Of a stretch of 64,000 nt of DNA, positions 1-64,000 are shown piece by piece (position 1 is the first letter of the stretch; every line of letters starts with the position of its first letter). Source of the stretch: Chlorobium sp. Lineage in GTDB: Bacteria; Bacteroidota; Chlorobiia; Chlorobiales; Chlorobiaceae. Under the pieces are notes generated by a model that saw only the letters and a program-made list of their open reading frames with translations, was not told the DNA's origin and did not search any database. The translations under genes and the position numbers were made by a program. The stretch spans positions 434,001-498,000 of the forward strand of contig SZXW01000010.1 of the NCBI GenBank assembly GCA_005862285.1, read 5' to 3'.

Positions 1-10
1 AAAATGCTGG

Positions 11-38
11 CCGGGCGTCAAAATCGTGTAGCCCGGCC
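11..38. terminator. Possible hairpin downstream of the chlorophyll synthase gene
   Basis: GCCGGGC (11-17) is complementary to GCCCGGC (32-38), forming a 7-bp GC stem with a 14-base loop. It lies about 35 bases beyond the stop codon of the minus-strand synthase gene. Read on the minus strand it is followed by GCATTTT, a poor T-tract, so termination is only plausible. Confidence 0.35.
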
Positions 39-71
39 CGCACTGGTGATGGAGAAATGAAAGAAGAATGT

Positions 72-1073
72 TCAACCGAGGTACTTGATACCGATCAGTC
101 CGGCAGCGATAAACTGGTTGATTAGAAAAAGGAAATTATTCACGATCTGGAAACGCAGAAAAGCATTGTGCGCATGAACTTCGCTCTTGCCGATCGCATT
201 GCCGAAACCATCGTCGACGGCATGCTGCAGGAAAGAGGCGCCTGTTTTCGGATTCCGGTAAATTGAAATCTGGATATAGAGGCTGAATGCCGTCGAGGCG
301 ATAATGATATACATGAGGACATGGAATCCCCAGTTCCAGGCAAGAAAAGCAAAAACACCGAAGACCATGTCGATGATACCAAATGCGACAAGAAATGTTT
401 TACGGGTCCCGATCATGACGGTAAGCGATTTCATGCCGCTTTTTGCGTCCCCTTCTGTAGATTTGAAATCATTCATGATGATAAGAGAAACGGCCATAAA
501 GAAGTTAAGGATGCCGAGCCAGATCACTTCAGGCCTTATGTCACTGAACAGAGCATTTGCGGACAGATACGTAATGAATCCATAGGAGAGGCCAACTGCC
601 GGTGCAGAAAGGAAAATGTTTTTTTTCAGTTTCAACGGAGGGGCCGAATAGATATAGCCGATAACAAGACCGGATAACAGGGAGACAGCAAAAACAATAC
701 CTCTCACTCCCCCGATATCGAATCCGATCCAGATTGCAAGCAGAATAGCTGTTACCAGCACAATGCCCCAGTTCCATGCTGCTTCCCTTTCTGATATCCT
801 GCCTGAAGGGATCGGACGGGTAGGCTCATTGAGCCTGTCAAGCTCGAGATCGTAGAAATCGTTTATTGACTGGCTGAAACCAGTACCGAGAGGGCCGTAC
901 ATTATGAAAAGCGCCAGCAACAGGAGATAATCGTGTAACGTTGGTTTCATGCCTCCTGAAGCCATTACCCCTGCAGCAAGACAGGGAAAAACGCTTATCC
1001 ACGTAACTGGATCAAGCAGCTCTATATGTGCCTTGACCTTGTCGATAAAGAGTGCTCGTGTATTTGGTGACAT
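72..1073 (-). CDS. (Bacterio)chlorophyll synthase, UbiA prenyltransferase family
   Basis: This 333-residue polytopic membrane protein belongs to the chlorophyll synthase branch of the UbiA prenyltransferases, which esterify (bacterio)chlorophyllides with an isoprenoid diphosphate. The first Asp-rich motif, NDFYDLELDRLNEPTRPIPS, and the second, MNDFKSTEGDAKSG, have the form typical of BchG/ChlG/BchK rather than UbiA or MenA, and about eight hydrophobic segments follow. Green sulfur bacteria usually carry three such enzymes, for BChl a, Chl a and BChl c/d/e, and I cannot tell which one this is. It is the last gene of a minus-strand cluster with a radical SAM protein and a chlorosome baseplate-like protein, which points to a role in antenna pigment synthesis. 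Confidence 0.9.
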   Translation of the reverse strand: MSPNTRALFIDKVKAHIELLDPVTWISVFPCLAAGVMASGGMKPTLHDYLLLLALFIMYGPLGTGFSQSINDFYDLELDRLNEPTRPIPSGRISEREAAWNWGIVLVTAILLAIWIGFDIGGVRGIVFAVSLLSGLVIGYIYSAPPLKLKKNIFLSAPAVGLSYGFITYLSANALFSDIRPEVIWLGILNFFMAVSLIIMNDFKSTEGDAKSGMKSLTVMIGTRKTFLVAFGIIDMVFGVFAFLAWNWGFHVLMYIIIASTAFSLYIQISIYRNPKTGASFLQHAVDDGFGNAIGKSEVHAHNAFLRFQIVNNFLFLINQFIAAGLIGIKYLG

Positions 1074-1136
1074 GGAATTACTGTTCTGAAGTGATGGAAT
1101 ATGGATAAACAGGCCGTTGATGTTTCGCTTGTTTGT

Positions 1137-2537
1137 TTACAGGTACATTTCCGGTGCAAGTCTTCTTGTGAACCGGTTCATCATGATGTTGGCCAACCAG
1201 ACCCAGTTCAATGGTTTTCCGCTCATCCTCTGCATGATGGCGCGTCCCCGGTACACCTCTTTTTGGAGCTTCACAAAGTTTTCAAGGAGTTTTTCGCCGG
1301 AAATTTTTCGTGGTTCGAACATGTAGTGGTAAGTGTCATACCTGCTCCAGTCAAAATGCCTCAGCCTTGGCTTCATCTCTTCGAAATACGGTGTCCCGGG
1401 AAAAGGCGTTACAAGGGAAAAAACAGGGAACTCTATCCGGTTCTGCATAATGAAATCGTAAGTGGCCTGAAAGCTTTTTTCATTGTCGTCATCAAAACCG
1501 AACATGAAATATCCCTGGATAGCCACACCGTTTCTGTGAAGGTTATTGACAACGGTAGAATAGTTCTGAAGACGATTGGCCCCCTTGTTCACTGTTTTCA
1601 GGACATCGGGGTTGAGTGATTCGAAGCCGATGCTCATCAGGTCGCACCCTGACCTTCCTGCGATCTCGGCAACTTCCGGTTTATGAAGAAAATTCATTGA
1701 GATATTCGCATTCCAACGAACTCCCAGTTTCTCCATCTCCCCGAGAAGTTCAGTGAAGTACTGGGGCCTGAAACTGATGTTGTCATCCATGAAAGAAAAA
1801 TTCACATTCTTCCGGTTCAGACGCTCCTGATGAGAACGCATTTCATCGAGCACCAGTCCTATCTCGCGATAACGGTAACTTTTTCCGTAAACTGTAGGAG
1901 TTGTGCAGAAATTGCACCCGACAGGGCATCCTTTTGTTGCAAGGATCGGAATTCTGGAACTGTATTTTCTGGCATTTTTCGATTGAAGGGCATACCCGAA
2001 ATCCGGCGAGCTCATAGCGGTCATGGATCGGAGTTCTTTTGCCCTGTAGACAGGCTTTATTGTTCCATTGATAATATCGGTTTCCAGTTCATCCCATATC
2101 GATTCAACTTCTCCGTAAACGACGCTTGTACAATGATGAATCGCTTCATCATGCATCATTGTCGGATGAACTCCGCCCAGCAAAACAATCTTTTTCTGGG
2201 CGAGAGCCTTGTCTCCAATGTTGTAGGCATTTCGTGCATTGAGTGTACGGGAAGTAATCGCCACAACATCGAAATCCGAAAAATCTTCAGGGACCCGATC
2301 CCCTATCCTCTCATCGATCAGTTTTACATCAAATAGTCTGCCGGCGAGTGTCGCAACCATAATAAGGTTCAGGGGCATGCTGACACTACCAGAATCAACC
2401 ATCATGCTTGTCGAGCTTTTCGGCTGGACAAGAAGCCATTTAGTTTTAGAATTGTCAGCCGAATCACTCTTTTTCGGATAACCGGATGCATGATGGCTTA
2501 TTGTCGACTTCGGATTGTTTGTATTTGCTGACAGCAT
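1137..2537 (-). CDS. B12-binding radical SAM protein, possibly a bacteriochlorophyll-modifying enzyme
   Basis: The 466-residue protein has an N-terminal cobalamin-binding-type domain (about residues 33-150, with the segment LLGGVHPTMMHDEA) followed by a radical SAM domain. The iron-sulfur cluster motif is visible as CPVGCNFC (Cx3Cx2C), and the barrel ends near TPFPGTPYFEEM. This architecture is shared by class B radical SAM methylases, including BchQ and BchR that methylate BChl c/d/e at C-8(2) and C-12(1), and by related enzymes such as BchE. It sits 57 bp after a CsmA-like gene and 63 bp before a chlorophyll synthase gene on the same strand. A pigment substrate is therefore likely, but the reaction cannot be read from the sequence. 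Confidence 0.8.
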   Translation of the reverse strand: MLSANTNNPKSTISHHASGYPKKSDSADNSKTKWLLVQPKSSTSMMVDSGSVSMPLNLIMVATLAGRLFDVKLIDERIGDRVPEDFSDFDVVAITSRTLNARNAYNIGDKALAQKKIVLLGGVHPTMMHDEAIHHCTSVVYGEVESIWDELETDIINGTIKPVYRAKELRSMTAMSSPDFGYALQSKNARKYSSRIPILATKGCPVGCNFCTTPTVYGKSYRYREIGLVLDEMRSHQERLNRKNVNFSFMDDNISFRPQYFTELLGEMEKLGVRWNANISMNFLHKPEVAEIAGRSGCDLMSIGFESLNPDVLKTVNKGANRLQNYSTVVNNLHRNGVAIQGYFMFGFDDDNEKSFQATYDFIMQNRIEFPVFSLVTPFPGTPYFEEMKPRLRHFDWSRYDTYHYMFEPRKISGEKLLENFVKLQKEVYRGRAIMQRMSGKPLNWVWLANIMMNRFTRRLAPEMYL

Positions 2538-2594
2538 GCGGCTTACTCTCTGCGGGTAAAATTACTTCTGAATAAAACTCTCCAAAACAGGCCT

Positions 2595-2852
2595 TCAGGC
2601 ATCAAATCTTTTCCTGATCTCTTTCGTGGCCTTCGCATATCCTGAAACTTCCGGAGAACTTCCTTTGTAACCGCCAATTGATGAAGAGCCGCCATACAGA
2701 TAGGGATAGGCGTTTGCGCCCAGCCTTTTGGTACATTTGCCGACATTTTCGAGATAATCACCGACAACCCACCAGTGCCCGTCAATAAACACTTCAAGTA
2801 AGCGGCCATATGCTTCGGCTCCCTGTACAAAAGCTCCGTTAATGCTGCTCAT
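2595..2852 (-). CDS. Chlorosome baseplate protein, CsmA/CsmE family
   Basis: The 85-residue product matches the CsmA/CsmE layout from end to end. It has a short N-terminus, an amphipathic helix GRLLEVFIDGHWWVVG with the His-Trp pair at residues 26-27, a turn NAY near residues 47-49, and the C-terminal block GSSPEVSGY followed by a KEIRKRF tail. In CsmA the equivalent His is thought to bind BChl a in the baseplate, and the C-terminal tail is removed on maturation. The protein differs from my memory of canonical CsmA (Cys40, YPYLYGG instead of a Gly-rich turn), so I read it as a CsmE-like or novel paralog rather than CsmA itself. It lies between a Nif11-like gene and a radical SAM gene on the same strand. 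Confidence 0.82.
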   Translation of the reverse strand: MSSINGAFVQGAEAYGRLLEVFIDGHWWVVGDYLENVGKCTKRLGANAYPYLYGGSSSIGGYKGSSPEVSGYAKATKEIRKRFDA

Positions 2853-2893
2853 TTTTTATCCGTTTAAATGTTGATCTGAAAAATCATTTAATA

Positions 2894-3394
2894 TTATGCT
2901 TTTACATGAGAGACTCGATTTCCCCACAAAGTATAGAATTGCGTTTCAACAGGGCTTTCGTCATCCCTGAATTTGTCAAGTTGTGCTTTCGCCTCTTCCT
3001 TCGTACAGTGCAAACCGTAAGCATCGATGATTTCCATGCGCTCGTCCATGTCTGCGGCAGACAATATTTGCCGACGAAACAATTCATCTGCCTCAAGTCG
3101 ATCAAAAAGTGTTTTTGACTCCGATTCTAACATTTCCCGGATATTTGAATGTTTTTTGATGTAATCCACTCCTGTTGCGAATCCGCACATTCCACCATAT
3201 TCATTCAGGCAAGTTTCAGCCGGCTCTTCACTGCACCGTTCTGTTATTGATGAAGAAACGTCGTACTCATTCCTGCTGATATGCTCATAACTGATTTCTC
3301 GCTTCTCATTCGTTCTGTCCTTTAATTCTCCCCAATTAATTCCAACTCTATATGAGGGGTTCTTTTCTGCTTTTTTTAACCTGATTAAAGACAT
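2894..3394 (-). CDS. Nif11-like domain protein, function unknown
   Basis: A 166-residue soluble protein. Its C-terminal third (about residues 94-142) has the pattern of the Nif11 domain: a helix LFDRLEADELFRRQIL, then a helix ERMEIIDAYGLHCTKEEAKA. Nif11 domains occur in proteins from nif regions and as leader regions of some modified peptides. Here the domain is C-terminal and is followed by only about 24 residues without a Gly-Gly cleavage motif, so a peptide-precursor role is not well supported. The N-terminal half is polar with four cysteines (54, 62, 70 and, later, 130). It is the first gene of the minus-strand cluster with the CsmA-like protein, 41 bp upstream of it. Confidence 0.7.
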   Translation of the reverse strand: MSLIRLKKAEKNPSYRVGINWGELKDRTNEKREISYEHISRNEYDVSSSITERCSEEPAETCLNEYGGMCGFATGVDYIKKHSNIREMLESESKTLFDRLEADELFRRQILSAADMDERMEIIDAYGLHCTKEEAKAQLDKFRDDESPVETQFYTLWGNRVSHVKA

Positions 3395-3850
3395 AAACGC
3401 CTCATTTTGTTTTAAGACAATCAGTTAAAGCCAGAATTCCATACCGGCTTCATACTGTCCTTCTCAAAAAGTCATTGTAAAAACCTTTCAATTTCTGAAA
3501 AATATATTACATTTATTACAATTATCATAATAATTACCAGCAAGATGACTTAAAACACTTTGTTCATTTATCATATTGTTTTATATACACTTAAATGAAT
3601 AAAAAAGCGTAATTGATGATTGTTCTGCTGACAATCAGATTCTATCTTACAAATCTATTACATCGCAATTATTAGAATTCTTTAGCCTTCGTTGTGGAAG
3701 ACTAAAAAGCAGGAAAATTGGATCAGTACGAGATGTGAAAATTAAGGGGGCGACATAGGTAATCTGCTAAGAAAGGCACTTCCTGCTGCTGAAACTAAAA
3801 AAGGCATTTCTCTATACTCAATCTTTCATCAACCATAAAACATAACAGCT
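3395..3850. other. Divergent intergenic region of the chlorosome locus
   Basis: About 456 bases, AT-rich around 3470-3620, separate the minus-strand Nif11/CsmA-like genes from the plus-strand CsmB-like gene. Both promoters should lie here. I see no convincing gene, operator palindrome or RNA structure. Confidence 0.5.
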
Positions 3851-4066
3851 ATGGCAAACGAAACACCAAACCCTATGAACAATCTCACGGAATCAATCGG
3901 AAAACTTGGACAAATGCAGGTTGATCTGATCACCAATGGCATTAAATCGGCAACAGCTGTATTTGAGCCATTAAGCAAAACATCTATTGAGATTACAGGT
4001 AACGTTTTAAATGCCCTTAACCAGGCACTGCAGAACATTTCGTCAGCGATCGCTCCAAAAAAATAA
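3851..4066 (+). CDS. Chlorosome envelope protein, CsmB/CsmF family
   Basis: A 71-residue amphipathic, weakly hydrophobic protein. The features LGQMQVDLITNGIKSAT, EPLSKTSIEI, and the end QNISSAIAPKK agree with the CsmB/CsmF family of chlorosome envelope proteins, which are of this length and end in a short basic tail. These proteins sit in the lipid monolayer around the chlorosome. It opens a run of four small plus-strand genes (3851-5127), divergent from the CsmA-like gene. Assignment to CsmB or CsmF specifically is not possible by eye. Confidence 0.75.
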   Translation: MANETPNPMNNLTESIGKLGQMQVDLITNGIKSATAVFEPLSKTSIEITGNVLNALNQALQNISSAIAPKK

Positions 4067-4083
4067 GCTGTACTGTTGTGATG

Positions 4084-4113
4084 AAAGCACCTCCCGTAAA
4101 TCGAGAGGTGCTT
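4084..4113 (+). terminator. Hairpin after the CsmB-like gene
   Basis: AAAGCACCTC (4084-4093) pairs perfectly with GAGGTGCTTT (4104-4113), giving a 10-bp stem with a 10-base loop, 18 bases after the stop codon. The following bases (CCACAT) lack a T-run, so it may act as a partial terminator or an mRNA-stabilising hairpin that sets the CsmB-like transcript apart from the next genes. Confidence 0.55.
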
Positions 4114-4147
4114 TCCACATCTATTTCAAAAAAAACAATAAAGATCC

Positions 4148-4405
4148 ATGTCCGAATCAAAAACCTTGCCCGCAAACGCATCTTCCGATGGAATCAAAGG
4201 ATTGGCAATGATGGCGCCTGTCGTCGGTGTTCCTCTTTTTGTTCATGCAATGGGCGGAGTATTTCTTACGGGAATTGGATTTTTTGCTCTTTCACCTATA
4301 ATCGCCCCTTTTAAAAAAAGCATTTTTAAAGCGACAAAAAACATGCTCATTGATACATATTCAAGTCTCGAGAAAAAAGTAATAGACCCTGTTAAAATCA
4401 AATAA
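4148..4405 (+). CDS. Small hydrophobic protein, possible CsmC/CsmD-type chlorosome protein
   Basis: The 85-residue product has a polar N-terminus, one long hydrophobic Gly-rich segment (about residues 18-53) with His33 in FVHAMGGVFLTGIGFFA, and a basic C-terminal half. The same pattern, [FL]-[VL]-H-[AG]-[ML]-[GA]-G then G-[IL]-G-[FV]-F-A, recurs in the protein at 4861-5127, so the two are related. CsmC/CsmD and the C-terminal part of CsmH are known small hydrophobic chlorosome proteins of similar character. Placement next to a CsmB-like gene supports this, but I recognise the family only loosely. Confidence 0.55.
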   Translation: MSESKTLPANASSDGIKGLAMMAPVVGVPLFVHAMGGVFLTGIGFFALSPIIAPFKKSIFKATKNMLIDTYSSLEKKVIDPVKIK

Positions 4406-4425
4406 GAAAAAAAGGTACAAGAGTA

Positions 4426-4677
4426 ATGGAAAATAATGCCATATCGAGAATTCTCTGGATGCAGGCAGTCAAGGGGGCCTGGAATGCTTACATAGAAAGA
4501 ATGAGTAGTATATTAATGCACAGCAAAATGGAGTCGTATCTCAGTCAGAAAATTGATATGGGGATGACACTCGAAGAATTCGCGGAAAACATCTTTATAG
4601 CCGGATTTGTTGCTGGTGAAAAACATAATGCAAATTATATGCTTGGCAACAAGAAATGCGAACCAAATCTTAATTGA
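4426..4677 (+). CDS. Small helical protein of unknown function in the chlorosome gene run
   Basis: An 83-residue protein predicted to be mainly helical, with a hydrophobic patch IFIAGFVAGEKHNA near residues 56-69 and an acidic helix before it. I recognise no family. The start codon lies 20 bases after the preceding stop, so it is probably co-transcribed with the hydrophobic protein upstream. No signal peptide or clear membrane span is visible. Confidence 0.6.
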   Translation: MENNAISRILWMQAVKGAWNAYIERMSSILMHSKMESYLSQKIDMGMTLEEFAENIFIAGFVAGEKHNANYMLGNKKCEPNLN

Positions 4678-4860
4678 TAATAAATATTTATAAATCCGTA
4701 TTTTTATTCCTTTATGATCTTTAATCAAAATATAACTTGAATTTTTTGTTTTACAGATTGAGTTAGCAATGTTTATTAAGATATAAAGATTCTGTCGTTT
4801 ACCTGCTTTCATAAAGACAAATAAAAAAAGGTCCTTTTCATTATTTAGAATATTTATCCT

Positions 4861-5127
4861 ATGAATCAAACTGACACTGCAAATCTGGTGAAAAACGCAG
4901 TGGGCGTCGCTGGTGGAGCTGCATTAATTGCGCCTGTTGCGCCTATTGCTCCTCCTTTACTGCATGGTCTTGCAGGTATAGCCGTCGTCGGTCTCGGAGT
5001 TTTCGCTGTCGGGTCCCTTGCATTAAAAGTAGTTGAAACTATAGCAGGAGCAGATAATCCTTTTAAACCAAAAGAAAGCACAAAAACCAGGCAACCGGAA
5101 AAAATCCAGTTTTATTCACATAAATGA
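4861..5127 (+). CDS. Small hydrophobic protein, possible CsmC/CsmD-type chlorosome protein
   Basis: The 88-residue product is dominated by an Ala/Gly/Val-rich hydrophobic stretch (about residues 13-58) containing His35 in LLHGLAGIAVVGLGVFAVG, followed by a charged tail. It shares the His-x3-Gly and GLGxFA arrangement with the protein at 4148-4405, so the two are probably paralogs. Together with the CsmB-like gene upstream they look like components of a chlorosome envelope. The gene is 183 bp from the preceding one and may have its own promoter in the AT-rich gap. Confidence 0.55.
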   Translation: MNQTDTANLVKNAVGVAGGAALIAPVAPIAPPLLHGLAGIAVVGLGVFAVGSLALKVVETIAGADNPFKPKESTKTRQPEKIQFYSHK

Positions 5128-5298
5128 TTTTTCTGCAGCTGCAATTCATATCTTTTTGCCTTATTTCATCAGATTGTTGTTCACTTTAAAAGAGTCTGAT
5201 ATTTTACTTTCTCACAGTGATTATTTTTCAGACAGATATCTTTTTATCTGGAATCCTTTCCCGAAACAGCTGTTGAGATAGTAAAAATGAGTTGATTT

Positions 5299-6228
5299 AT
5301 GGAGGAACTTCTCCCTTTAAGCTGGACAAGAATCGAAGGCATAAAGGCTGTTTACCGGGATATTCTGCTTCCGGTATCCCGTACCCGTTGGGTTACTTTT
5401 GCCGATATACCTCACGAATACACTTTTCAGATTCTTTATGAAGACCTTTGCCGGACTTATCCGGATGGATATGTTATAAGGGGATGCACTCCCGAAATGG
5501 CAGATTTTTTTCACCTTGAAAAGTGCTATATGGTGAGATCTGGAGCTGAAGCGGTTCTCGATCTTAACCGACCGCATATGAAAAGAAAAACAATATCGGC
5601 GTCTCTGAACAGAGGAATAAAGCATGGACAAGTTGAAGAAATTTCCTTAAACAACTCGACGGTTCATCAATTCGATGCATTCAGAAGGGAAACAACACAT
5701 GCTGAAAAACCGCAGCTGTCTCATGTATTCAGGCAAAACCTTTCACTGGACAAACGAACATTTGTGTTCTGCTCGTATTCCGGCAAATGGCTTGCCTTAA
5801 TCACCATTTCAAGGCGTGACCGGTTTGCTTTTCATACTGAGCTCATGCTCAGGCATCGCAATGCACCTGGTGATATCATGGAATGCCTGGTGGCGGAAAT
5901 ATTTGAAATCCTGAGAAGTGAAGGAATTCAGGAATGGAGCCTGGGAGAAGTCCCTTTCGTGTTTCCGGATCAGGCTGCGGAGGAACCGCAGAATCCTGTC
6001 GAAAAACTCATACTGACCATAGCATCTTCCTGCAAATACGCTTATGATTATGAAACCCTCTATCGTTTCAAAAACAAGTTCTCTCCCGTCTGGCGTCCCG
6101 TTATGCTCTGCACCTACAATCCACCAACAACTGTTTTACTTGCCGAACTTGCCTTCGCAATGGGATTCACAAATCTTCTTGCATACGAGTCTTTGATGAT
6201 GACAAGAAAACTGCTGAACCTTCGTTGA
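5299..6228 (+). CDS. DUF2156 / phosphatidylglycerol lysyltransferase C-terminal-like protein
   Basis: The 309-residue soluble protein resembles the GNAT-like C-terminal catalytic domain of MprF (LPG synthase), including the two-lobed arrangement with FHTELMLRHRNAPGDIMECL followed by LRSEGIQEWSLGEVPF and a basic YRFKNKFSPVWRP segment. MprF proteins transfer an aminoacyl group from tRNA to phosphatidylglycerol, but the membrane flippase half is absent here. Stand-alone DUF2156 proteins exist and their substrates are mostly unknown. It lies 171 bp after the small chlorosome-type genes and appears to be a separate unit. Confidence 0.7.
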   Translation: MEELLPLSWTRIEGIKAVYRDILLPVSRTRWVTFADIPHEYTFQILYEDLCRTYPDGYVIRGCTPEMADFFHLEKCYMVRSGAEAVLDLNRPHMKRKTISASLNRGIKHGQVEEISLNNSTVHQFDAFRRETTHAEKPQLSHVFRQNLSLDKRTFVFCSYSGKWLALITISRRDRFAFHTELMLRHRNAPGDIMECLVAEIFEILRSEGIQEWSLGEVPFVFPDQAAEEPQNPVEKLILTIASSCKYAYDYETLYRFKNKFSPVWRPVMLCTYNPPTTVLLAELAFAMGFTNLLAYESLMMTRKLLNLR

Positions 6229-6379
6229 GACATATGGTCAACGTATGTTGTCCAGCTGATGTTTTACGTATAAAAATTATTATCGGCAAACTATGACAAT
6301 ACTGTAAATCACTTTTTTTAATAATTTCAGCCATAAATGCCTGTAAAATCCTGATTACCCATATCCAAACAGCGGACCT

Positions 6380-7096
6380 TTATGAAACAACACTGTCAGG
6401 ATTTCCTACCTTGTTCCATACCTCGTCACGCAGCAGAACAGCTCTTCCGGCATCAATCAGACCTGGTTTTATGAATTCTTTCCAGACAGGCTTATCGAAT
6501 GTTTCATGAAGATACTGCCACCATGACTGGATCACCGAAACTGCTTTTAATGTAACATCTTCAGTCTTGTCTGCAAGGAAAAAACCAAGGGCAAGGTCCA
6601 TATACCCATAAGTGTCAATAGAATCAACAGAGGTGGTGACGACATGAATATCATAACCGGGAAGATATGTTGCATAATAGGTTTCCGGCCATGATAATCC
6701 CGGTTGTGAATCATCCCAGTTTATTTCGAACAGATGAGCCGGAAATATCACTTCATTTCTCATGCGCACCGCGCAATCCCATGCCTTGCGCCCGATAACT
6801 GCCGAACCGTCAGCCTGGATTGATAACCCCTGGGGCAGCCGTTTCTGCACAGAAAAAACTGAAATCTCTGCGACCCTGTTTGAATCCATGAGCAAGTCTT
6901 TCTGCAGATATCCAGGGGTTTTCTGTATCCATCGTTGCAGAACAATCTGCTCATCCCTTGTATACAGTGAGGGAATTACCATACTCTCATGAAAAATCAT
7001 TGTACCTCCTGTTTGATATGTTTGATACTCCCACGGCGATGTAATAAGCTCTTTTAAATAATTCAGTGCCGGGTTCACTGACATGTCCGAACGCAT
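6380..7096 (-). CDS. Conserved hypothetical protein
   Basis: A 238-residue soluble protein that I do not recognise. It has no signal peptide or membrane span. Visible features are a central acidic/aromatic region with PGYDIHVVTTSVDS and a helical C-terminus rich in Trp. An internal ATG (Met5 or Met32) could be the true start. It stands alone on the minus strand between plus-strand genes. Confidence 0.55.
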   Translation of the reverse strand: MRSDMSVNPALNYLKELITSPWEYQTYQTGGTMIFHESMVIPSLYTRDEQIVLQRWIQKTPGYLQKDLLMDSNRVAEISVFSVQKRLPQGLSIQADGSAVIGRKAWDCAVRMRNEVIFPAHLFEINWDDSQPGLSWPETYYATYLPGYDIHVVTTSVDSIDTYGYMDLALGFFLADKTEDVTLKAVSVIQSWWQYLHETFDKPVWKEFIKPGLIDAGRAVLLRDEVWNKVGNPDSVVS

Positions 7097-7326
7097 TCAG
7101 AAACTTCAATTCGATACTCCACGGGACAACCGCTATATTTATTATTAAAATTACATAATAATTATAATTTATATCACATTTATTTGATGGGTTTGGGTTT
7201 TTTAGGAATATCAGGGTTTGGCTGCAACACTCCGGTTTTGAATCCATCAATCCGAAAAGAGAGGAAAGTTTCACCTATTTCATTTTCTGATAACATTTTA
7301 AAGGAAAATCACTAAAAAGTATTGAA

Positions 7327-7629
7327 ATGGCTCAGTACTCATCGGATTCTTTTACAGAAAACATCAAGGATCGGATTGCATCTGCCACGGAGGGAATGGA
7401 GGATGAGTGGCTGAATGAGAAGCTTGAGACCTTTATCACTTTCATGATGCGATATTTGCTCGAGAAAATGCGCAAAGCGCAATCGTTGCCTGACTTAGAG
7501 GATCAAACTCACTGCAGTTCCTGCAATTCTCTTTCTGAAAATACGTTAAAAGCCACTTCAGGATTTTCATCAATGGAAGGAAATCGCCCTTATTTTGAAA
7601 AAGAGGTAGTTAAACGCTTCGGAGATTAG
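7327..7629 (+). CDS. Small hypothetical protein
   Basis: A 100-residue protein with a helical, acidic first half (DRIASATEGMEDEWLNEKLE) and a polar second half with two close cysteines in HCSSCNS. The CxxC pair might bind metal, but there is only one pair. I recognise no family and cannot link it to its neighbours. Confidence 0.5.
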   Translation: MAQYSSDSFTENIKDRIASATEGMEDEWLNEKLETFITFMMRYLLEKMRKAQSLPDLEDQTHCSSCNSLSENTLKATSGFSSMEGNRPYFEKEVVKRFGD

Positions 7630-7720
7630 AATAAAGAGGCTTACTGCCTGAAAAAAAGAATGGCAAGGGAAAAAATACTCGTATAGCAGGAAAACAGAAT
7701 TTCATCATAACATCAGAGGA

Positions 7721-8713
7721 TCATCTCAGCATATTGCGTTCACGGTACCATTCATAGGCACTGCGGATACTTTTTTCGGAAGGCTCCTGCCTCATATTCA
7801 GTTCATGTAAAGCTTTTGATGAATCGAAATAAAGAAATTCGGACGCAACCCTGAACATCGAAAGATTGAAGAGTTTCGATATCCCGTTCCTGATTTTGTA
7901 GCGGTCGAGCACTGTTTTCAGGATTTTTCCAAACCAGAACGGAAGCGGCAAAAGTACTTTAGGTGCACCGGTAATCTTTGAAATGGTGTCGACAAGCTTC
8001 TTGTAAGAAACATTTTCTCCACCGATAATGTAACGCTGCCCTTTTCTTCCCTTTTCCATAGCCGTCATGATGGTTTCCGCAACAATATCGACATCTATGA
8101 CGCAGATACCGCCCAGGGGATAAAAAGGGAGAAGCCGGTTATTGACATCCTTGATCAGCCTTCCTGCATTGAAATTCATGTCTCCGGCGCCAAAAACGAA
8201 TGCAGGATTCACGATAACACAATCAAGTCCTTTGTTGACCGCATCAGCAACTTCGATCTCGGCAAGGTGTTTGGTCTTTGCATATTCAAGCTTTATGGCA
8301 TCAAAATTCCATTTTACATTCTCATCGACCGGTTTTTTTCGCGATCCAATTCCTACTGCTGTTATCGAGCTGACATGAAGCACACGCTTTACACCTGATT
8401 CCAATGCTGATCGGAGAACATTCTTCGTACCAATGACGTTGATTCTGTAAAGCTGTTCCGTTCTTTTATCACCCATGTACGTAAGTCCGGCAACATGATA
8501 AACATAATCAATACCAGCCATTGCGTTTGTGACAGAATCGCTGTCGGTTACATCACCATAAACAAGTTGTATTTTGTCAAGCCTGCCGGTGAGAGCTGAC
8601 AGATCTGAATTTTTTCGGACAAGAACAGAAATCCTGTCAGGAGTTGCAACAAGTTTTTCAACAAGACGGGAACCGATAAAGCCGGTTGCCCCGGTAACAA
8701 GAATATTATTCAC
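7721..8713 (-). CDS. NAD-dependent epimerase/reductase, dihydroflavonol-reductase-like extended SDR
   Basis: The 330-residue protein has the Rossmann motif GATGFIG at residues 7-13, the HVSS strand and the YAKTK catalytic motif (YxxxK) of extended short-chain dehydrogenases. Overall length and the segment GLDCVIVNPAFVFGAGD place it with dihydroflavonol-4-reductase-like enzymes and hopanoid-associated epimerases such as HpnA. The substrate cannot be inferred. It is a single-gene unit on the minus strand. Confidence 0.8.
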   Translation of the reverse strand: MNNILVTGATGFIGSRLVEKLVATPDRISVLVRKNSDLSALTGRLDKIQLVYGDVTDSDSVTNAMAGIDYVYHVAGLTYMGDKRTEQLYRINVIGTKNVLRSALESGVKRVLHVSSITAVGIGSRKKPVDENVKWNFDAIKLEYAKTKHLAEIEVADAVNKGLDCVIVNPAFVFGAGDMNFNAGRLIKDVNNRLLPFYPLGGICVIDVDIVAETIMTAMEKGRKGQRYIIGGENVSYKKLVDTISKITGAPKVLLPLPFWFGKILKTVLDRYKIRNGISKLFNLSMFRVASEFLYFDSSKALHELNMRQEPSEKSIRSAYEWYRERNMLR

Positions 8714-8952
8714 AACAAACGGACTTCATTTTTCAGGAAAGCGAATAATCATGCGGCTTTTCAATCGCGTAACTGATTAAAAACGTATTCGATACCGCTT
8801 TTTGCTCATGCCTGCAACGTACAAAAAAACCCTTGTAAACAACCAGAATAATTATCCTTCATTTACCGGGTAAAAAAAACCCAACAAACAAGCAAATAAG
8901 TTTTATCAGATATATAATATTTTTTAAAGGGTTTTTGTAAATTAATTTCTAA

Positions 8953-9103
8953 CATAAGGGCACCTCTATTTATTGTCGTGAGAAGTACGAGTGCAAGACG
9001 GACGGAGAGGAGAAACCGGTGTGTACACGTAGTACATGAGGATGTCGAGCACCGCCCAACGCAGCAATAGGGCTTCAGAACAAATAAATAGAGGTGCCCA
9101 TAA
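8953..9103. mobile_element. MITE-like inverted-repeat element
   Basis: GGGCACCTCTATTTATT (8958-8974) is a perfect 17-base inverted repeat of AATAAATAGAGGTGCCC (9083-9099), bounding a 142-bp element with no credible gene inside. CATAA occurs directly before the left end (8953-8957) and at 9099-9103 on the right, which would be a 5-bp target duplication if the outermost base pair is shared. The interior is GC-richer than its flanks. These features fit a non-autonomous miniature transposable element; no matching transposase is in the window. Confidence 0.65.
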
Positions 9104-9237
9104 TTCTCGCTTAAAATCTGCTATAAGCGAGTCATACAGGCAAAGGGAACCCTCGGGAAAGTTGTACCGGGGCTTAAATCCTGCCAATAGCTGAATATTC
9201 TTGATACTGTCATACTTAATCAGTAACAGCTCATGTC

Positions 9238-9573
9238 ATGCTGAAAGAAATGATCCCTGAAATCATTTTCAAGCTGGAAAATCAGAAATTCCTTGAAGCT
9301 TTTGTGAACCTCGAAGGGCTCATTTTTTTCATGCATGAGAACCTTGGAGAATTTACTTCAGACGAGATATTCTGTGTAGTCCTGGCTCATGATGCTATTT
9401 CGGAGCTCCTGAATGAACTGAATACAGTTAAAACGTCAAATGGTTTCAATGGTAAAATCGAGTTCTGTGCTCATCTTGCAGCATTGAGATTGAAGGAAGC
9501 TCTCGGGGATAATGTCTCGGGAAGAGCAGCCAAGGCATTATCCATGTTACTCGAAGTGATCATGAACAAATAA
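9238..9573 (+). CDS. Small helical hypothetical protein
   Basis: A 111-residue, mainly helical acidic protein with no signal peptide or membrane segment. I recognise no family. It ends 17 bases before the NAD(P)-binding protein gene at 9590, so the two are probably co-transcribed. Confidence 0.55.
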   Translation: MLKEMIPEIIFKLENQKFLEAFVNLEGLIFFMHENLGEFTSDEIFCVVLAHDAISELLNELNTVKTSNGFNGKIEFCAHLAALRLKEALGDNVSGRAAKALSMLLEVIMNK

Positions 9574-9589
9574 TGATGAAAAACCATTC

Positions 9590-10285
9590 ATGAACAGGTT
9601 CAGAGGAATCGTACTCGTAGCGGGCGCAACCGGCAGGACCGGACAGTGGATAGTCAAGCGTCTTCAGGCTCATAATATCGATTACCGTCTTTTTGTACGT
9701 TCTGAAGCAAAGGCTCTCGATATATTCGGCCCTGAACATGCCGAAAGGATTGTAACTGGATCGATCGAAAATCCACAGGAAATCAATGAAGCCGTCACCG
9801 GCTGCAGTGCGGTCATTTCGGCGATCGGTGCTTACGTCACTGACCCGTCCGCTCTTCCCTCTTCGGTGGTTGACAGGGACGGAATGGGCTCCTTCGCGAA
9901 GACAGCACGAAGCCGGGGAGTAGAAAAATTCATTCAGGTTACCTCGCTGGCCGTGACAAAACCGGAACACCCGATGAATAAATATGGAAATGTACTTGAC
10001 ATGAAACTCCAGGGGGAAAACGCCATTCGCTCCATCTTTACCGATCAAGGATTCTCCTATACCATCCTTCGCCCTGGAGGTCTTCAGGATGGAAACCCCT
10101 TCCTGCATCAGTTGCAGTTCGGCACAGGGGACAAACTCATGGGCGTTATCGACCGGAGCGATTTGGCTGAATGCGCCGTTGTCTCACTCTGGCACCCAAA
10201 AGCCCGCAACATGACCTTCGAATTAATCAGGGGTGCGGAAGTTCCGCAATCCTCGCTCGAAATCTTTTTCGAGCAGCTTTCATAA
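9590..10285 (+). CDS. NAD(P)H-binding atypical SDR family protein (NmrA-like)
   Basis: The 231-residue protein begins with the dinucleotide-binding motif GATGRTG (about residues 13-19) and continues with the atypical-SDR pattern of NAD(P)H-binding reductases or flavin-reductase/NmrA-like proteins (ILRPGGLQDG). It lacks a YxxxK catalytic pair in the normal place. Such proteins act as reductases or as redox-sensing binders; no substrate can be named. Confidence 0.75.
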   Translation: MNRFRGIVLVAGATGRTGQWIVKRLQAHNIDYRLFVRSEAKALDIFGPEHAERIVTGSIENPQEINEAVTGCSAVISAIGAYVTDPSALPSSVVDRDGMGSFAKTARSRGVEKFIQVTSLAVTKPEHPMNKYGNVLDMKLQGENAIRSIFTDQGFSYTILRPGGLQDGNPFLHQLQFGTGDKLMGVIDRSDLAECAVVSLWHPKARNMTFELIRGAEVPQSSLEIFFEQLS

Positions 10286-10383
10286 ACAGGATTCACGGTT
10301 TTTCGCTCTCATCTTGATCCGAAACCATGAGATTGAGCTGTTTGCAATAGCTGAAAATGCATCTGTCTGCCGGACAACACCGA

Positions 10384-10878
10384 TCAGCCTCTACTCCGTT
10401 GTTGTTTTTCAGACTGTTCTTCATCCTGAAATACCTGCCGTTCTGAACTCGTAACAAGCTTGTGGAGGACACCGGTCACAAGCAGTGCTGCAAGTAGCAG
10501 GCCGTAATGCCATGGATTGAAAACCGATTCGAGGTTGCCGCCTGCCGTGACAATCTTGACCGGTTCGACGATAAGCTGCCGGAGAAGCGTGATCATGGCT
10601 ACTTCGATAAAAACCACGACATGGAAAACGCCGGTCTGGACATAGTTGATTTCAGCGGCAATGAGGCTGGAAAGGGTCCATACGATAAAGAGCGTGCCCA
10701 GGGCCTGCAGAAAACCATGTGCAAGATTGTTATGCTCAATGGCCTGCAGTACGGCGACGGAAAATTCCCAGATGACCATGATACTTGCAAGTACGAGGGC
10801 AATGGCAAGAAGGGCATGGAGAATGTGATTGAAAGCCCTCAGGGCGCTCAACAGGCGATCTTCGAATGTTGCTATCAT
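10384..10878 (-). CDS. PsiE-like membrane protein (phosphate-starvation-inducible family)
   Basis: A 164-residue membrane protein with four hydrophobic segments. The arrangement of a basic N-terminus, an inner pair of helices around YVQTGVFHVVVFIEVAMITL, then RQLIVEP, matches the PsiE family, whose function is unknown. A second PsiE-like protein is encoded at 50929-51363. The gene is convergent with the NAD(P)H-binding protein gene upstream. Confidence 0.65.
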   Translation of the reverse strand: MIATFEDRLLSALRAFNHILHALLAIALVLASIMVIWEFSVAVLQAIEHNNLAHGFLQALGTLFIVWTLSSLIAAEINYVQTGVFHVVVFIEVAMITLLRQLIVEPVKIVTAGGNLESVFNPWHYGLLLAALLVTGVLHKLVTSSERQVFQDEEQSEKQQRSRG

Positions 10879-11062
10879 AAGTATTACTGAATATATTTAG
10901 TAATTCTTTATGCGGTACCCGGTGAATTCCTTATCGTCTTGGGAAATCCCCATTATTTATTGTAACGATAAGCTTTCTTGTTTGCAAAAACAGGCAATTG
11001 AAATACATAGGAAATGTCGTTGTCAAGGTATTGAATATTCCAAAAGCTTGTTGCATAGCCCT

Positions 11063-11467
11063 ATGAAATCCGAAAGGTTTGAAATAAGTATCGATGTACA
11101 GTCGGAAGATATAGACATGCTCGGGCACGTCAGCAACATCGTTTATGTAAGATGGATACAGGAAGCGGCTATTGCGCACTGGAGTACACTTGCTCCCCGC
11201 GACGACCAGGAAAAACTCGTCTGGGTAGTCCGTCGTCATGAAATTGATTATAAAAAAGCTGCAATGGAAGGAGACACGGTCCTTGTGCAAACATGGATCG
11301 GGACCGCTTCCCGTATAGCATTCGACCGTCATACAGAAATACTGCGGGCCTCCGATCAGCGACTGCTTGCACAGGCGAGGACCGTCTGGTGCCCTCTCGA
11401 CAGGGAAACAGGCAAGCCGACCGATGTAAGCCCGGAAATTCGTTCGCTTTTTTCTGTTGCCAAATGA
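11063..11467 (+). CDS. Acyl-CoA thioesterase, 4HBT hot-dog fold
   Basis: From the ATG at 11063 the product is 134 residues, the usual length of 4-hydroxybenzoyl-CoA thioesterase-type proteins. The motif DVQSEDIDMLGHVSNIVYVR carries the family's catalytic Asp (in DMLGHVSN) and the typical D-x-x-G-H-V-x-N pattern. An upstream in-frame start at 10910 would add 51 residues unlike the family, so I reject it. The physiological acyl-CoA substrate is unknown. Confidence 0.82.
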   Translation: MKSERFEISIDVQSEDIDMLGHVSNIVYVRWIQEAAIAHWSTLAPRDDQEKLVWVVRRHEIDYKKAAMEGDTVLVQTWIGTASRIAFDRHTEILRASDQRLLAQARTVWCPLDRETGKPTDVSPEIRSLFSVAK

Positions 11468-11596
11468 GCGGATCATAAACCATTGCAGAGTCATTCCGTC
11501 TTATGTATATTATCGGCAGGGCATTCTCCCATGCAGCTCGACCGGTAATTCCCTTGCAATTGAGTTCGCACTATTTTTTATAAAAAGCATGCCCGC

Positions 11597-12109
11597 ATGG
11601 ACAAAGAAACGATAAAACGGCTGCAGCAAGGAGACACTCCCATCACTCTTTCCTTTCTGCCCGATGATGTTATCGGCGTCAGCGGCATGATCCTTATAAA
11701 TGCCTCTTCTGAAAAAGTGTGGGAGGCAATTACCGATTATGACAACCTGAGCCGCAATTTGCCGAAAGTCCTGTCGAGCAGGCTGATTTCTCGGAATGGC
11801 AACGAAATTGTTCTTGAACAGACGGGAAAAACCGGTATTTTCATTTTTGAAAAAACCGTACATTTCCGACTGAAAGCACGGGAAGATTACCTGAAAAAAG
11901 TCAGCTTCGAACAGCTCGATGGAGATTTCAGGATTTACCGGGGTGATTGGACCATTGAAACATATCCCGAAGTTCAGGGAACGGTGCTTTCTTACAGAGC
12001 TGAAATCAAACCGGTTTTTTTTGCACCGTCTGTCCTTGTCAGTTTCGTTCAGTACCAGGACCTGCCGGGGATACTCAAAGCACATAAAAAAAGAGCTGAA
12101 ATGCTCTGA
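11597..12109 (+). CDS. SRPBCC (START-like cyclase/dehydrase) family protein
   Basis: The 170-residue protein has the polyketide-cyclase/START fold pattern with EKVWEAITDYDNLSRNLP near residues 36-53 and ends with a hydrophobic ligand-pocket strand. It is closely related to the protein at 13306-14031: both share the GNE, GKxG, EG/DGDF-YRG-W and SYRAE-KP-FFAP blocks. It lacks a signal peptide, unlike its paralog. A reductase gene lies between the two, so the three may work on the same lipophilic compound. Confidence 0.75.
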   Translation: MDKETIKRLQQGDTPITLSFLPDDVIGVSGMILINASSEKVWEAITDYDNLSRNLPKVLSSRLISRNGNEIVLEQTGKTGIFIFEKTVHFRLKAREDYLKKVSFEQLDGDFRIYRGDWTIETYPEVQGTVLSYRAEIKPVFFAPSVLVSFVQYQDLPGILKAHKKRAEML

Positions 12110-12195
12110 CGGCATAGCCGAAAAAAATCCGGCAGGAGGACATCACCGGTCCGCCGTTACCAATGATCAATCATTTTGTCCTTTTTTTTCAAACC

Positions 12196-13233
12196 ATGAT
12201 TACTGAGAAACCAGTCTGCGTTACAGGAGCATCCGGGTTCATTGCTGCGCATATTGTCCGGGAACTGCTCGCCCTAGGATACAAAGTTACAGGGACCGTC
12301 AGAAAAAATCCCTGGGAATACCCTTTCCTTCTCAACCTTCCCGGAGCGCATGAACGGCTCAAGCTTGAAAAAGCGGATCTGCTCGAGGAAGGATCGTTCG
12401 ACAAGGTGGTTGCCGGATGCGAATATGTCATACATACTGCCAGTCCTTTCGAGATGAATGTCAAGGATCCCCAGACCGATCTTGTCGATCCGGCTGTGAA
12501 CGGCACGGAATCAGTACTGGGAAGCTGTATGAAGGCCGGCAGCATCAAAAGGGTCATCCTGACATCCTCGATAGCGGCAATGACTGACGAACCTGAAAGT
12601 TCAAAAGTTTATAATGAAAAGGACTGGAATACCATGTCCTCGCTCGATCGTAATCCCTATTATTATTCCAAGACACTTGCCGAACGTGCGGCATGGGATT
12701 TTATCATGCAGAAAAAACCTGGTTTTGACCTTGTTGTGATAAACCCCTTCCTTGTCCTTGGACCTTCACTCGGTCCTTCTCTCAGTACAAGCTGCGAAAC
12801 GATCCGGGACATGATGGCCGGGGTTTATCCGGCAATCATGGACATCAACTGGGGTATTGTCGATGTGCGGGATGTCGCCAGTGCCCATATACTCGCTATG
12901 GAAAAAGCAGAGGCGAGCGGGCGCTATCTCTGTTCGGGTGATGCGCTGCATATGAGGGAAATTGTTGAACTGCTGAAAACAAGCAGATGCAAAAAGCATT
13001 CACTGCCCCGCATCGATCTTACCGGAAAAACCGGATCGGCAATCATCAAGGGACTTTCAATGACCAAGCCGAAAAACATTGGAAAATATATCCGGACCCA
13101 CGTCGGCAGAACGTTATGCTACGATAATTCAAAAATCAGACGCGAACTCGGCATATCTTTCATTCCCGCAAAAACATCCGTCATCGAAACAGTTGAAGAC
13201 CTGATGAAATGGGGACATCTGAAAAATTCCTGA
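12196..13233 (+). CDS. NAD-dependent epimerase/reductase, dihydroflavonol-reductase-like extended SDR
   Basis: From ATG 12196 the protein has 345 residues. It shows the Rossmann motif GASGFIA near the N-terminus, the LTSS strand, and YYSKTLAE (YxxxK). The PFLVLGPSLGPS segment is typical of cinnamoyl-CoA/dihydroflavonol-reductase relatives. An in-frame start at 12163 adds only 11 residues and lacks the conserved beginning. It lies between two paralogous SRPBCC genes on the same strand. Confidence 0.8.
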   Translation: MITEKPVCVTGASGFIAAHIVRELLALGYKVTGTVRKNPWEYPFLLNLPGAHERLKLEKADLLEEGSFDKVVAGCEYVIHTASPFEMNVKDPQTDLVDPAVNGTESVLGSCMKAGSIKRVILTSSIAAMTDEPESSKVYNEKDWNTMSSLDRNPYYYSKTLAERAAWDFIMQKKPGFDLVVINPFLVLGPSLGPSLSTSCETIRDMMAGVYPAIMDINWGIVDVRDVASAHILAMEKAEASGRYLCSGDALHMREIVELLKTSRCKKHSLPRIDLTGKTGSAIIKGLSMTKPKNIGKYIRTHVGRTLCYDNSKIRRELGISFIPAKTSVIETVEDLMKWGHLKNS

Positions 13234-13305
13234 TCACAGAAAAAACACTGTAACTGAACCGATTTGAAAAAAGAGATTTATTTGAACAACATCAAGCACT
13301 GCACT

Positions 13306-14031
13306 ATGAAAACAGGTTTCAGAACGATTGATCGAGTACTGCTGATGCTCACAACCCTCGTGATGTTATTTGTCGCATCACCCATTCATGCATTACCTGT
13401 GCCTGCAAATACGGCCGATACCCCGGTTGCAGAGAAAGCAAAGCTGCTCGGTGGAGATGTTATCGTTTCACTCGCAAGCCTTGACGAAGGGGTCACGGGG
13501 GTTACTGGATACATCTATATTGCAGCCCCCCCTGAAAAAGTATGGGAAGTCATAACCGATTACGACAACCACAAGAATTTTGTTCCGAATGTGCTCGACA
13601 GCGGCATAATTTCCGACAATGGCAATGAAAAAGTCATGTTCGAAAAAGGAAAAAGCGGACTGTTCCTCTTTTCGAAAAAGGTGTACACGAAAATGCGGGT
13701 ATGGGGAGAACGGTCCAGGCACCTTTATTTCCAGCAGATCGAAGGTGATTTCAAGGTTTACAGGGGCGAATGGATCCTCAGCGAACATCTGCAGGGCAAG
13801 GGAACTTTTCTTACCTACAGGGCGGAAGTAAAACCGGATTTTTTTGCTCCCGGTTTCGCTGTAAAAAATGTCCAGGAACGCGATTGCCCCCGGATGATGG
13901 TCGCCATGAAAAAACAGGCTGAAGCATCGCTGCTCCAGGACCAGAAAAGAGCTTCAATGCTGCAGGAAGAGAAGAAATCCGTGCCCGTCACCGGTTCGGA
14001 AAAAGTGCGTACAGGCCACAGTCAGACCTGA
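13306..14031 (+). CDS. Secreted SRPBCC family protein
   Basis: Starting at ATG 13306 the 241-residue product opens with a signal peptide (LLMLTTLVMLFVAS, cleavage near HALP). A START-like domain follows, containing EKVWEVITDYDNHKNFVP, and a polar Lys/Glu/Gln-rich C-terminal tail of about 30 residues closes the protein. It is a paralog of the cytoplasmic protein at 11597-12109. A TTG at 13264 would extend it by 14 residues and weaken the signal peptide. It is likely exported or membrane-tethered and binds a hydrophobic ligand. Confidence 0.75.
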   Translation: MKTGFRTIDRVLLMLTTLVMLFVASPIHALPVPANTADTPVAEKAKLLGGDVIVSLASLDEGVTGVTGYIYIAAPPEKVWEVITDYDNHKNFVPNVLDSGIISDNGNEKVMFEKGKSGLFLFSKKVYTKMRVWGERSRHLYFQQIEGDFKVYRGEWILSEHLQGKGTFLTYRAEVKPDFFAPGFAVKNVQERDCPRMMVAMKKQAEASLLQDQKRASMLQEEKKSVPVTGSEKVRTGHSQT

Positions 14032-15071
14032 TGAATATAGCCGGCTTTACGGCGCAAGATGCAAAAAAGCGGAAGCCGGCGAAATATCTCACGGTCTCCG
14101 ACAACCCTTGTCGACTGTACCTGGCGGCGCTTCTGCATCGTTCCAGAAAAATCCTTCAGTGAGTCGACGATTGCCTGCATCACAGCACGCGATTTTGCCA
14201 TCGCCTCCGGATATTGCGTGAGGTAAAACAGCGCCGCTGCAATTTCAAGGCACAGCCTGACCGGGATTATCCACAAAAGCCCTGCCATACCCCGGTTTTT
14301 CAGGAGCATGGCTATGTTGTTGCGGTGATTGAGATAGACTTTTTCAGCCGATCCCCTGGAGAGTGAAGCACCCCCTTCATGGATCACGACCGATGAAGGC
14401 ACGGAACGGACATGGTAGCCTCTGAGCTTCATCCTCCATGCAAGGTCGATCTCTTCCATGTGCATGAAAAAATCTTCGTCGAAACCGCCAAGCTCTTCCA
14501 CTACGCTCCGTTTAGCAAACATTGCGACACCGGACGCCCAGAAAATTTCCCGGCCGGCATCATAGCGGCCGGTGTCTTCCTCCACGGCAGAAAATACCCG
14601 GCCGAGGCAATAGGGATAACCAAGTTTGTCCGACATTCCTCCGGCCGCTCCGGCATAATCAAAAACCTTTTTACCCCTGCGGTAAGCCTGCATCGAAAGA
14701 ATCTTGGGCTGCAGTGCGCCGGTCTGCAAGTCATCGAGGGCAGCATCGACAAGGCGGTCGAGCCACTGTGGATCATGTATGGTATCGTCGTTCATGAAAA
14801 CCACATAGTCGGCAGACGAGCTTTTCAGCCCCTCATTGCATCCGCCGGCATATCCTCTGTTTTCAGGAAGCTTTATGAGACGGGCATTCCTATAGCGCTT
14901 TACGAGGAAAACCAGACCTGCCTGCTTTCCCCCGTTATCGACAACGATGATGTTCATTGATGGATAAAGAGTTTCCGCAAGGGAATCGAGGCAGCGCTCG
15001 AGCATGTCGTGCCTCCGGAAATGGGGAATAATGACATCGACTGAAGGCCGAAGCTCTCTTTCCGGGCTCAT
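14022..15071 (-). CDS. Glycosyltransferase family 2, rhamnosyltransferase-like
   Basis: The 349-residue protein has the GT2 fold: VDVIIPHFRRHDMLERCLDS at the start, VDNGG and VFMNDDT (the DxD-type metal site), then MHMEEIDLAWRMKLRGY, which is typical of rhamnosyl- and related transferases. Two hydrophobic segments lie in the C-terminal third. It overlaps the end of the SRPBCC gene on the other strand by 10 bases. It is the last gene of the trpA-CPBP-queC run on the minus strand, and its stop-to-start spacing of 11 bp to trpA suggests co-transcription. Confidence 0.82.
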   Translation of the reverse strand: MSPERELRPSVDVIIPHFRRHDMLERCLDSLAETLYPSMNIIVVDNGGKQAGLVFLVKRYRNARLIKLPENRGYAGGCNEGLKSSSADYVVFMNDDTIHDPQWLDRLVDAALDDLQTGALQPKILSMQAYRRGKKVFDYAGAAGGMSDKLGYPYCLGRVFSAVEEDTGRYDAGREIFWASGVAMFAKRSVVEELGGFDEDFFMHMEEIDLAWRMKLRGYHVRSVPSSVVIHEGGASLSRGSAEKVYLNHRNNIAMLLKNRGMAGLLWIIPVRLCLEIAAALFYLTQYPEAMAKSRAVMQAIVDSLKDFSGTMQKRRQVQSTRVVGDREIFRRLPLFCILRRKAGYIHQV

Positions 15072-15082
15072 GGCAACCGTAA

Positions 15083-15886
15083 TTACCGCAGTGATTTCCA
15101 GAATCCGGCGGCCTCACGGGCACACTCATCAGGAGTCGTGCATCCGGAAATGTGCTGCAACAGCGCTGTGCCGACCACGGCACCGTCCGCCAGTTGCCAC
15201 ATATGCTCGACCCGGGCTTTATCCTTGATGCCGAAACCTACAACGATTTTTTTCCTGGCATGCTTCCGGACACGTTTCAGATAGTCGTCGACAGCAGCTT
15301 CGGTTGCGGAATCTGAAAGCTTTGCCGTGCCGGTCGTGGCATTGACGGCAATACAGTAGGAAAAATCTGTTGAAAGATTGTCGATCATCTCGATCCGTTC
15401 AGGAGGAGTGACCGGCGAAATAAGGAACACGACCGAAAGACCCGCGCCTTTTGCCATTGCAAGGTAATCCGTGGCTTCCTCCGGCGGGAGGTCTGGAATG
15501 AGTATCCCGTCAACACCGGCTTCGACGGCGTCGGTGAGGAAGCAATCCCCACCGTAGGCAAAAAGCGGGTTACTGTAACCCATCAGCAGAACAGGAACTG
15601 TTATTTTCCTGCATCCTTCACCGTTCCGGGCTTTTTTAACCAGTTCGAGCAGGTTCCTCAGGGTCACGCCGTTCCGGATAGCCGTAAAGGCTGCCGCCTG
15701 TATCACCGGACCATCACCGATCGGATCGGAAAAAGGAATGCCCAGCTCGATAATATCCGCCCCGCTATCCTCGAGAGCTTCGAGTACGGGCAGCGTAGCT
15801 CCGGCAACCGGAAATTCCGGCATATAGTAAGCGATCAGCAGCTTTTTATCCTGCTGCAGAAGTGTTGAAATCCTGTTTTGAGACAT
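15083..15886 (-). CDS. trpA: Tryptophan synthase alpha subunit
   Basis: The 267-residue protein cleaves indole-3-glycerol phosphate to indole and glyceraldehyde-3-phosphate as part of the TrpA2TrpB2 complex. The catalytic Glu and Asp lie in IIELGIPFSDPIGDGP, and the phosphate-binding motif GFGIKDKA is present near the C-terminus. It is about 12 kb from trpB (28149) on the other strand, so the two subunits are not encoded in one operon. Its neighbours are unrelated to tryptophan synthesis. Confidence 0.95.
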   Translation of the reverse strand: MSQNRISTLLQQDKKLLIAYYMPEFPVAGATLPVLEALEDSGADIIELGIPFSDPIGDGPVIQAAAFTAIRNGVTLRNLLELVKKARNGEGCRKITVPVLLMGYSNPLFAYGGDCFLTDAVEAGVDGILIPDLPPEEATDYLAMAKGAGLSVVFLISPVTPPERIEMIDNLSTDFSYCIAVNATTGTAKLSDSATEAAVDDYLKRVRKHARKKIVVGFGIKDKARVEHMWQLADGAVVGTALLQHISGCTTPDECAREAAGFWKSLR

Positions 15887-15899
15887 AAGTTGCGGTCAA

Positions 15900-16586
15900 T
15901 CAGAACACCATTTTAGGAATGACAAAAACATCTATCATCATGGAGAGCATGGTAATCATATGCACCAGAACGCTTCCCCATACATTGCGGGTTTTAAGGA
16001 CAAGGTAGCCGCCGAAAATACCGATCGGAAATGCCATCATGGCCATCAGTGCCCGTTCCTTCATGCCTACCGGAGCGACTGCGAAATGGTTGACGACATA
16101 GAAGATGGTCGTGAGAAAGACCGTCAGGTGCTTGTTGAAGCCCCGCTCGATCATGGAGGAAAACATGATGCCGCGCCAGAGAAACTCTTCGGCAAGCACA
16201 AGCAGGGGAAAGAGATAGAGCAGCGACATGTTGACAAGGAGAAATTCCATGCCTGCCATTGGAGCGCCGCCGTTCTTGTAATAGATGAAGGTATTCATGA
16301 CATCCATGAGAAACAGGATCAGTCCGGCAATACCGCCCCAGAGGAGCGATTTCCGCAGATCTCCTCCTGCAATGTACATCTGTTCCCATTCACCGCTGGT
16401 TTTACCTCTGTAAATCACGAGAGCGATGGAGCCGATAAGGTAGAGGAAAAGCGCTGGCCATTCATGAAGGGGGCTGAAATGGCCGATTAATCCAAGTATC
16501 CAGATCATCGCCATAAGGCCGAACGAGAGATTGAACCTCGCTGAAAGGGAATCGGATCCGGATGATTGTGCTTTGACAGGTTTCAT
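15900..16586 (-). CDS. CPBP family intramembrane metalloprotease
   Basis: A 228-residue polytopic membrane protein with the CPBP (Abi/Rce1-like) motifs: EEFLWRG (EExxxR) at about residues 142-148, the FxxxH-like VNHFAVA segment and a C-terminal VHMIT. These place metal-binding residues on the helices of Rce1-type proteases. It lies 13 bp upstream of trpA. Bacterial members are linked to processing of lipoproteins or peptides, but the target is unknown here. Confidence 0.8.
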   Translation of the reverse strand: MKPVKAQSSGSDSLSARFNLSFGLMAMIWILGLIGHFSPLHEWPALFLYLIGSIALVIYRGKTSGEWEQMYIAGGDLRKSLLWGGIAGLILFLMDVMNTFIYYKNGGAPMAGMEFLLVNMSLLYLFPLLVLAEEFLWRGIMFSSMIERGFNKHLTVFLTTIFYVVNHFAVAPVGMKERALMAMMAFPIGIFGGYLVLKTRNVWGSVLVHMITMLSMMIDVFVIPKMVF

Positions 16587-16610
16587 GACTGATAGATGTT
16601 TGGTATTGTT

Positions 16611-17291
16611 TCAAATATACCGGGGACGCTGTTCATATTCAATGGGATCTTTTACACCGGCAAGCTCGAACGCCCTGAGCCGCCTCGCGCAGCTGTCACA
16701 AACCCCGCAGGCCTTTCCCTCGCTTTTGTAACATGACCAGCTGTATCCGAACGGCACATCGAGCTCAAGCCCTTTCTGCACGATCTGCGATTTCTGCATC
16801 TCGATAAGCGGCGTCACGATCTCGATATGCGTTTCAGGTTTCGTGCCAAGTGAAATTACGGTATTGAACGCATTGTAAAAAACTTTGCGGCAGTCAGGAT
16901 AACCAGATGAATCCTCCTCGACAGCCCCGATGAAAATCCGTTCCGCGCCGATCACTTCGGACCAGCTCACGGCCATCGAAAGAAATTGAGCGTTTCTGAA
17001 AGGCACATAGCTTGTTGGAATGGCCGTACCCTGGAGATCGGGACCGCTTACCGGCATGGAATAATCGGTCAGTGATGAGCCCCCGATACTGGAGAGATAT
17101 GCGGCATCGACTTCAAGACGCCGGGTAATGCCGTAGTGGGAACAGATCGACTGGAACGATTCGAGCTCCTTCTTCCATGTCCGCTGTCCGTAATTGATGT
17201 GCATGGCGGCTGGCTCGAACCCCTGTTGAATGGCGATCGCCGTTGTAACGAGGCTGTCCATCCCTCCGCTGATGAGAATGACGGCTTTCAT
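16611..17291 (-). CDS. queC: 7-cyano-7-deazaguanine synthase
   Basis: The 226-residue enzyme catalyses ATP-dependent conversion of 7-carboxy-7-deazaguanine to preQ0 in queuosine biosynthesis. The PP-loop SGGMDSLVT is at residues 8-16, and the four zinc cysteines sit in [20 protein letters not shown]. Length fits the family. The gene starts about 90 bp from the groEL terminator hairpin. Confidence 0.94.
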
Positions 17292-17374
17292 GGTTGGCCT
17301 GCCGGTTTTGTTATCCCTGAACGAAAAAATTTCTTGAAAGGTATGAAATTCTTTTGTCTTAAATGGAAAGCGGC

Positions 17375-17410
17375 AAAAAAAAAGCCACCCCGGAGCTGTT
17401 CCGGGATGGC
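17375..17410 (-). terminator. Rho-independent terminator of groESL
   Basis: On the minus strand, GCCATCCCGGAA and the complementary CTCCGGGGTGGC form a strong stem with a small loop, followed by a run of nine T. It lies just beyond the groEL stop codon (17438) and isolates groESL from queC. Confidence 0.9.
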
Positions 17411-17437
17411 TGTTCCATGCTAATCTGGAAACGGATA

Positions 17438-19081
17438 TCAGTACATTCCGCCCATACCGCCCATGCCGCCCGGAGGCATTGCCGGCATCTCGGGTTTGTC
17501 TTCCTTGACGTCGGTGATTGCAGCTTCGGTGGTGAGCAGGATGCTTGCTACCGATGCGGCGTTCTCGAGAGCGCTTCTGGTAACCTTTGTCGGATCGACG
17601 ACGCCGGCCTCGACCAGATTCTCGTACTGCTCGGTCCTGGCGTTGAAACCGAAATCACCGGTGCCTGCCTTGACTTTCTCGAGCACGACTGCGCCGTCGG
17701 TAGTGCCGGTATTGGCAACGATCTGGCGAAGCGGCTCTTCAAGCGCACGGCGGATGATCTCGATACCGGTCTTCTGGTCTTCATTGTCCGCGACAGCATT
17801 GTCGAGGCCTTTGATTGCGCGGATCAGTGCGACGCCGCCCCCTACAACGATGCCTTCCTGCACGGCAGCGCGGGTTGCATGCAGCGCATCTTCGACGCGG
17901 GCTTTCTTTTCTTTCATCTCGACTTCGGTCGATGCGCCGATATTGAGAACGGCAACGCCGCCGGAAAGTTTTGCAAGGCGTTCCTGCAGTTTTTCGGTAT
18001 CGTAGTCTGAAGTTGATTTTTCAACCTGGCCTTTGATCTCGTTTATACGGGCCTTGATCTCCTCCTGCTTGCCCCTGCCCTCGACAATGGTGGAGTTATC
18101 CTTGTCGACAGTAACGCGGCCTGCCTGGCCGAGGTAGGTGAGGGTTGCATTTTCGAGCTTGTAGCCTTTCTCTTCGGAAATGACGGTACCGCCGGTAAGG
18201 ATGGCGATATCCTCGAGCATGGCCTTGCGGCGGTCGCCGAAGCCTGGAGCCTTGACGGCGCAGACTTTCAGGGTACCTCTGAGTTTATTGACAACAAGCG
18301 TGGCAAGAGCTTCGCCTTCGATATCCTCGGAGATGATGAGCAGCGGACGGCCGGTCTGTGCGGATTTCTCGAGGATCGGAAGAAGCTCCTTCATGTTGCT
18401 GATCTTCTTGTCGTGGATCAGGATCAGGGGCTCTTCGAGCTCGGCTTCCATGGTTTCAGGATTGGTGACGAAGTACGGTGAGAGGTAACCGCGGTCGAAC
18501 TGCATGCCTTCGACAACTTTCAGTTCGGTATCCATGCCTTTTGCCTCTTCGACGGTTATGACGCCGTCTTTGCCGACTTTGTCCATGGCTTCGGCGATCA
18601 GTTCACCGATTTCAGGATCGTTGTTGGCAGAGATGGTGCCGACCTGAGCGATCTCTTTTTTACCGGAGATGCTGCGGCTGATGTTGCGCAGCTCTGCGAC
18701 AACTTCTTTCACGGCGCGGTCGATACCTCTTTTCAGGTCGATCGGGCGTGCGCCTGCGGTAACGTTCTTCAGTCCTTCGCGGTAGATGGCCTGTGCAAGC
18801 ACGGTAGCGGTGGTGGTACCGTCACCGGCGACATCGCTGGTTTTGGAAGCAACTTCGCGGACCATCTGAGCACCCATGTTCTCGAATGCATCGGCAAGTT
18901 CGATCTCTTTTGCAACGGTGACGCCGTCCTTGGTCGAGGTCGGTGCGCCGAATTTTTTGTCGATGAGCACGTTACGGCCGGCAGGTCCGAGGGTTACTTT
19001 CACCGCATTGGCGAGTTTGTCAACGCCAACCTTGAGTTTGGCACGGGCGTCGGTATCAAAAAGAATATCTTTAGCAGTCAT
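17438..19081 (-). CDS. groEL: Chaperonin GroEL (60 kDa)
   Basis: The 547-residue protein is a full-length chaperonin. Visible signatures include [26 protein letters not shown], and the C-terminal Gly-Met repeat [10 protein letters not shown]. It forms the 14-mer folding chamber with GroES, encoded 48 bp upstream on the same strand. The CIRCE element in front of groES indicates heat-shock control by HrcA. Confidence 0.97.
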
Positions 19082-19129
19082 TGTAGGGATTTCCTCCTGG
19101 AAAATTGATTAATGTGTTTTGTAAGGGGT

Positions 19130-19417
19130 TCAGCCAAGGATAGCGAAAATGTCCGACTCCCTCATGATGAGGTAATCATCGCCTTCAACGCTGACTTCAG
19201 TGCCGGAATATTTACCGTAAAGAACTTTGTCACCTGCCTTTACCTGCATTTCAATCACCTGGCCGCTATCAGCAACTTTTCCTGTTCCTACAGCAACGAC
19301 TTCACCGTACTGCGGCTTTTCCTTCCCGGTATCGGGAATGTAAAGACCACCTTTGGTTTTTTCCTCTGCCGGTGCTGGCTTAACAATAACTCGATCAGCT
19401 AAGGGTTTCAAGTTCAT
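19130..19417 (-). CDS. groES: Co-chaperonin GroES (10 kDa)
   Basis: From ATG at 19417 the product has 95 residues and starts [14 protein letters not shown], the normal GroES N-terminus. The GroEL-binding mobile loop contains [14 protein letters not shown]. An upstream in-frame Met (19498) would lie almost in the CIRCE operator and give an unusual N-terminal extension, so I chose 19417. It is co-transcribed with groEL. Confidence 0.96.
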
Positions 19418-19491
19418 TGTCTTCTCGTGTTTGGGTTTTAGATTATTTATTACTACGACATATTGTCTGAGACTTAGGAAAGTCTCGTTTA

Positions 19492-19518
19492 TTAGCACTC
19501 ACGAACATCGAGTGCTAA
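19492..19518. promoter_or_regulatory. CIRCE operator (HrcA binding site)
   Basis: TTAGCACTC (19492-19500), nine bases, GAGTGCTAA (19510-19518) is the perfect consensus CIRCE inverted repeat. It lies 75 bases upstream of the groES start, so the operon is expected to be repressed by HrcA and induced by heat. No hrcA gene is in the window. Confidence 0.95.
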
Positions 19519-19679
19519 TAAAAACATCTAATAATATGAAAATTTCCATCACCGCCAAATTTTTTTCGGAATGAAATGTGCTTTCCACATTCTTTTCGGC
19601 ATGATTCAGTAACGGAAAAACTCAGCGCAGCGATTTTGCATTGAGCAGGGAGTACCTGCTTCAAGGAATTGATAGGCAA

Positions 19680-20003
19680 TTATTTCAAGAGCACCTGGAT
19701 ATCAGCGATATCGTTATCGACGACCAAAGGAACTCCCATCAATTCAATCCCGCTTTCGGAAATCCGCACCTGATGCATGAAAGCGATCAGGCAGAGATGA
19801 AAGTTATTCGGCGATGCAACGATTGACTTCGGTTCCCGGCCTACCTTTCGAGCATCATAAATATCTTTAAGAACCCTTGTCCTTATGACCTCGATACTGT
19901 CGTCTCTCGCATTATCCGTCAAAAATATCATATCAGCAATTTTAATAAAGAATCCTCGCAGCAGAGATAGAGGTATTAATTCATATGTAATCGATTCTTT
20001 CAC
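19680..20003 (-). CDS. Hypothetical protein
   Basis: A 107-residue protein with no signal peptide, membrane span or motif I recognise. The middle is basic (RTRVLKDIYDARKVGREPKS) and the C-terminus ends in the strand-rich VPLVVDNDIADIQVLLK. It lies upstream of the CIRCE region in the same orientation as groESL. It may be a remnant or a small phage-type protein; no assignment is made. Confidence 0.5.
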   Translation of the reverse strand: MKESITYELIPLSLLRGFFIKIADMIFLTDNARDDSIEVIRTRVLKDIYDARKVGREPKSIVASPNNFHLCLIAFMHQVRISESGIELMGVPLVVDNDIADIQVLLK

Positions 20004-20068
20004 GAAGCAAAGCTTCGGAGAATTTACTCATAGGGGTTAAATACGGCAGTTCAGCACAATTCATTCCA

Positions 20069-20365
20069 TCACGCTATAGCCATCAGATTCTGTTCTATCC
20101 AGGCCCTGCTTTTTTCTGAAACTGTTTTCAGAAAACGGGCATGGTAAATCGTACCTCTCTTTTTTACTATCTCACATAAAACGCCTTCTTCGAGTTGAAG
20201 GATCGATCCCGTATTTATTCCGGCATCCGATTCCAGCCTTACACACCATTCGTCGTGCTTTGCATCGACACATTCCTTGAAAATGACAAACAGCCCTCTT
20301 TTATGCCTGCAGACAAGAACCTGCCCGACAAAGTATTCCCCGTATTTTAAAGCCCTGAATCTCAT
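20069..20365 (-). CDS. Hypothetical protein
   Basis: A 98-residue protein with predicted beta-rich character (GQVLVCRHKRGLFVIFKECV) and a closing helix. The pattern could be a small beta-barrel, but no family is recognised. It is 66 bp from the next minus-strand small gene and may share its transcript. Confidence 0.5.
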   Translation of the reverse strand: MRFRALKYGEYFVGQVLVCRHKRGLFVIFKECVDAKHDEWCVRLESDAGINTGSILQLEEGVLCEIVKKRGTIYHARFLKTVSEKSRAWIEQNLMAIA

Positions 20366-20637
20366 GGCAAACTATAAATTGATTTATTCAAAAGACTTGC
20401 AATCAGTAAACCTTGATTAAGCGATACGAATATACTGCGATTTTATGTGTCGATTCTGTAAACATTTGCCGAAGTCCCAACCTGATTATGGCTCATCAGG
20501 CGAAGCTTGCCTGCCTGGACTATAACGTCAAATCCCATTCCTGCCGATTTCATCCCCTCTCTTATTGGTTTATTGTCCTTTTTTCTGCTTTTTAGTACCG
20601 GAACCGAAAACACAACGACCCGGATAGACTACTGCAT

Positions 20638-20928
20638 ATGAACAGCGATCCACAGAGGGAATTCTACTGCACCATCGGCAAGGTTGCCATGGAGAAACTC
20701 GATAGCATCAGATCGAAAATGATCGATGATACGGTTACGCCGGAAGACAGGCTGCTCGGCGACCTGCTGGGTGAAATCGTCGGGCTCGCGGCGAACAGGG
20801 TGTCTGTATCCTGCAATGAAAAAGCGTTCAGGGAAGGAAAACAAGTCTGGGTTGAACGCACCTCGCAATCGCATTTTCCGCATGTCAGACTGCATGGCGG
20901 TGCGCTCGAAGACGACCCGATAGCCTGA
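20638..20928 (+). CDS. Hypothetical protein
   Basis: A 96-residue soluble protein with a helical middle (LLGDLLGEIVGLAANRVSVS). It is not recognised. Its stop codon is 3 bases from the end of uvrA, which converges on it, so the two genes share almost no terminator space. Confidence 0.55.
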   Translation: MNSDPQREFYCTIGKVAMEKLDSIRSKMIDDTVTPEDRLLGDLLGEIVGLAANRVSVSCNEKAFREGKQVWVERTSQSHFPHVRLHGGALEDDPIA

Positions 20929-20931
20929 ATT

Positions 20932-23778
20932 TCAGCCTCCCATCAGCGGCCTGAGACAGCGGCCGGTCAGAGAGTGGTCCATGGCGGCAACCTCTTCAGG
21001 CGTACCCTCTGCAACAATTTCACCTCCCTTGTCCCCCGCGCCGGGGCCGAGATCGATTATCCAGTCGGCCTGCATGATGATATCGGGGTTATGCTCGATA
21101 ATGACCAGTGTGTTGTTCTGTTCGAGCAGCTTCCGGAAGCACCTGATCAGCTTGTTGATATCCTCGAAATGCAGTCCCGTTGTCGGTTCGTCGAAGATGA
21201 AGAGCGTATGCTCGACATCGGCCCTCGCGATGAAACTCGCCAGTTTGAGCCGCTGGGCCTCGCCTCCGGACAGTGTGCTCGACGACTGCCCGAGCCTGAT
21301 ATAGCCAAGACCGACTTCATCGAGCACCAGAAGTTTCTTTGTGATGGCTTTCTCCCCTTCGAAAAATTCAAGCGCTTCCTCGATGGTCATGTCGAGCACT
21401 TCGGCAATGGATCGACCCCGGTATTTCACCTCAAGCGTATCCTGTTTGTAACGCAGCCCGTTGCACTCTTCACAAACTGCTTCGATGTCGGCAAGAAACT
21501 GCATCTCGATATGCACGCTTCCCTCTCCGGCGCAAGTTTCGCACCGGCCGCCGGGAATGTTGAAGGAAAAATAACCGGCTTTCCATCCCCTCGTTCTGGC
21601 ATCTTTGGTCTGCGCGAACAGCATGCGTATGTCGTCGAAAATCTTCAGGTAGGTTGCAGGATTGCTGCGGCTCGATTTGCCGATCGGCGACTGGTCCACA
21701 TGTTCGACCTTGTCGACAAGCCATGTTCCGGTAAGAGAACGGTGCGTGCCGACTTTTTCCTTCAGTCCCGTTTTTTCCTTGAGAATCCCCCTGTTCAGGA
21801 TATCGTTCACGAGTGTGGACTTTCCGGACCCGCTCACCCCGGTCACGCAGGTCATGATACCGAGCGGAAAACGCACATCGATGTTTTTCAGGTTGTTCTG
21901 CAAAGCGCCTTTTATTTCGATACAGGAACCGAAATCGGGCGTCCTGCGCAGTTCAGGCAGGGCAATCCGTTTCAGGCCGCTGAGGTACTGAGCCGTGAGC
22001 GAGGTTCCGGCAGATTTTATTTCTTCCACGGAACCCTGGAAAACCAGTTCCCCCCCCAGCCGGCCGGCAAAAGGACCGAGATCGATAACCTCGTCGGCTG
22101 CCTCGATGATCTCACGGTCATGCTCGACAACGATAACCGTATTACCGAGGTCTCTCAGCTTCCGGAGCAGAGTGATCAGTCTTTCCGAGTCGCTCTGGTG
22201 CAGACCGATGCTCGGCTCGTCGAGAATATAGATGGCCCCGACAAGCGGGGAGCCGAGAGAGGTCGAAAGATTGATTCGCTGGAACTCGCCTCCACTGAGC
22301 GTGTGAGTGAGGCGGTCGAGGGTCAGGTAGTTCAGCCCGACATCGAGCAGGTACCCGAGGCGCTTGATGATTTCCTGCAGCACCGTTTCGGCAACCTTAC
22401 GGTCGAACGGTGAAATATCGAGGTTCCGGAAAAAGTCGGACGCCTCGTCGATATTCATACGTGTCACGTCGCCGATAGTGCACCCCGATACTCTCACGAG
22501 CCTTGCGTCAGGGTTCAGTCGGCTTCCCTCGCACTCGGGGCAGGTCGCATACCCGCGGTACCGGCTCAGGAAAACCCTGTAGTGCATTTTATAGCCGGCA
22601 TCCTTTTCGATCTCTGCAAAAAAAGGTCGGACCCCCTTGTAACGCTCTTCACCCAGCCCTTTCCAGATGATATCCTTCTGGGCATGGGAAAGTTTTTCAT
22701 AGGGAACGTCAACCGGAATACCGATTGAGGGAGCGGCAGAGAGGAGCTGACGAAGGTTCCAGCTGTACTTTTCCGAATTCCAGCAGGCAATAGCCCCTTC
22801 GGAGATCGAGAGGGATTTGTCGGGCACGACGGCATCTTCGTCGATACCGGCAATCCTCCCGAATCCCTGGCATGCCGTACAGGCCCCGATCGGAGAGTTG
22901 AATGCGAAAAGCTGTGGAGACGGCTCCTGGTAATCGATGCCGTTCAATTCGAGCCGGTCGCTGAATCGGTAGGTTTTTCCTCCCGCAACCTTCAGAACCG
23001 CATGTCCGCCGGATTCGTTGAAACAGGTTTCAGCAGCCTGTGATACCCTGCTGTACACCTTTTCATCGGCCTTTGCAACGAACCGGTCGACCAGCACCAG
23101 CAGGTTCGAGCGATCAGCTGCAGACATTTCGATCAGCTTTCTGCAGACCTTCTCATCGTTCAGGTCGATTACCCTGTCATCCTCGACAACCCTGAAAAAC
23201 CCTTTTTTCAGCAGGTTATCTATTTCTTCCTGCACAGAACAATGCCGGCTCCCCGTCTTCTCATGCGACGGAAAGAAAAAACCCGTGTAAAACTTAGTAC
23301 CCGTGTCTAAAAAGGATGCCTGCAAACTGACATCATCAGGCGTATGCTTGAGGACAAGCTCGTCCGTATCGCGGGAGTAGATTTTACCTATCCTTGCAAA
23401 AAGCAGTCGCAGGTAATCATAGATTTCCGAAACTGTGCCGACCGTGGAACGAGGGTTTTTCGGAATCGGCTTCTGCTCGATGGCGATGGCCGGAGCGATG
23501 CCTTCGACACTCTCGATATCCGGCCGCGGCATACGTTCGAGAAACTGCCTGACATAGGCGGAAAGGGATTCCACATACCGGCGGTGGCCTTCTGCATAAA
23601 GCGTATCGAACGCAAGGCTTGATTTTCCCGATCCGCTCACGCCGGTCAGCACGACAAACCGGTTGCGCGGAATACGTATGGTGATATTCCTGAGATTGTG
23701 GGTCGTAATGCCTTTGAGGACAATATCCGGCAGACTCGTTACGGCAGCTGACGATTCCCCGAGCCTTTGAGTGGTCAT
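20932..23778 (-). CDS. uvrA: Excinuclease ABC subunit A
   Basis: From ATG 23778 the protein has 948 residues, normal for UvrA, the DNA-damage recognition ATPase of nucleotide excision repair. It has two ABC modules: the first P-loop GVSGSGKSSLAF and the second GVSGSGKSTLV, each with a signature (LSGGEFQRI; LSGGEAQRL). Zinc-binding CxxC pairs are CTAC/CPEC and CETC/CEEC. An upstream in-frame extension to 23973 would overlap the Rrf2 gene and lacks UvrA-like sequence, so I reject it. Confidence 0.96.
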   Translation of the reverse strand: MTTQRLGESSAAVTSLPDIVLKGITTHNLRNITIRIPRNRFVVLTGVSGSGKSSLAFDTLYAEGHRRYVESLSAYVRQFLERMPRPDIESVEGIAPAIAIEQKPIPKNPRSTVGTVSEIYDYLRLLFARIGKIYSRDTDELVLKHTPDDVSLQASFLDTGTKFYTGFFFPSHEKTGSRHCSVQEEIDNLLKKGFFRVVEDDRVIDLNDEKVCRKLIEMSAADRSNLLVLVDRFVAKADEKVYSRVSQAAETCFNESGGHAVLKVAGGKTYRFSDRLELNGIDYQEPSPQLFAFNSPIGACTACQGFGRIAGIDEDAVVPDKSLSISEGAIACWNSEKYSWNLRQLLSAAPSIGIPVDVPYEKLSHAQKDIIWKGLGEERYKGVRPFFAEIEKDAGYKMHYRVFLSRYRGYATCPECEGSRLNPDARLVRVSGCTIGDVTRMNIDEASDFFRNLDISPFDRKVAETVLQEIIKRLGYLLDVGLNYLTLDRLTHTLSGGEFQRINLSTSLGSPLVGAIYILDEPSIGLHQSDSERLITLLRKLRDLGNTVIVVEHDREIIEAADEVIDLGPFAGRLGGELVFQGSVEEIKSAGTSLTAQYLSGLKRIALPELRRTPDFGSCIEIKGALQNNLKNIDVRFPLGIMTCVTGVSGSGKSTLVNDILNRGILKEKTGLKEKVGTHRSLTGTWLVDKVEHVDQSPIGKSSRSNPATYLKIFDDIRMLFAQTKDARTRGWKAGYFSFNIPGGRCETCAGEGSVHIEMQFLADIEAVCEECNGLRYKQDTLEVKYRGRSIAEVLDMTIEEALEFFEGEKAITKKLLVLDEVGLGYIRLGQSSSTLSGGEAQRLKLASFIARADVEHTLFIFDEPTTGLHFEDINKLIRCFRKLLEQNNTLVIIEHNPDIIMQADWIIDLGPGAGDKGGEIVAEGTPEEVAAMDHSLTGRCLRPLMGG

Positions 23779-23873
23779 GTTCGATGCGGTCTTGTATAAA
23801 ACTTCTCTCCTGAAAATTGAACCGGGTAAGATAGCGTTTTCAGATGATTTCGCTGTCCTGAACTTTTTTCCGG

Positions 23874-24287
23874 TCACTGTACGGCACGCTGCAGAAGAGA
23901 TCTGACGGTCGTTGCCGACAGCAGATCCTGTATTTTGTGCTGCAGGCTGTTCATATACCCTTTGTGCTGGCATGATGAACTGATTTCGCAGCTGCTTGCC
24001 TTTACATCGCAGCGCACCATATGCGGTGCTCCCTCGATAGCAACAGCGATATCAGCCACCGTTATCTCATCAGGCGTCTTAACCAGTTTGTAGCCGCCCT
24101 TCACTCCCTGAACCGAAGCCACTATCCCTGCTTTTTTCAGGCTCTGCATGGCCTTGGAGAGAAATTCCTGCGAAATACCGACGTCGTCAGCTATTTCCTT
24201 GACGGTAATAACCTTGTCTTGGCCTTTTGTCGCCAGATAGGTAACGGCGTGAAGACCGTATTCGAATTTCCTTGAAACCTGAAGCAT
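23874..24287 (-). CDS. Rrf2 family transcriptional regulator, putative iron-sulfur sensor
   Basis: The 137-residue protein has an N-terminal winged helix (ISQEFLSKAMQSLKKAGI; GVKGGYKL wing) typical of the Rrf2/IscR family. Three cysteines near residues 90-105 (CDVKASSCEISSSC) have the Cx6Cx5C spacing used by IscR-type proteins to hold a [2Fe-2S] cluster. It is therefore a likely redox, iron or NO sensor. It lies immediately upstream of uvrA on the same strand, but the target genes are unknown. Confidence 0.88.
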   Translation of the reverse strand: MLQVSRKFEYGLHAVTYLATKGQDKVITVKEIADDVGISQEFLSKAMQSLKKAGIVASVQGVKGGYKLVKTPDEITVADIAVAIEGAPHMVRCDVKASSCEISSSCQHKGYMNSLQHKIQDLLSATTVRSLLQRAVQ

Positions 24288-24421
24288 GCTGTTGAATTCC
24301 GGTTGAAAGGGAGTTGTATTCCCTGTACTTTATAACATTGCCGATTTATTTATATTAAGACGTAGAACAGGCAAGGCTTCTTATAAGTTTTTAACTTCTC
24401 CCGATTTTACCGGACCGGCTC

Positions 24422-25294
24422 ATGAGCTCGCATGTCAAGGACAAATATTTTATCTGGCAGTTTTCCTCTGAAGATGAAGCGAAAATAAGATACCAGGAAT
24501 ACGGCCCCGATAATACTGACAGTGCGCCACTGCTTTTCATCCATGGTTATGGTGCCATGATCGAGCACTGGAACCAGAATATCCCGGCATTCTCCCACGA
24601 ATATAAGATATATGCCATGGACCTGATCGGGTTCGGCAAATCACAGAAACCGAATGTCCGTTACTGCCTGGAGCTGTTTGCCGCCCAGATCGAAGCCTTC
24701 ATGCAGCTGAAAAAAATTGATTCGGTCATCATAGTCGGTCACTCGATGGGTGCAGCAAGCGGAATCTATTTCGCCCATCATAAACCGGAAAAAGTCAAAG
24801 CGCTCGTCCTTGCAAATCCTTCCGGTCTTTTCGGGAACACCATGGACGGCATGACAAGCGTCTTTTTCGGTCTGGTCGGGTCTCCGATCATCGGCGAAGT
24901 CCTGTTTTCGGCTTTCGCCAACCCCATGGGCGTCAGCCAGAGCCTGATGCCGACCTACTATAACCAGAACAAGGTCGATATCAGGCTGATCAACCAGTTC
25001 TCACTGCCCCTTCGGGACAAGGGTGCCCAGTATTCCTATCTCTCTCCGTCAAAAAGGCCTCATGATTTCAGGCTGGACCATCTTCCCAGGCCGAGCAACT
25101 ACAAGGGACAGGCATTTCTCGTTTGGGGAGCGGAAGATACGGCACTGCCTCCAAATAAAATCATCCCAGAATTTCAGCAGCTGCTTCCCCAGGCAGGGGC
25201 ATTCCTTGTTCCCAAGGCTTCGCACTGTATTCATCATGATGCCCATGAAGCCTTCAACCAGAGGCTTGCCTATATCCTCAAATCCATTCTTTAA
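24422..25294 (+). CDS. Alpha/beta hydrolase
   Basis: A 290-residue hydrolase-fold protein. The oxyanion region is [10 protein letters not shown], the nucleophile elbow is GHSMGAAS, the acid lies in WGAEDTALP and the His in [13 protein letters not shown], so the Ser-Asp-His triad is intact. No signal peptide is visible. The substrate is unknown; hydrolases of this type are often annotated near photosynthesis genes, but there is no such neighbour here. Confidence 0.8.
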
Positions 25295-25323
25295 CAGTCA
25301 GCGAAGAAATACCCGCCGGTTTT

Positions 25324-28008
25324 TCAAAACCAGCCTTTCGTGCTGCCGCTGGTTTTGAAATGGACATCGCTCAGCTGTGGTGCCTTGAGACCGATCTGGA
25401 TGGCATAGCTTTTAAACTCACCAACGGGTACAACCTGAATCCCGATCTGCCAGCAGTGGAGGTTGCGGTAAATCTGTATCATGGGAAACACCAGTTCATC
25501 ATTCTGAAAATCATAACCGGTATCGAGGCCAAGCTGCCACTCTTTCAGGAACGAGATCCTCGCAGATGCATTGATCAGGGAACTGGTCACTGCCGATTGC
25601 AGAGGATTGCTTCTGTCGGTCTGCATGAACAGGGAAAAACGCAATTCCCAGGGCAGTGAATAATCGATCGTGCTGAAATTGCCGAAGTTGAACCGTTCAC
25701 GGAAAAGGGCCTGCGAGGTGTTGGGTATCACCGGCGCCATGGGATCGGTCAGCGGCGGGACGGATGAATTGTCGTTTCGTTTACTCTGCACACTGTAGCT
25801 CATGTTGAAAAAGCCCTTGATGAAACGGAGCAATCCTCTGCCGTCTTCACGATTGGTTCGGTTGATCCTTACCCCGGTAACGGGATCATAACTGTAGAAA
25901 TCGTACATAGCCCCTGAAGTGAAAAGAAGATTTGAAGACATGGCATTGCTCGAGGCAAGCACCGTCAGGGGATCGAAGCGGCAGGTTTCTGATGCGAAAT
26001 TGTATGCGGTTGAAGCCGAAAGAGAAAGCAGCTGTACTGAATGATCTCCATCCATTGAACCGCTTTCACCAGCAGGACCTGCACCCCTGAACTTGCCGTG
26101 AAAAAGGTTTTTCAGCGTGATGCCGATCGAACTCTGCCCTTCAGGCAACCCGGGATAAAGCGGCGTGCTGTCGAACCTGTTGAAAAAACGGCTGTCGGTC
26201 CAGTCGTAAAGGTTGTGATAATAATTATATACGCTCCCGCTGAACGAAGGGTTCCACCGATAGCTCACCATCGGAATGAAGGTATGGCGCAGAGCTTTCA
26301 GGCCGAAAAGGTTTTCGAGGAAACCGGTATTCATGGTGCCGTAAAGCCTGGTACTGGCATCGACACTGAAAATCGGCGCTGAAAAATCCTTCGTATCATC
26401 ATAGGCATGATGAAAACTGGTAAAAGTCATTCCTGAGTTTACATTGAAATAATGAAACAGCGTTGACTGCATGCGAAACGGGAGCGTTACGGTGGTCCCG
26501 TCATAAATGGTGTCTTCGAGAAGGGGATTGGGATTCACTTTCTGCACAGCTACTCCCTGGGTAAACAGAGCTTTGCTTCCTTCACCGAACTGCCGGTACA
26601 AGCCAAGCTCGACATTGGCATTTGCCGTGTATCCATAGGAAGGTTCGTCACCCTGCAATGTGAGGTTGCCGGTATAGGACGCCCCAGTTGTAAACGACAC
26701 ATCCGATTTCCAGTCACCGCTGTCTTCACCCGTTGCTGACCTGAACGGATAGAGCCTGTTCTGATAGTACGACACGCCCATTTTCTGGTTGGATGTCTTG
26801 TCGAGCAGGTTGTCGGTCCGGTCATAAAACACGGCAGCTATGCCATTCTCATTATTGAAGGTTCTGGCAAGTGAAGCCCTTGCATTTGCTTGCTCTTCAA
26901 TAATGGTCTCGGAGTCCATGGTATTCATGTCATAGTAGCGGTTCCCTCCTATCAGACGCATGCTGACGTCGAAACGGGTGGAAGGACTGAAAACCTGGTT
27001 GTGCCTGATTGTCGCATTCCAGTTGCGGTATGTCTGTGAACCGGAATCCAGGAAATAATCGCTGTACTCACCCGATATCTCCCCGGAGAATTCATCCCTT
27101 TTAGCATACCTGAAACGTTCTCCGAGGCGCCAGCTTCCATTCAGGGCAATATCCGCTTCCGGCCTGAGGTCCATGTAATCGTTGATCGCCCAGAAATAGC
27201 CGAACTTCGAAAGCAGGTAACCGCGGTCATCCTTTGCGATATTTGGGACAAGAAAGCCTGAAACGCGCCCTTCCCTGAGCGGGAAAACCATATACGGCAA
27301 GGCAAGAAGGGGCAGAGGCGGAAGGCGTTTGGAAAAAATTTCCGGTTTGATGTGCATCACCAGATTCTTTGCACTGATCCGGCTGTCCGGAACGATCGTC
27401 ATGCTCGAAGCAGAAAACCAGTAATGAGGATCGATATCGTCACATGTCGTAAAGGTCCCGTCCTTGATGCAAAGCTCACCGTTCTCCCGTCTCTCAACCT
27501 TTTCACCATTTACAATCACACCGTTCGAAGAAGATGATATGCGCGATGTCTCCCCTCTGCCGGTTTTGAAGTTGTAGGTCATATTCAAGGCGCTGAAACT
27601 TCCCTGACGGTCGGAGAATTCTGCAAGGCCGGCCGTACTTTTCGTTGTATCGGCACTGCCGGATGCTTGAAGGCTGGAGGTTTCGAGATCGACAGCTATT
27701 TTCGGAGCTTTCACGGTCGTCGCTGCGTGATTGAGACGTGCTTTTCCCCAGAGCTCCATGGACTTGCCATCGAGATTGTAGACAAGCGAGTCTTTTGCGC
27801 TGAAATAAACGATCTCATTAAGGCCGGAAGCAGCAAACCCCGAACCGGACGTTGTGCTCCGACTGGTTGAACCAGCCTGTTTCTTTTCGGTCTTTTCGGC
27901 GGCTTGCAGTGCGTTCCTGCAGGAAAATGGCTCCGCAAGTGCAAGCAGACAGACAAGAGTCAGGATAGAGGTTTCAGAATGGATAAACTTCACGCAGGGC
28001 CGCTCCAC
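25324..28008 (-). CDS. lptD: LPS-assembly protein LptD (OstA/Imp)
   Basis: The 894-residue outer-membrane protein begins with a signal peptide (ILTLVCLLALAEPFSC), followed by an OstA/LptA-like periplasmic jellyroll domain (about residues 65-200). A long beta-barrel domain rich in aromatic alternating strands follows. It is the terminal component of the lipopolysaccharide export machine that inserts LPS into the outer leaflet. It converges with the upstream hydrolase gene, and its start faces trpB. Confidence 0.85.
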   Translation of the reverse strand: MERPCVKFIHSETSILTLVCLLALAEPFSCRNALQAAEKTEKKQAGSTSRSTTSGSGFAASGLNEIVYFSAKDSLVYNLDGKSMELWGKARLNHAATTVKAPKIAVDLETSSLQASGSADTTKSTAGLAEFSDRQGSFSALNMTYNFKTGRGETSRISSSSNGVIVNGEKVERRENGELCIKDGTFTTCDDIDPHYWFSASSMTIVPDSRISAKNLVMHIKPEIFSKRLPPLPLLALPYMVFPLREGRVSGFLVPNIAKDDRGYLLSKFGYFWAINDYMDLRPEADIALNGSWRLGERFRYAKRDEFSGEISGEYSDYFLDSGSQTYRNWNATIRHNQVFSPSTRFDVSMRLIGGNRYYDMNTMDSETIIEEQANARASLARTFNNENGIAAVFYDRTDNLLDKTSNQKMGVSYYQNRLYPFRSATGEDSGDWKSDVSFTTGASYTGNLTLQGDEPSYGYTANANVELGLYRQFGEGSKALFTQGVAVQKVNPNPLLEDTIYDGTTVTLPFRMQSTLFHYFNVNSGMTFTSFHHAYDDTKDFSAPIFSVDASTRLYGTMNTGFLENLFGLKALRHTFIPMVSYRWNPSFSGSVYNYYHNLYDWTDSRFFNRFDSTPLYPGLPEGQSSIGITLKNLFHGKFRGAGPAGESGSMDGDHSVQLLSLSASTAYNFASETCRFDPLTVLASSNAMSSNLLFTSGAMYDFYSYDPVTGVRINRTNREDGRGLLRFIKGFFNMSYSVQSKRNDNSSVPPLTDPMAPVIPNTSQALFRERFNFGNFSTIDYSLPWELRFSLFMQTDRSNPLQSAVTSSLINASARISFLKEWQLGLDTGYDFQNDELVFPMIQIYRNLHCWQIGIQVVPVGEFKSYAIQIGLKAPQLSDVHFKTSGSTKGWF

Positions 28009-28148
28009 AACTGTATTGTGATGATTCGATGATAAAAGTTTAAATATATTATTTTATTCAGGTATTCAGCCCGCGTTTTTTGGTGACGGGTGATGACCGG
28101 AAAACCTTCCGGAAATCTGTTCAGAATTATTTAACTTTTTGTCGCTCC

Positions 28149-29348
28149 ATGCTGCCCAAAGACTACAGTGCACCCGACCTGTCCGGACATTTCGGCCAGT
28201 TCGGCGGTAAATTCATCCCTGAAACCCTGATAAAAAATGCCGCCGACCTTGAAGCGGAATATATCAAGGCAAAAAACGATCCGGCTTTTCGGGCCGAACT
28301 CGACCGCCTTCTGCATGATTATGTAGGAAGACCGACACCATTGTACCATGCAGAACGCCTGAGCAGCATACTGAAGGGCGCCCGGATATACCTCAAGCGC
28401 GAAGATCTCTGCCATACCGGGGCACATAAAATCAACAACGCTCTCGGTCAGGTGCTGCTGGCAAAACGCATGGGCAAGAAAAGGGTTATCGCAGAAACAG
28501 GTGCAGGTCAGCATGGCGTTGCCACAGCAACGGTATGTGCACTTTTCGACCTTGAATGTATTGTCTATATGGGTGAAGAAGATATCAGGCGTCAGGCGCC
28601 GAATGTAGCGAGAATGAAACTGCTCGGAGCAACGGTCCGGCCGGTCAGCAGCGGTTCGAGAACGCTGAAGGACGCAACAAGCGAAGCGATCCGCGACTGG
28701 ATGAACAATCCGGAAGAGACCTTCTACATTATCGGCTCGGTTGTCGGCATGCATCCTTACCCCATGATCGTCCGTGATTTCCAGGCAGTCATAGGGCAGG
28801 AAACCCGCAGCCAGATAATGAAGCAGGCAGGCAGGCTTCCCGATGTCATTACCGCATGTGTCGGAGGTGGCAGCAATGCAGTCGGCATGTTTTACGAATT
28901 CCTGAACGATACGGCCAGGATCGAGCTTGTAGGGGTTGAGGCAGCCGGAGAGGGTTTCGAAGGCCGTCACGCAGCGTCCCTTACTCTGGGAAAACCCGGT
29001 GTTCTGCACGGGGCCATGACAAAACTTCTTCAGGACAACGATGGTCAGGTACTGGAAGCCCATTCCATATCTGCCGGACTCGATTATCCCGGAGTCGGTC
29101 CGGAACATTGCTATCTTCAGGAACTCGGACTGGTTACCTACACCTCGGCAACCGATACGGAAGCGCTCTCAGCCCTTAAAATGCTGGCAGAAACCGAAGG
29201 AATCATCTGTGCGCTCGAATCGGCTCATGCCATGCACTATGCCATTTCAAGAGCACCGTCAATGTCGGTCGATTCCCTGCTTGTCGTCAACCTTTCAGGC
29301 CGCGGGGACAAGGATATGGAAACTATCATCAGGGAACTAAACCTCTGA
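28149..29348 (+). CDS. trpB: Tryptophan synthase beta subunit
   Basis: Starting at ATG 28149 the product has 399 residues, the usual TrpB size. The PLP lysine is in [13 protein letters not shown], and the phosphate-binding loop is [10 protein letters not shown]. It condenses indole with serine. A TTG at 28080 would add 23 residues not seen in the family. The subunit gene trpA is on the other strand at 15083, and no other trp genes are present nearby. Confidence 0.94.
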
Positions 29349-29440
29349 AATCCCTTCTGAAGGAACGATAAATGATTGAAAAGAAATTGTACGGAGGAGT
29401 TGCAGAAAAAAAAAATATCCGTATATTTATGCCTCATAAC

Positions 29441-29516
<76 letters not shown>

Positions 29517-29532
29517 TATAAACATAAGTAAT

Positions 29533-29566
29533 AAAAGCCTCTCAAACAGCAGAGGCTTTTCGCTTT
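29533..29566 (+). terminator. Terminator after tRNA-Gly
   Basis: AAAAGCCTCT (29533-29542) and AGAGGCTTTT (29551-29560) form a 10-bp stem with an 8-base loop, followed by CGCTTTTT. It likely ends the tRNA transcript. Confidence 0.85.
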
Positions 29567-30454
29567 TTATGCCCTGCTTCTTTACCTTCTTCCCATCCGG
29601 GAATAATCCCATGAACACGCCCCTTTCCCTTGCTCAACCTTATAACAAAAAATATTTTAAGATTTTTTTAAGGTTGGATTAATGATCCTTTAAGGTTTGG
29701 TAACGTATACTTATCTCCATAAGATCATTGTAATTTTTCTCTCGAACTTTTCATAACATTTTAATTCATCGTTATTGACCGATGAAAAACGATCCAGGAT
29801 CATTAGCCATATTGCGGATATTAACAATTGTTACCCGTTTTTCTGTACCCATCTGCCCCCCCCCATTTTCAATGCATTATTATTTTTGAAAATAGTTCTG
29901 AGCATACAGCTTCATCACAACAATAAATACAACGGATGATCAAAATATTAAATCGACTCAAAATCTTCTGAGCTTTTTCGGTCAGGTCTGTTTTCATCAA
30001 GAATGATATAAAAAAATCAGTTTGTCATTGTCTTTTACAACAACAGGTTTTCATGTTTCAATCATCAAAACCTGAACTGACACCTTTTTTTACTTCGCCA
30101 TCATGAACCCGAAGATTGGCATTTCTCTGCTGGTAAAAAAATATATCGCCCCTTATCACTTGTATTATTCGTATCTATTTCGTATTATTTACACCTTTAT
30201 ACTTATATAATTTTTCATACCAATTACAAAGGCATGCATTCAAGAGCTTTCTGGTACACGCAACTATTCAGAACCTGATTTGGAGAAACAGTGTTTAAAA
30301 GGCATTCTTTTTACCTGTTCACGATCCAAATCATACATAGAATTAATTAGAATATTGTACTTAAAATAATAGCACCAAGGAATTGCTGTGCTCATATTTT
30401 ATAAAAAGAACAAGAATAAAATTAAATAATAACCTGTAAAAAAAGGGAGAAATT
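29567..30454. other. Long AT-rich region upstream of the cytochrome pair
   Basis: About 890 bases contain no credible coding sequence. A 9-C run occurs near 29856-29864. The region is AT-rich and ends in the AGGGAGA ribosome-binding site of the cytochrome gene. A long untranslated leader, small RNA or operator region for the cyc2-like operon is possible, but nothing definite is visible. Confidence 0.4.
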
Positions 30455-30838
30455 ATGAAGACGAAAGGTGTACTGATGTTTTTCTTATTTATGTCCGCAT
30501 ACAATGTCAATCAACAATCATATGCTGACAGTTTACAAAAGGATTGTCAAAAGCAGGATAAAATAACTGTCAATGAAAATGCAATGAGTTCAACATTTAA
30601 CATCACCGAAAGAAAGAAAAAATACACATCCTGCGGATGCTGCGCCTGTCATGACAATAGTGTTATGGGCGCACCAAAACCCGGAAACAAAGCTTTATGG
30701 TCATCAAAAATGGCCGGCGGCTGGAATCATATCGTTAAAAATGCGATAGAAGGTGTTAACAATATGCCTGCAAAAGGCGGAAATGATTCTGTCAGCAACA
30801 AGGATATAGAAAACATAGTTGCGTATATGGCCTCTTAA
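30455..30838 (+). CDS. Small c-type cytochrome, c5-like
   Basis: The 127-residue product has an N-terminal hydrophobic segment (signal peptide, cleaved near SYADS) and one haem-binding motif CCACH (residues 62-66). Two further cysteines sit just before it. The C-terminal half GAPKPGNKALW, HIVKNAIEGVNNMPAKGG and DIENIVAYM is the cytochrome c5 pattern, in which the Met of NNMPAKGG is the likely axial ligand. The SD AGGGAGA precedes the ATG. It lies 82 bp upstream of a Cyc2-like porin-cytochrome, so it probably carries electrons from it across the periplasm. Confidence 0.82.
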   Translation: MKTKGVLMFFLFMSAYNVNQQSYADSLQKDCQKQDKITVNENAMSSTFNITERKKKYTSCGCCACHDNSVMGAPKPGNKALWSSKMAGGWNHIVKNAIEGVNNMPAKGGNDSVSNKDIENIVAYMAS

Positions 30839-30920
30839 ACGCACTGAAAGACTACTTATTTATCTTGTCAAGTTTCCTTTAACAATCAACCTTTTCAATC
30901 CTTTAAACGAGAATCAAATT

Positions 30921-32162
30921 ATGAAATTTAAACTGCGTGCCGTTTTATTCGTTTTCGGAGTATTGAGTTTTTATGCATGCTGTGCTCAAAAAGCATCAGC
31001 TACTCCAGTATTTGCCCGTCAGACGGGATTTTCATGTACTGCATGCCATTTTGAGCAGTACCCGATGTTGAACGCTTTCGGCCGCAATTTCAAAGCTGAA
31101 GGATATACTGCAACCGGTAACGGCAAACAGTCACGCATTGATGACGAAAACCTCTCATTACCATCGACATTGAACGCCGCTTTTGTAAGTAAGCTGCGTT
31201 ATCAGAAAACAAACGGAAATTCACCGGATGTTCTTACGAACGATGGAAACTTTTCGATTCCGGACGAAGCCTTTCTTGCCATAGGAGGTCGGCTGACAAA
31301 GAACATCGGTTTTGAACTCGGGCTCTCTGTTGTTCCGGGAGACGTTAAAGATGGAAAGGTTCTGGCTGATTTCAAGCTCCCGATCACCACAAAAGTTAAC
31401 GACTTCGTGCTGAGCGCAATTCCGTTCACGACTTCATCGCAGGGACCGGCATACGGTTTCGAGCTGTTGAATACCGGTGCGGTCGAGTTCGCTCGCGCTT
31501 TGGAAAATGGTGAAGAAACTTCGGCACAGCAGTATATGGGAACCGCTATCGAATCAACCGGCGTAGCATTTGTCGTTTACAATAAATACGGGTTCATCAA
31601 TTATACTCCTTATGTCATGACACAGGGAGATTTTGCAACGAAAAAGCCAGCTCACTACATCAGGGGTGCGGTTACCCCGTCTATCGGTGACTGGGACCTT
31701 GGAGCAGGCTTCCAGATCTGGACAGGAACATCGAAAATCAAAAATGACGGTGGTTTGATGATCGAGAACCGAGCAGATGCATGGGCACTTGATTTCCAGG
31801 CTCAGGGAAAAGTCGGCGATCTGCCTCTCGGTGTATATGCCTCTTATGGAAATGCAGCAAAATCAGTTGACGGAAACCCGGTGAACGTTTTCAATGAAAA
31901 TACCTGCAAGGACCTCAACGCATTTGTGTTTTCCGGAATGCTCGGAGTCATTCCGAACAAGCTCTCACTTGGTGCAGCGTACAGAATTGCCAATACCGGA
32001 GCAAGTGCCAGCGACTCAGACAATGCATTCACCCTGGGACTGGCGTATATGGTTGCTAAAAACATCCAGTTCCAGTTGAACCACAGCTTCTATTCGGGAA
32101 ATACACACACAAGCGAAGAAGGAAACAATCTGACCACTCTTGTTTTATACAGCGCTTTCTGA
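30921..32162 (+). CDS. cyc2: Fused monohaem cytochrome-porin, Cyc2-like (outer-membrane Fe(II) oxidase candidate)
   Basis: From ATG 30921 the product has 413 residues. A signal peptide ends near KASA (residue 27). It is followed by TPVFARQTGFSCTACH, the single haem motif at residues 39-43, and MLNAFGRNFKAEGYT. The P-x-F-A-R-Q-T and FGR-F-K-GY blocks around one CxxCH are the hallmark I know of Cyc2, where a haem domain is joined to an outer-membrane barrel. The remaining 350 residues are alternating, barrel-like and end in Phe (LYSAF). Cyc2 oxidises Fe(II) at the cell surface, and homologs occur in iron-oxidising Chlorobium species. An upstream start at 30819 would spoil the signal peptide. 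Confidence 0.8.
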   Translation: MKFKLRAVLFVFGVLSFYACCAQKASATPVFARQTGFSCTACHFEQYPMLNAFGRNFKAEGYTATGNGKQSRIDDENLSLPSTLNAAFVSKLRYQKTNGNSPDVLTNDGNFSIPDEAFLAIGGRLTKNIGFELGLSVVPGDVKDGKVLADFKLPITTKVNDFVLSAIPFTTSSQGPAYGFELLNTGAVEFARALENGEETSAQQYMGTAIESTGVAFVVYNKYGFINYTPYVMTQGDFATKKPAHYIRGAVTPSIGDWDLGAGFQIWTGTSKIKNDGGLMIENRADAWALDFQAQGKVGDLPLGVYASYGNAAKSVDGNPVNVFNENTCKDLNAFVFSGMLGVIPNKLSLGAAYRIANTGASASDSDNAFTLGLAYMVAKNIQFQLNHSFYSGNTHTSEEGNNLTTLVLYSAF

Positions 32163-32223
32163 TAATATTCGAAAGTATGAAAAGAGAAAAAAAAGTTATC
32201 ACAAGTGGTTTACCAATAATGAA

Positions 32224-32256
32224 AAAGGGCTGCCTGAAAAGGCGGCCCTTTGCTTT
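32224..32256 (+). terminator. Terminator of the cytochrome operon
   Basis: AAGGGCTGCC and GGCGGCCCTT form a near-perfect stem with a short AAAA-type loop, followed by TGCTTT. It lies about 60 bases after the Cyc2-like stop codon. Confidence 0.75.
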
Positions 32257-32329
32257 CATACATAGTTAATACATTATTTTAAAAGCAATAGCAGTATTTG
32301 AGAAGCAATATCCGGATTCTCTCTAAAAG

Positions 32330-32370
32330 AAAGAGGCTGCCTCATGATCAGTATATGAGGCAACCTCTTT
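32330..32370. repeat. Hairpin with GCTGCCTCA arms
   Basis: AAAGAGGCTGCCTCAT (32330-32345) pairs with ATGAGGCAACCTCTTT (32355-32370), with one mismatch. It shares the CTGCCTC core with the next hairpin at 32403-32435, so the two look like related copies between convergent genes. Confidence 0.6.
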
Positions 32371-32394
32371 CCGTTTTCACTTCATACAGAATCA

Positions 32395-32435
32395 GCAAAA
32401 AAAAGCTGCCTCAAAATTGACTTTTGAGGCAGCTT
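32395..32435 (-). terminator. Terminator of the Lys/Ala-rich secreted protein gene
   Basis: AAGCTGCCTCAAAA (32403-32416) and TTTTGAGGCAGCTT (32422-32435) form a perfect 14-bp stem. Read on the minus strand it is followed by a run of T, the normal form of an intrinsic terminator, 58 bases after the stop codon. Confidence 0.85.
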
Positions 32436-32493
32436 ATGGTCATCTATCTACCAATCGGACGGTTACCCGTCAAACTGGAAAGCTGTTGAAAGC

Positions 32494-32712
32494 TTACTTT
32501 TTCTCTTCGGCTGGTTTCTCTGCAGCTTTCTTTGCTTTCTTAACTTTCTTTGCTTTTTTGGCTTTCTTTGCTTTAGGAGCTTCAGGAGCCTTCTCTTCAG
32601 TTTTTACAGCAGCTTTGTCAGCAGCTTTGTCAGCAGCGAAAGAAACTGTTCCAAATACTCCGCTCATAGCGAGAGAAACGATCAGGCCGGCGACGATCTT
32701 TCTGGTGTTCAT
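32494..32712 (-). CDS. Small secreted Lys/Ala-rich protein
   Basis: The 72-residue product has a signal peptide (VAGLIVSLAMSGVFGTVSFAA) followed by a low-complexity tail of AAD, KAEE and KKAKKAKK repeats. After cleavage the mature protein would be about 45 residues, strongly basic with interspersed Glu. No family is recognised. A similar small protein with a Lys-rich tail is encoded at 50418-50624. A role in the cell envelope or nucleoid-like binding is not established. Confidence 0.7.
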   Translation of the reverse strand: MNTRKIVAGLIVSLAMSGVFGTVSFAADKAADKAAVKTEEKAPEAPKAKKAKKAKKVKKAKKAAEKPAEEKK

Positions 32713-32984
32713 AACTTGTTGTTAAATTAGGTTTTTAGGGATACAACTGTTCTTTTTTATCTGAGAACCAATTGTAATACGCGCCTTATTATCATTTTCT
32801 TTCAAAAATTTATAAAAAATATTTTTTTCATACACGAAAACAGGTGTAATTAACAGATAGTCATCATGTATTATAATGGCATATACCTGATTTGGTTCAT
32901 ACCGTTTTAAGCCTGATCACGAAAGAGACGTAACCTTTCAATAAAACCGAAATATCTTCTGCTCCATAAAAGCGCACCGAATAA

Positions 32985-33848
32985 ATGATGACAGATCGTA
33001 ACCATTCTTTAAAAAGCTCTGACACAACAACAGCGATTGGCGATACGTCGGCCCTTGTGCTCCTCTGGTGCGGCCCCGAAATATACCGAAGCAAAGCCGT
33101 AAAAAACTATGCGGAAAAACTTGATCTAAGAAAAGGAAATGAACTTTACCATCGGTGTAATGCAATCTGGCCTGACTATGGTTCAGTAATAAGGTACCGC
33201 AAACTCTTTATCGCCGAAGTATCAGAATCAATTCTCAAAACAGGGAATGTCCGCCAGGTAGTCATTCCGGGAGCCGGATTCGCAATGCAGGGAATTGAAC
33301 TGGCCTCTCGCTTTCCGGATGTTACCGTATTTGAACTCGATATCGACAATATGCAGGCCAAGGCAAAACTGACAGAAGGACTGCCATTCGCAACCAACAG
33401 CAATCTCCTTTGTCTCATAGCCGACATTGAAAATCCAGAAAGATGTGAAACTGTCCTTGCCGAAGCGGGATGGAAAAAAAACGAACCTACGCTTCTGATT
33501 ACTGAAGGCATTTCCTATTACGTTTCCAGGACATCTGTCAGACGACAATGGAAAATGCTGGCGAAAGGATCGACAATCCTTTTTGAGTACCTTGTCCCGC
33601 TTTCAATGGTTTCCCGTTCAAGAAAATACATTCCCGAAAGGGTCTTTCAGGAAATTATCTCCTATTGCTCTTCCTCTGCCTCGCTTACACACTGGAGTGA
33701 ACAAAAGCTGAAAAACGAGCCGGATGTGATCCTTGAAAGATGCTGTTCACTGTCAGATATTGAAAGACAGTTCCATCCTGACAGGAGGCTTTTTCCGGAA
33801 AGAAAGGACGGCTGGATTGAAATCGCTTTTTTATCAAGGAAAAACTGA
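32985..33848 (+). CDS. Class I SAM-dependent methyltransferase, leucine carboxyl methyltransferase-like
   Basis: The 287-residue protein has the SAM-binding motif VVIPGAGFAMQG, a following acidic loop FELDID, and TLLITEGISYYVS. This layout matches the LCM family (leucine carboxyl methyltransferase and polyketide O-methyltransferases). No substrate can be inferred; it stands alone on the plus strand. Confidence 0.75.
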   Translation: MMTDRNHSLKSSDTTTAIGDTSALVLLWCGPEIYRSKAVKNYAEKLDLRKGNELYHRCNAIWPDYGSVIRYRKLFIAEVSESILKTGNVRQVVIPGAGFAMQGIELASRFPDVTVFELDIDNMQAKAKLTEGLPFATNSNLLCLIADIENPERCETVLAEAGWKKNEPTLLITEGISYYVSRTSVRRQWKMLAKGSTILFEYLVPLSMVSRSRKYIPERVFQEIISYCSSSASLTHWSEQKLKNEPDVILERCCSLSDIERQFHPDRRLFPERKDGWIEIAFLSRKN

Positions 33849-34015
33849 ATATTTTCGTTATTATATCAGGTATATTACGTAAACAAAACTATATAAGAGT
33901 AAAATCGATATCATTTCGCGCCGAGAACTCAACAAATTCGTAGTAAATCGGAGAATTTTTACGGCACAAAGGACGTTATTATAATAAAAGCAAGAGTAAT
34001 CAAAAGGATAAAACC

Positions 34016-34519
34016 ATGAAAGCTCCCGCGGCTCAAAGCAAAAAGACAAGCAGGCTAATGCAGAAGGAAATTGCGGAACTGAAAGCCACAATCGCAACTC
34101 AGGATATGGAATTGACCAGAATTTCCACCGCGATCACTGAAAAAACGAGCAGGCTGAAGGACATCCTTCAACAGATAGCAGCTCTTGATATGGATCCTGA
34201 AAAAAAGAAAAAAATGATGGATTCATGTCTTAGCATGATCGACAGCCAGACTATTGGAAAAATGCTCAATACGGAGCTGACGGAAATGGATTCAACCTTC
34301 CTGTCAAAGCTCCAGAAAAAATTTCCAAACCTGAATCAGCGTGAAATGAGAGTTTTGCACCTTGTGAAACTCAATCACGACACCAGGGATATTGCAGAAT
34401 CCATCGGCATTTCCACAAGAGGGATGGAAAGCATTCGATACAGACTGCATAAGAAACTGGGGCTGGATAAGCACCAGTCGATCAAAACCTATCTTTCAGA
34501 TTTCGCGATCAGCGAATAA
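34016..34519 (+). CDS. Coiled-coil protein with a LuxR/GerE-type HTH
   Basis: The 167-residue protein has an N-terminal coiled-coil region (about residues 10-65, Lys/Glu/Leu heptads) and a C-terminal helix-turn-helix: NLNQREMRVLHLVKLNHDTRDI with ISTRGMESIRYRLHKKLGL (about residues 105-150). It has no receiver domain, so it is a one-component or adaptor-type regulator, common in Bacteroidetes/Chlorobi. The next plus-strand gene is the RTX protein, but a terminator lies between them. Confidence 0.8.
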   Translation: MKAPAAQSKKTSRLMQKEIAELKATIATQDMELTRISTAITEKTSRLKDILQQIAALDMDPEKKKKMMDSCLSMIDSQTIGKMLNTELTEMDSTFLSKLQKKFPNLNQREMRVLHLVKLNHDTRDIAESIGISTRGMESIRYRLHKKLGLDKHQSIKTYLSDFAISE

Positions 34520-34541
34520 ACCCTCGATTATTCTTCTTGCA

Positions 34542-34567
34542 AAGCCCGCCTGACGGCGGGTTTTTTT
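34542..34567 (+). terminator. Terminator of the LuxR-type gene
   Basis: AAGCCCGCC, TGAC, GGCGGG and seven T form a short strong hairpin with a T-run, 20 bases after the stop codon. Confidence 0.92.
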
Positions 34568-34924
34568 ATTCAGCGGATTGACGGATCATTTTTCCGGAAA
34601 ATCATCAACTCCCCACGACCCTATAAGGAAGCTCAGACTCACTTGCATCATTAAAGTAGTTACTTATCAATATCATTATCAGGTTTATCAGACATTTAAC
34701 ACACCGTCAGTACGTCGATTTTTAAAATATTTGCTTTCAGGCTGTGGGTTTTGTATCTATGAACTATGGTTAGTAATACCAGTAGCAGGTTTGATAACTT
34801 CCCTTCATCAAACCTTTCATATGATGTGAACGACCTGATTATAAGGCTTCGGATATCATAAATTGAGGTATATCTTGTTTTTTTAAAGCATTGCTGTTTC
34901 TTACTAACATTATCCCTATCAACC
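34568..34924. other. Intergenic region upstream of the RTX gene
   Basis: About 357 AT-rich bases separate the LuxR-type terminator from the RTX start. The promoter of the RTX gene should be here, but I see no gene, palindrome or other clear motif. Confidence 0.4.
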
Positions 34925-37900
34925 ATGCCTCCTGTACCAACAAACATATTTCTTAAAGGTGACAGCAAGAATAATTTGCTTAACGGCGGTTCCGGAAATG
35001 ATACACTTGACGGAGGAGCAGGTGCCGATACCCTTCTTGGCTATAGTGGCAACGATATTTACTATGTCGATAACATAAGCGACAAAGTATACGAAACAAC
35101 TACGGCAACAAGCAGTACTGACGCCGGGGGTATCGACACGGTTTTCAGTTCCGTATCGTTCAACCTGAATGCGTACAAAGGAGTTCAGTTCGTTGAAAAT
35201 CTGGTATTGACCGGTTCCGCGAATATCAATGGCACCGGAAATGATCTTGACAATATCCTGACAGGCAACAGCGGTATCAATATGCTTGATGGAGGAGCGG
35301 GAAACGACACCCTCTATGGTATGGGCGGCAATGACAATCTTGTCGGCGGTACCGGTAATGATTACTTCGATGGCGGGGATGGCAACGACAATCTGAATGG
35401 CGGTGACGGCAATGACAGCTTTTATGGAGGCGCCGGTAATGATTACCTCGATGGCGGCGCAGGCGAAGATAAAATGTATGGTGACGCCGGAAAAGATGTA
35501 TTGGACGGCGGTGACGGCAATGATATGCTGAATGGCGGCGCTGATGTTGATTCTCTTTTTGGCCGCGCAGGAAACGATACATTGGATGGTGGTACCGGCG
35601 GTGACAATCTTTATGGCGGGGAGGGAGATGACAGCCTTTATGGCGGCCTCGACAATGATTCACTTATCGGCGGCGGCGGCATCGATACATTGGATGGTGG
35701 GGATGGCATCGATACCGCAAGTTATGAAGATAAAACTTTAGCGGTAAGTGTCATACTGGCAGGAGCGTCTTATGCCGATGTAAAAGTCGGTGGTGTCAAT
35801 GAAGACAAAATCATAAATGTTGAAAATCTGGTCGGCGGATCCGGGGCGGATTCTTTTACCGGTGATTTGCTGGATAATACCCTCTATGGAGCTTCAGGGA
35901 ACGATACACTCAATGGCGGAGCAGGCAATGACAATCTCGTAGGCGGAGATGGCAATGATTCGCTCGATGGCGGAATCGGAAGTGATACAGCATATTATTC
36001 TGATAAAACATCAGCTGTCAGTGTTGCATTGGCTGGATCAACATTTGTCGATGTGAAGGTAGGAGGTGTCAATGAAGACAGAATCGCAAATATTGAAAAT
36101 CTGGTCGGTGGCTCGGGAGCCGATTCTTTTACCGGCGACGGGCTAGATAACATCTTCAATGGCGGTTTAGGGAATGACACACTCAATGGGGCCGGCGGAA
36201 GCGATACCGCAAATTACTCCGAGAAAACTTCTGCTGTCAGTGTTTCACTGAACGGATCAAGCTTCGTCACCGTCAGTGTCGGAGGTGTCGCTGAAGACAG
36301 TATCGCAAATATTGAAAATCTGGTCGGCGGGTCCGGCAATGACACTCTTACCGGCGACGGACTTGACAACATATTGAATGGCGGTTCCGGAAGTGACAGC
36401 CTTGCAGGAGCTGCCGGCAAGGATTATCTCATCGGTGGAGATGGTAATGATACTCTTGCAGGAGGAGACGGCACTGATACCCTCGATGGCGGAGCCGGTC
36501 TGGATACCGCAAGCTATGCCGACAAAACTTCGGCAGTCAACGTTACGCTGAACGGTTCAAACCCGGTTAATGTCTTCGTCGGTGGAACACTTGAAGACTC
36601 GATCCTGAATATAGAGTGCATTATCGGCGGATCGGGTGATGACTCTCTTACCGGTGATGCATCAAGCAATATGTTGAATGGCGGATCCGGCAACGACAGC
36701 CTTGTCGGTGCAGCCGGCGGCGATTACCTTGCCGGAGGAGACGGCAACGACACGTTCATCGGAGGAGATGGGAGCGATACTATTGACGGTGGAACCGGTT
36801 CGGATACAGTAAGTTATGCTGACAAAACTTTGGGAGTGGCTGTAACTCTTTTGACCTCAATGCTTGCAGATGTCAAGGTTGGAGGCGCCAATGAAGATAA
36901 GATTGTAAATGTAGAAAATATTATCGGCGGATCCGGTGCTGACTCCCTGACCGGAGACTCGTCGAATAATCTTTTAATGGGCGGAACTGGAAACGACACT
37001 CTTGCGGGGGGCGCCGGTTCAGATACCCTTGATGGCGGTGACGGCACCGATACGGCAAACTACTCCGATAAATCTTCGGCAGTGGTTGTTGCGCTTAACG
37101 GACCAACAGCAGCATCTGTCAGCGTTGGTGGAGCCGGTGAAGACTGGATAGTCAATATTGAAAATATCATTGGCGGATCCGGTGATGACATTCTTACTGG
37201 TGATTCGTCAGCCAATACATTCAGTGGCGGATCAGGTAACGACACCCTGGCTGGAGGTGGCGACAAGGATACCCTCGATGGCGGAGCAGGCTCAGATACC
37301 GCAAGTTATGCCGACAAATCTTTGGCCGTAAGCGTTACTCTGAATGGATCAACAGCAGTTGTTGTCAACGTTGGAGGAACAGTTGAAGACTCGATCGTCA
37401 ATATTGAAAATATCATTGGCGGATCCGGTAATGACACTCTTACCGGTGACTCGTTTGCCAATACTTTCAGTGGCGGTGGCGGCTCAGATTCTCTTGATGG
37501 TGGTGCCGGTTCAGATACCGCAAGCTATGCCGATAAATCTTCGGCAGTGGTTGTAACATTGACTGGTTCAACTCCAGCCTCAGTCACCGTTGGAGGAGTC
37601 GGTGAAGACTCGATTGTTAATATTGAAAATATTATCGGCGGGTCCAGTGATGACATTCTTACTGGTGATACGTTAAATAACCTGTTCAATGGCGGTTCAG
37701 GAAACGACACCCTGTCTGGAGGTGATGGCAAGGATACCCTGTTGGGAGGAGATGGCAACGACAGCCTTGTCGGCGGAAACGGAGATGATGTTCTGATTGG
37801 CGGTACAGGACAAGATACACTTTCTGGAGGTTCCGGCATCGATACATTTATCTATAAATCAGAATCCGATACCGGAACCACAGTGGCCACTTGGGATCAA

Positions 37901-38146
37901 ATCACCGACTTCACCTCGGGTGTTGACAAACTTGATCTTTCCGGAATCGATGCGAACACGGTTACTACCGGAGACCAGATGTTTACAAGCCTTGCGAGTG
38001 GAACATCTTATACGTTCAGTGCCGCTGGTCAGCTCTGGTTCGATACAACAAATAACATCCTCTATGGCAGCACTAATTCGGACAACATTGCCGATTTTGC
38101 CATCAAGCTTAACGGTCCGATATCTTCGTCTGACATCATCATGTAA
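34925..38146 (+). CDS. RTX repeat protein, probable type I-secreted surface protein
   Basis: The 1073-residue protein is made almost entirely of calcium-binding nonapeptide repeats of the form GGxGxDxLx. Eight larger modules of about 80-90 residues each combine a SYADK-S-AV-VxL strand, an E[ND][KSW]I-N[IV]E segment and a GGSG-D-LTGD RTX strand (about 35700-37680). The C-terminal 100 residues ([26 protein letters not shown]) resemble the serralysin-type secretion end. There is no N-terminal signal peptide and no enzymatic domain. It is likely a secreted adhesin or surface layer protein; no type I secretion genes lie nearby. Confidence 0.85.
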
Positions 38147-38194
38147 AGTCCGTAAACAGACAGAATGCTTTTTTAAAGCTTGATAGTGGTCAGT

Positions 38195-38230
38195 AACGAG
38201 CTCGTTCCTTTAACATGAAACGGGCTCGTT
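38195..38230 (+). terminator. Possible hairpin after the RTX gene
   Basis: AACGAGC (38195-38201) and GCTCGTT (38224-38230) can pair around a 22-base loop, 48 bases after the stop codon. The loop is large, so I rank it low. Confidence 0.4.
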
Positions 38231-38279
38231 CTCATTACGGCAATTTTGAAACAGAAAGGGCTTCACTTGTCCTGCAATA

Positions 38280-39020
38280 TCAGCTGAAAATACGGAATTC
38301 AGCCAAATGCCATTTCTGCATACGATATGCTATCGAGGTCCATACTACCCCGAACCCGTAGATCAAGCTCTGACGGATATTGATCGACGAAGCGTCTTTG
38401 AAATACTTGGTTGGACAGGTTATTTCAGCAATTTCGTAACCGGCATAAAATATCTGGGCAACCATCTGGTTATCAAACACAAAGTTGTCAGAACAGGTAT
38501 TGTAATTTACCGAGTGAAGCACCTTTCCGGAAAAAGCTCTGTACCCGGTATGATATTCGGACAGCTTCTGGTTTATTACAAAATTCTGTAACAAGGTAAG
38601 AACACGGTTGGCAATGTATTTATAAATTGGCATCCCTCCTTTCAGGGCTCCTTTGCCTAAAATGCGCGAACCGAAAACCACCTCATATGTATCGTTGGCA
38701 ATCAGATGGCACATTGACAGGATCAACTTCGGAGTATACTGATAATCAGGATGCAGCATGACCACAATATCCGAACCGAGCTCAAGAGCTTTATTGTAGC
38801 AGGTTTTCTGGTTTCCACCGTAACCCTTGTTGTTGTCGTGCTCGATCACATGATTTATGCCAATTTTGTTAGCGAGCTCAACCGTAGCGTCATGACTGCA
38901 ATCATCGACAAGAATTACATGGTCAACAATTTCAAATGGAATTTCGTTATACGTTTTTTCAAGTGTTTTTTCTGCATTATAAGCCGGCAATACGACTGTT
39001 ACAATTTTGTTATTGATCAT
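38280..39020 (-). CDS. Family 2 glycosyltransferase, dolichyl-phosphate mannosyltransferase-like
   Basis: A 246-residue cytoplasmic GT2 protein with VVLPAYNAEKTLEKTY at the N-terminus, VDDCSHDAT, and VMLHPDYQYTP (the metal-binding loop). It lacks C-terminal transmembrane helices. Proteins of this type transfer a sugar from a nucleotide to a polyprenyl phosphate. It overlaps the start-distal membrane glycosyltransferase gene by 11 bases, so the two are translationally coupled and probably act in the same pathway, one making and one using a lipid-linked sugar. Confidence 0.85.
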   Translation of the reverse strand: MINNKIVTVVLPAYNAEKTLEKTYNEIPFEIVDHVILVDDCSHDATVELANKIGINHVIEHDNNKGYGGNQKTCYNKALELGSDIVVMLHPDYQYTPKLILSMCHLIANDTYEVVFGSRILGKGALKGGMPIYKYIANRVLTLLQNFVINQKLSEYHTGYRAFSGKVLHSVNYNTCSDNFVFDNQMVAQIFYAGYEIAEITCPTKYFKDASSINIRQSLIYGFGVVWTSIAYRMQKWHLAEFRIFS

Positions 39021-40734
39021 TTAATTTTTCAGGATTTCGGATGCAGAAAACGAATCCGTTTCGTTCGTAAATAATATTCCATTTCGGGTTTTTTGAGAGC
39101 AAATCTTTTTTATCATTTGCTTTCATTACGATATATAAAGGTTTGTCCAGGCTTCCCTGCGATAATCTGTCATAGTCGTGCGGGTCAAATTGAGAAACCG
39201 GTGGTTTTTGGAAATAAAACAGATTCGCATAGCTTTTAAAACCGGCCCTTTCGACATAACAATCTTTTCCTTTGAGGCTTTTATAAAAATCAATTACCGC
39301 ACGTTGCGAATATGCTTCAATACGGGGAAGCAGAAGCATCATTGAAAAAAAGGTAAAGAGCATTGTAAAAAAGAACAAAATGCCAAAACCATTGGCATAT
39401 AACTTATTACGAGTATAATACAGACAAGCAAACACACCGGAAGGTAATAAAACAGCAGGAAACCACTCCCATCCGTTCCAACCTGCAACTGCCTGCAAAT
39501 TTCCCTTCACGAATTCATCTTGAATCAAATTGTATTGCAAAAGATATGTTTTAATAATATCAATTTGTGAAACGGCAAAGGCAAGAATTGTGTAAAATAT
39601 TGAAACAACCACTAAAGAGTATCGGGCAGATGCTTTAAAAGATATCTCCTGATTCGATATATAGTATACGGCCCATGCAGCAAGATATGTTATCGGGAAA
39701 TAGCACATGGATGAATAATGTATAATCTTGGTATTCACTACAGTAAATAAAATCAGTACAACCCAGAACAATATTACCATCCACAACTTGAAATCTTTCT
39801 GCAAAGCTGTTTCATCTGAAACTTTTTGACCCGACAGAAGAGCCAGTATCGAAGCAGGAAAAACACCCAGGTAAAGAACGATAAAATGATAGAACAGAAA
39901 GCCGCCATGATCGGCCCCTTGTGTGCGAAAAAGATCGATCTGGTAGGAAATGAAGTCTTTTATTACTGAATAATTTCCATTTATCAGCAGAAGAATAAAC
40001 CAGATACCACCAACAAGACTCAAAACAAGAATAAAAACGGTTATGTGATACCATTTCACAGGAAATCTGAACCTGTGTATCAGCAGATAAACCCCGGCAG
40101 TAAGGGCTAAAAGAAGGATGGCAACAGGGCCTTTGGTCATCACACCCAGGCCGGAAGCTGCAGCCGATAAAATAATGAACATCCATGCCTCAGCATTATT
40201 TTGTCTATGCTGAAAACGTATCAGAAAATATATACTTAAAAAAATAAATAAATTAAACCATGGATCGATAATCCCGAACTTGAAATAGAAAAACGGTAAA
40301 ATAGAGCCAATATAAGCCATCACCCATAACAAACCGAATCTTTCATTATATAGCTTACATCCGATGGAATAAATAATCATTAATGTAACAATACCACATA
40401 TAGCATTCGGCAACCGTGCCGCCATTTCGTTTACTCCGAAAAAATGCATCGATATTGCCTGAAACCAAATAAACAATGGCGGCTTTTCCCAGAAAGGCAG
40501 GTAGTTTATTCTGACAGTTGTATAATCTCCCGTTGCCAGCATTTCACGGGCAGATTCGGCAAAATTAATTTCATCCCAATCGAAGAGATGAACATCCCCA
40601 AGAAAAGGAATAAAAGCAAGCGATCCCAGCAGGACTATCAATAAAGGATATGTGAAACGTTTATCCATAAAAAGGTTATAATATTTTAAAACCGCTGGAT
40701 AACGGATGTATTCATTCAATTTTCCTGAATTCAA
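39010..40734 (-). CDS. ArnT/PMT-family membrane glycosyltransferase
   Basis: The 574-residue polytopic protein has at least ten hydrophobic segments. The periplasmic loop LFDWDEINFAESAREML carries the acidic pair conserved in the ArnT/PMT (GT83-like) family, followed by INYLPFWEKPPLFIWFQ. These enzymes use a lipid-linked sugar to glycosylate lipid A or other cell-surface acceptors. The last bases overlap the GT2 gene downstream, which could supply the polyprenyl-linked sugar. Confidence 0.85.
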   Translation of the reverse strand: MNSGKLNEYIRYPAVLKYYNLFMDKRFTYPLLIVLLGSLAFIPFLGDVHLFDWDEINFAESAREMLATGDYTTVRINYLPFWEKPPLFIWFQAISMHFFGVNEMAARLPNAICGIVTLMIIYSIGCKLYNERFGLLWVMAYIGSILPFFYFKFGIIDPWFNLFIFLSIYFLIRFQHRQNNAEAWMFIILSAAASGLGVMTKGPVAILLLALTAGVYLLIHRFRFPVKWYHITVFILVLSLVGGIWFILLLINGNYSVIKDFISYQIDLFRTQGADHGGFLFYHFIVLYLGVFPASILALLSGQKVSDETALQKDFKLWMVILFWVVLILFTVVNTKIIHYSSMCYFPITYLAAWAVYYISNQEISFKASARYSLVVVSIFYTILAFAVSQIDIIKTYLLQYNLIQDEFVKGNLQAVAGWNGWEWFPAVLLPSGVFACLYYTRNKLYANGFGILFFFTMLFTFFSMMLLLPRIEAYSQRAVIDFYKSLKGKDCYVERAGFKSYANLFYFQKPPVSQFDPHDYDRLSQGSLDKPLYIVMKANDKKDLLSKNPKWNIIYERNGFVFCIRNPEKLNDQ

Positions 40735-41167
40735 TATATTTCATTGAGGATGGCAGGCAGAAGAATCAATGTTTAACCTTGCACTGTAAGCGGTTTAACG
40801 AAAATATGAAAATCGGCGTATTCTGCTTCCTGAAGTTCACGAACAGATTATGATGTAATAATCACGCAACTTGCCTGAGGACGTTTGTATCCCAAAGAGC
40901 TTTTATGGGTTTCACCGCATTCAACTCATGAATTGCCTGCATCGTGATTTGAAATAAATCCTCACAAATTCATCAAGATAAGTCAATCATTGCATCTTCC
41001 CATCCTGAAAAGGTTCCAAAATTGAGCTTTCCTGTTTGAAAAATGCAAGACTTCCATACGTTCAGATTGCATTATTCAATACTACGGTAAGCATCAACAC
41101 CTGAATAAGCTTGAATTTTCAGGACTTTCCCCTCCTGGCACAGGATTTGCTTCTTTAACTTGAAGAT
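40735..41167. other. Intergenic region with no recognisable feature
   Basis: About 430 bases lie between the divergent ArnT-like and small-protein genes. No coding sequence, RNA or repeat could be supported. Confidence 0.4.
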
Positions 41168-41428
41168 ATGGGCGATAAACAAAACTTCAGGGAGGAAAGC
41201 ATGTGTCAGGAAAAAATTATCATCGTGTATGATACAACAACCGGCAAAGATACATGGAATGTCGAAATTCTGGGCCGCAATAATGATGGAAAGTATTGCC
41301 GTATCATGGACAGTGATGACGCTGATTTCCCTTTTGATGTAAGTAAATTTGGACCGTTTGATGAAGACATCCTGATTATGCAGCTCAAGGAGACGTATCC
41401 CGGCACTGAAATCAGCCTGAAATGGTGA
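41168..41428 (+). CDS. Small hypothetical protein
   Basis: An 86-residue acidic protein. It might start at Met12 (41201) rather than Met1. The middle segment is beta-rich with many Asp/Glu (MDSDDADFPFDVSKFGPFDE). I recognise no family, and the gene stands alone. Confidence 0.5.
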   Translation: MGDKQNFREESMCQEKIIIVYDTTTGKDTWNVEILGRNNDGKYCRIMDSDDADFPFDVSKFGPFDEDILIMQLKETYPGTEISLKW

Positions 41429-41709
41429 AAATCAAAGCGTACAACAAATTTACCGTCCCATAGGCAATAAACTGACTTTCTCACGCTGAACTTCCAGTTT
41501 TCTTGTGGTTAGTCCAATATCACCCGATTATGCGTTAGTTTAATATCAGGAGCGAAAAGCCCGGGATGGGGCAATAGAGATGATGGTTCCACATATTTGT
41601 AAATCGATATTACGGAGTTGAAACCGTTAACTTTGCAGGAAGCTGCCGTTTTTTCCCTGATATTCATGAGTTTTAGTATACTGCATGAAAATCCGGATTT
41701 CCGGTAAAT

Positions 41710-42477
41710 ATGTTAGTAACCATCCCGTTACACGTCATGACTCCAGAGCAATTGTCCAGGACACTCGTTCAGAGTGAAGAACTTGCCTACAATCCCGTCG
41801 CTATCAAATTCGTTACGTCGCTCAGTGACCTCCCCGAAGGGGTTAAAAAATTCGCTTCTTCTTCAGGGGAACGCCTGCCGAAATCATTTCTCTGCGCCAT
41901 GTGGGGGGACTGCCTCAGGGGCGCAGGACCTTTCTACACAACCAAAGAGGACCATTACTGCGGTGGCGGCACCATAGCAGCAGGGTTCGGAACCCTCCTG
42001 CCACTCGAGAACGCCGAGAAATTCATGATCGGGGATGGTAAACTCTTCGGAAACATGGATGCCCTTCGATGCTCCCTTGCATCTACCCTGCCATTCAAAG
42101 ACGGTGAGTTCGAAGCTCAGATCGTCGGTCCGCTTGCCGCCATGAACGACGACACCTTGCGTCCGGATGTGGTGCTGATCGTCTGCAAACCTTTCCAGGG
42201 GCAGCACATCATGAGGGCTTATGATTTCGACAGCGGTGAACTGATTCATGGTATCGCCGGCGGGTCTACCTGCGAGATGGTTTCAAGCTATGTCGTCAAA
42301 TCCGGGAAACCGACCTTCACGCTTGGCGATACCGGCGGCAATGCAGGGCTTTCGCTCGAACCGGACGAGCTTATTGTTGCTTTTCCTTATGAAAAGCTCG
42401 AAACAGCCGTCAGAAACCTGCCCAGGATTTGCCGGACATCGAGCATGCACAAGCATACGGTCTATCATGAGCGCTGA
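41710..42477 (+). CDS. DUF169 family protein
   Basis: The 255-residue protein has the DUF169 pattern: NPVAIKFV near the N-terminus, then a Cys-rich stretch with LCAMWGDCLRGAGPF and HYCGGG, and a later AGGSTCEM segment. Members occur in many anaerobes and are suspected to bind a metal or redox cofactor, but no function is established. The methyltransferase gene follows 51 bp downstream and is probably in the same transcript. Confidence 0.75.
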   Translation: MLVTIPLHVMTPEQLSRTLVQSEELAYNPVAIKFVTSLSDLPEGVKKFASSSGERLPKSFLCAMWGDCLRGAGPFYTTKEDHYCGGGTIAAGFGTLLPLENAEKFMIGDGKLFGNMDALRCSLASTLPFKDGEFEAQIVGPLAAMNDDTLRPDVVLIVCKPFQGQHIMRAYDFDSGELIHGIAGGSTCEMVSSYVVKSGKPTFTLGDTGGNAGLSLEPDELIVAFPYEKLETAVRNLPRICRTSSMHKHTVYHER

Positions 42478-42528
42478 CAGGGTTGTAGAGGTTTTATCGT
42501 TCAGAAACATATGATGCACTGAACCACC

Positions 42529-43257
42529 TTGAAACTGAACGATGTTGTTACCTGGGGAAGATCATTCCAGGAGTACCGGAACATGTTTCTCCTCTCCGAC
42601 GACGAGCTGCAGAAACCCATTCTCGGATGCAGCGACGGCCCGGCATCATTCAACGCCGAACTGACGAAAATAGGCGGGAAAGTGATTTCGGCCGACCCAG
42701 TCTACCGATTCAGCACCGGAGAGATCCGCAAAAGGGTGGTGGAAGTCTGCCCGCTCATCGTTTCCGAGGTCTCGAAAAACCGCAATGATTATGTTTGGGA
42801 ACAGATCCTCGATACAGATCATCTCATTAAGGCAAGAATGGATGCCATGGAGCTTTTCCTCACCGATTTTGAACAGGGAAAAAGCACCGGCCGCTACGTA
42901 GAAGCCTCCCTTCCCGACCTTCCCTTTGAAACAGATGCATTCGACCTTGCACTCTGCTCTCATTTCCTGTTCCTCTACAGCCGCCATGTTAGCCTCGAAG
43001 TGCATCTGAATTCGATGAAGGAACTCTGCCGAGTGGCAAAGGAGGTCCGAATATACCCTGTCGTGACGCTCGAAGGTAAACCCTCTGAACATATCGTGCC
43101 GGTAATATCGGAACTGAAAAAAGACGGACTGTATGTTTCTTTGCGAAAAGTGAAGTACAGATTTCAGAAAGGTGCCGATAAGATGCTTGTCGCCAAACGA
43201 CAAGTGATGCATACAAGCGATGGCACTTCTCAGGGAAAAGGTTTAAATCTTTATTAA
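42529..43257 (+). CDS. SAM-dependent methyltransferase-like protein
   Basis: The 242-residue protein starts at TTG and has a degenerate class I methyltransferase fold: motif-I-like ILGCSDGPASFNAEL, motif-II-like VISADPVY, and DAFDLALCSHFLFLYS. The usual E/DxGxGxG glycine-rich loop is replaced by GCSDGPASF. It follows the DUF169 gene by 51 bp. The substrate is unknown. Confidence 0.7.
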   Translation: MKLNDVVTWGRSFQEYRNMFLLSDDELQKPILGCSDGPASFNAELTKIGGKVISADPVYRFSTGEIRKRVVEVCPLIVSEVSKNRNDYVWEQILDTDHLIKARMDAMELFLTDFEQGKSTGRYVEASLPDLPFETDAFDLALCSHFLFLYSRHVSLEVHLNSMKELCRVAKEVRIYPVVTLEGKPSEHIVPVISELKKDGLYVSLRKVKYRFQKGADKMLVAKRQVMHTSDGTSQGKGLNLY

Positions 43258-43576
43258 CGGGTATTCTTGCCATCCCTCTTGCTCTGATGAAGAGCCCCGG
43301 ATAATCTGGAGCATCACAAGTCAGTTTACATATTCCCCATTCTTCATTCGATTAAAACAATCCACGATCATACTTGAATCATGTTGCATCTGCTATTGCA
43401 GTCAAAATACATGAAAGCAAAACATCTTTTGGATTCCGGACAAGGTCCGGCACAAAAAGAAGTAAAAATCAATAATTCAACTGATTGAGAACCTATTTTA
43501 AATAAAGTGCTTTATACGTATATTAATAGATAATTTTATGTATTTAATTATAAGCTAAAAAACAGGACAAGAAGCA
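43258..43576. other. Intergenic region with no recognisable feature
   Basis: About 319 bases, AT-rich toward 43560. I see no gene or structural element. Confidence 0.35.
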
Positions 43577-43837
43577 ATGAACATACTCAAGTCTATCATC
43601 TTTTATCCGATGATGTGGTTGCGTGGTATATTTCTCCTAGTCGGCAAAGTCCTACAGGGATTATTTTTGCTCGGCGCAATATTTATCCTTTTTGCTGGAC
43701 AGGGTCATGATTATTTCTGGACCCTGTTCCTCACATTCTCAGGGTTCAGCTTTTTCTTTTTCCTGCTTACCCAATTTTATGATCAGATTCTTCTGAAGTT
43801 AAACCCCACGGGAAACGACCTGTTTCTCATACAGTGA
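43577..43837 (+). CDS. Small two-helix membrane protein
   Basis: An 86-residue protein with two strongly hydrophobic segments (about residues 17-40 and 48-66) and a Phe-rich second helix. No family is recognised. It is a monocistronic-looking gene. Confidence 0.55.
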   Translation: MNILKSIIFYPMMWLRGIFLLVGKVLQGLFLLGAIFILFAGQGHDYFWTLFLTFSGFSFFFFLLTQFYDQILLKLNPTGNDLFLIQ

Positions 43838-44108
43838 CTCTGGCCTGGGCATCACTCTTGCCTCGAATATGCATGATTCGTCTTCCATGATATCGTCGAT
43901 ATCGGTGCTGCAAAAATAATGAAAACCGCTGAAGATCGGCAACAAACCGATGTTCAGCTTTCATTTCCGTATCTTTCACTTGATTTCATCTCGAACATTA
44001 GCGCGTTTCGTATTAATTTTTTACATTCTGTTCCTTGCCTGACGGATGTCCGGGCCCGCAGATCAGAAATCAGGTGATCCTGGAATGCAAGTTCTTTTGA
44101 AATAATAC

Positions 44109-44196
<88 letters not shown>

Positions 44197-44243
44197 GGAA
44201 TGCAGGAATCATCCCTGCAACACATCAGGACTTTCCATCATCG

Positions 44244-44266
44244 AAGCCCGCAAAACGCGGGCTTTC
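44244..44266 (+). terminator. Terminator after tRNA-Ser
   Basis: AAGCCCGC (44244-44251) and GCGGGCTT (44257-44264) form an 8-bp stem with a 5-base loop, about 50 bases after the tRNA. Confidence 0.7.
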
Positions 44267-44383
44267 GTGTTCAAACGCCCTTCTGGAATCTTAGTTCGCT
44301 TTTTATTCCATCCCCCAACCCTTTCCCTCAATCATTATGACATCAGTCGATGTGATCGCGGATAAAGATGGATAGCAATAAAC

Positions 44384-44408
44384 AAGCCCGGCGATCAACC
44401 GGGCTTTT
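44384..44408. terminator. Convergent terminator hairpin
   Basis: AAGCCCGG (44384-44391) and CCGGGCTT (44399-44406) form a stem with a 7-base loop. It lies just past the stop of the minus-strand membrane protein gene and may serve both strands. Confidence 0.65.
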
Positions 44409-44432
44409 ACATGACACTCTTCACACCGAAGA

Positions 44433-44684
44433 CTACAGATACTGGTATCCTTTGTCCATCAGATCCTTCGCGTAAAGCTGATTGGCAAAGAAGGGAAAGA
44501 CAAACCAGCTTATCCCGAAGGTTAAAAATGTGAGTGCCGTCGAGATTATGAACCAGCCCCACATCTCTTTTACAGCAAACCAGAAAATACCTAAAACCAG
44601 ACACGGCCAGGAAAATCCCTTGAATACATTTTTTTCAGTCCCTTTTGCATGGGGATGATAAACCCGCCCATAATACTTTCCCAT
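44433..44684 (-). CDS. Small membrane protein, DUF2628-like
   Basis: From ATG 44684 the product has 83 residues. It begins MGKYYGRVYHPHAKG and has two or three hydrophobic segments after it (FSWPCLVLGIFWF, FIISTALTFLTFGISWFVF). The layout is like DUF2628 membrane proteins. An upstream Met at 44759 adds 25 residues not matching that beginning, so I chose the shorter form. Confidence 0.6.
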   Translation of the reverse strand: MGKYYGRVYHPHAKGTEKNVFKGFSWPCLVLGIFWFAVKEMWGWFIISTALTFLTFGISWFVFPFFANQLYAKDLMDKGYQYL

Positions 44685-45285
44685 TACTCCAATTTTTGAG
44701 TTACGGTAGACGATATTTTTATACAAAACGATAGAAGCAACAAATATGCACTTTCGCACTGCACTACACTTTTTTCTTTACTCTATCCTGAATGGGGGCG
44801 GGGGATATAGCCGTAAAATATAGGAAAATATATCGTTAATTAAAATAGCACAAATACGAAAATATCACAAAATCTTATCAACCGGCATAGATCGGCAAGA
44901 TTTTTACATCAATTTCGGGGGCTCATCGATCTGTAAGGTCAGTACCACAGCCTGCCATGAAAAACAGCAAAATATAAGCCGTATTGTTACGTTTTTTGAA
45001 TGTGCTTCTTTTGATTTATTGGCAGGCATTATCCCTGCATCCCATCAAGAGTTGATATCATTGAAGCCTGCACACCGAGGGGTTTAATGTTAAAACTTGC
45101 GGCCAAGAAAATCTTGAAACACAACTTTTTGCAATTTCTCGTGAAACCGGATGATAACCTGTATATTCAGTTTTATAAACGGAAGTTAAGAGAGAAACAC
45201 CATTGCCGCTGAACCCGGCACAGGAAGCTTCCTGCAGAACAGTGACCTGAAATCAGAAAAAACATACAACAAGAGAGGAGGATGT
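44685..45285. other. Intergenic region with a degenerate copy of the tRNA-Ser 3' flank
   Basis: About 600 bases without a credible gene. Bases 45021-45114 resemble 44201-44300 downstream of tRNA-Ser: both contain GCAGG, ATCCCTGCA, a CATCA segment, ATCAT/ATCATT-GAAGCC-GCA and GGG-TTT. The copy lacks a tRNA. The region ends with the strong SD GAGGAGG of the SPFH gene. Confidence 0.5.
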
Positions 45286-46293
45286 ATGGGATTGTGGACT
45301 TCAGTAACAGGCCAGTTACGATCGGTAATCGAATGGAAGAATCCGGCTCCGGATGTGCTTTTTCATCGCTGGACGGATAACGGAGATGAAATTAAAAACG
45401 CATCGAAGCTTATTGTCGGACCCGGACAAGGCGCGATTTTCGTTTATGAAGGCAAGCCGCAGGCCGTCATTACCGAACCAGGCCTCACGGATCTGAAAAC
45501 GCAAAACATCCCTTTCTGGACGACCGTTACAAAATTCATGCAGGCCTTCAGGAGCGAACACAAGGTCGGTATCTATTTTTTCAGGACAGCCGAGATTCTG
45601 AACCAGGGCTGGGGTACGCCGGGACCGGTCAAATACATCGATCCGCAGTACAAGTTTCCCGTTGGTATGAAAGGCTACGGAAACTTCTCGTTCCGAATCT
45701 CCGATGCGTCGAGTTTTTTCATCAACGTCATGGGTCAGAGAGATGAACTTCTGGTTGACGATCTTCGCTCCGTGATCGTGGCAAGGATTGTCCAGCCTCT
45801 TACCGATTTCCTTGCTGAATCCGGCTTCGGATACAACGAAATCGACTCCAACAGGAATGAAATTGCCGAAGGAGTGAGAGAAAAGGTCTCTCCGATTTTC
45901 CAGACCCTCGGGTTCCAACTGGTCGATTTCCGTATCGAGAATACCGATTTCGACGATGATACGAGACGCAGGGTGGGACGTATCGCCGATATGCAGGCTG
46001 AATCTCAGGCGGCACAGGCCGTCGGCATGAATTTTTCTCAACTTCAGCAGCTTGCGGCACTTCGGGATGCTGCGCAGAACCAGGGAGGAACGGCAGGTCT
46101 GGGCGTTGGGCTTGGAGCGGGCATGGGCCTCGGACAAGTCATGTCGGGTATGATGAACAACATGGGTGTGCAGCAACCGGCGTCGGATGATCCCGTTGCC
46201 AAGCTTGCCAAACTGAAACAGATGCTCGACAACAGTCTCATCAGCCAGCAGGAATACGATACGAAAAAGCAGCAGATTCTCTCGCAATTATAG
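45286..46293 (+). CDS. SPFH-domain protein with C-terminal SHOCT
   Basis: The 335-residue protein carries an SPFH/band-7-like region (PAPDVLFHRWTDNGDEIKNA, then KFPVGMKGYGNFSFRISD) of the 'virion core protein' YdjI subgroup. A Gly/Met-rich linker (about residues 266-295) leads to a SHOCT domain (KLKQMLDNSLISQQEYDTKK). YdjI-like proteins are linked to membrane-stress responses and oligomerise at membranes. A strong SD GAGGAGG precedes the ATG. It is 50 bp upstream of the Tim44/zinc-ribbon protein, so the two form an operon. Confidence 0.85.
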   Translation: MGLWTSVTGQLRSVIEWKNPAPDVLFHRWTDNGDEIKNASKLIVGPGQGAIFVYEGKPQAVITEPGLTDLKTQNIPFWTTVTKFMQAFRSEHKVGIYFFRTAEILNQGWGTPGPVKYIDPQYKFPVGMKGYGNFSFRISDASSFFINVMGQRDELLVDDLRSVIVARIVQPLTDFLAESGFGYNEIDSNRNEIAEGVREKVSPIFQTLGFQLVDFRIENTDFDDDTRRRVGRIADMQAESQAAQAVGMNFSQLQQLAALRDAAQNQGGTAGLGVGLGAGMGLGQVMSGMMNNMGVQQPASDDPVAKLAKLKQMLDNSLISQQEYDTKKQQILSQL

Positions 46294-46343
46294 CCGTGCG
46301 CCGTTTATACTGCTTCCAATCAACGTAATTGCCTGATTCCGCC

Positions 46344-47879
46344 ATGCAAAAAACCTTGTTTTCCAGATTTCCCGCCGTAGTATCCATTGTCCTTCTCGGT
46401 ATGCCGTTCTTCAGCGAGGTGCTTATCGCTCGTGCCGGTGGCGGTGGAGGATCGCATGGCGGCGGATCACACGGCGGAGGCTCCCATGGCGGAGGATCGC
46501 ACGGAGGGGGATTCGGCCATGGCGCAGGCGGATATTCTGGAGGATATTCCGGCCATGGCGCCTATTACGGAAATTCCGGGCATTCCGGCGGTTCCCCGCT
46601 CCTTACGATCATTGTTCTCGTTATATCTATCTATGTCATATACCGTCTCGTCGTTTACTTCAGGAACTCATCGAACAACAGGCGATTCAATGCGGCCGCC
46701 ACCGTTCAGCCGACTGCCGGAACAATAGCGGAATCACGGGAATTTCCTGCCGCCAAATCCGACTTCGACCTTGACGGGTTGTTGTCAAAAGTCCGCAAGG
46801 CCTTTATCGAAGTGCAGACGGCATGGTCCGAGCAGAACTCGGATCGCATGCGAAGGTTTATCACGGATGGCGTCTATCAGCGCTTCAACACCCAATTCAG
46901 GATGATGAGCCTGCTTCGGCAGTCAAACCCGCTCACCAACATCAGAATCCTCGATGTCCGTGTCGACAGCATCGAGCACGACGGCATGTACGATATCGCA
47001 AACGTCGCTATTCATGCAAGCATGAACGACAAATTCGAATGTGCACTGAACCATGAGCTCGACGAAGAAGGGGATAACGACTTTGTCGAATACTGGTCTT
47101 TCCTGAGAAAGCGGGGTGCAGAGGGCAAAAATATATACGACTCCCCGAAATGTCCCAATTGCGGCGCTCCTTTGTCGGAAAACATGGGTGAACTCTGTAA
47201 ATGCAGATACTGCAATGCCATGGTCAACTCCGGAGAATTTGACTGGGTTCTTGCCGAAATCACCCAGGAAGACGATTACCGTCGCGAAGGAAGGTTCACC
47301 GAAAAAATGGCCGGCTTGGATGAAAAGGTCAGGGAAATGGTATCGACATACGGAGATTTTGCCGTACAGCTGCTCGAGGACAAGGCGTCCAATGCCTATA
47401 TGCAGATCATGATGGCATATGCCACGCATGATCCTTCGCTCATGCGGCGATTTGTCACGGATGCCCTGTTCCGTCAACTGGCTCCGCAGATCGAAAAACA
47501 TCAGGAGATTTTCAACCGTATCTTCCTGAACAACGTTACACTTATAGGTGCTGAAAAGATAGACAATATGAACCTGCTCATTTTTTCGCTTGCCTGCTCT
47601 TACCAGAGGGCGTTGATCACCAATAACTCAGTGAAGCTCGTGGATCCCGAAATCGTAATGCGTGAAGAAGTCCTCATGCTGAACCGGGATATCGGCGCAG
47701 GAGAAGGAAAAGGTTCGATCTATCAGCATAATTGCCCGCTCTGCGGAGGCCCTGTGAAAGATACGCTCGATATCAAGTGTTCGTTCTGCGGAAGCCCGCT
47801 CAACAGCACAGCGAACGACTGGATTGTCTGCGCGCTGATGAGCCGTTCGGATTACATGAAAGAATTTTACCCCGGTTGA
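46344..47879 (+). CDS. Duplicated Tim44-like and zinc-ribbon membrane protein
   Basis: From ATG 46344 the product has 511 residues. It has an N-terminal signal/anchor, a Gly-Ser-His repeat (GGGSHGGGSHGGG) to about residue 75, then a transmembrane segment (TIIVLVISIYVIYRLVVYF). Two copies of a Tim44-like domain plus zinc ribbon follow. The first has DRMRRFITDGVYQRF with CPNC/CRYC; the second has SLMRRFVTDALFRQL with CPLC/CSFC, each ribbon followed by a DW(V/I) and a DY motif. The SPFH gene just upstream suggests a membrane-complex partner. The TTG at 46329 would add 5 residues. Confidence 0.8.
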   Translation: MQKTLFSRFPAVVSIVLLGMPFFSEVLIARAGGGGGSHGGGSHGGGSHGGGSHGGGFGHGAGGYSGGYSGHGAYYGNSGHSGGSPLLTIIVLVISIYVIYRLVVYFRNSSNNRRFNAAATVQPTAGTIAESREFPAAKSDFDLDGLLSKVRKAFIEVQTAWSEQNSDRMRRFITDGVYQRFNTQFRMMSLLRQSNPLTNIRILDVRVDSIEHDGMYDIANVAIHASMNDKFECALNHELDEEGDNDFVEYWSFLRKRGAEGKNIYDSPKCPNCGAPLSENMGELCKCRYCNAMVNSGEFDWVLAEITQEDDYRREGRFTEKMAGLDEKVREMVSTYGDFAVQLLEDKASNAYMQIMMAYATHDPSLMRRFVTDALFRQLAPQIEKHQEIFNRIFLNNVTLIGAEKIDNMNLLIFSLACSYQRALITNNSVKLVDPEIVMREEVLMLNRDIGAGEGKGSIYQHNCPLCGGPVKDTLDIKCSFCGSPLNSTANDWIVCALMSRSDYMKEFYPG

Positions 47880-47932
47880 CCACGTGACTGTCCTGGGTAA
47901 AATATCAGCCTTCACACAATCTGACACTGGCG

Positions 47933-48733
47933 TTAAAGTTTTATTCTTTTAAACGCCCACGTACCCGTGATTACCGTCAAGGCTGTAAAAATAATAAGCA
48001 CTGAAAAGTCCAGCAGCAGGCTGTAACCGGTTATTCCCAGGATGACAGACCTCAGTGCGTCAACCGCATAGGAAACCGGATTGATCATAACAACCGTTTT
48101 CAGCCAGTCAGGCAGGTTCCTGACCGGGAACAATGCCCCGCTGAGAAAAAACAGGGGGAAGATGGCAAAACTTGAAATCAGGCCGAAACCCTCCGGGCTA
48201 TCCATGAGCGAGCCGATGGCCAGGCCGAGACTGGTTATTGAAATGAGCAGCAAAGATACAATGATGAAGGTCAATATGATTGACAACAAAGTGAAGTGAA
48301 TTCCGAAAAAGATCGCGCCAAGCACCATCAGAATAATGATCTGCAGCAGACCATCGGTTGAGCCTCCCAGCGCCTTGCCGAAAAACATGGTGCTCTTGCG
48401 CAGCGGTGCGACCAGAACTTCTTTCAGGAAATCGATTCTTTTGTCCAGTATGATATACAGTCCAAAAAACAGCGAGCCATACAACACAGTCATTACCAGA
48501 ATTCCCGGAAACAGAAATTGCTGATAATCGACACCGCTTATCGTTCCGGGCTCGATAATCGAACCTACGCCCGTACCAAAAATCACCAGCCATAAAAGCG
48601 GCTGGATAATCGATCCGACAAGCCTTGACGGCTCTCTCATAAAAACAAGAAGCTCCCGGTACCAGATCGCATACAGACCTCTCAACTCTGCTGTTACAGC
48701 TCCCTTTGTCATATTGCTATCTTTTCCCTGCAT
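47933..48733 (-). CDS. ABC-2 type transporter permease
   Basis: The 266-residue protein has six hydrophobic segments of an ABC-2 exporter permease (DrrB-like), with an amphipathic N-terminus and VREPSRL-type entry (FMREPSRLVGSII). Its start overlaps the end of the ATPase gene by 17 bases. The pair would export an unknown drug, lipid or polymer. Confidence 0.85.
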   Translation of the reverse strand: MQGKDSNMTKGAVTAELRGLYAIWYRELLVFMREPSRLVGSIIQPLLWLVIFGTGVGSIIEPGTISGVDYQQFLFPGILVMTVLYGSLFFGLYIILDKRIDFLKEVLVAPLRKSTMFFGKALGGSTDGLLQIIILMVLGAIFFGIHFTLLSIILTFIIVSLLLISITSLGLAIGSLMDSPEGFGLISSFAIFPLFFLSGALFPVRNLPDWLKTVVMINPVSYAVDALRSVILGITGYSLLLDFSVLIIFTALTVITGTWAFKRIKL

Positions 48734-49688
48734 GCATGGATCTGGTCATCCATCCGCCTTCTCCACCGCCTGAACCTTCTCTCATGCGCTTGCCTGTCAA
48801 CTTTAAAAAAACATCGTGCAAAGTAGGCGAATGAATCTCGACTTTCAACGCCTCGCCGACATGTGCCAGAATTTCCTGCAAATGTCGGCCAGCGTCATCG
48901 ACAGTCAGGCTGAGCAGGTCATGTTCATATTTCACCTGTGTGATGCAGGCTATTTTTTCAAGTGAAGGCAAATCCGGATTACTCGTACTGATGGAAACCA
49001 GATCTCCACCCATGTTTTTTTTGAAATTGAAAGGAGTATCGAGCGCAATTATTTTTCCCCGGTCGATGATGCCGATTCTGTCACAAAGCTTGTCGGCCTC
49101 TTCCATATAATGCGTCGTCAGAATAATGGTGATTTTATTTTCCACCGACAGCTTTTTAATATATATCCAGAGGCTTTCCCTTGTTTGCGGATCGAGGCCC
49201 AACGTCGGCTCGTCCAGAAACAATACCTTCGGGTTGTGCAGGAATCCTCTTGCGAGCTCGAGCCTCCTTCGCATCCCGCCGGAGTATTTTCTCATTTTTA
49301 CATGCTGCTTGTCAGTGAGATCAACAAGCATCAATCCCTCATCGATTTTTCTGTTTATTTCACTTTTCCTGACCCCATACATCAAAGCATGGAGATACAG
49401 ATTTTCCCTGCCCGTAAGAAGATCGTCCGAACTCGGGTCCTGAAAAACAAATCCTATGCAATGCCTGACCTGCGTCGGATTTTTCACAATATCATGCCCG
49501 CAGATCAAGGCTTCCCCGCTGGTTGGCGACAGAAGAGTTGCGAGCATTGAAAGAATTGTTGTTTTTCCTGCACCGTTCGGCCCCAGAAGCCCGAATATTT
49601 CTCCTTCATCTATATCAAGAGATACGTTGTCAACCGCAGTGAAATCTTCAAACTTCCTTGTCAAATTTTTTATCTGTATGAGAGGCAT
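48717..49688 (-). CDS. ABC transporter ATP-binding protein, DrrA-like
   Basis: The 323-residue ATPase has Walker A GPNGAGKTT (about residues 35-43), signature YSGGMRRRLELAR and Walker B VLFLDEPTLGLD. The C-terminal domain after residue 230 is the type found in daunorubicin-resistance ATPases (DrrA/DUF4162). It works with the permease encoded immediately downstream. Confidence 0.9.
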   Translation of the reverse strand: MPLIQIKNLTRKFEDFTAVDNVSLDIDEGEIFGLLGPNGAGKTTILSMLATLLSPTSGEALICGHDIVKNPTQVRHCIGFVFQDPSSDDLLTGRENLYLHALMYGVRKSEINRKIDEGLMLVDLTDKQHVKMRKYSGGMRRRLELARGFLHNPKVLFLDEPTLGLDPQTRESLWIYIKKLSVENKITIILTTHYMEEADKLCDRIGIIDRGKIIALDTPFNFKKNMGGDLVSISTSNPDLPSLEKIACITQVKYEHDLLSLTVDDAGRHLQEILAHVGEALKVEIHSPTLHDVFLKLTGKRMREGSGGGEGGWMTRSMHAGKR

Positions 49689-49931
49689 ATACTTGCGGTA
49701 CAGTTATTAGATCAGAACAAGCCTGGATCAAGAAGTGGAAACCGGTTCCAGCCATCATATCACCTGTGAGAGTCTTGGGTCCTATCCTGATTTATTTTGG
49801 CTGCCGCACATCAGTGGCGGGAAAAGGCACGTGGAACAGCAGAAACGGCTTTCAGGATCAACATCATCTGTAACCAGATCTTCCGGTATACCGTAGCAAC
49901 AGGAACCTTTTATTTTTCCATGCTGATGATT

Positions 49932-49977
49932 AAAAAAAGGACAATGGAAGCTAACGGTTTTCGCCTCCATTGTCCTT
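49932..49977 (-). terminator. Terminator of the Arg/Tyr-rich protein gene
   Basis: AAGGACAATGGA (49937-49948) and TCCATTGTCCTT (49966-49977) form a 12-bp stem with a 17-base loop, followed on the minus strand by a T-run. It lies 21 bases after the stop codon. Confidence 0.88.
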
Positions 49978-49997
49978 ATCCCGATAAGATCCGTCAG

Positions 49998-50267
49998 TTA
50001 GTATCTTCTGTAATGATCTCCGTCATGATGATGGCGGTGGTGTCTGCGCCATTCGTATTCGCGACGTCTTCTTTCTTCTTCCCGGCGTCTCCGTTCCCAT
50101 TCGAACCTGTGCCTTCTATCTCTTTCATACCTGTAATCATCATGTCTGCGATAGTCTCTGTAATATTCGTCACTTCGACCCCTTCCGGGTTCAGCTTGAG
50201 CATTGACGTTCGGAAGGGCAAGAAGCATGCCTGAAATTGCCGCGGCAATCAAAAAGTGTTTTTTCAT
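49998..50267 (-). CDS. Small secreted Arg/Tyr/His-rich protein
   Basis: The 89-residue product has a signal peptide (LIAAAISGMLLALPNVNAQA) and a mature part composed almost entirely of Arg, Glu, Tyr and His, with a run of RRREEERRRR and an end in HHRHHHDGDHYRRY. No family is recognised. A histidine-rich end suggests metal binding, but this is inference. It is followed by its own terminator. Confidence 0.65.
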   Translation of the reverse strand: MKKHFLIAAAISGMLLALPNVNAQAEPGRGRSDEYYRDYRRHDDYRYERDRRHRFEWERRRREEERRRREYEWRRHHRHHHDGDHYRRY

Positions 50268-50360
50268 CGTCTTTTCCTGTTTATGAATGGTTAACAGTTA
50301 TAAATGTTTTTTTACGGGATTTTGTGAATACCTGTTACCGCAACCCTCCTTATTGATTTC

Positions 50361-50396
50361 AAAGAAAAGCCCCTTCATTCGAAGAGGCTTTTCTTG
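50361..50396 (-). terminator. Terminator of the small Lys-rich protein gene
   Basis: AAGAAAAGCC and GGCTTTTCTT form a stem around an inner TTCATTCGAA, followed on the minus strand by TTTG. It lies 22 bases after the stop codon. Confidence 0.75.
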
Positions 50397-50417
50397 CCAA
50401 TCTATACAGGAAGTTGC

Positions 50418-50624
50418 TTATTTCTTTGCTTCAGGAGCAGTGGCTTCGACTTTTTTCACTGCTTTTTTAGAGACCTTCCTGACGTGCTTTTTTGCAACAG
50501 GAGCAGCATCTACACCTGCAGCTGGCTTTGGGGCTGTTGCTGTGTCACGGGCTAAAGAAACACCACCTATAATAAAACTCATCATCAATGCTGCGAGCAA
50601 TCCAAATGTCAGTCTTCTATTCAT
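50418..50624 (-). CDS. Small secreted Lys-rich protein
   Basis: The 68-residue product has a signal peptide (LTFGLLAALMMSFIIGGVSLA) and a basic mature part of about 42 residues with Val/Lys and Ala/Pro repeats (KKHVRKVSKKAVKK). It resembles in design the protein at 32494-32712: signal peptide, then AA-rich and KK-rich tail. I know no function. Confidence 0.65.
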   Translation of the reverse strand: MNRRLTFGLLAALMMSFIIGGVSLARDTATAPKPAAGVDAAPVAKKHVRKVSKKAVKKVEATAPEAKK

Positions 50625-50928
50625 TTTTATCTATTGCTGGTTGAATGAGAATCAGGATTCTTTCAGTTTCCTACTGATACTACGAACAGCTGGAGAGGTT
50701 TCTTTCAGAAAATCTTGCCGCTTCGCAGCGATTTTTTGCGGAATGGCTATGCCGGCCATTTGAAACCCTTGCCTTTTCAGGGTGTCGGCATAGTCCTTTC
50801 TCAACAAGAGTGTGCACCGGCGGATGGTTTCAAGGATGACAATCACCCCTCGATAAGCCGGAATTTCTTATCCATCGCTGAACCCTTACGGATTTCTGTC
50901 AAGTTCGCAATCTGAAACTACGCTTGAA

Positions 50929-51363
50929 TCATATATCCGTATCATTTGGGTTAAATCTGTTTAACAAATAATAAGTTCCTCCAATTGAAATCAAAATACA
51001 GGCAATAGCGACCATTGAACTATAATCTGTTTTATGAAGATCAAGAGTTATAATTTTGTTTGATATTGCAATCACTGCAATCTTGAGTATCTCCTTAACA
51101 GGTATTTTATTCGATGTAATTATTATATAAATAGACTTCAAAACCTCATAACCTACAACAATAATCAATATTTTTTCATATATCTCAAACATTTCATTTA
51201 TATTGAAAACAAACATCAGCGGATCAGGAGACAATAATTTATCAAACCATATCCAGGTTAGATGTACTGTTCCAAAAAGCATACTGAATGCCAGCATAAT
51301 AATCAAAAAAAGCAAAATGTACTTTGATGCTTTCACAAAGAAATTAGCTATTGTTTCGCGCAT
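50929..51363 (-). CDS. PsiE-like membrane protein
   Basis: A 144-residue protein with four hydrophobic segments (about residues 13-34, 63-86, 93-105, 120-134) in the PsiE layout, including a Lys-rich short loop KIPVKEILKIAV. It is a second PsiE-like gene in the window besides 10384-10878. The family is named for phosphate-starvation induction in E. coli, but its function is unknown. Confidence 0.6.
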   Translation of the reverse strand: MRETIANFFVKASKYILLFLIIMLAFSMLFGTVHLTWIWFDKLLSPDPLMFVFNINEMFEIYEKILIIVVGYEVLKSIYIIITSNKIPVKEILKIAVIAISNKIITLDLHKTDYSSMVAIACILISIGGTYYLLNRFNPNDTDI

Positions 51364-51974
51364 AAATCATTTGATTTATTTATGAAATCAGAAGTCCTCC
51401 GTTCAGCTGTTACTGTATAATGAAACATTTATCCTGCTTGCACTCTTCACAGGCATATTATCTCATCGCGAAAACGCTGTATTGATCAGTTCGGAAACAT
51501 CATACAAATCATGAAGTCACACATTTGATGAATAAAACATTGGCATTTTCCCTTTTGGAAAAGGTATTGAAGAAGATCGCCGGAAATCCACCGGATAAAG
51601 AATGCAATGCTGCTGTGAGTAGCGTCGGTCATTGCTGCTGCTTCGAATAATCAAAAAAGAAGGGGATATTCAGGCTTAAAGCGAAAACGGTGTATTAAGA
51701 AATATAGGGAAGGAATATTGATTTCCGAGGGGTCTCCCCATACTTCCGGATAAAGCCGGAAAATATTTTACACAACATTCACACATTCATTTACCATCTT
51801 TGACGTTTTTCCGTATTATCTTCGGTTAATTTTACTGGAGTTACTGGAGTGCCGATCCCTTTATTCTACGTCAAGACGGAAATAAATGTCATGCGGCCTC
51901 TACGGCCGTCAGGAAACAAAACGACCGGTAATCCACAGTAGACCGTTTTTCAATCTGCTAAAAGAAAGGAAAGA
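51364..51974. other. Intergenic region upstream of the multi-span membrane protein
   Basis: About 610 bases. The only candidate is the 40-codon Cys-ended ORF at 51528-51650, listed separately. No RNA gene or repeat is clear. Confidence 0.4.
51528..51650 (+). CDS. Possible short Cys-rich peptide
   Basis: ATG at 51528 opens 40 codons ending at TAA 51648-51650. The peptide has a basic amphipathic first half (FSLLEKVLKKIAG) and ends in SVGHCCCFE, with a further Cys at residue 26. No clear SD precedes it. The leader-plus-Cys-rich-end shape resembles some modified-peptide precursors, but without a partner gene it may be chance. Confidence 0.25.
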   Translation: MNKTLAFSLLEKVLKKIAGNPPDKECNAAVSSVGHCCCFE

Positions 51975-52835
51975 ATGGTATCAATTATCAGGCGGGTTAT
52001 CAGCCTTTACGATTCGCTGGAGCACTTCTGGGAACACAGGCGAACGGAGCGCATTGCGGCAAACCTGCTGATCATGGTATTCCTCGTATCGCTTCTCCTT
52101 ATCGAGCTTTCCCGACAGAGCCTGCTTCCGGACAATTTTGCCGCGCTTTTACCGAAAAGCCACTATTATGCTATCAACATAGCATTTTCCATGCTGCTGG
52201 GCATCGAGGTGTTCGGACTGGTGTTCAGCCTTGCCAGTTCGGTCTCAGTGTCGGTAGGAAAGCAATTCCAGATTCTTTCGCTTATCCTGCTTCGCCAGTC
52301 ATTCGAGGAGATCGTCAATTTCAGCGAACCGCTGGTATGGGAAAAAGCGTTAAATCCAGTGCTTTACCTCATCACCAATGCAATTGGCGGCCTTGGTATC
52401 TTCCTGCTGCTCGGTGTGTACTACAAACTGCAGAAACATCGTCCCATCAGCCGGCATTCGGGAGCCGCAAAGAATTTCATCGCATCGAAAAAGATCGTTT
52501 CGCTCCTTCTCCTCGTCGTATTCATTGTTATCGGTATCATCAACGGGTCAAAATATCTGAACGGAGAAATACCCGGCGACTTCTTTTCGCTGTTCTACAC
52601 GATCCTAATTTTCAGTGATGTGCTGCTGGTGCTTATTTCCCTGCGGTACAGTTCAACCTATCCGATTGTTTTCCGGAACTCGGGTTTTGCCGTTGCCACA
52701 CTGCTCATCAGGCTCACCCTGACAGCACCGCCGTATTTCAATGTGCTGCTCGGCATCGGGTCAATGGTGTTCGCCATAGGCATAACCGTTGCATACAACA
52801 GATTCGATAATCAGGAACAGCTCGTCATTGAATGA
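51975..52835 (+). CDS. Polytopic membrane protein of unknown function
   Basis: A 286-residue protein with about eight hydrophobic segments and a polar N-terminal stretch (YDSLEHFWEHRRTERIAAN). The upstream AAGGAAAG is a good SD for the ATG. I recognise no family. It is a single-gene unit. Confidence 0.65.
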   Translation: MVSIIRRVISLYDSLEHFWEHRRTERIAANLLIMVFLVSLLLIELSRQSLLPDNFAALLPKSHYYAINIAFSMLLGIEVFGLVFSLASSVSVSVGKQFQILSLILLRQSFEEIVNFSEPLVWEKALNPVLYLITNAIGGLGIFLLLGVYYKLQKHRPISRHSGAAKNFIASKKIVSLLLLVVFIVIGIINGSKYLNGEIPGDFFSLFYTILIFSDVLLVLISLRYSSTYPIVFRNSGFAVATLLIRLTLTAPPYFNVLLGIGSMVFAIGITVAYNRFDNQEQLVIE

Positions 52836-52978
52836 AGCTGGCAAACCAGGCCTCATTCACGATCTTGTTTTTCATGAAGTGCTTTCTTGTCATGCACTTT
52901 TGTGTATTCGATCAATCCGCTCCACTGACCGGCAATAAAGGCATAACCAAATTCTATTCAATGCACTAAGGTCAAACA

Positions 52979-53278
52979 ATGATATCGCATGTTTACGAAG
53001 AAATTGTTACTTTTGCATCCGTTAGAGGAAATTCCACAGCAAATAAATCACAGGAGATTAAAGTGAGCACTGTAGAGCATCTTAAAGCGGAACTGCTTTC
53101 CATCTGGATGAAAAGGATTGAAAGTCTTGAAAACGGAGAAAGTGAACAGTCATATGATACAATCGCGGAAAACCTCATAAAACGAATAACAGCTGAAGAA
53201 CCGGGTTTCAGTTCATCTGAATTTTACGAAAGCAATTTCGAAGAGTATAATCCCAACATGGAAAACAACGGGCATTAA
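52979..53278 (+). CDS. Small hypothetical protein
   Basis: A 99-residue protein if it starts at ATG 52979. A GTG at 53063 has an AGGAG SD nine bases ahead and would give a 71-residue protein beginning VSTVEHLKAEL, so the start is uncertain. The core is helical and acidic. No family is recognised. Confidence 0.5.
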   Translation: MISHVYEEIVTFASVRGNSTANKSQEIKVSTVEHLKAELLSIWMKRIESLENGESEQSYDTIAENLIKRITAEEPGFSSSEFYESNFEEYNPNMENNGH

Positions 53279-53465
53279 AATACTACCCTCATCGCCATGA
53301 ATCAGGACATCCACTCCATAAAGGCTTGCCATGAACGAGAGACTGTCTCCTTTTCCCGGCCAATGGACAGATAAATATGCAAAATACGGCACCCGGAAAT
53401 CTTTCAAGGAGGGGGTTCCTTGCCGGAATCCTGGGGTGTTCACTCGAACCTTGAATTCAGGTGAT

Positions 53466-53888
53466 TCACTCTTCATCGATCTGCCTGAGGATTTCCCGAA
53501 GAGATGCGGCAGCGGTCAGCCTCTCCTCGTCTGTGGCAGAATTGTAAAAACCGATAATCGCTCTTCCGCCAATACCGATCGGGGGATATCCCTTCCGGAC
53601 GAGAACCGGCATCATATCGAGAAATTTTATAACCGTCTCCCTCTTCATGCCGTTGATCCTGCAGAGAACTTCTTCGGCAATGCCTGTCGAAACGTCTTCT
53701 CCCAGCCCGGCAACATAAGCGGCGCTCTGGACGGCGCCGTACTGAAATCCTATCACAGCGAACACGATATCCCTGTTCGTGCTGTGCTCCAGTCCCGCCG
53801 GACATTGACCAATCGCTTCAGCCAGAAACTGCAATGACATTTTCTTTACAGCTTCCACATTATCCTCATGATTTTTATGCATAACCAT
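53466..53888 (-). CDS. Hypothetical protein
   Basis: A 140-residue soluble protein with helices and a Gly-rich stretch KGYPPIGIGGRAIIGFYN. The acidic C-terminus ends EILRQIDEE. No family is recognised. It stands alone on the minus strand. Confidence 0.55.
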   Translation of the reverse strand: MVMHKNHEDNVEAVKKMSLQFLAEAIGQCPAGLEHSTNRDIVFAVIGFQYGAVQSAAYVAGLGEDVSTGIAEEVLCRINGMKRETVIKFLDMMPVLVRKGYPPIGIGGRAIIGFYNSATDEERLTAAASLREILRQIDEE

Positions 53889-54332
53889 TGTCTGTTTTCC
53901 TTATACAGCTATGTTTCTATCGGATGAATCTTTTCCATTCCAAACCATCTCCCCACTGATATAACAATAACCAGGCGTCAGAGATCTTCCTGCAGCTTTG
54001 AGACGAGATTGAAACCCCTTATGAAAAACCGGATTTCATCATGAATTTGCTCCGTTTTTTATCCAGTTCCAGGAATTCCGGGTTACGGAGTGACTTTGAT
54101 CGTTAAATGAGCCAATATACTTCATTTTTGCCTGAAGCATTATTTTTATTAGCTTTATCGAATAGAGAGATCAACAGGCACGACCTCGAATCGTACAAAT
54201 ATCCTGTATTGTCCGACAAAGCTCCTGCCATCTGATGTTCCGACCGGCAGACCATCTGCCAACTGGTTTGTTAACCCGGTTCCCGAATCAGTTGACAACC
54301 GCTGTTCTCCTGAAACAAAAATTTTTGTCACG
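53889..54332. other. Intergenic region upstream of the ABC importer
   Basis: About 440 bases with no credible gene, RNA or repeat. The promoter of the importer operon is presumably near its 3' end. Confidence 0.4.
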
Positions 54333-55481
54333 ATGAAATACATGTTTTTCGTTATCACGGCAGCTTTCATGCTTTTACTGGCGCTTCCGGTTCAGGGAAC
54401 CGGCCCGGTAAAGATAGGTTTCATCAACTCAATTACCGGCAAAGAAGCCCAGATAGGTGAAAACCTTACGAACGGCGCAGCCATGGCTGTCGATGACCTC
54501 AAGTCTAAAGGGATCCAGATCGTCATGGTGCAGGAAGATGACGGCGGTGATCCGAAAAACGCGCTTGCTGCCTATGAAAAGCTCGTAACACGCGACCGCG
54601 TAATCGGGGTCGTTGGTCCCTATACATCGGCAAGTGCAAATGTCGTGGCATCCCGGGCGGATCAGTACCAGGTGCCACTGCTCGTTCCTGCCGCTGCAAA
54701 GGAAGAAATTACGATGAAAGGCTATAAAAATGTTTTCCGCCTCAACGCTCCCGCAGACGTTTACTCGAAAGTGCTACTCAATACCATTGCGCCATACAGA
54801 CCAAAAACAATAGCGTACGTTTACGCGGCAACCGATTTCGGGGTTTCGACCGTGAAAACAGCTCAGTTGAACGCCGCCGCTATGGGACTCAAGGAAGTTG
54901 CCAGTGAAAAATACCAGCAGGGGCAACCCGATTACCGGGCGACGCTCGCCAAAATCAAGGCAATTCAGCCCGATCTCGTCTTCCTGGTTTCCTACGATGC
55001 CGATGCCATTCTCCTGATGCGTCAGGCAAAGGAAATCGGTCTGACGCCAAATGCATTTCTTGGAGCAGGTGCAGGATACACTACAGCACAGTTCGCTTCC
55101 CAGCAGGATATCTCTTCACTGGTAATTTCAGCCACACAGTGGACCGATGACGTTAACTGGCCAGGGGCTGCCGATTTTGCAGTCCGGTACAAGGCCCGGT
55201 TCGGCAAACAGCCAACCTACCATGCGGCATGCACTTACGAAGCCGTCCGCATCATGGCACTCAGTGCGTTGAATTCGAAGAGTCCTCAGGCTCTTTGCGC
55301 CACACTCAAGGCTGGCAGCTGGAACGGCATAATGGGACCTGTGCGCTTCATCAATTATAGCGGATATACGAACCAGAACAACCATCCAATGCTGGTACAG
55401 CAGCTTCAGTCGGGAAAATATGAAACCGTATACCCGTCGCAGTTCAGCAGGAAAAAACTGGTTTATCCTTACAACCGCTGA
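54333..55481 (+). CDS. ABC transporter substrate-binding protein, branched-chain amino acid type
   Basis: The 382-residue protein has a signal peptide (FFVITAAFMLLLALPVQG) and a Peripla_BP_6 fold with IGFINSITGKEAQIGEN near the start and GVVGPYTSASANVVASR in the middle. It should bind branched-chain amino acids or a related small organic solute in the periplasm. It is the first gene of a five-gene importer operon. Confidence 0.88.
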   Translation: MKYMFFVITAAFMLLLALPVQGTGPVKIGFINSITGKEAQIGENLTNGAAMAVDDLKSKGIQIVMVQEDDGGDPKNALAAYEKLVTRDRVIGVVGPYTSASANVVASRADQYQVPLLVPAAAKEEITMKGYKNVFRLNAPADVYSKVLLNTIAPYRPKTIAYVYAATDFGVSTVKTAQLNAAAMGLKEVASEKYQQGQPDYRATLAKIKAIQPDLVFLVSYDADAILLMRQAKEIGLTPNAFLGAGAGYTTAQFASQQDISSLVISATQWTDDVNWPGAADFAVRYKARFGKQPTYHAACTYEAVRIMALSALNSKSPQALCATLKAGSWNGIMGPVRFINYSGYTNQNNHPMLVQQLQSGKYETVYPSQFSRKKLVYPYNR

Positions 55482-55568
55482 GGTCATTAATTCCCGCCTG
55501 GCGAGCCAGGCGTCTGCATGATCCCTCCGGGGTAATATGCAGGCATTAAAACTGAGTTTCAACCGTCA

Positions 55569-56438
55569 ATGCTCTTCTTCCAGTCTCTTATATCGGGAAT
55601 ACTCATCGGGGGCGTCTATGCCCTTGCTGCCATGGGCATGTCACTCGTATTCGGGGTCATGAATATCAGTAACTTTGCACATGGCGAGCTGATGATGCTC
55701 GGCATGTATATGGCCTATTACCTGTTCACGCTGCTCAACATCGACCCGTTCCTTTCGCTGCTGATCATCATGCCTCTGACTTTCGTTTTCGGATATGTTA
55801 TCGAAAAAACCATGATTGACCGGGTTATGGACCATCCTTCCGAAAACCAGATACTGCTGACCGTGGGTTTCGGGCTGATCATGAGCAATTCGGCCCTGCT
55901 CGCCTTCACAAGCGACCCTAAAATCCTTACCACCTCCTATTCGAGCAGCTCGATTGCCTTGCCCGGAGGCATATCCGTTTCCATTCCAATGCTGCTGTCT
56001 TTCCTTGTCACCTGCATCCTGACCGCCGCGCTCTATCTCTTTCTCGCGAAATCGAGGACCGGCATGGCATTGAGAGCCACAAGCCAGAACCGTGAAGCTG
56101 CCCAGCTGATGGGAATCAACGTATCGCGTATGAGCGCCATAGCATTCGGGACAGGAACACTCCTGGCCGCCTCGGCCGGAGCTATGATAGCCCAGACCTA
56201 CTACATCGATCCGTTCGCCGGGCATATATTCCTTCTGAAATCATTCACCATCTGCGTTCTTGGCGGACTTGGTTCGGTAATCGGCGCTGGTATCGGCGGG
56301 ATCATCATCGGTTTGGCAGAAGCGATGTCTTCCGCTTACCTGTCGAGCGACTGGAAAGATGTCCTCGTTTTCATACTCTTCCTTGCAATCCTCCTGCTCC
56401 GTCCGCAGGGACTTTTCGGAAAAAAGGGGGAGCAATGA
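55569..56438 (+). CDS. livH: Branched-chain amino acid ABC permease, LivH type
   Basis: The 289-residue membrane protein has eight hydrophobic segments and the LivH-type beginning GVYALAAMGMSLVFGVMNI, with the coupling region TGMALRATSQNREAAQLMGI. It lies 87 bp after the binding protein and overlaps the next permease by 4 bases. Confidence 0.9.
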   Translation: MLFFQSLISGILIGGVYALAAMGMSLVFGVMNISNFAHGELMMLGMYMAYYLFTLLNIDPFLSLLIIMPLTFVFGYVIEKTMIDRVMDHPSENQILLTVGFGLIMSNSALLAFTSDPKILTTSYSSSSIALPGGISVSIPMLLSFLVTCILTAALYLFLAKSRTGMALRATSQNREAAQLMGINVSRMSAIAFGTGTLLAASAGAMIAQTYYIDPFAGHIFLLKSFTICVLGGLGSVIGAGIGGIIIGLAEAMSSAYLSSDWKDVLVFILFLAILLLRPQGLFGKKGEQ

Positions 56439-57439
56439 AGCAATCCGTTGTTGTCATAGCGCTATTTGCAGCTGTAATGGCGGCGCTGCCGGGTTTCCTT
56501 GGCGACAATCCATACATAGCGGATATCCTCATAACGATACTCATGATGGCATCGCTTGCTTCGGCATGGAACATTGTGGGAGGGTATGCTGGCCAGTTCA
56601 GTTTCGGCCATGCCGCCTATTTCGGAGCCGGAGCATATACGACATCCATTCTTCTCACCACCCTTAACCCGGGCATACCGGTCAGCATAGCCGCAGGAGT
56701 TCTAGTGTCCTGCGTCATCGCTCTCTTGACGGGAACTATTGTCTTCAGACTTCGCGGGCATTATTTCGCATTGGCGTCCATAGCTGTTGCCGAAATCGTG
56801 AGGCTGACAGTCCTCAACCTCGACATAACCGGAGGTGCTCAGGGAATCCTCGTCACGAAAGTTTCTTTCGGTTCGCTCGACCTTAACAGCAAGGTCCCTT
56901 TCTACTACGCCATGCTGTTCCTGCTTCTCGTCACACTCGGTATCTCGGCACTGATTTACCGATCCAGAACGGGGTATTACCTCCTCGCAATTCGAGAAGA
57001 CCAGGATGCCGCGGCTTCGCTCGGGATCAACCTCTATCTTTTCAAAAACATTGCGTTAGTGATTTCTGCAGCTATCGCATCAGTGGCCGGCAGTATCTAT
57101 GCCGTCTACATCAGCTTTATCGATACCAGCACCGTGCTTCCTCTTCGGTTATCAATCGAAATCATCCTGACAACCATCATTGGAGGTATCGGAACGCTCT
57201 GGGGGCCGGTGCTTGGCGCAGTTCTGCTTGTATCACTCGCAGAAGCGCTCCGTTCAAACATGATCGGAGAGTACCTCGTCAACACTGGTATGGTATCAGA
57301 AGGATCGGCAACAGGAGCATTTCTGAAAAGCAATCTCGCGCACGCTCATGTCCTTGTATACGGAATCATTACCGTGCTATGCATTCTTGGCCTTCCGAAA
57401 GGCATTCTCGGATTTTTCAGAAGGAAAGGCGAGGCATGA
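56435..57439 (+). CDS. livM: Branched-chain amino acid ABC permease, LivM type
   Basis: The 334-residue membrane protein has the LivM signature GYAGQFSFGHAAYFGAGAYT and the coupling loop TGYYLLAIREDQDAAASLGI. Its stop codon overlaps the start of the LivG gene (ATGA), a normal translational coupling. Confidence 0.9.
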   Translation: MKQSVVVIALFAAVMAALPGFLGDNPYIADILITILMMASLASAWNIVGGYAGQFSFGHAAYFGAGAYTTSILLTTLNPGIPVSIAAGVLVSCVIALLTGTIVFRLRGHYFALASIAVAEIVRLTVLNLDITGGAQGILVTKVSFGSLDLNSKVPFYYAMLFLLLVTLGISALIYRSRTGYYLLAIREDQDAAASLGINLYLFKNIALVISAAIASVAGSIYAVYISFIDTSTVLPLRLSIEIILTTIIGGIGTLWGPVLGAVLLVSLAEALRSNMIGEYLVNTGMVSEGSATGAFLKSNLAHAHVLVYGIITVLCILGLPKGILGFFRRKGEA

Positions 57440-58167
57440 AGAAAAAACTGCTTGAAATAATTTCACTGAGCAAACATTTCGGCGGTAACACGGCCATATC
57501 CAATGTATCGTTCAACGTGGAAGAAGGCCTGATCGTCGGGCTCATCGGTCCCAATGGATCAGGTAAAACCACCCTCTTCAACTGCATTACAGGTTATTAC
57601 TCCCTGACTTCAGGCAGCGTGATGTTCGATGGACATGATATCACCAGAATAAAACCTGACAAAGCCTGCCGAATCGGCATGGTCCGCACATGGCAGCGGG
57701 TCAAACCCCTTGGCAACCTGAATGTCCTTGAGAATGTCATGATCGGAGCTTTCTCTAAAACCCGCTCAGCGGGAGAATCACGAAAAATTGCCCTCGCACA
57801 GCTCGACCTGCTCGGTATGAGCGAACTCTCATCGAATACAGCGGGAGACCTCCCGATCGGCCTGAAAAAAAAACTCGAGCTTGCAAGAGCTCTCGCTACC
57901 TCGCCGAAGCTCCTCCTGCTCGATGAAATCTGCGGCGGATTGAACAATACCGAAACTCTGGAACTTATGGAAACCATCCGGATTATCAGAAACAATGGCG
58001 TCTCGATCGTCTTTATCGAGCATGACATGAAGGCCGTCACCGGGCTATGCGACCGGATCGTTGTATTGAAATCCGAACAAAAGCTTGTCGAAGGCACTCC
58101 TTCCGATATCACCGGCAATCATGATGTCATAGCGGCATACCTCGGAAAAGGGTACAAACATGCTTGA
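57436..58167 (+). CDS. livG: Branched-chain amino acid ABC ATPase, LivG type
   Basis: From ATG 57436 the product has 243 residues. Walker A is GPNGSGKTT and Walker B is LLLLDEICGG. The signature motif is unusual: DLPIGLKKKLELAR replaces the normal LSYGQQ-type sequence. The start at 57379 is rejected because 57436 overlaps the LivM stop. It works with LivF, encoded next. Confidence 0.88.
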   Translation: MKKKLLEIISLSKHFGGNTAISNVSFNVEEGLIVGLIGPNGSGKTTLFNCITGYYSLTSGSVMFDGHDITRIKPDKACRIGMVRTWQRVKPLGNLNVLENVMIGAFSKTRSAGESRKIALAQLDLLGMSELSSNTAGDLPIGLKKKLELARALATSPKLLLLDEICGGLNNTETLELMETIRIIRNNGVSIVFIEHDMKAVTGLCDRIVVLKSEQKLVEGTPSDITGNHDVIAAYLGKGYKHA

Positions 58168-58855
58168 AATCCGCAACCTGAATGCCGGTTACGGCGATAT
58201 GACGGTATTGAAATCGATCTCCCTTTCGGTCACCGAAGGTGAAGTGCTTTCAATCGCAGGTAACAACGGTGCTGGCAAGTCGACCCTCCTCAAGGCTATT
58301 TCCGGGATTATCCGTTATTCGGGTTCAATTCTTTTCCTCGACACCGAACTGAACGGACTCAAACCACATTCGATCGTCGAGAAAGGCATAGTCCATGTAC
58401 CTGAAGGAAGAAAGATCTTCCCTGAAATGTCCGTTTCAGAAAACCTCAAAATGGGAGCTTTCCTCAACCCCAGGGATTACAGACGGCATCTCGAACTGGC
58501 TTTCAGCCTCTTCCCGAGGCTCGCTGAACGCCGCAATCAGCTTGGGGGGACCATGTCGGGCGGAGAGCAGCAGATTCTTGCAATAGCACGAGGGCTCATG
58601 GGCAATCCCAAGCTGCTGATGCTCGACGAACCAAGCCTCGGACTCTCGCCACTTTATACGGAATTGGTTTTCAAATCTATCGGAGAAATCAAACGCAGCG
58701 GAGTCACGGTGCTCCTGGTCGAGCAGAATGTCTGCGAATCACTCATGGCAAGCGACCGCGGTTATGTCATGGAGACAGGTTCGATAGTGCTGTCAGGAAG
58801 AGGAAGTGAACTGCTCGAAAACCCGCTTGTAAAGAAGGCCTATCTTGGTATATAA
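58160..58855 (+). CDS. livF: Branched-chain amino acid ABC ATPase, LivF type
   Basis: The 231-residue ATPase has Walker A GNNGAGKST, an intact signature MSGGEQQILAIAR and Walker B LLMLDEPSLGL. It overlaps the LivG gene by 8 bases and completes the importer. Confidence 0.92.
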   Translation: MLEIRNLNAGYGDMTVLKSISLSVTEGEVLSIAGNNGAGKSTLLKAISGIIRYSGSILFLDTELNGLKPHSIVEKGIVHVPEGRKIFPEMSVSENLKMGAFLNPRDYRRHLELAFSLFPRLAERRNQLGGTMSGGEQQILAIARGLMGNPKLLMLDEPSLGLSPLYTELVFKSIGEIKRSGVTVLLVEQNVCESLMASDRGYVMETGSIVLSGRGSELLENPLVKKAYLGI

Positions 58856-58873
58856 ACACGGGAAAACCGGTTA

Positions 58874-59767
58874 TCAGGAAAACCCGGCCAGGAATTCAAC
58901 CGTGGCAGCAACAAACTCTTCCGGTTTTTCTTCCTGGGGGAGATGTCCACAGTCGGGAACAACCACCAGCTTCGCAGAAGGCAGCTCCCTTGACAGCCTT
59001 ATACTCTCTTCGGTCTTTACCGTAACGTCATGGTCTCCGGTAACGACAAGGCATGGCAGTGAAAGGGTTTTCAGCTGCCTGTCGAGGCCCAGGCGATGCG
59101 TTTCAAGAAACAGCTCCCAGAAGGCCCTCGACCAGTCGCCGTTCATGAAATCGCTGCGGCATGCGGCAAGCAGGTCATCATCGAGAAGCTCTTTGTGGTA
59201 CCACATAGCTCGTATGACCGGGTTGTAAGTCTTTGTGATCATGAAACGCATGAAACCGGCAAAGAGCGGGCTCATTGCTTTCATGATGGGCTTCATGAAA
59301 GCCGGTATTTCACTGGTGGCATAGCCGCTGTATACCATCGGTGCGGCAAGCACAAGGCCCTCGACAGCTCCGGGATGGCGAAGAGCCGTAAGGAGCGCAA
59401 GTGTCCCGCCTGTCGAATTTCCGACCAGCACCGCTTTATCGCAGCCGAATTTCCTGATGACCGAAACCACCAGATCACTCTGCGCTTCCGGAGTGTAACT
59501 CACTCCTGATGTTTTCGATGGACGGGGCCGGGATGAGTAACCGAACGCCGGCCGGTCGAATGCGATGACCGAAGCTATTTTCGACAATTCGTCAAAGACA
59601 TGCCGCCATGAGCGCATGCTTAAAAAACTTCCATGCAGCAGCACGACAAGCGGTTTGCCGCTTCCTGCTCTTCGGACATGCAGCCTGAACCCGCCGATCT
59701 CGATGAACTCCGAACCAGGAAAATGGCCGGCATCATCTGACATTATCCTGCTCCCGGTGCTCTTCAT
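58874..59767 (-). CDS. Alpha/beta hydrolase
   Basis: From ATG 59767, whose ATGA overlaps the stop of the upstream gene, the product has 297 residues. The nucleophile elbow is GNSTGGTL, the acid is in VTGDHDVTV and the His in DCGHLPQEE. It converges on the LivF gene with a short gap. Translational coupling with the secreted protein upstream suggests related roles; substrate unknown. Confidence 0.8.
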   Translation of the reverse strand: MKSTGSRIMSDDAGHFPGSEFIEIGGFRLHVRRAGSGKPLVVLLHGSFLSMRSWRHVFDELSKIASVIAFDRPAFGYSSRPRPSKTSGVSYTPEAQSDLVVSVIRKFGCDKAVLVGNSTGGTLALLTALRHPGAVEGLVLAAPMVYSGYATSEIPAFMKPIMKAMSPLFAGFMRFMITKTYNPVIRAMWYHKELLDDDLLAACRSDFMNGDWSRAFWELFLETHRLGLDRQLKTLSLPCLVVTGDHDVTVKTEESIRLSRELPSAKLVVVPDCGHLPQEEKPEEFVAATVEFLAGFS

Positions 59768-60450
59768 TTCACCATCTCCTTTCTGTCTGTGCTGCCAATA
59801 ATCCCCCCCCATTCGACTGCGACAAAACCTTCTCTTTCGAAACGGCGTATCTCCGGCTCTCTGAGCTTAACCATCTCTTTTGAAGGTGTAAAATGGAGCA
59901 GAACCCTCAGAAGGCTCTTCGGTTCCGGTCTGATAATCAGTCCAAGCTGGTCATCGACAACTTCGGGCTGGATCATCCTGATAATCCAGCATGTGCTTTT
60001 CGGCAGATTTTTCAGCCAGTATGCCCTGAAATCTTTAGCCTCCCGACTGTTCAGCCCGAATAAGGGAAGATGGCTCCTCATCCATGTTCCAAGCTCACCG
60101 CTCCTCACACACCATCCTTCCTGAGGCTGGGCGATCGGAGTATCAAGCTGCGCTTCGTAGAACAAATACCGGTATTTACGATCTATCCGGCCTTTGCTGT
60201 CTACGGTGACCTTCCATTTGTCCTTATACTCCGGGATGGTTTTCGTGATCCTGCCTTTGGGGCCGAGCCGCACTTCAACGGTTGTTTTGCTTTCGGGATA
60301 GAGGTAAAGGGCCGGTTTCTTGACAACCTGCTCCAAATCCGCTTTCCGCCAACTTCCGGGAACGGTATCGTCACAAAAACCGGATGTAAAACTTAGGCTT
60401 GCGAACAGCGCCAATACAATGAAAGCCCTCATAACTGAACTCATAATCAT
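59764..60450 (-). CDS. Secreted protein with a K-P-x-x-Y-L-Y-P motif
   Basis: Starting near Met22 (60450), the product has 228 residues. A signal peptide (FIVLALFASLSFTSGFC) is followed by the motif KPALYLYPE, seen in a family of secreted or surface proteins of unknown function. A run of eight G on the coding strand (EWGGII region) lies near the C-terminus. The upstream Met at 60513 adds 21 residues not part of a normal signal peptide. It overlaps the hydrolase gene by 4 bases. Confidence 0.65.
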   Translation of the reverse strand: MIMSSVMRAFIVLALFASLSFTSGFCDDTVPGSWRKADLEQVVKKPALYLYPESKTTVEVRLGPKGRITKTIPEYKDKWKVTVDSKGRIDRKYRYLFYEAQLDTPIAQPQEGWCVRSGELGTWMRSHLPLFGLNSREAKDFRAYWLKNLPKSTCWIIRMIQPEVVDDQLGLIIRPEPKSLLRVLLHFTPSKEMVKLREPEIRRFEREGFVAVEWGGIIGSTDRKEMVK

Positions 60451-60551
60451 TTTAAAAAACGTAATATAACCCTCTTTGCAACCGGAATAACGGAAATCTG
60501 CCAGAAACGTCATGATGTGGCGTTCTTTCCCGAATTGTATTATTCCGGCAC

Positions 60552-60641
60552 TGTCATTCTGAGCGGAGCGAAGAATCCGGAAGTTTTTGCTTTATAAGAA
60601 GGTGGATTCTTCATTACGCTACGCTTCATTGCGGAATGACA
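60552..60641. repeat. Interspersed inverted-repeat element
   Basis: TGTCATTC at 60552 and GAATGACA at 60634-60641 are inverted. The arms continue with TGAGCGGAGCGAAGAATCC and GGATTCTTCATTACGCTACG, imperfectly complementary. The sequence type (TGTCATTCTGAGCG-AGCGAAGAATC) is a common interspersed repeat in many bacterial genomes. It lies between the secreted-protein and MFS genes. Confidence 0.65.
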
Positions 60642-60773
60642 AAATTTTGTTCAGAATTTATTTACGGCTTAATGATGCCTGAGTAATAATAAACAGAACG
60701 TTACGGGCACGATTTAGTTTTTATTATTGTAGAACAATCCATGCAAACATAAAACAATTCGAAAAAGATTTTC

Positions 60774-61991
60774 ATGCAGTTAACTATCAGGGAGAACAGC
60801 TCATTTATCAAGCTGATGTCCTTTCGCATTTTTATCGTTCTTTCCTACCAGATCATTGCGGTCGTCGCCGGCTGGCATATCTATGAACTTACCCATGACA
60901 CGCTCGCTCTCGGTATGATCGGCCTTGCCGAGGTCATACCGTTCTTTTCGTGCGCCCTTTTCGCAGGTTATGCCATCGATCATTATTCGAAGCGCCTGTT
61001 CGGTGTCGCGGCAAGCATGGTTCTGGTTATCAACTCGCTGGTGCTGACCGCGGTTTCTGCCGGCTGGATTGCCGGCAATCCTGTTTTCTGGATATACGGA
61101 GCGGTTGCTTCCGGAGGAATAGCCCGGGCGTTTATCGGCCCTTCATATAACGCAATGTTCGCACTGGTTCTGCCTCGTGAAGCATTTGCACGAGCATCGG
61201 GAATAGGAAGCTCCGTCTTTCAGCTCGGTCTGGTGACAGGTCCTGCACTGGGTGGTATTATTACAGGATGGAGCGGCAAAACGCCGGCTTACGGAGCCGC
61301 TGCACTCCTGAGTTTATTTGCCGCCGTATCCCTGTTTTCGATACGGACAAAAGAACCGCCTCCGAAGGAAAGCGCCCCTATTTTCAGGAGTATAGCCGAA
61401 GGGCTCCGTTTCGTCTTCAGTAATGAAATCATTCTCGGGGCATTGTCTCTCGACATGTTCGCGGTACTTTTCGGCGGGGCTATTTCCATGCTGCCGGCAT
61501 TCATCAATGATATATTCCATGCCGGACCGGAAATGCTGGGAATTCTTCGCGCCGCACCGGCTGTCGGAGCCATGACCACAGGAATAATGCTTGCCCGTCG
61601 CCCCATCAACCGGCATGCGGGCCGGTGGCTGCTCGGAGCTGTCGCAGGATTCGGCATCTGCATCATCTGTTTCGCAGTATCCTGGAATATCTGGCTTGCC
61701 GCTGTGCTTCTTGTGCTTTCTGGCATATGCGACGGAGTATCGGTTGTCATGCGGACAACCATCATTCAACTTTCTACACCTGACGATATGAGGGGACGGG
61801 TTTCCGCGATAAACGGCATCTTTATCGGTTCGTCGAATGAACTGGGAGCAGTCGAATCGGGTATAGCCGCCCGGCTGCTGGGACTTGTACCATCGGTGCT
61901 TTTCGGAGGGATCATGACGCTCTCGGTAATCGCCGTTACGGCAAAAATGGCCCCAAAACTGAGAAAACTCGAGATCCATCAACTGCAATAA
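60774..61991 (+). CDS. MFS transporter
   Basis: The 405-residue protein has about twelve hydrophobic segments and belongs to the EntS/DUF894-type MFS efflux group, with a beginning RIFIVLSYQIIAVVAGWHIY and a loop DDMRGRVSAINGIFIG late in the protein. The exported substrate is unknown. Confidence 0.85.
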   Translation: MQLTIRENSSFIKLMSFRIFIVLSYQIIAVVAGWHIYELTHDTLALGMIGLAEVIPFFSCALFAGYAIDHYSKRLFGVAASMVLVINSLVLTAVSAGWIAGNPVFWIYGAVASGGIARAFIGPSYNAMFALVLPREAFARASGIGSSVFQLGLVTGPALGGIITGWSGKTPAYGAAALLSLFAAVSLFSIRTKEPPPKESAPIFRSIAEGLRFVFSNEIILGALSLDMFAVLFGGAISMLPAFINDIFHAGPEMLGILRAAPAVGAMTTGIMLARRPINRHAGRWLLGAVAGFGICIICFAVSWNIWLAAVLLVLSGICDGVSVVMRTTIIQLSTPDDMRGRVSAINGIFIGSSNELGAVESGIAARLLGLVPSVLFGGIMTLSVIAVTAKMAPKLRKLEIHQLQ

Positions 61992-62145
61992 TCTGAGTTC
62001 CGAGCTAACCCTTGAAAATCACGGGCAAACCGGAAAGAACTTTTTTTCTGCCTCTTTTTTTCGGTATTTTTAATTATACACTTTTCTTTTCCCGGTTGTA
62101 AACATGGGCTCTGTATCCTTCAATAAACAAAACAGGAGGTTCCTC

Positions 62146-62919
62146 ATGTCAAAGATTCTCTCGCTCCTAACCGCAGCAATCTTCCTGGCTTTTTTATCTC
62201 CCCGGTCAGTCGAGGCAAAAAATGCAAACCTCAAACTGGACCCGCGAACTGCTTTGGGCGCCTATACGGGAATGGTTGAAGAACATTTCGCCGGTATTTT
62301 GCGTACCGTAAAAATTATCGCGTTGACGGATGAGGCAAAATCAGGAAAGTGGGAATCGGTAAAACCCCTTCTCGATGAGTTCAGCAAAGAGCTTCCGACC
62401 GATGCGACAACATGGTATGCAATGCCTGACGGCAGTTACTATACAACGGAATCCGGCACGCTCAACAGCCAGAACCTGAAAGACCGGCCCTATTTCTCAA
62501 GGATTCTTGCCGGTCAGGACGTTCTTGGAGATCTCGTGATCAGCAAGGCAACAGGTCATCGTTCGGTGATCGTAGCCAGCCCGGTAACTGTGAACGGAAA
62601 AGTTGTTGCGGCTATCGGCATTTCAGTGAGGGTTCACCTGATTTCAGATATTGTCGCCGCTCAATTGAACCTCCCGGACAACACCTATTTCTATGCGCTC
62701 GACCCGGAAACGAAAATCGTCCTTCACAAATATGCAGAACGTATGTTCAAGACCGTAAGCGATGTCGGGGATGAAAGCCTCGGTAACGAATTCAGGACTG
62801 CCATGAATAAAAACGAGGGAGTTTTCGACTACAAGCTAAACGGAAAGAAAATGACATCGATATTCAGAAAATCTACTGCACTGGGATGGTATTTCTTCAT
62901 TGCCCAGGAAAAGAAGTGA
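62146..62919 (+). CDS. Secreted single Cache-domain protein
   Basis: From ATG 62146, with the strong SD AGGAGG eight bases upstream, the product has 257 residues. A signal peptide (LLTAAIFLAFLSPRSVEA) precedes a PDC/Cache-like sensor domain with YAMPDGSYYTTE, RPYFSRIL and AIGISVRVHLI. It has no transmembrane signalling domain, so it is a free periplasmic ligand-binding protein. The ATG at 62104 is rejected because it weakens the signal peptide. Confidence 0.75.
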   Translation: MSKILSLLTAAIFLAFLSPRSVEAKNANLKLDPRTALGAYTGMVEEHFAGILRTVKIIALTDEAKSGKWESVKPLLDEFSKELPTDATTWYAMPDGSYYTTESGTLNSQNLKDRPYFSRILAGQDVLGDLVISKATGHRSVIVASPVTVNGKVVAAIGISVRVHLISDIVAAQLNLPDNTYFYALDPETKIVLHKYAERMFKTVSDVGDESLGNEFRTAMNKNEGVFDYKLNGKKMTSIFRKSTALGWYFFIAQEKK

Positions 62920-63010
62920 CAATGCTCTCGAGGACAGGCGGACCGGATTAAAGGACTGCCTGTCCAATCGTTAAAACTTTCCGGTGCTCATCAATCCCCC
63001 CCCCCCCGGT

Positions 63011-63565
63011 TCATCCTTTCGCATGCTGCTTGACCCATGAAACGAAACGGTCCATCCAGTTCTGCATGAACTGTCTGCTCGCCTCCCCGATCGATCCGTC
63101 TTCGAGGAACAATCCTTCCTTTGCCTGAATGAAAGCTTCCGGCTGCCCAAACGCAGGTACGTCGAGATAGGAAAGAATATTCCGGAGATGCTGCTGGGCT
63201 AGGGCCGTACCGATAGCGCCGCTCGAAATGCCCAGTATGCCGGCGGGCTTCCCCTTCCAGACGCTTTGTCCGTAAGGACGTGACGCATGGTCGATCGCAT
63301 TTTTCAGCACACCGGGAACAGAGCGGTTATATTCGGGGGTAACGAAAAGCAAGCCGTCCGCTTCACCGATCTCCGATTTCAGCCGCCTTACAGCATCGCA
63401 GGGGTTTGTTTCGTCATCCTGGTTGTAGAGCGGCAGATCATCGATCCGCACCCGGCTGAATGAAAAATCCGGCGGGGCCAGCCGTATCAGCGCTTCTGCA
63501 AGCCGCCGGTTCAACGACTCTTTCCTGATACTGCCGATAATACATGCAATCCTGTAATGGTCCAT
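63011..63565 (-). CDS. NADPH-dependent FMN reductase
   Basis: The 184-residue flavodoxin-fold protein has the FMN-binding loop GSIRKESLNRRLAEAL and FVTPEYNRSVPGVLKNAIDH, typical of the NADPH-dependent FMN/quinone reductase family. It may reduce quinones, azo compounds or metals. A run of 12 C lies just beyond its stop codon. Confidence 0.88.
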   Translation of the reverse strand: MDHYRIACIIGSIRKESLNRRLAEALIRLAPPDFSFSRVRIDDLPLYNQDDETNPCDAVRRLKSEIGEADGLLFVTPEYNRSVPGVLKNAIDHASRPYGQSVWKGKPAGILGISSGAIGTALAQQHLRNILSYLDVPAFGQPEAFIQAKEGLFLEDGSIGEASRQFMQNWMDRFVSWVKQHAKG

Positions 63566-63610
63566 GATAGTTCGATTTTAACTGTTATCATCATTCAATT
63601 GCACATGCTG

Positions 63611-64000
63611 TCAGCCCACTCTGACGCAGAGCATCGACAGCGAACCGCCCTCGATACCTTCAACCGGAAAAGAGATCTCTTCATTTTTGTTCCGCTGGGC
63701 AAGAATATAAAGCAGCGGCAGAAAATGATCGGGGGAAGGGACCGAAAGATTCGCATCGTTTCCAAGATTCCGGTAATCGACAAGTTCCCGGTCTCTGCCT
63801 TCAAGCATGAGCTGCCTTGCTTTTCCTTCGAACCGTGCCGCCCAGTCGAACGGTGGTGCATTCCCGTCGCCCCAGAGATACGTATGGAGGTTATGCACAA
63901 GGTTCCCGCTCCCGGCTATCAGGATCCCCTCATCGCGCAGGGACTGCAGCATGCGGCCGGTTTCGTAATGAAACTCCGGACCTTTCCTCCTGTCGATGCT
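63611..64000 (-). CDS. 4,5-DOPA dioxygenase extradiol-like protein (partial)
   Basis: Only the C-terminal part (about 129 residues) is in the window; it runs off the right edge. The segment GILIAGSGNLVHNL and the C-terminal DHFLPLLYILA match the LigB-like DODA family of aromatic ring-opening dioxygenases. It lies 45 bp upstream of the FMN reductase on the same strand. Confidence 0.85.
   Translation of the reverse strand, partial: SIDRRKGPEFHYETGRMLQSLRDEGILIAGSGNLVHNLHTYLWGDGNAPPFDWAARFEGKARQLMLEGRDRELVDYRNLGNDANLSVPSPDHFLPLLYILAQRNKNEEISFPVEGIEGGSLSMLCVRVG

Follow-up and report, generated by a model that had tools for sequence, protein, structure and literature searches.

Cyc2 is a fused cytochrome-porin defined by an AXPXFAR[Q/K][T/Y] signature upstream of one CXXCH haem-binding motif, a PXL motif four residues later and a length of at least 365 aa (PMC8406198). 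Cluster 1 of the family includes the known iron-oxidising Chlorobium, as well as a Mariprofundus protein whose Fe(II) oxidation was shown biochemically and whose redox potential is suitable (PMC8406198). The barrel of the Cyc2 of Mariprofundus ferrooxydans PV-1 comprises 16 strands. Chlorobium Cyc2 has been placed sister to that of the Gallionellaceae, and its function in Chlorobi has been described as untested in culture (PMC9342728). The gene occurs in ∼40% of Chlorobium mOTUs (PMC8125076), its lateral transfer in Chlorobi is already published (PMC12442345), and Chlorobium sp. N1 makes use of sulfide as well as Fe(II) (PMC8302410).

The window analysed here, a stretch of 64,000 nucleotides from a Chlorobium sp., carries a cyc2 gene on the forward strand (30921-32162). 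The frame is intact, running from an ATG at 30921 to a stop at 32162, and encodes 413 aa with a hydrophobic N-terminus ending in KASA, read by eye as a signal peptide. A TTG start at 30819 would give a longer ORF; that ORF runs into the upstream gene and is not needed. The N-terminal motifs occur in the order ATPVFARQT-GFS-CTACH-FEQY-PML: the signature (30999-31025, forward strand), the only CXXCH of the protein, at residue 39 (31035-31049, forward), and the PXL motif four residues beyond it (31062-31070, forward). The protein thus agrees with the published definition in its motif, PXL, single haem and length (413 aa versus 365). In a six-frame translation of the window, the pattern P-x-[FY]-A-R-[QK]-[TY]-x(2,4)-CXXCH occurred once; it did not occur in any of 200 shuffles. 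The likeness to the PV-1 protein, the biochemically tested member of cluster 1, is one of description: a fused cytochrome-porin with the AXPXFAR[Q/K][T/Y] signature (PMC8406198). The partner cytochromes and aerobic chain of PV-1 differ from the system of the window.

The first-pass annotation had described one haem motif fused to a barrel-like protein, and structure prediction upheld the second half of that description as the intact ORF with its one CXXCH had the first. According to an AlphaFold2 model based on an 11-row alignment, residues 85-412 form a barrel of ∼16 strands; in the feature list, the predicted 16-stranded outer-membrane barrel covers residues 85-413 (31173-32159, forward strand). 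The mean pLDDT was 67, with most barrel blocks between 70 and 88. The cytochrome part (residues 1-81) had low pLDDT, and AlphaFold2 left this domain unplaced. In a Foldseek comparison against solved porins, the model matched general porins with a probability of 1.00 and a best E value of 1.9e-10. Pfam yielded a weak porin match of 18.1 bits, under the cut-off, and a sequence search of the PDB with the Cyc2 profile returned no relevant match. Cyc2 of the window is therefore predicted to possess a fused outer-membrane porin barrel, with the haem domain outside the confident part of the model.

To place the protein, we used Cyc2 profiles made without the sequences of sub-clade A, the group to which it belongs (see below). 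It scored 565 bits against the profile of other Chlorobium Cyc2 and 495 bits against that of non-Chlorobium Cyc2. The barrel alone scored 448 and 382 bits, respectively, indicating that the match is independent of the haem motif. These scores bear on whether the protein is instead an ARKY-type, cluster-3-like relative. ARKY-type porins of Chlorobiaceae share the general architecture and the N-terminal cytochrome domain, including a signal peptide, an AIPAFARKY..CXXCH motif and a length of ∼430-450 aa; they also occur in Chlorobiaceae without Cyc2, and the window's own genome has two copies. However, their match to Cyc2 is essentially confined to the N-terminal cytochrome region, the profile of these paralogues gave the window protein 42 bits as against 565 for the Chlorobium Cyc2 profile, and the window motif contains QT, not KY. 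We consider an ARKY-type identity hardly credible.

In a 60-row tree, the protein fell inside a Chlorobium Cyc2 clade (support 100/100) that includes C. ferrooxidans, strain N1 and a P. luteolum MAG. The first-pass annotation had proposed Cyc2 and named a position outside the Cyc2 clade as grounds for abandoning that proposal; the tree and the 565-bit score instead bear it out. By its sequence, the window protein is a true Cyc2, and so adds a member to an already known family. It appears to be of the cluster 1 type, an assignment made by proxy through our own profiles and the Chlorobium clade, PV-1 lying outside the tree. Within the clade, it belongs to sub-clade A (100/100), whose members are uncultured bins, 66-69% identical to it; the sub-clade had no cultured Fe(II) oxidiser among the records compared. 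Its closest relatives are the Cyc2 of Chlorobium MAGs L227-2013-56, June25_Bin_2, MJ-time_bin-8753, Oct13_Bin_1 and AM3_bin-0403. One member is labelled Campylobacterales and is probably a mis-binned contig. The nearest cultured iron oxidisers, C. ferrooxidans and strain N1, possess the same signature, single haem, barrel and c5-like gene directly upstream; unlike these, at ∼54-55% identity, the window copy lies in a separate sub-clade. The rest of the clade (C. ferrooxidans, N1 and luteolum) formed a supported group in the 60-row tree (96/93), whereas a midpoint-rooted tree of Chlorobium sequences only placed N1 and luteolum closer to sub-clade A (91/94). Groundwater Myxococcota/Deltaproteobacteria MAGs adjoined Chlorobium in the 60-row tree, the sampling of which was bounded by the search patterns.

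Upstream of cyc2 on the same strand lies a gene for a monohaem, c5-like periplasmic cytochrome c of 127 aa with an N-terminal signal sequence (30455-30838). The intergenic gap is 82 bp (30839-30920), as the first-pass annotation had reported. The protein contains one CXXCH, the CCACH at residue 62 (30638-30652, forward strand), and matches Pfam Cytochrome_CBB3 at 35.5 bits (cut-off 27); no NCBIfam model matched it over its cut-off. In a 15-row alignment it retained the class I pattern CXXCH...AP...W...MPxKGG...YM. Sub-clade A is accompanied by a c5 type with one residue inserted ahead of the haem motif, found also in the five MAGs named above. A c5-family gene beside cyc2 was reportedly already noted by Tsuji et al. 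in 2020, and we therefore claim no priority for the pair. True Cyc2 was present in 22 of the 65 genomes of the genus, the window's counted, and a same-strand c5-like gene stood just upstream of cyc2 in 21 of these 22, the exception being G050, whose Cyc2 has no linked c5. The c5 and Cyc2 trees agreed in their main groups, namely sub-clade A and N1 with luteolum. Together, the linkage and the common deep groups indicate that c5 and cyc2 move as a pair. The two trees gave the window sequences different exact positions inside sub-clade A, though weakly supported ones, and the window c5 formed the longest branch of its tree, making its match to the window Cyc2 less certain.

The c5 gene is not exclusive to genomes with Cyc2; this was ruled out, as c5-like genes of the same type accompany another cytochrome-porin, the SWARKY type described below. 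Additional c5-like genes with no cytochrome-porin neighbour were found at L150 (4341-4712), L151 (3071-3553) and L149 (599-991) in the C. ferrooxidans-like genomes G024, G028 and G041. The upstream regions of the sub-clade A c5 genes contained no convincing conserved block that could be a common promoter element, and sigma-70-like sites upstream of c5 were not over chance level.

The pair occupies a variable site. On its left is a tRNA-Gly(GCC) gene identified by ARAGORN (29441-29516, forward strand), followed by a terminator-like hairpin (29533-29560, forward) that is the last left-side sequence in common with the nearest relative, G039. The rpoB genes of the two are 99% identical and the DNA around the site is 86-87% identical. 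According to blastn, the 2.8-kb stretch containing the c5-cyc2 pair (29561-32395, forward) is absent from G039, which has ∼21 bp in its place, between the tRNA-Gly hairpin and a second hairpin. The hairpin-bearing sequence at the right edge (32396-32479) is 92% identical in G039. The stretch has a G+C content of 39.8%, versus 46.9% for the window. Other genes fill the same interval in G044, the next relative, and in G076. In G050 it is cyc2 itself that is found between trpB and the tRNA-Gly gene; these differing contents mark a variable spot. An insertion in the window's lineage is a simpler reading than a loss in G039. A second stretch, 32480-32953, is also missing from G039; it contains, on the reverse strand, a 72-aa, Lys/Ala-rich, secreted-looking ORF with a signal peptide and no Pfam match (32494-32712). 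Further downstream, a gene for an RTX-type repeat protein of 1073 aa (34925-38146) lies in a region that aligns with G039, which is without cyc2; the RTX gene is thus not tied to the insert.

The composition of the insert and the empty site in the sister genome could also indicate a recently acquired module that is not yet integrated, or is decaying, and plays no physiological part, a reading to which the low G+C of the c5 gene and its long branch would likewise be suited. We judge it quite improbable: both frames are open, the alignments showed all invariant positions of Cyc2 and c5 to be retained in the window copies, and the G+C content of cyc2 agrees with that of the window.

The distribution of the trait across the genus extends this picture. 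Genes flanking cyc2 differed in most Cyc2 genomes, and the chromosomal flanks of the sub-clade A MAGs were unlike those of the window. On an rpoB tree of 36 genomes, the presence and absence of Cyc2 required 11 changes. The sub-clade A hosts do not form a clade with the window's species: a single clade for them was rejected on rpoB (AU p=2.7e-6), indicating a lateral gain or loss of the trait. Overall, c5-cyc2 is best explained as a two-gene module spreading laterally in Chlorobium. Beside the published transfer, the empty site and the movement as a pair are added detail. Carriage by a virus or plasmid was considered and rejected, there being no relative in viral contigs or the plasmid collection; no integrase was seen adjoining the pair.

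In the mechanism we propose, dissolved Fe(II) would be oxidised by the N-terminal cytochrome of Cyc2, at its one haem, in or on the outer-membrane barrel, a step suggested by the PV-1 biochemistry (PMC8406198). Oxidation at the outer membrane would keep ferric iron outside. The electron would next reach the periplasmic c5-like cytochrome, as the gene linkage and common tree structure suggest, and from there to the photosynthetic reaction-centre chain. We infer Fe(II) as the substrate, c5 as the partner, the downstream route, the regulation and growth on iron.

The genome itself also encodes a DsrA that exceeds the cut-off and has a DsrB-like neighbour; a genome search found SoxB to be absent. 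Within the genus, DsrA was found in 11 of the 22 Cyc2 genomes versus 32 of the 43 without Cyc2 (Fisher p=0.059, uncorrected for kinship). Sulfide oxidation is likely an alternative or the main donor pathway. An alternative iron oxidase of the MtrA class was considered and rejected, as no decahaem over the cut-off was found in the window's genome. The weak match to the decahaem model TIGR03508 was a cytochrome gene with ten CXXCH on contig 7 of the same genome (L104, 1345-2220); at L010 and L018, both luteolum loci, the start of a similar gene is located ∼1.2 kb from cyc2.

Given DsrA in the genome and the precedent of strain N1, a facultative role for iron is the best guess. An alternative is that Cyc2 serves as a general port for extracellular electron uptake, from an electrode, a partner cell, a mineral or other reduced solutes, with sulfide as the normal donor and a main role other than growth on Fe(II). 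The genome combines DsrA with two further cytochrome-porins, half of the Cyc2-bearing Chlorobium genomes contain DsrA, and for a green sulfur bacterium, an electrode or Geobacter can act as the electron source (PMC5227917). However, Fe(II) oxidase activity, together with a suitable potential, has been proven for cluster 1 Cyc2 (PMC8406198), and true Cyc2 occurred in none of the 21 genomes searched of another Chlorobiaceae genus, indicating that electron uptake in the family is independent of Cyc2. We regard the general port as unlikely. We favour, with reasonable confidence, a cluster 1-type Cyc2 with a c5-like periplasmic partner as a laterally spreading iron module that is used optionally. 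The pair suggests a potential for life on dissolved iron and light, and the gene content points to an organism that can probably oxidise Fe(II) facultatively, with iron as an optional donor beside sulfide. The first-pass annotation had read the locus as likely photoferrotrophy; its basis, a true Cyc2 paired with c5, stood, and the wording should be softened to a probable ability to oxidise Fe(II) facultatively, in view of a sub-clade without a cultured, tested member among the records compared and the presence of DsrA. A DsrA-bearing species would thereby join those green sulfur bacteria that are probably facultative iron oxidisers, its iron module being a compact pair placed at a tRNA-side site that is either occupied or empty. 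Near-sister genomes, one having the pair and the other lacking it, offer a natural comparison for asking whether Cyc2 and c5 suffice for photoferrotrophy.

Other cytochrome-porin modules occur in Chlorobiaceae. A search for c5 relatives yielded a second module, comprising a c5-like gene and a 'AIPSWARKYNVSCYMCH' (SWARKY-type) cytochrome-porin accompanied by TlpA-like, DUF3570 and RTX-like genes. Some of the genomes that carry it have Cyc2 and others do not: L144 (G032; 2471-6716), L145 (G064), L147 (G073), L148 (G085) and L152 (G084). In the C. ferrooxidans-related G028, similar genes of the TlpA-like and DUF3570-like kinds come after true cyc2, whereas the window cyc2 stands alone. True cyc2 is likewise followed by DUF3570-like, DUF4266 and TlpA-like genes in L043 and L049, and in L056 without a confirmed TlpA-like gene. 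Similar accessory genes beside true cyc2 (L043, L049 and L143) and the SWARKY porin make the porin look exchangeable. We found no literature joining Cyc2 with DUF3570.

An ARKY-type porin heads a same-strand run of genes for Rieske, cytochrome b, petD-like, eight-CXXCH cytochrome (∼873 aa), cytochrome c and cupredoxin-like proteins. The run is present in the window's genome (L003, 403-1746, and L141, 12822-18999; contig 7, about 237.8-245.9 kb), where a ferredoxin gene was also seen in it, and similar runs occur in two genomes from a second genus in Chlorobiaceae (L167, 2792-10888; L170, 3194-11042). For G007 and G011, the genes of the run were read from the ORF list, without a Pfam scan. The run is possibly an electron conduit from the outer to the inner membrane. 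Tentatively, and with some doubt, the window pair could be one form of an exchangeable port system, in which a c5-like carrier works with alternative cytochrome-porins (true Cyc2 or SWARKY) and the ARKY Rieske-cytochrome b-octahaem-cupredoxin run links the outer to the inner membrane. If so, extracellular electron uptake would be common and modular in Chlorobiaceae, beyond a few iron oxidisers. The third cytochrome-porin of the genome (AIPAFARKYHTACSTCH; L142, 8561-10716, contig 9) is followed by a plastocyanin-like copper protein, and a protein resembling that of this locus is encoded near cyc2 in L049, L050 and L054.
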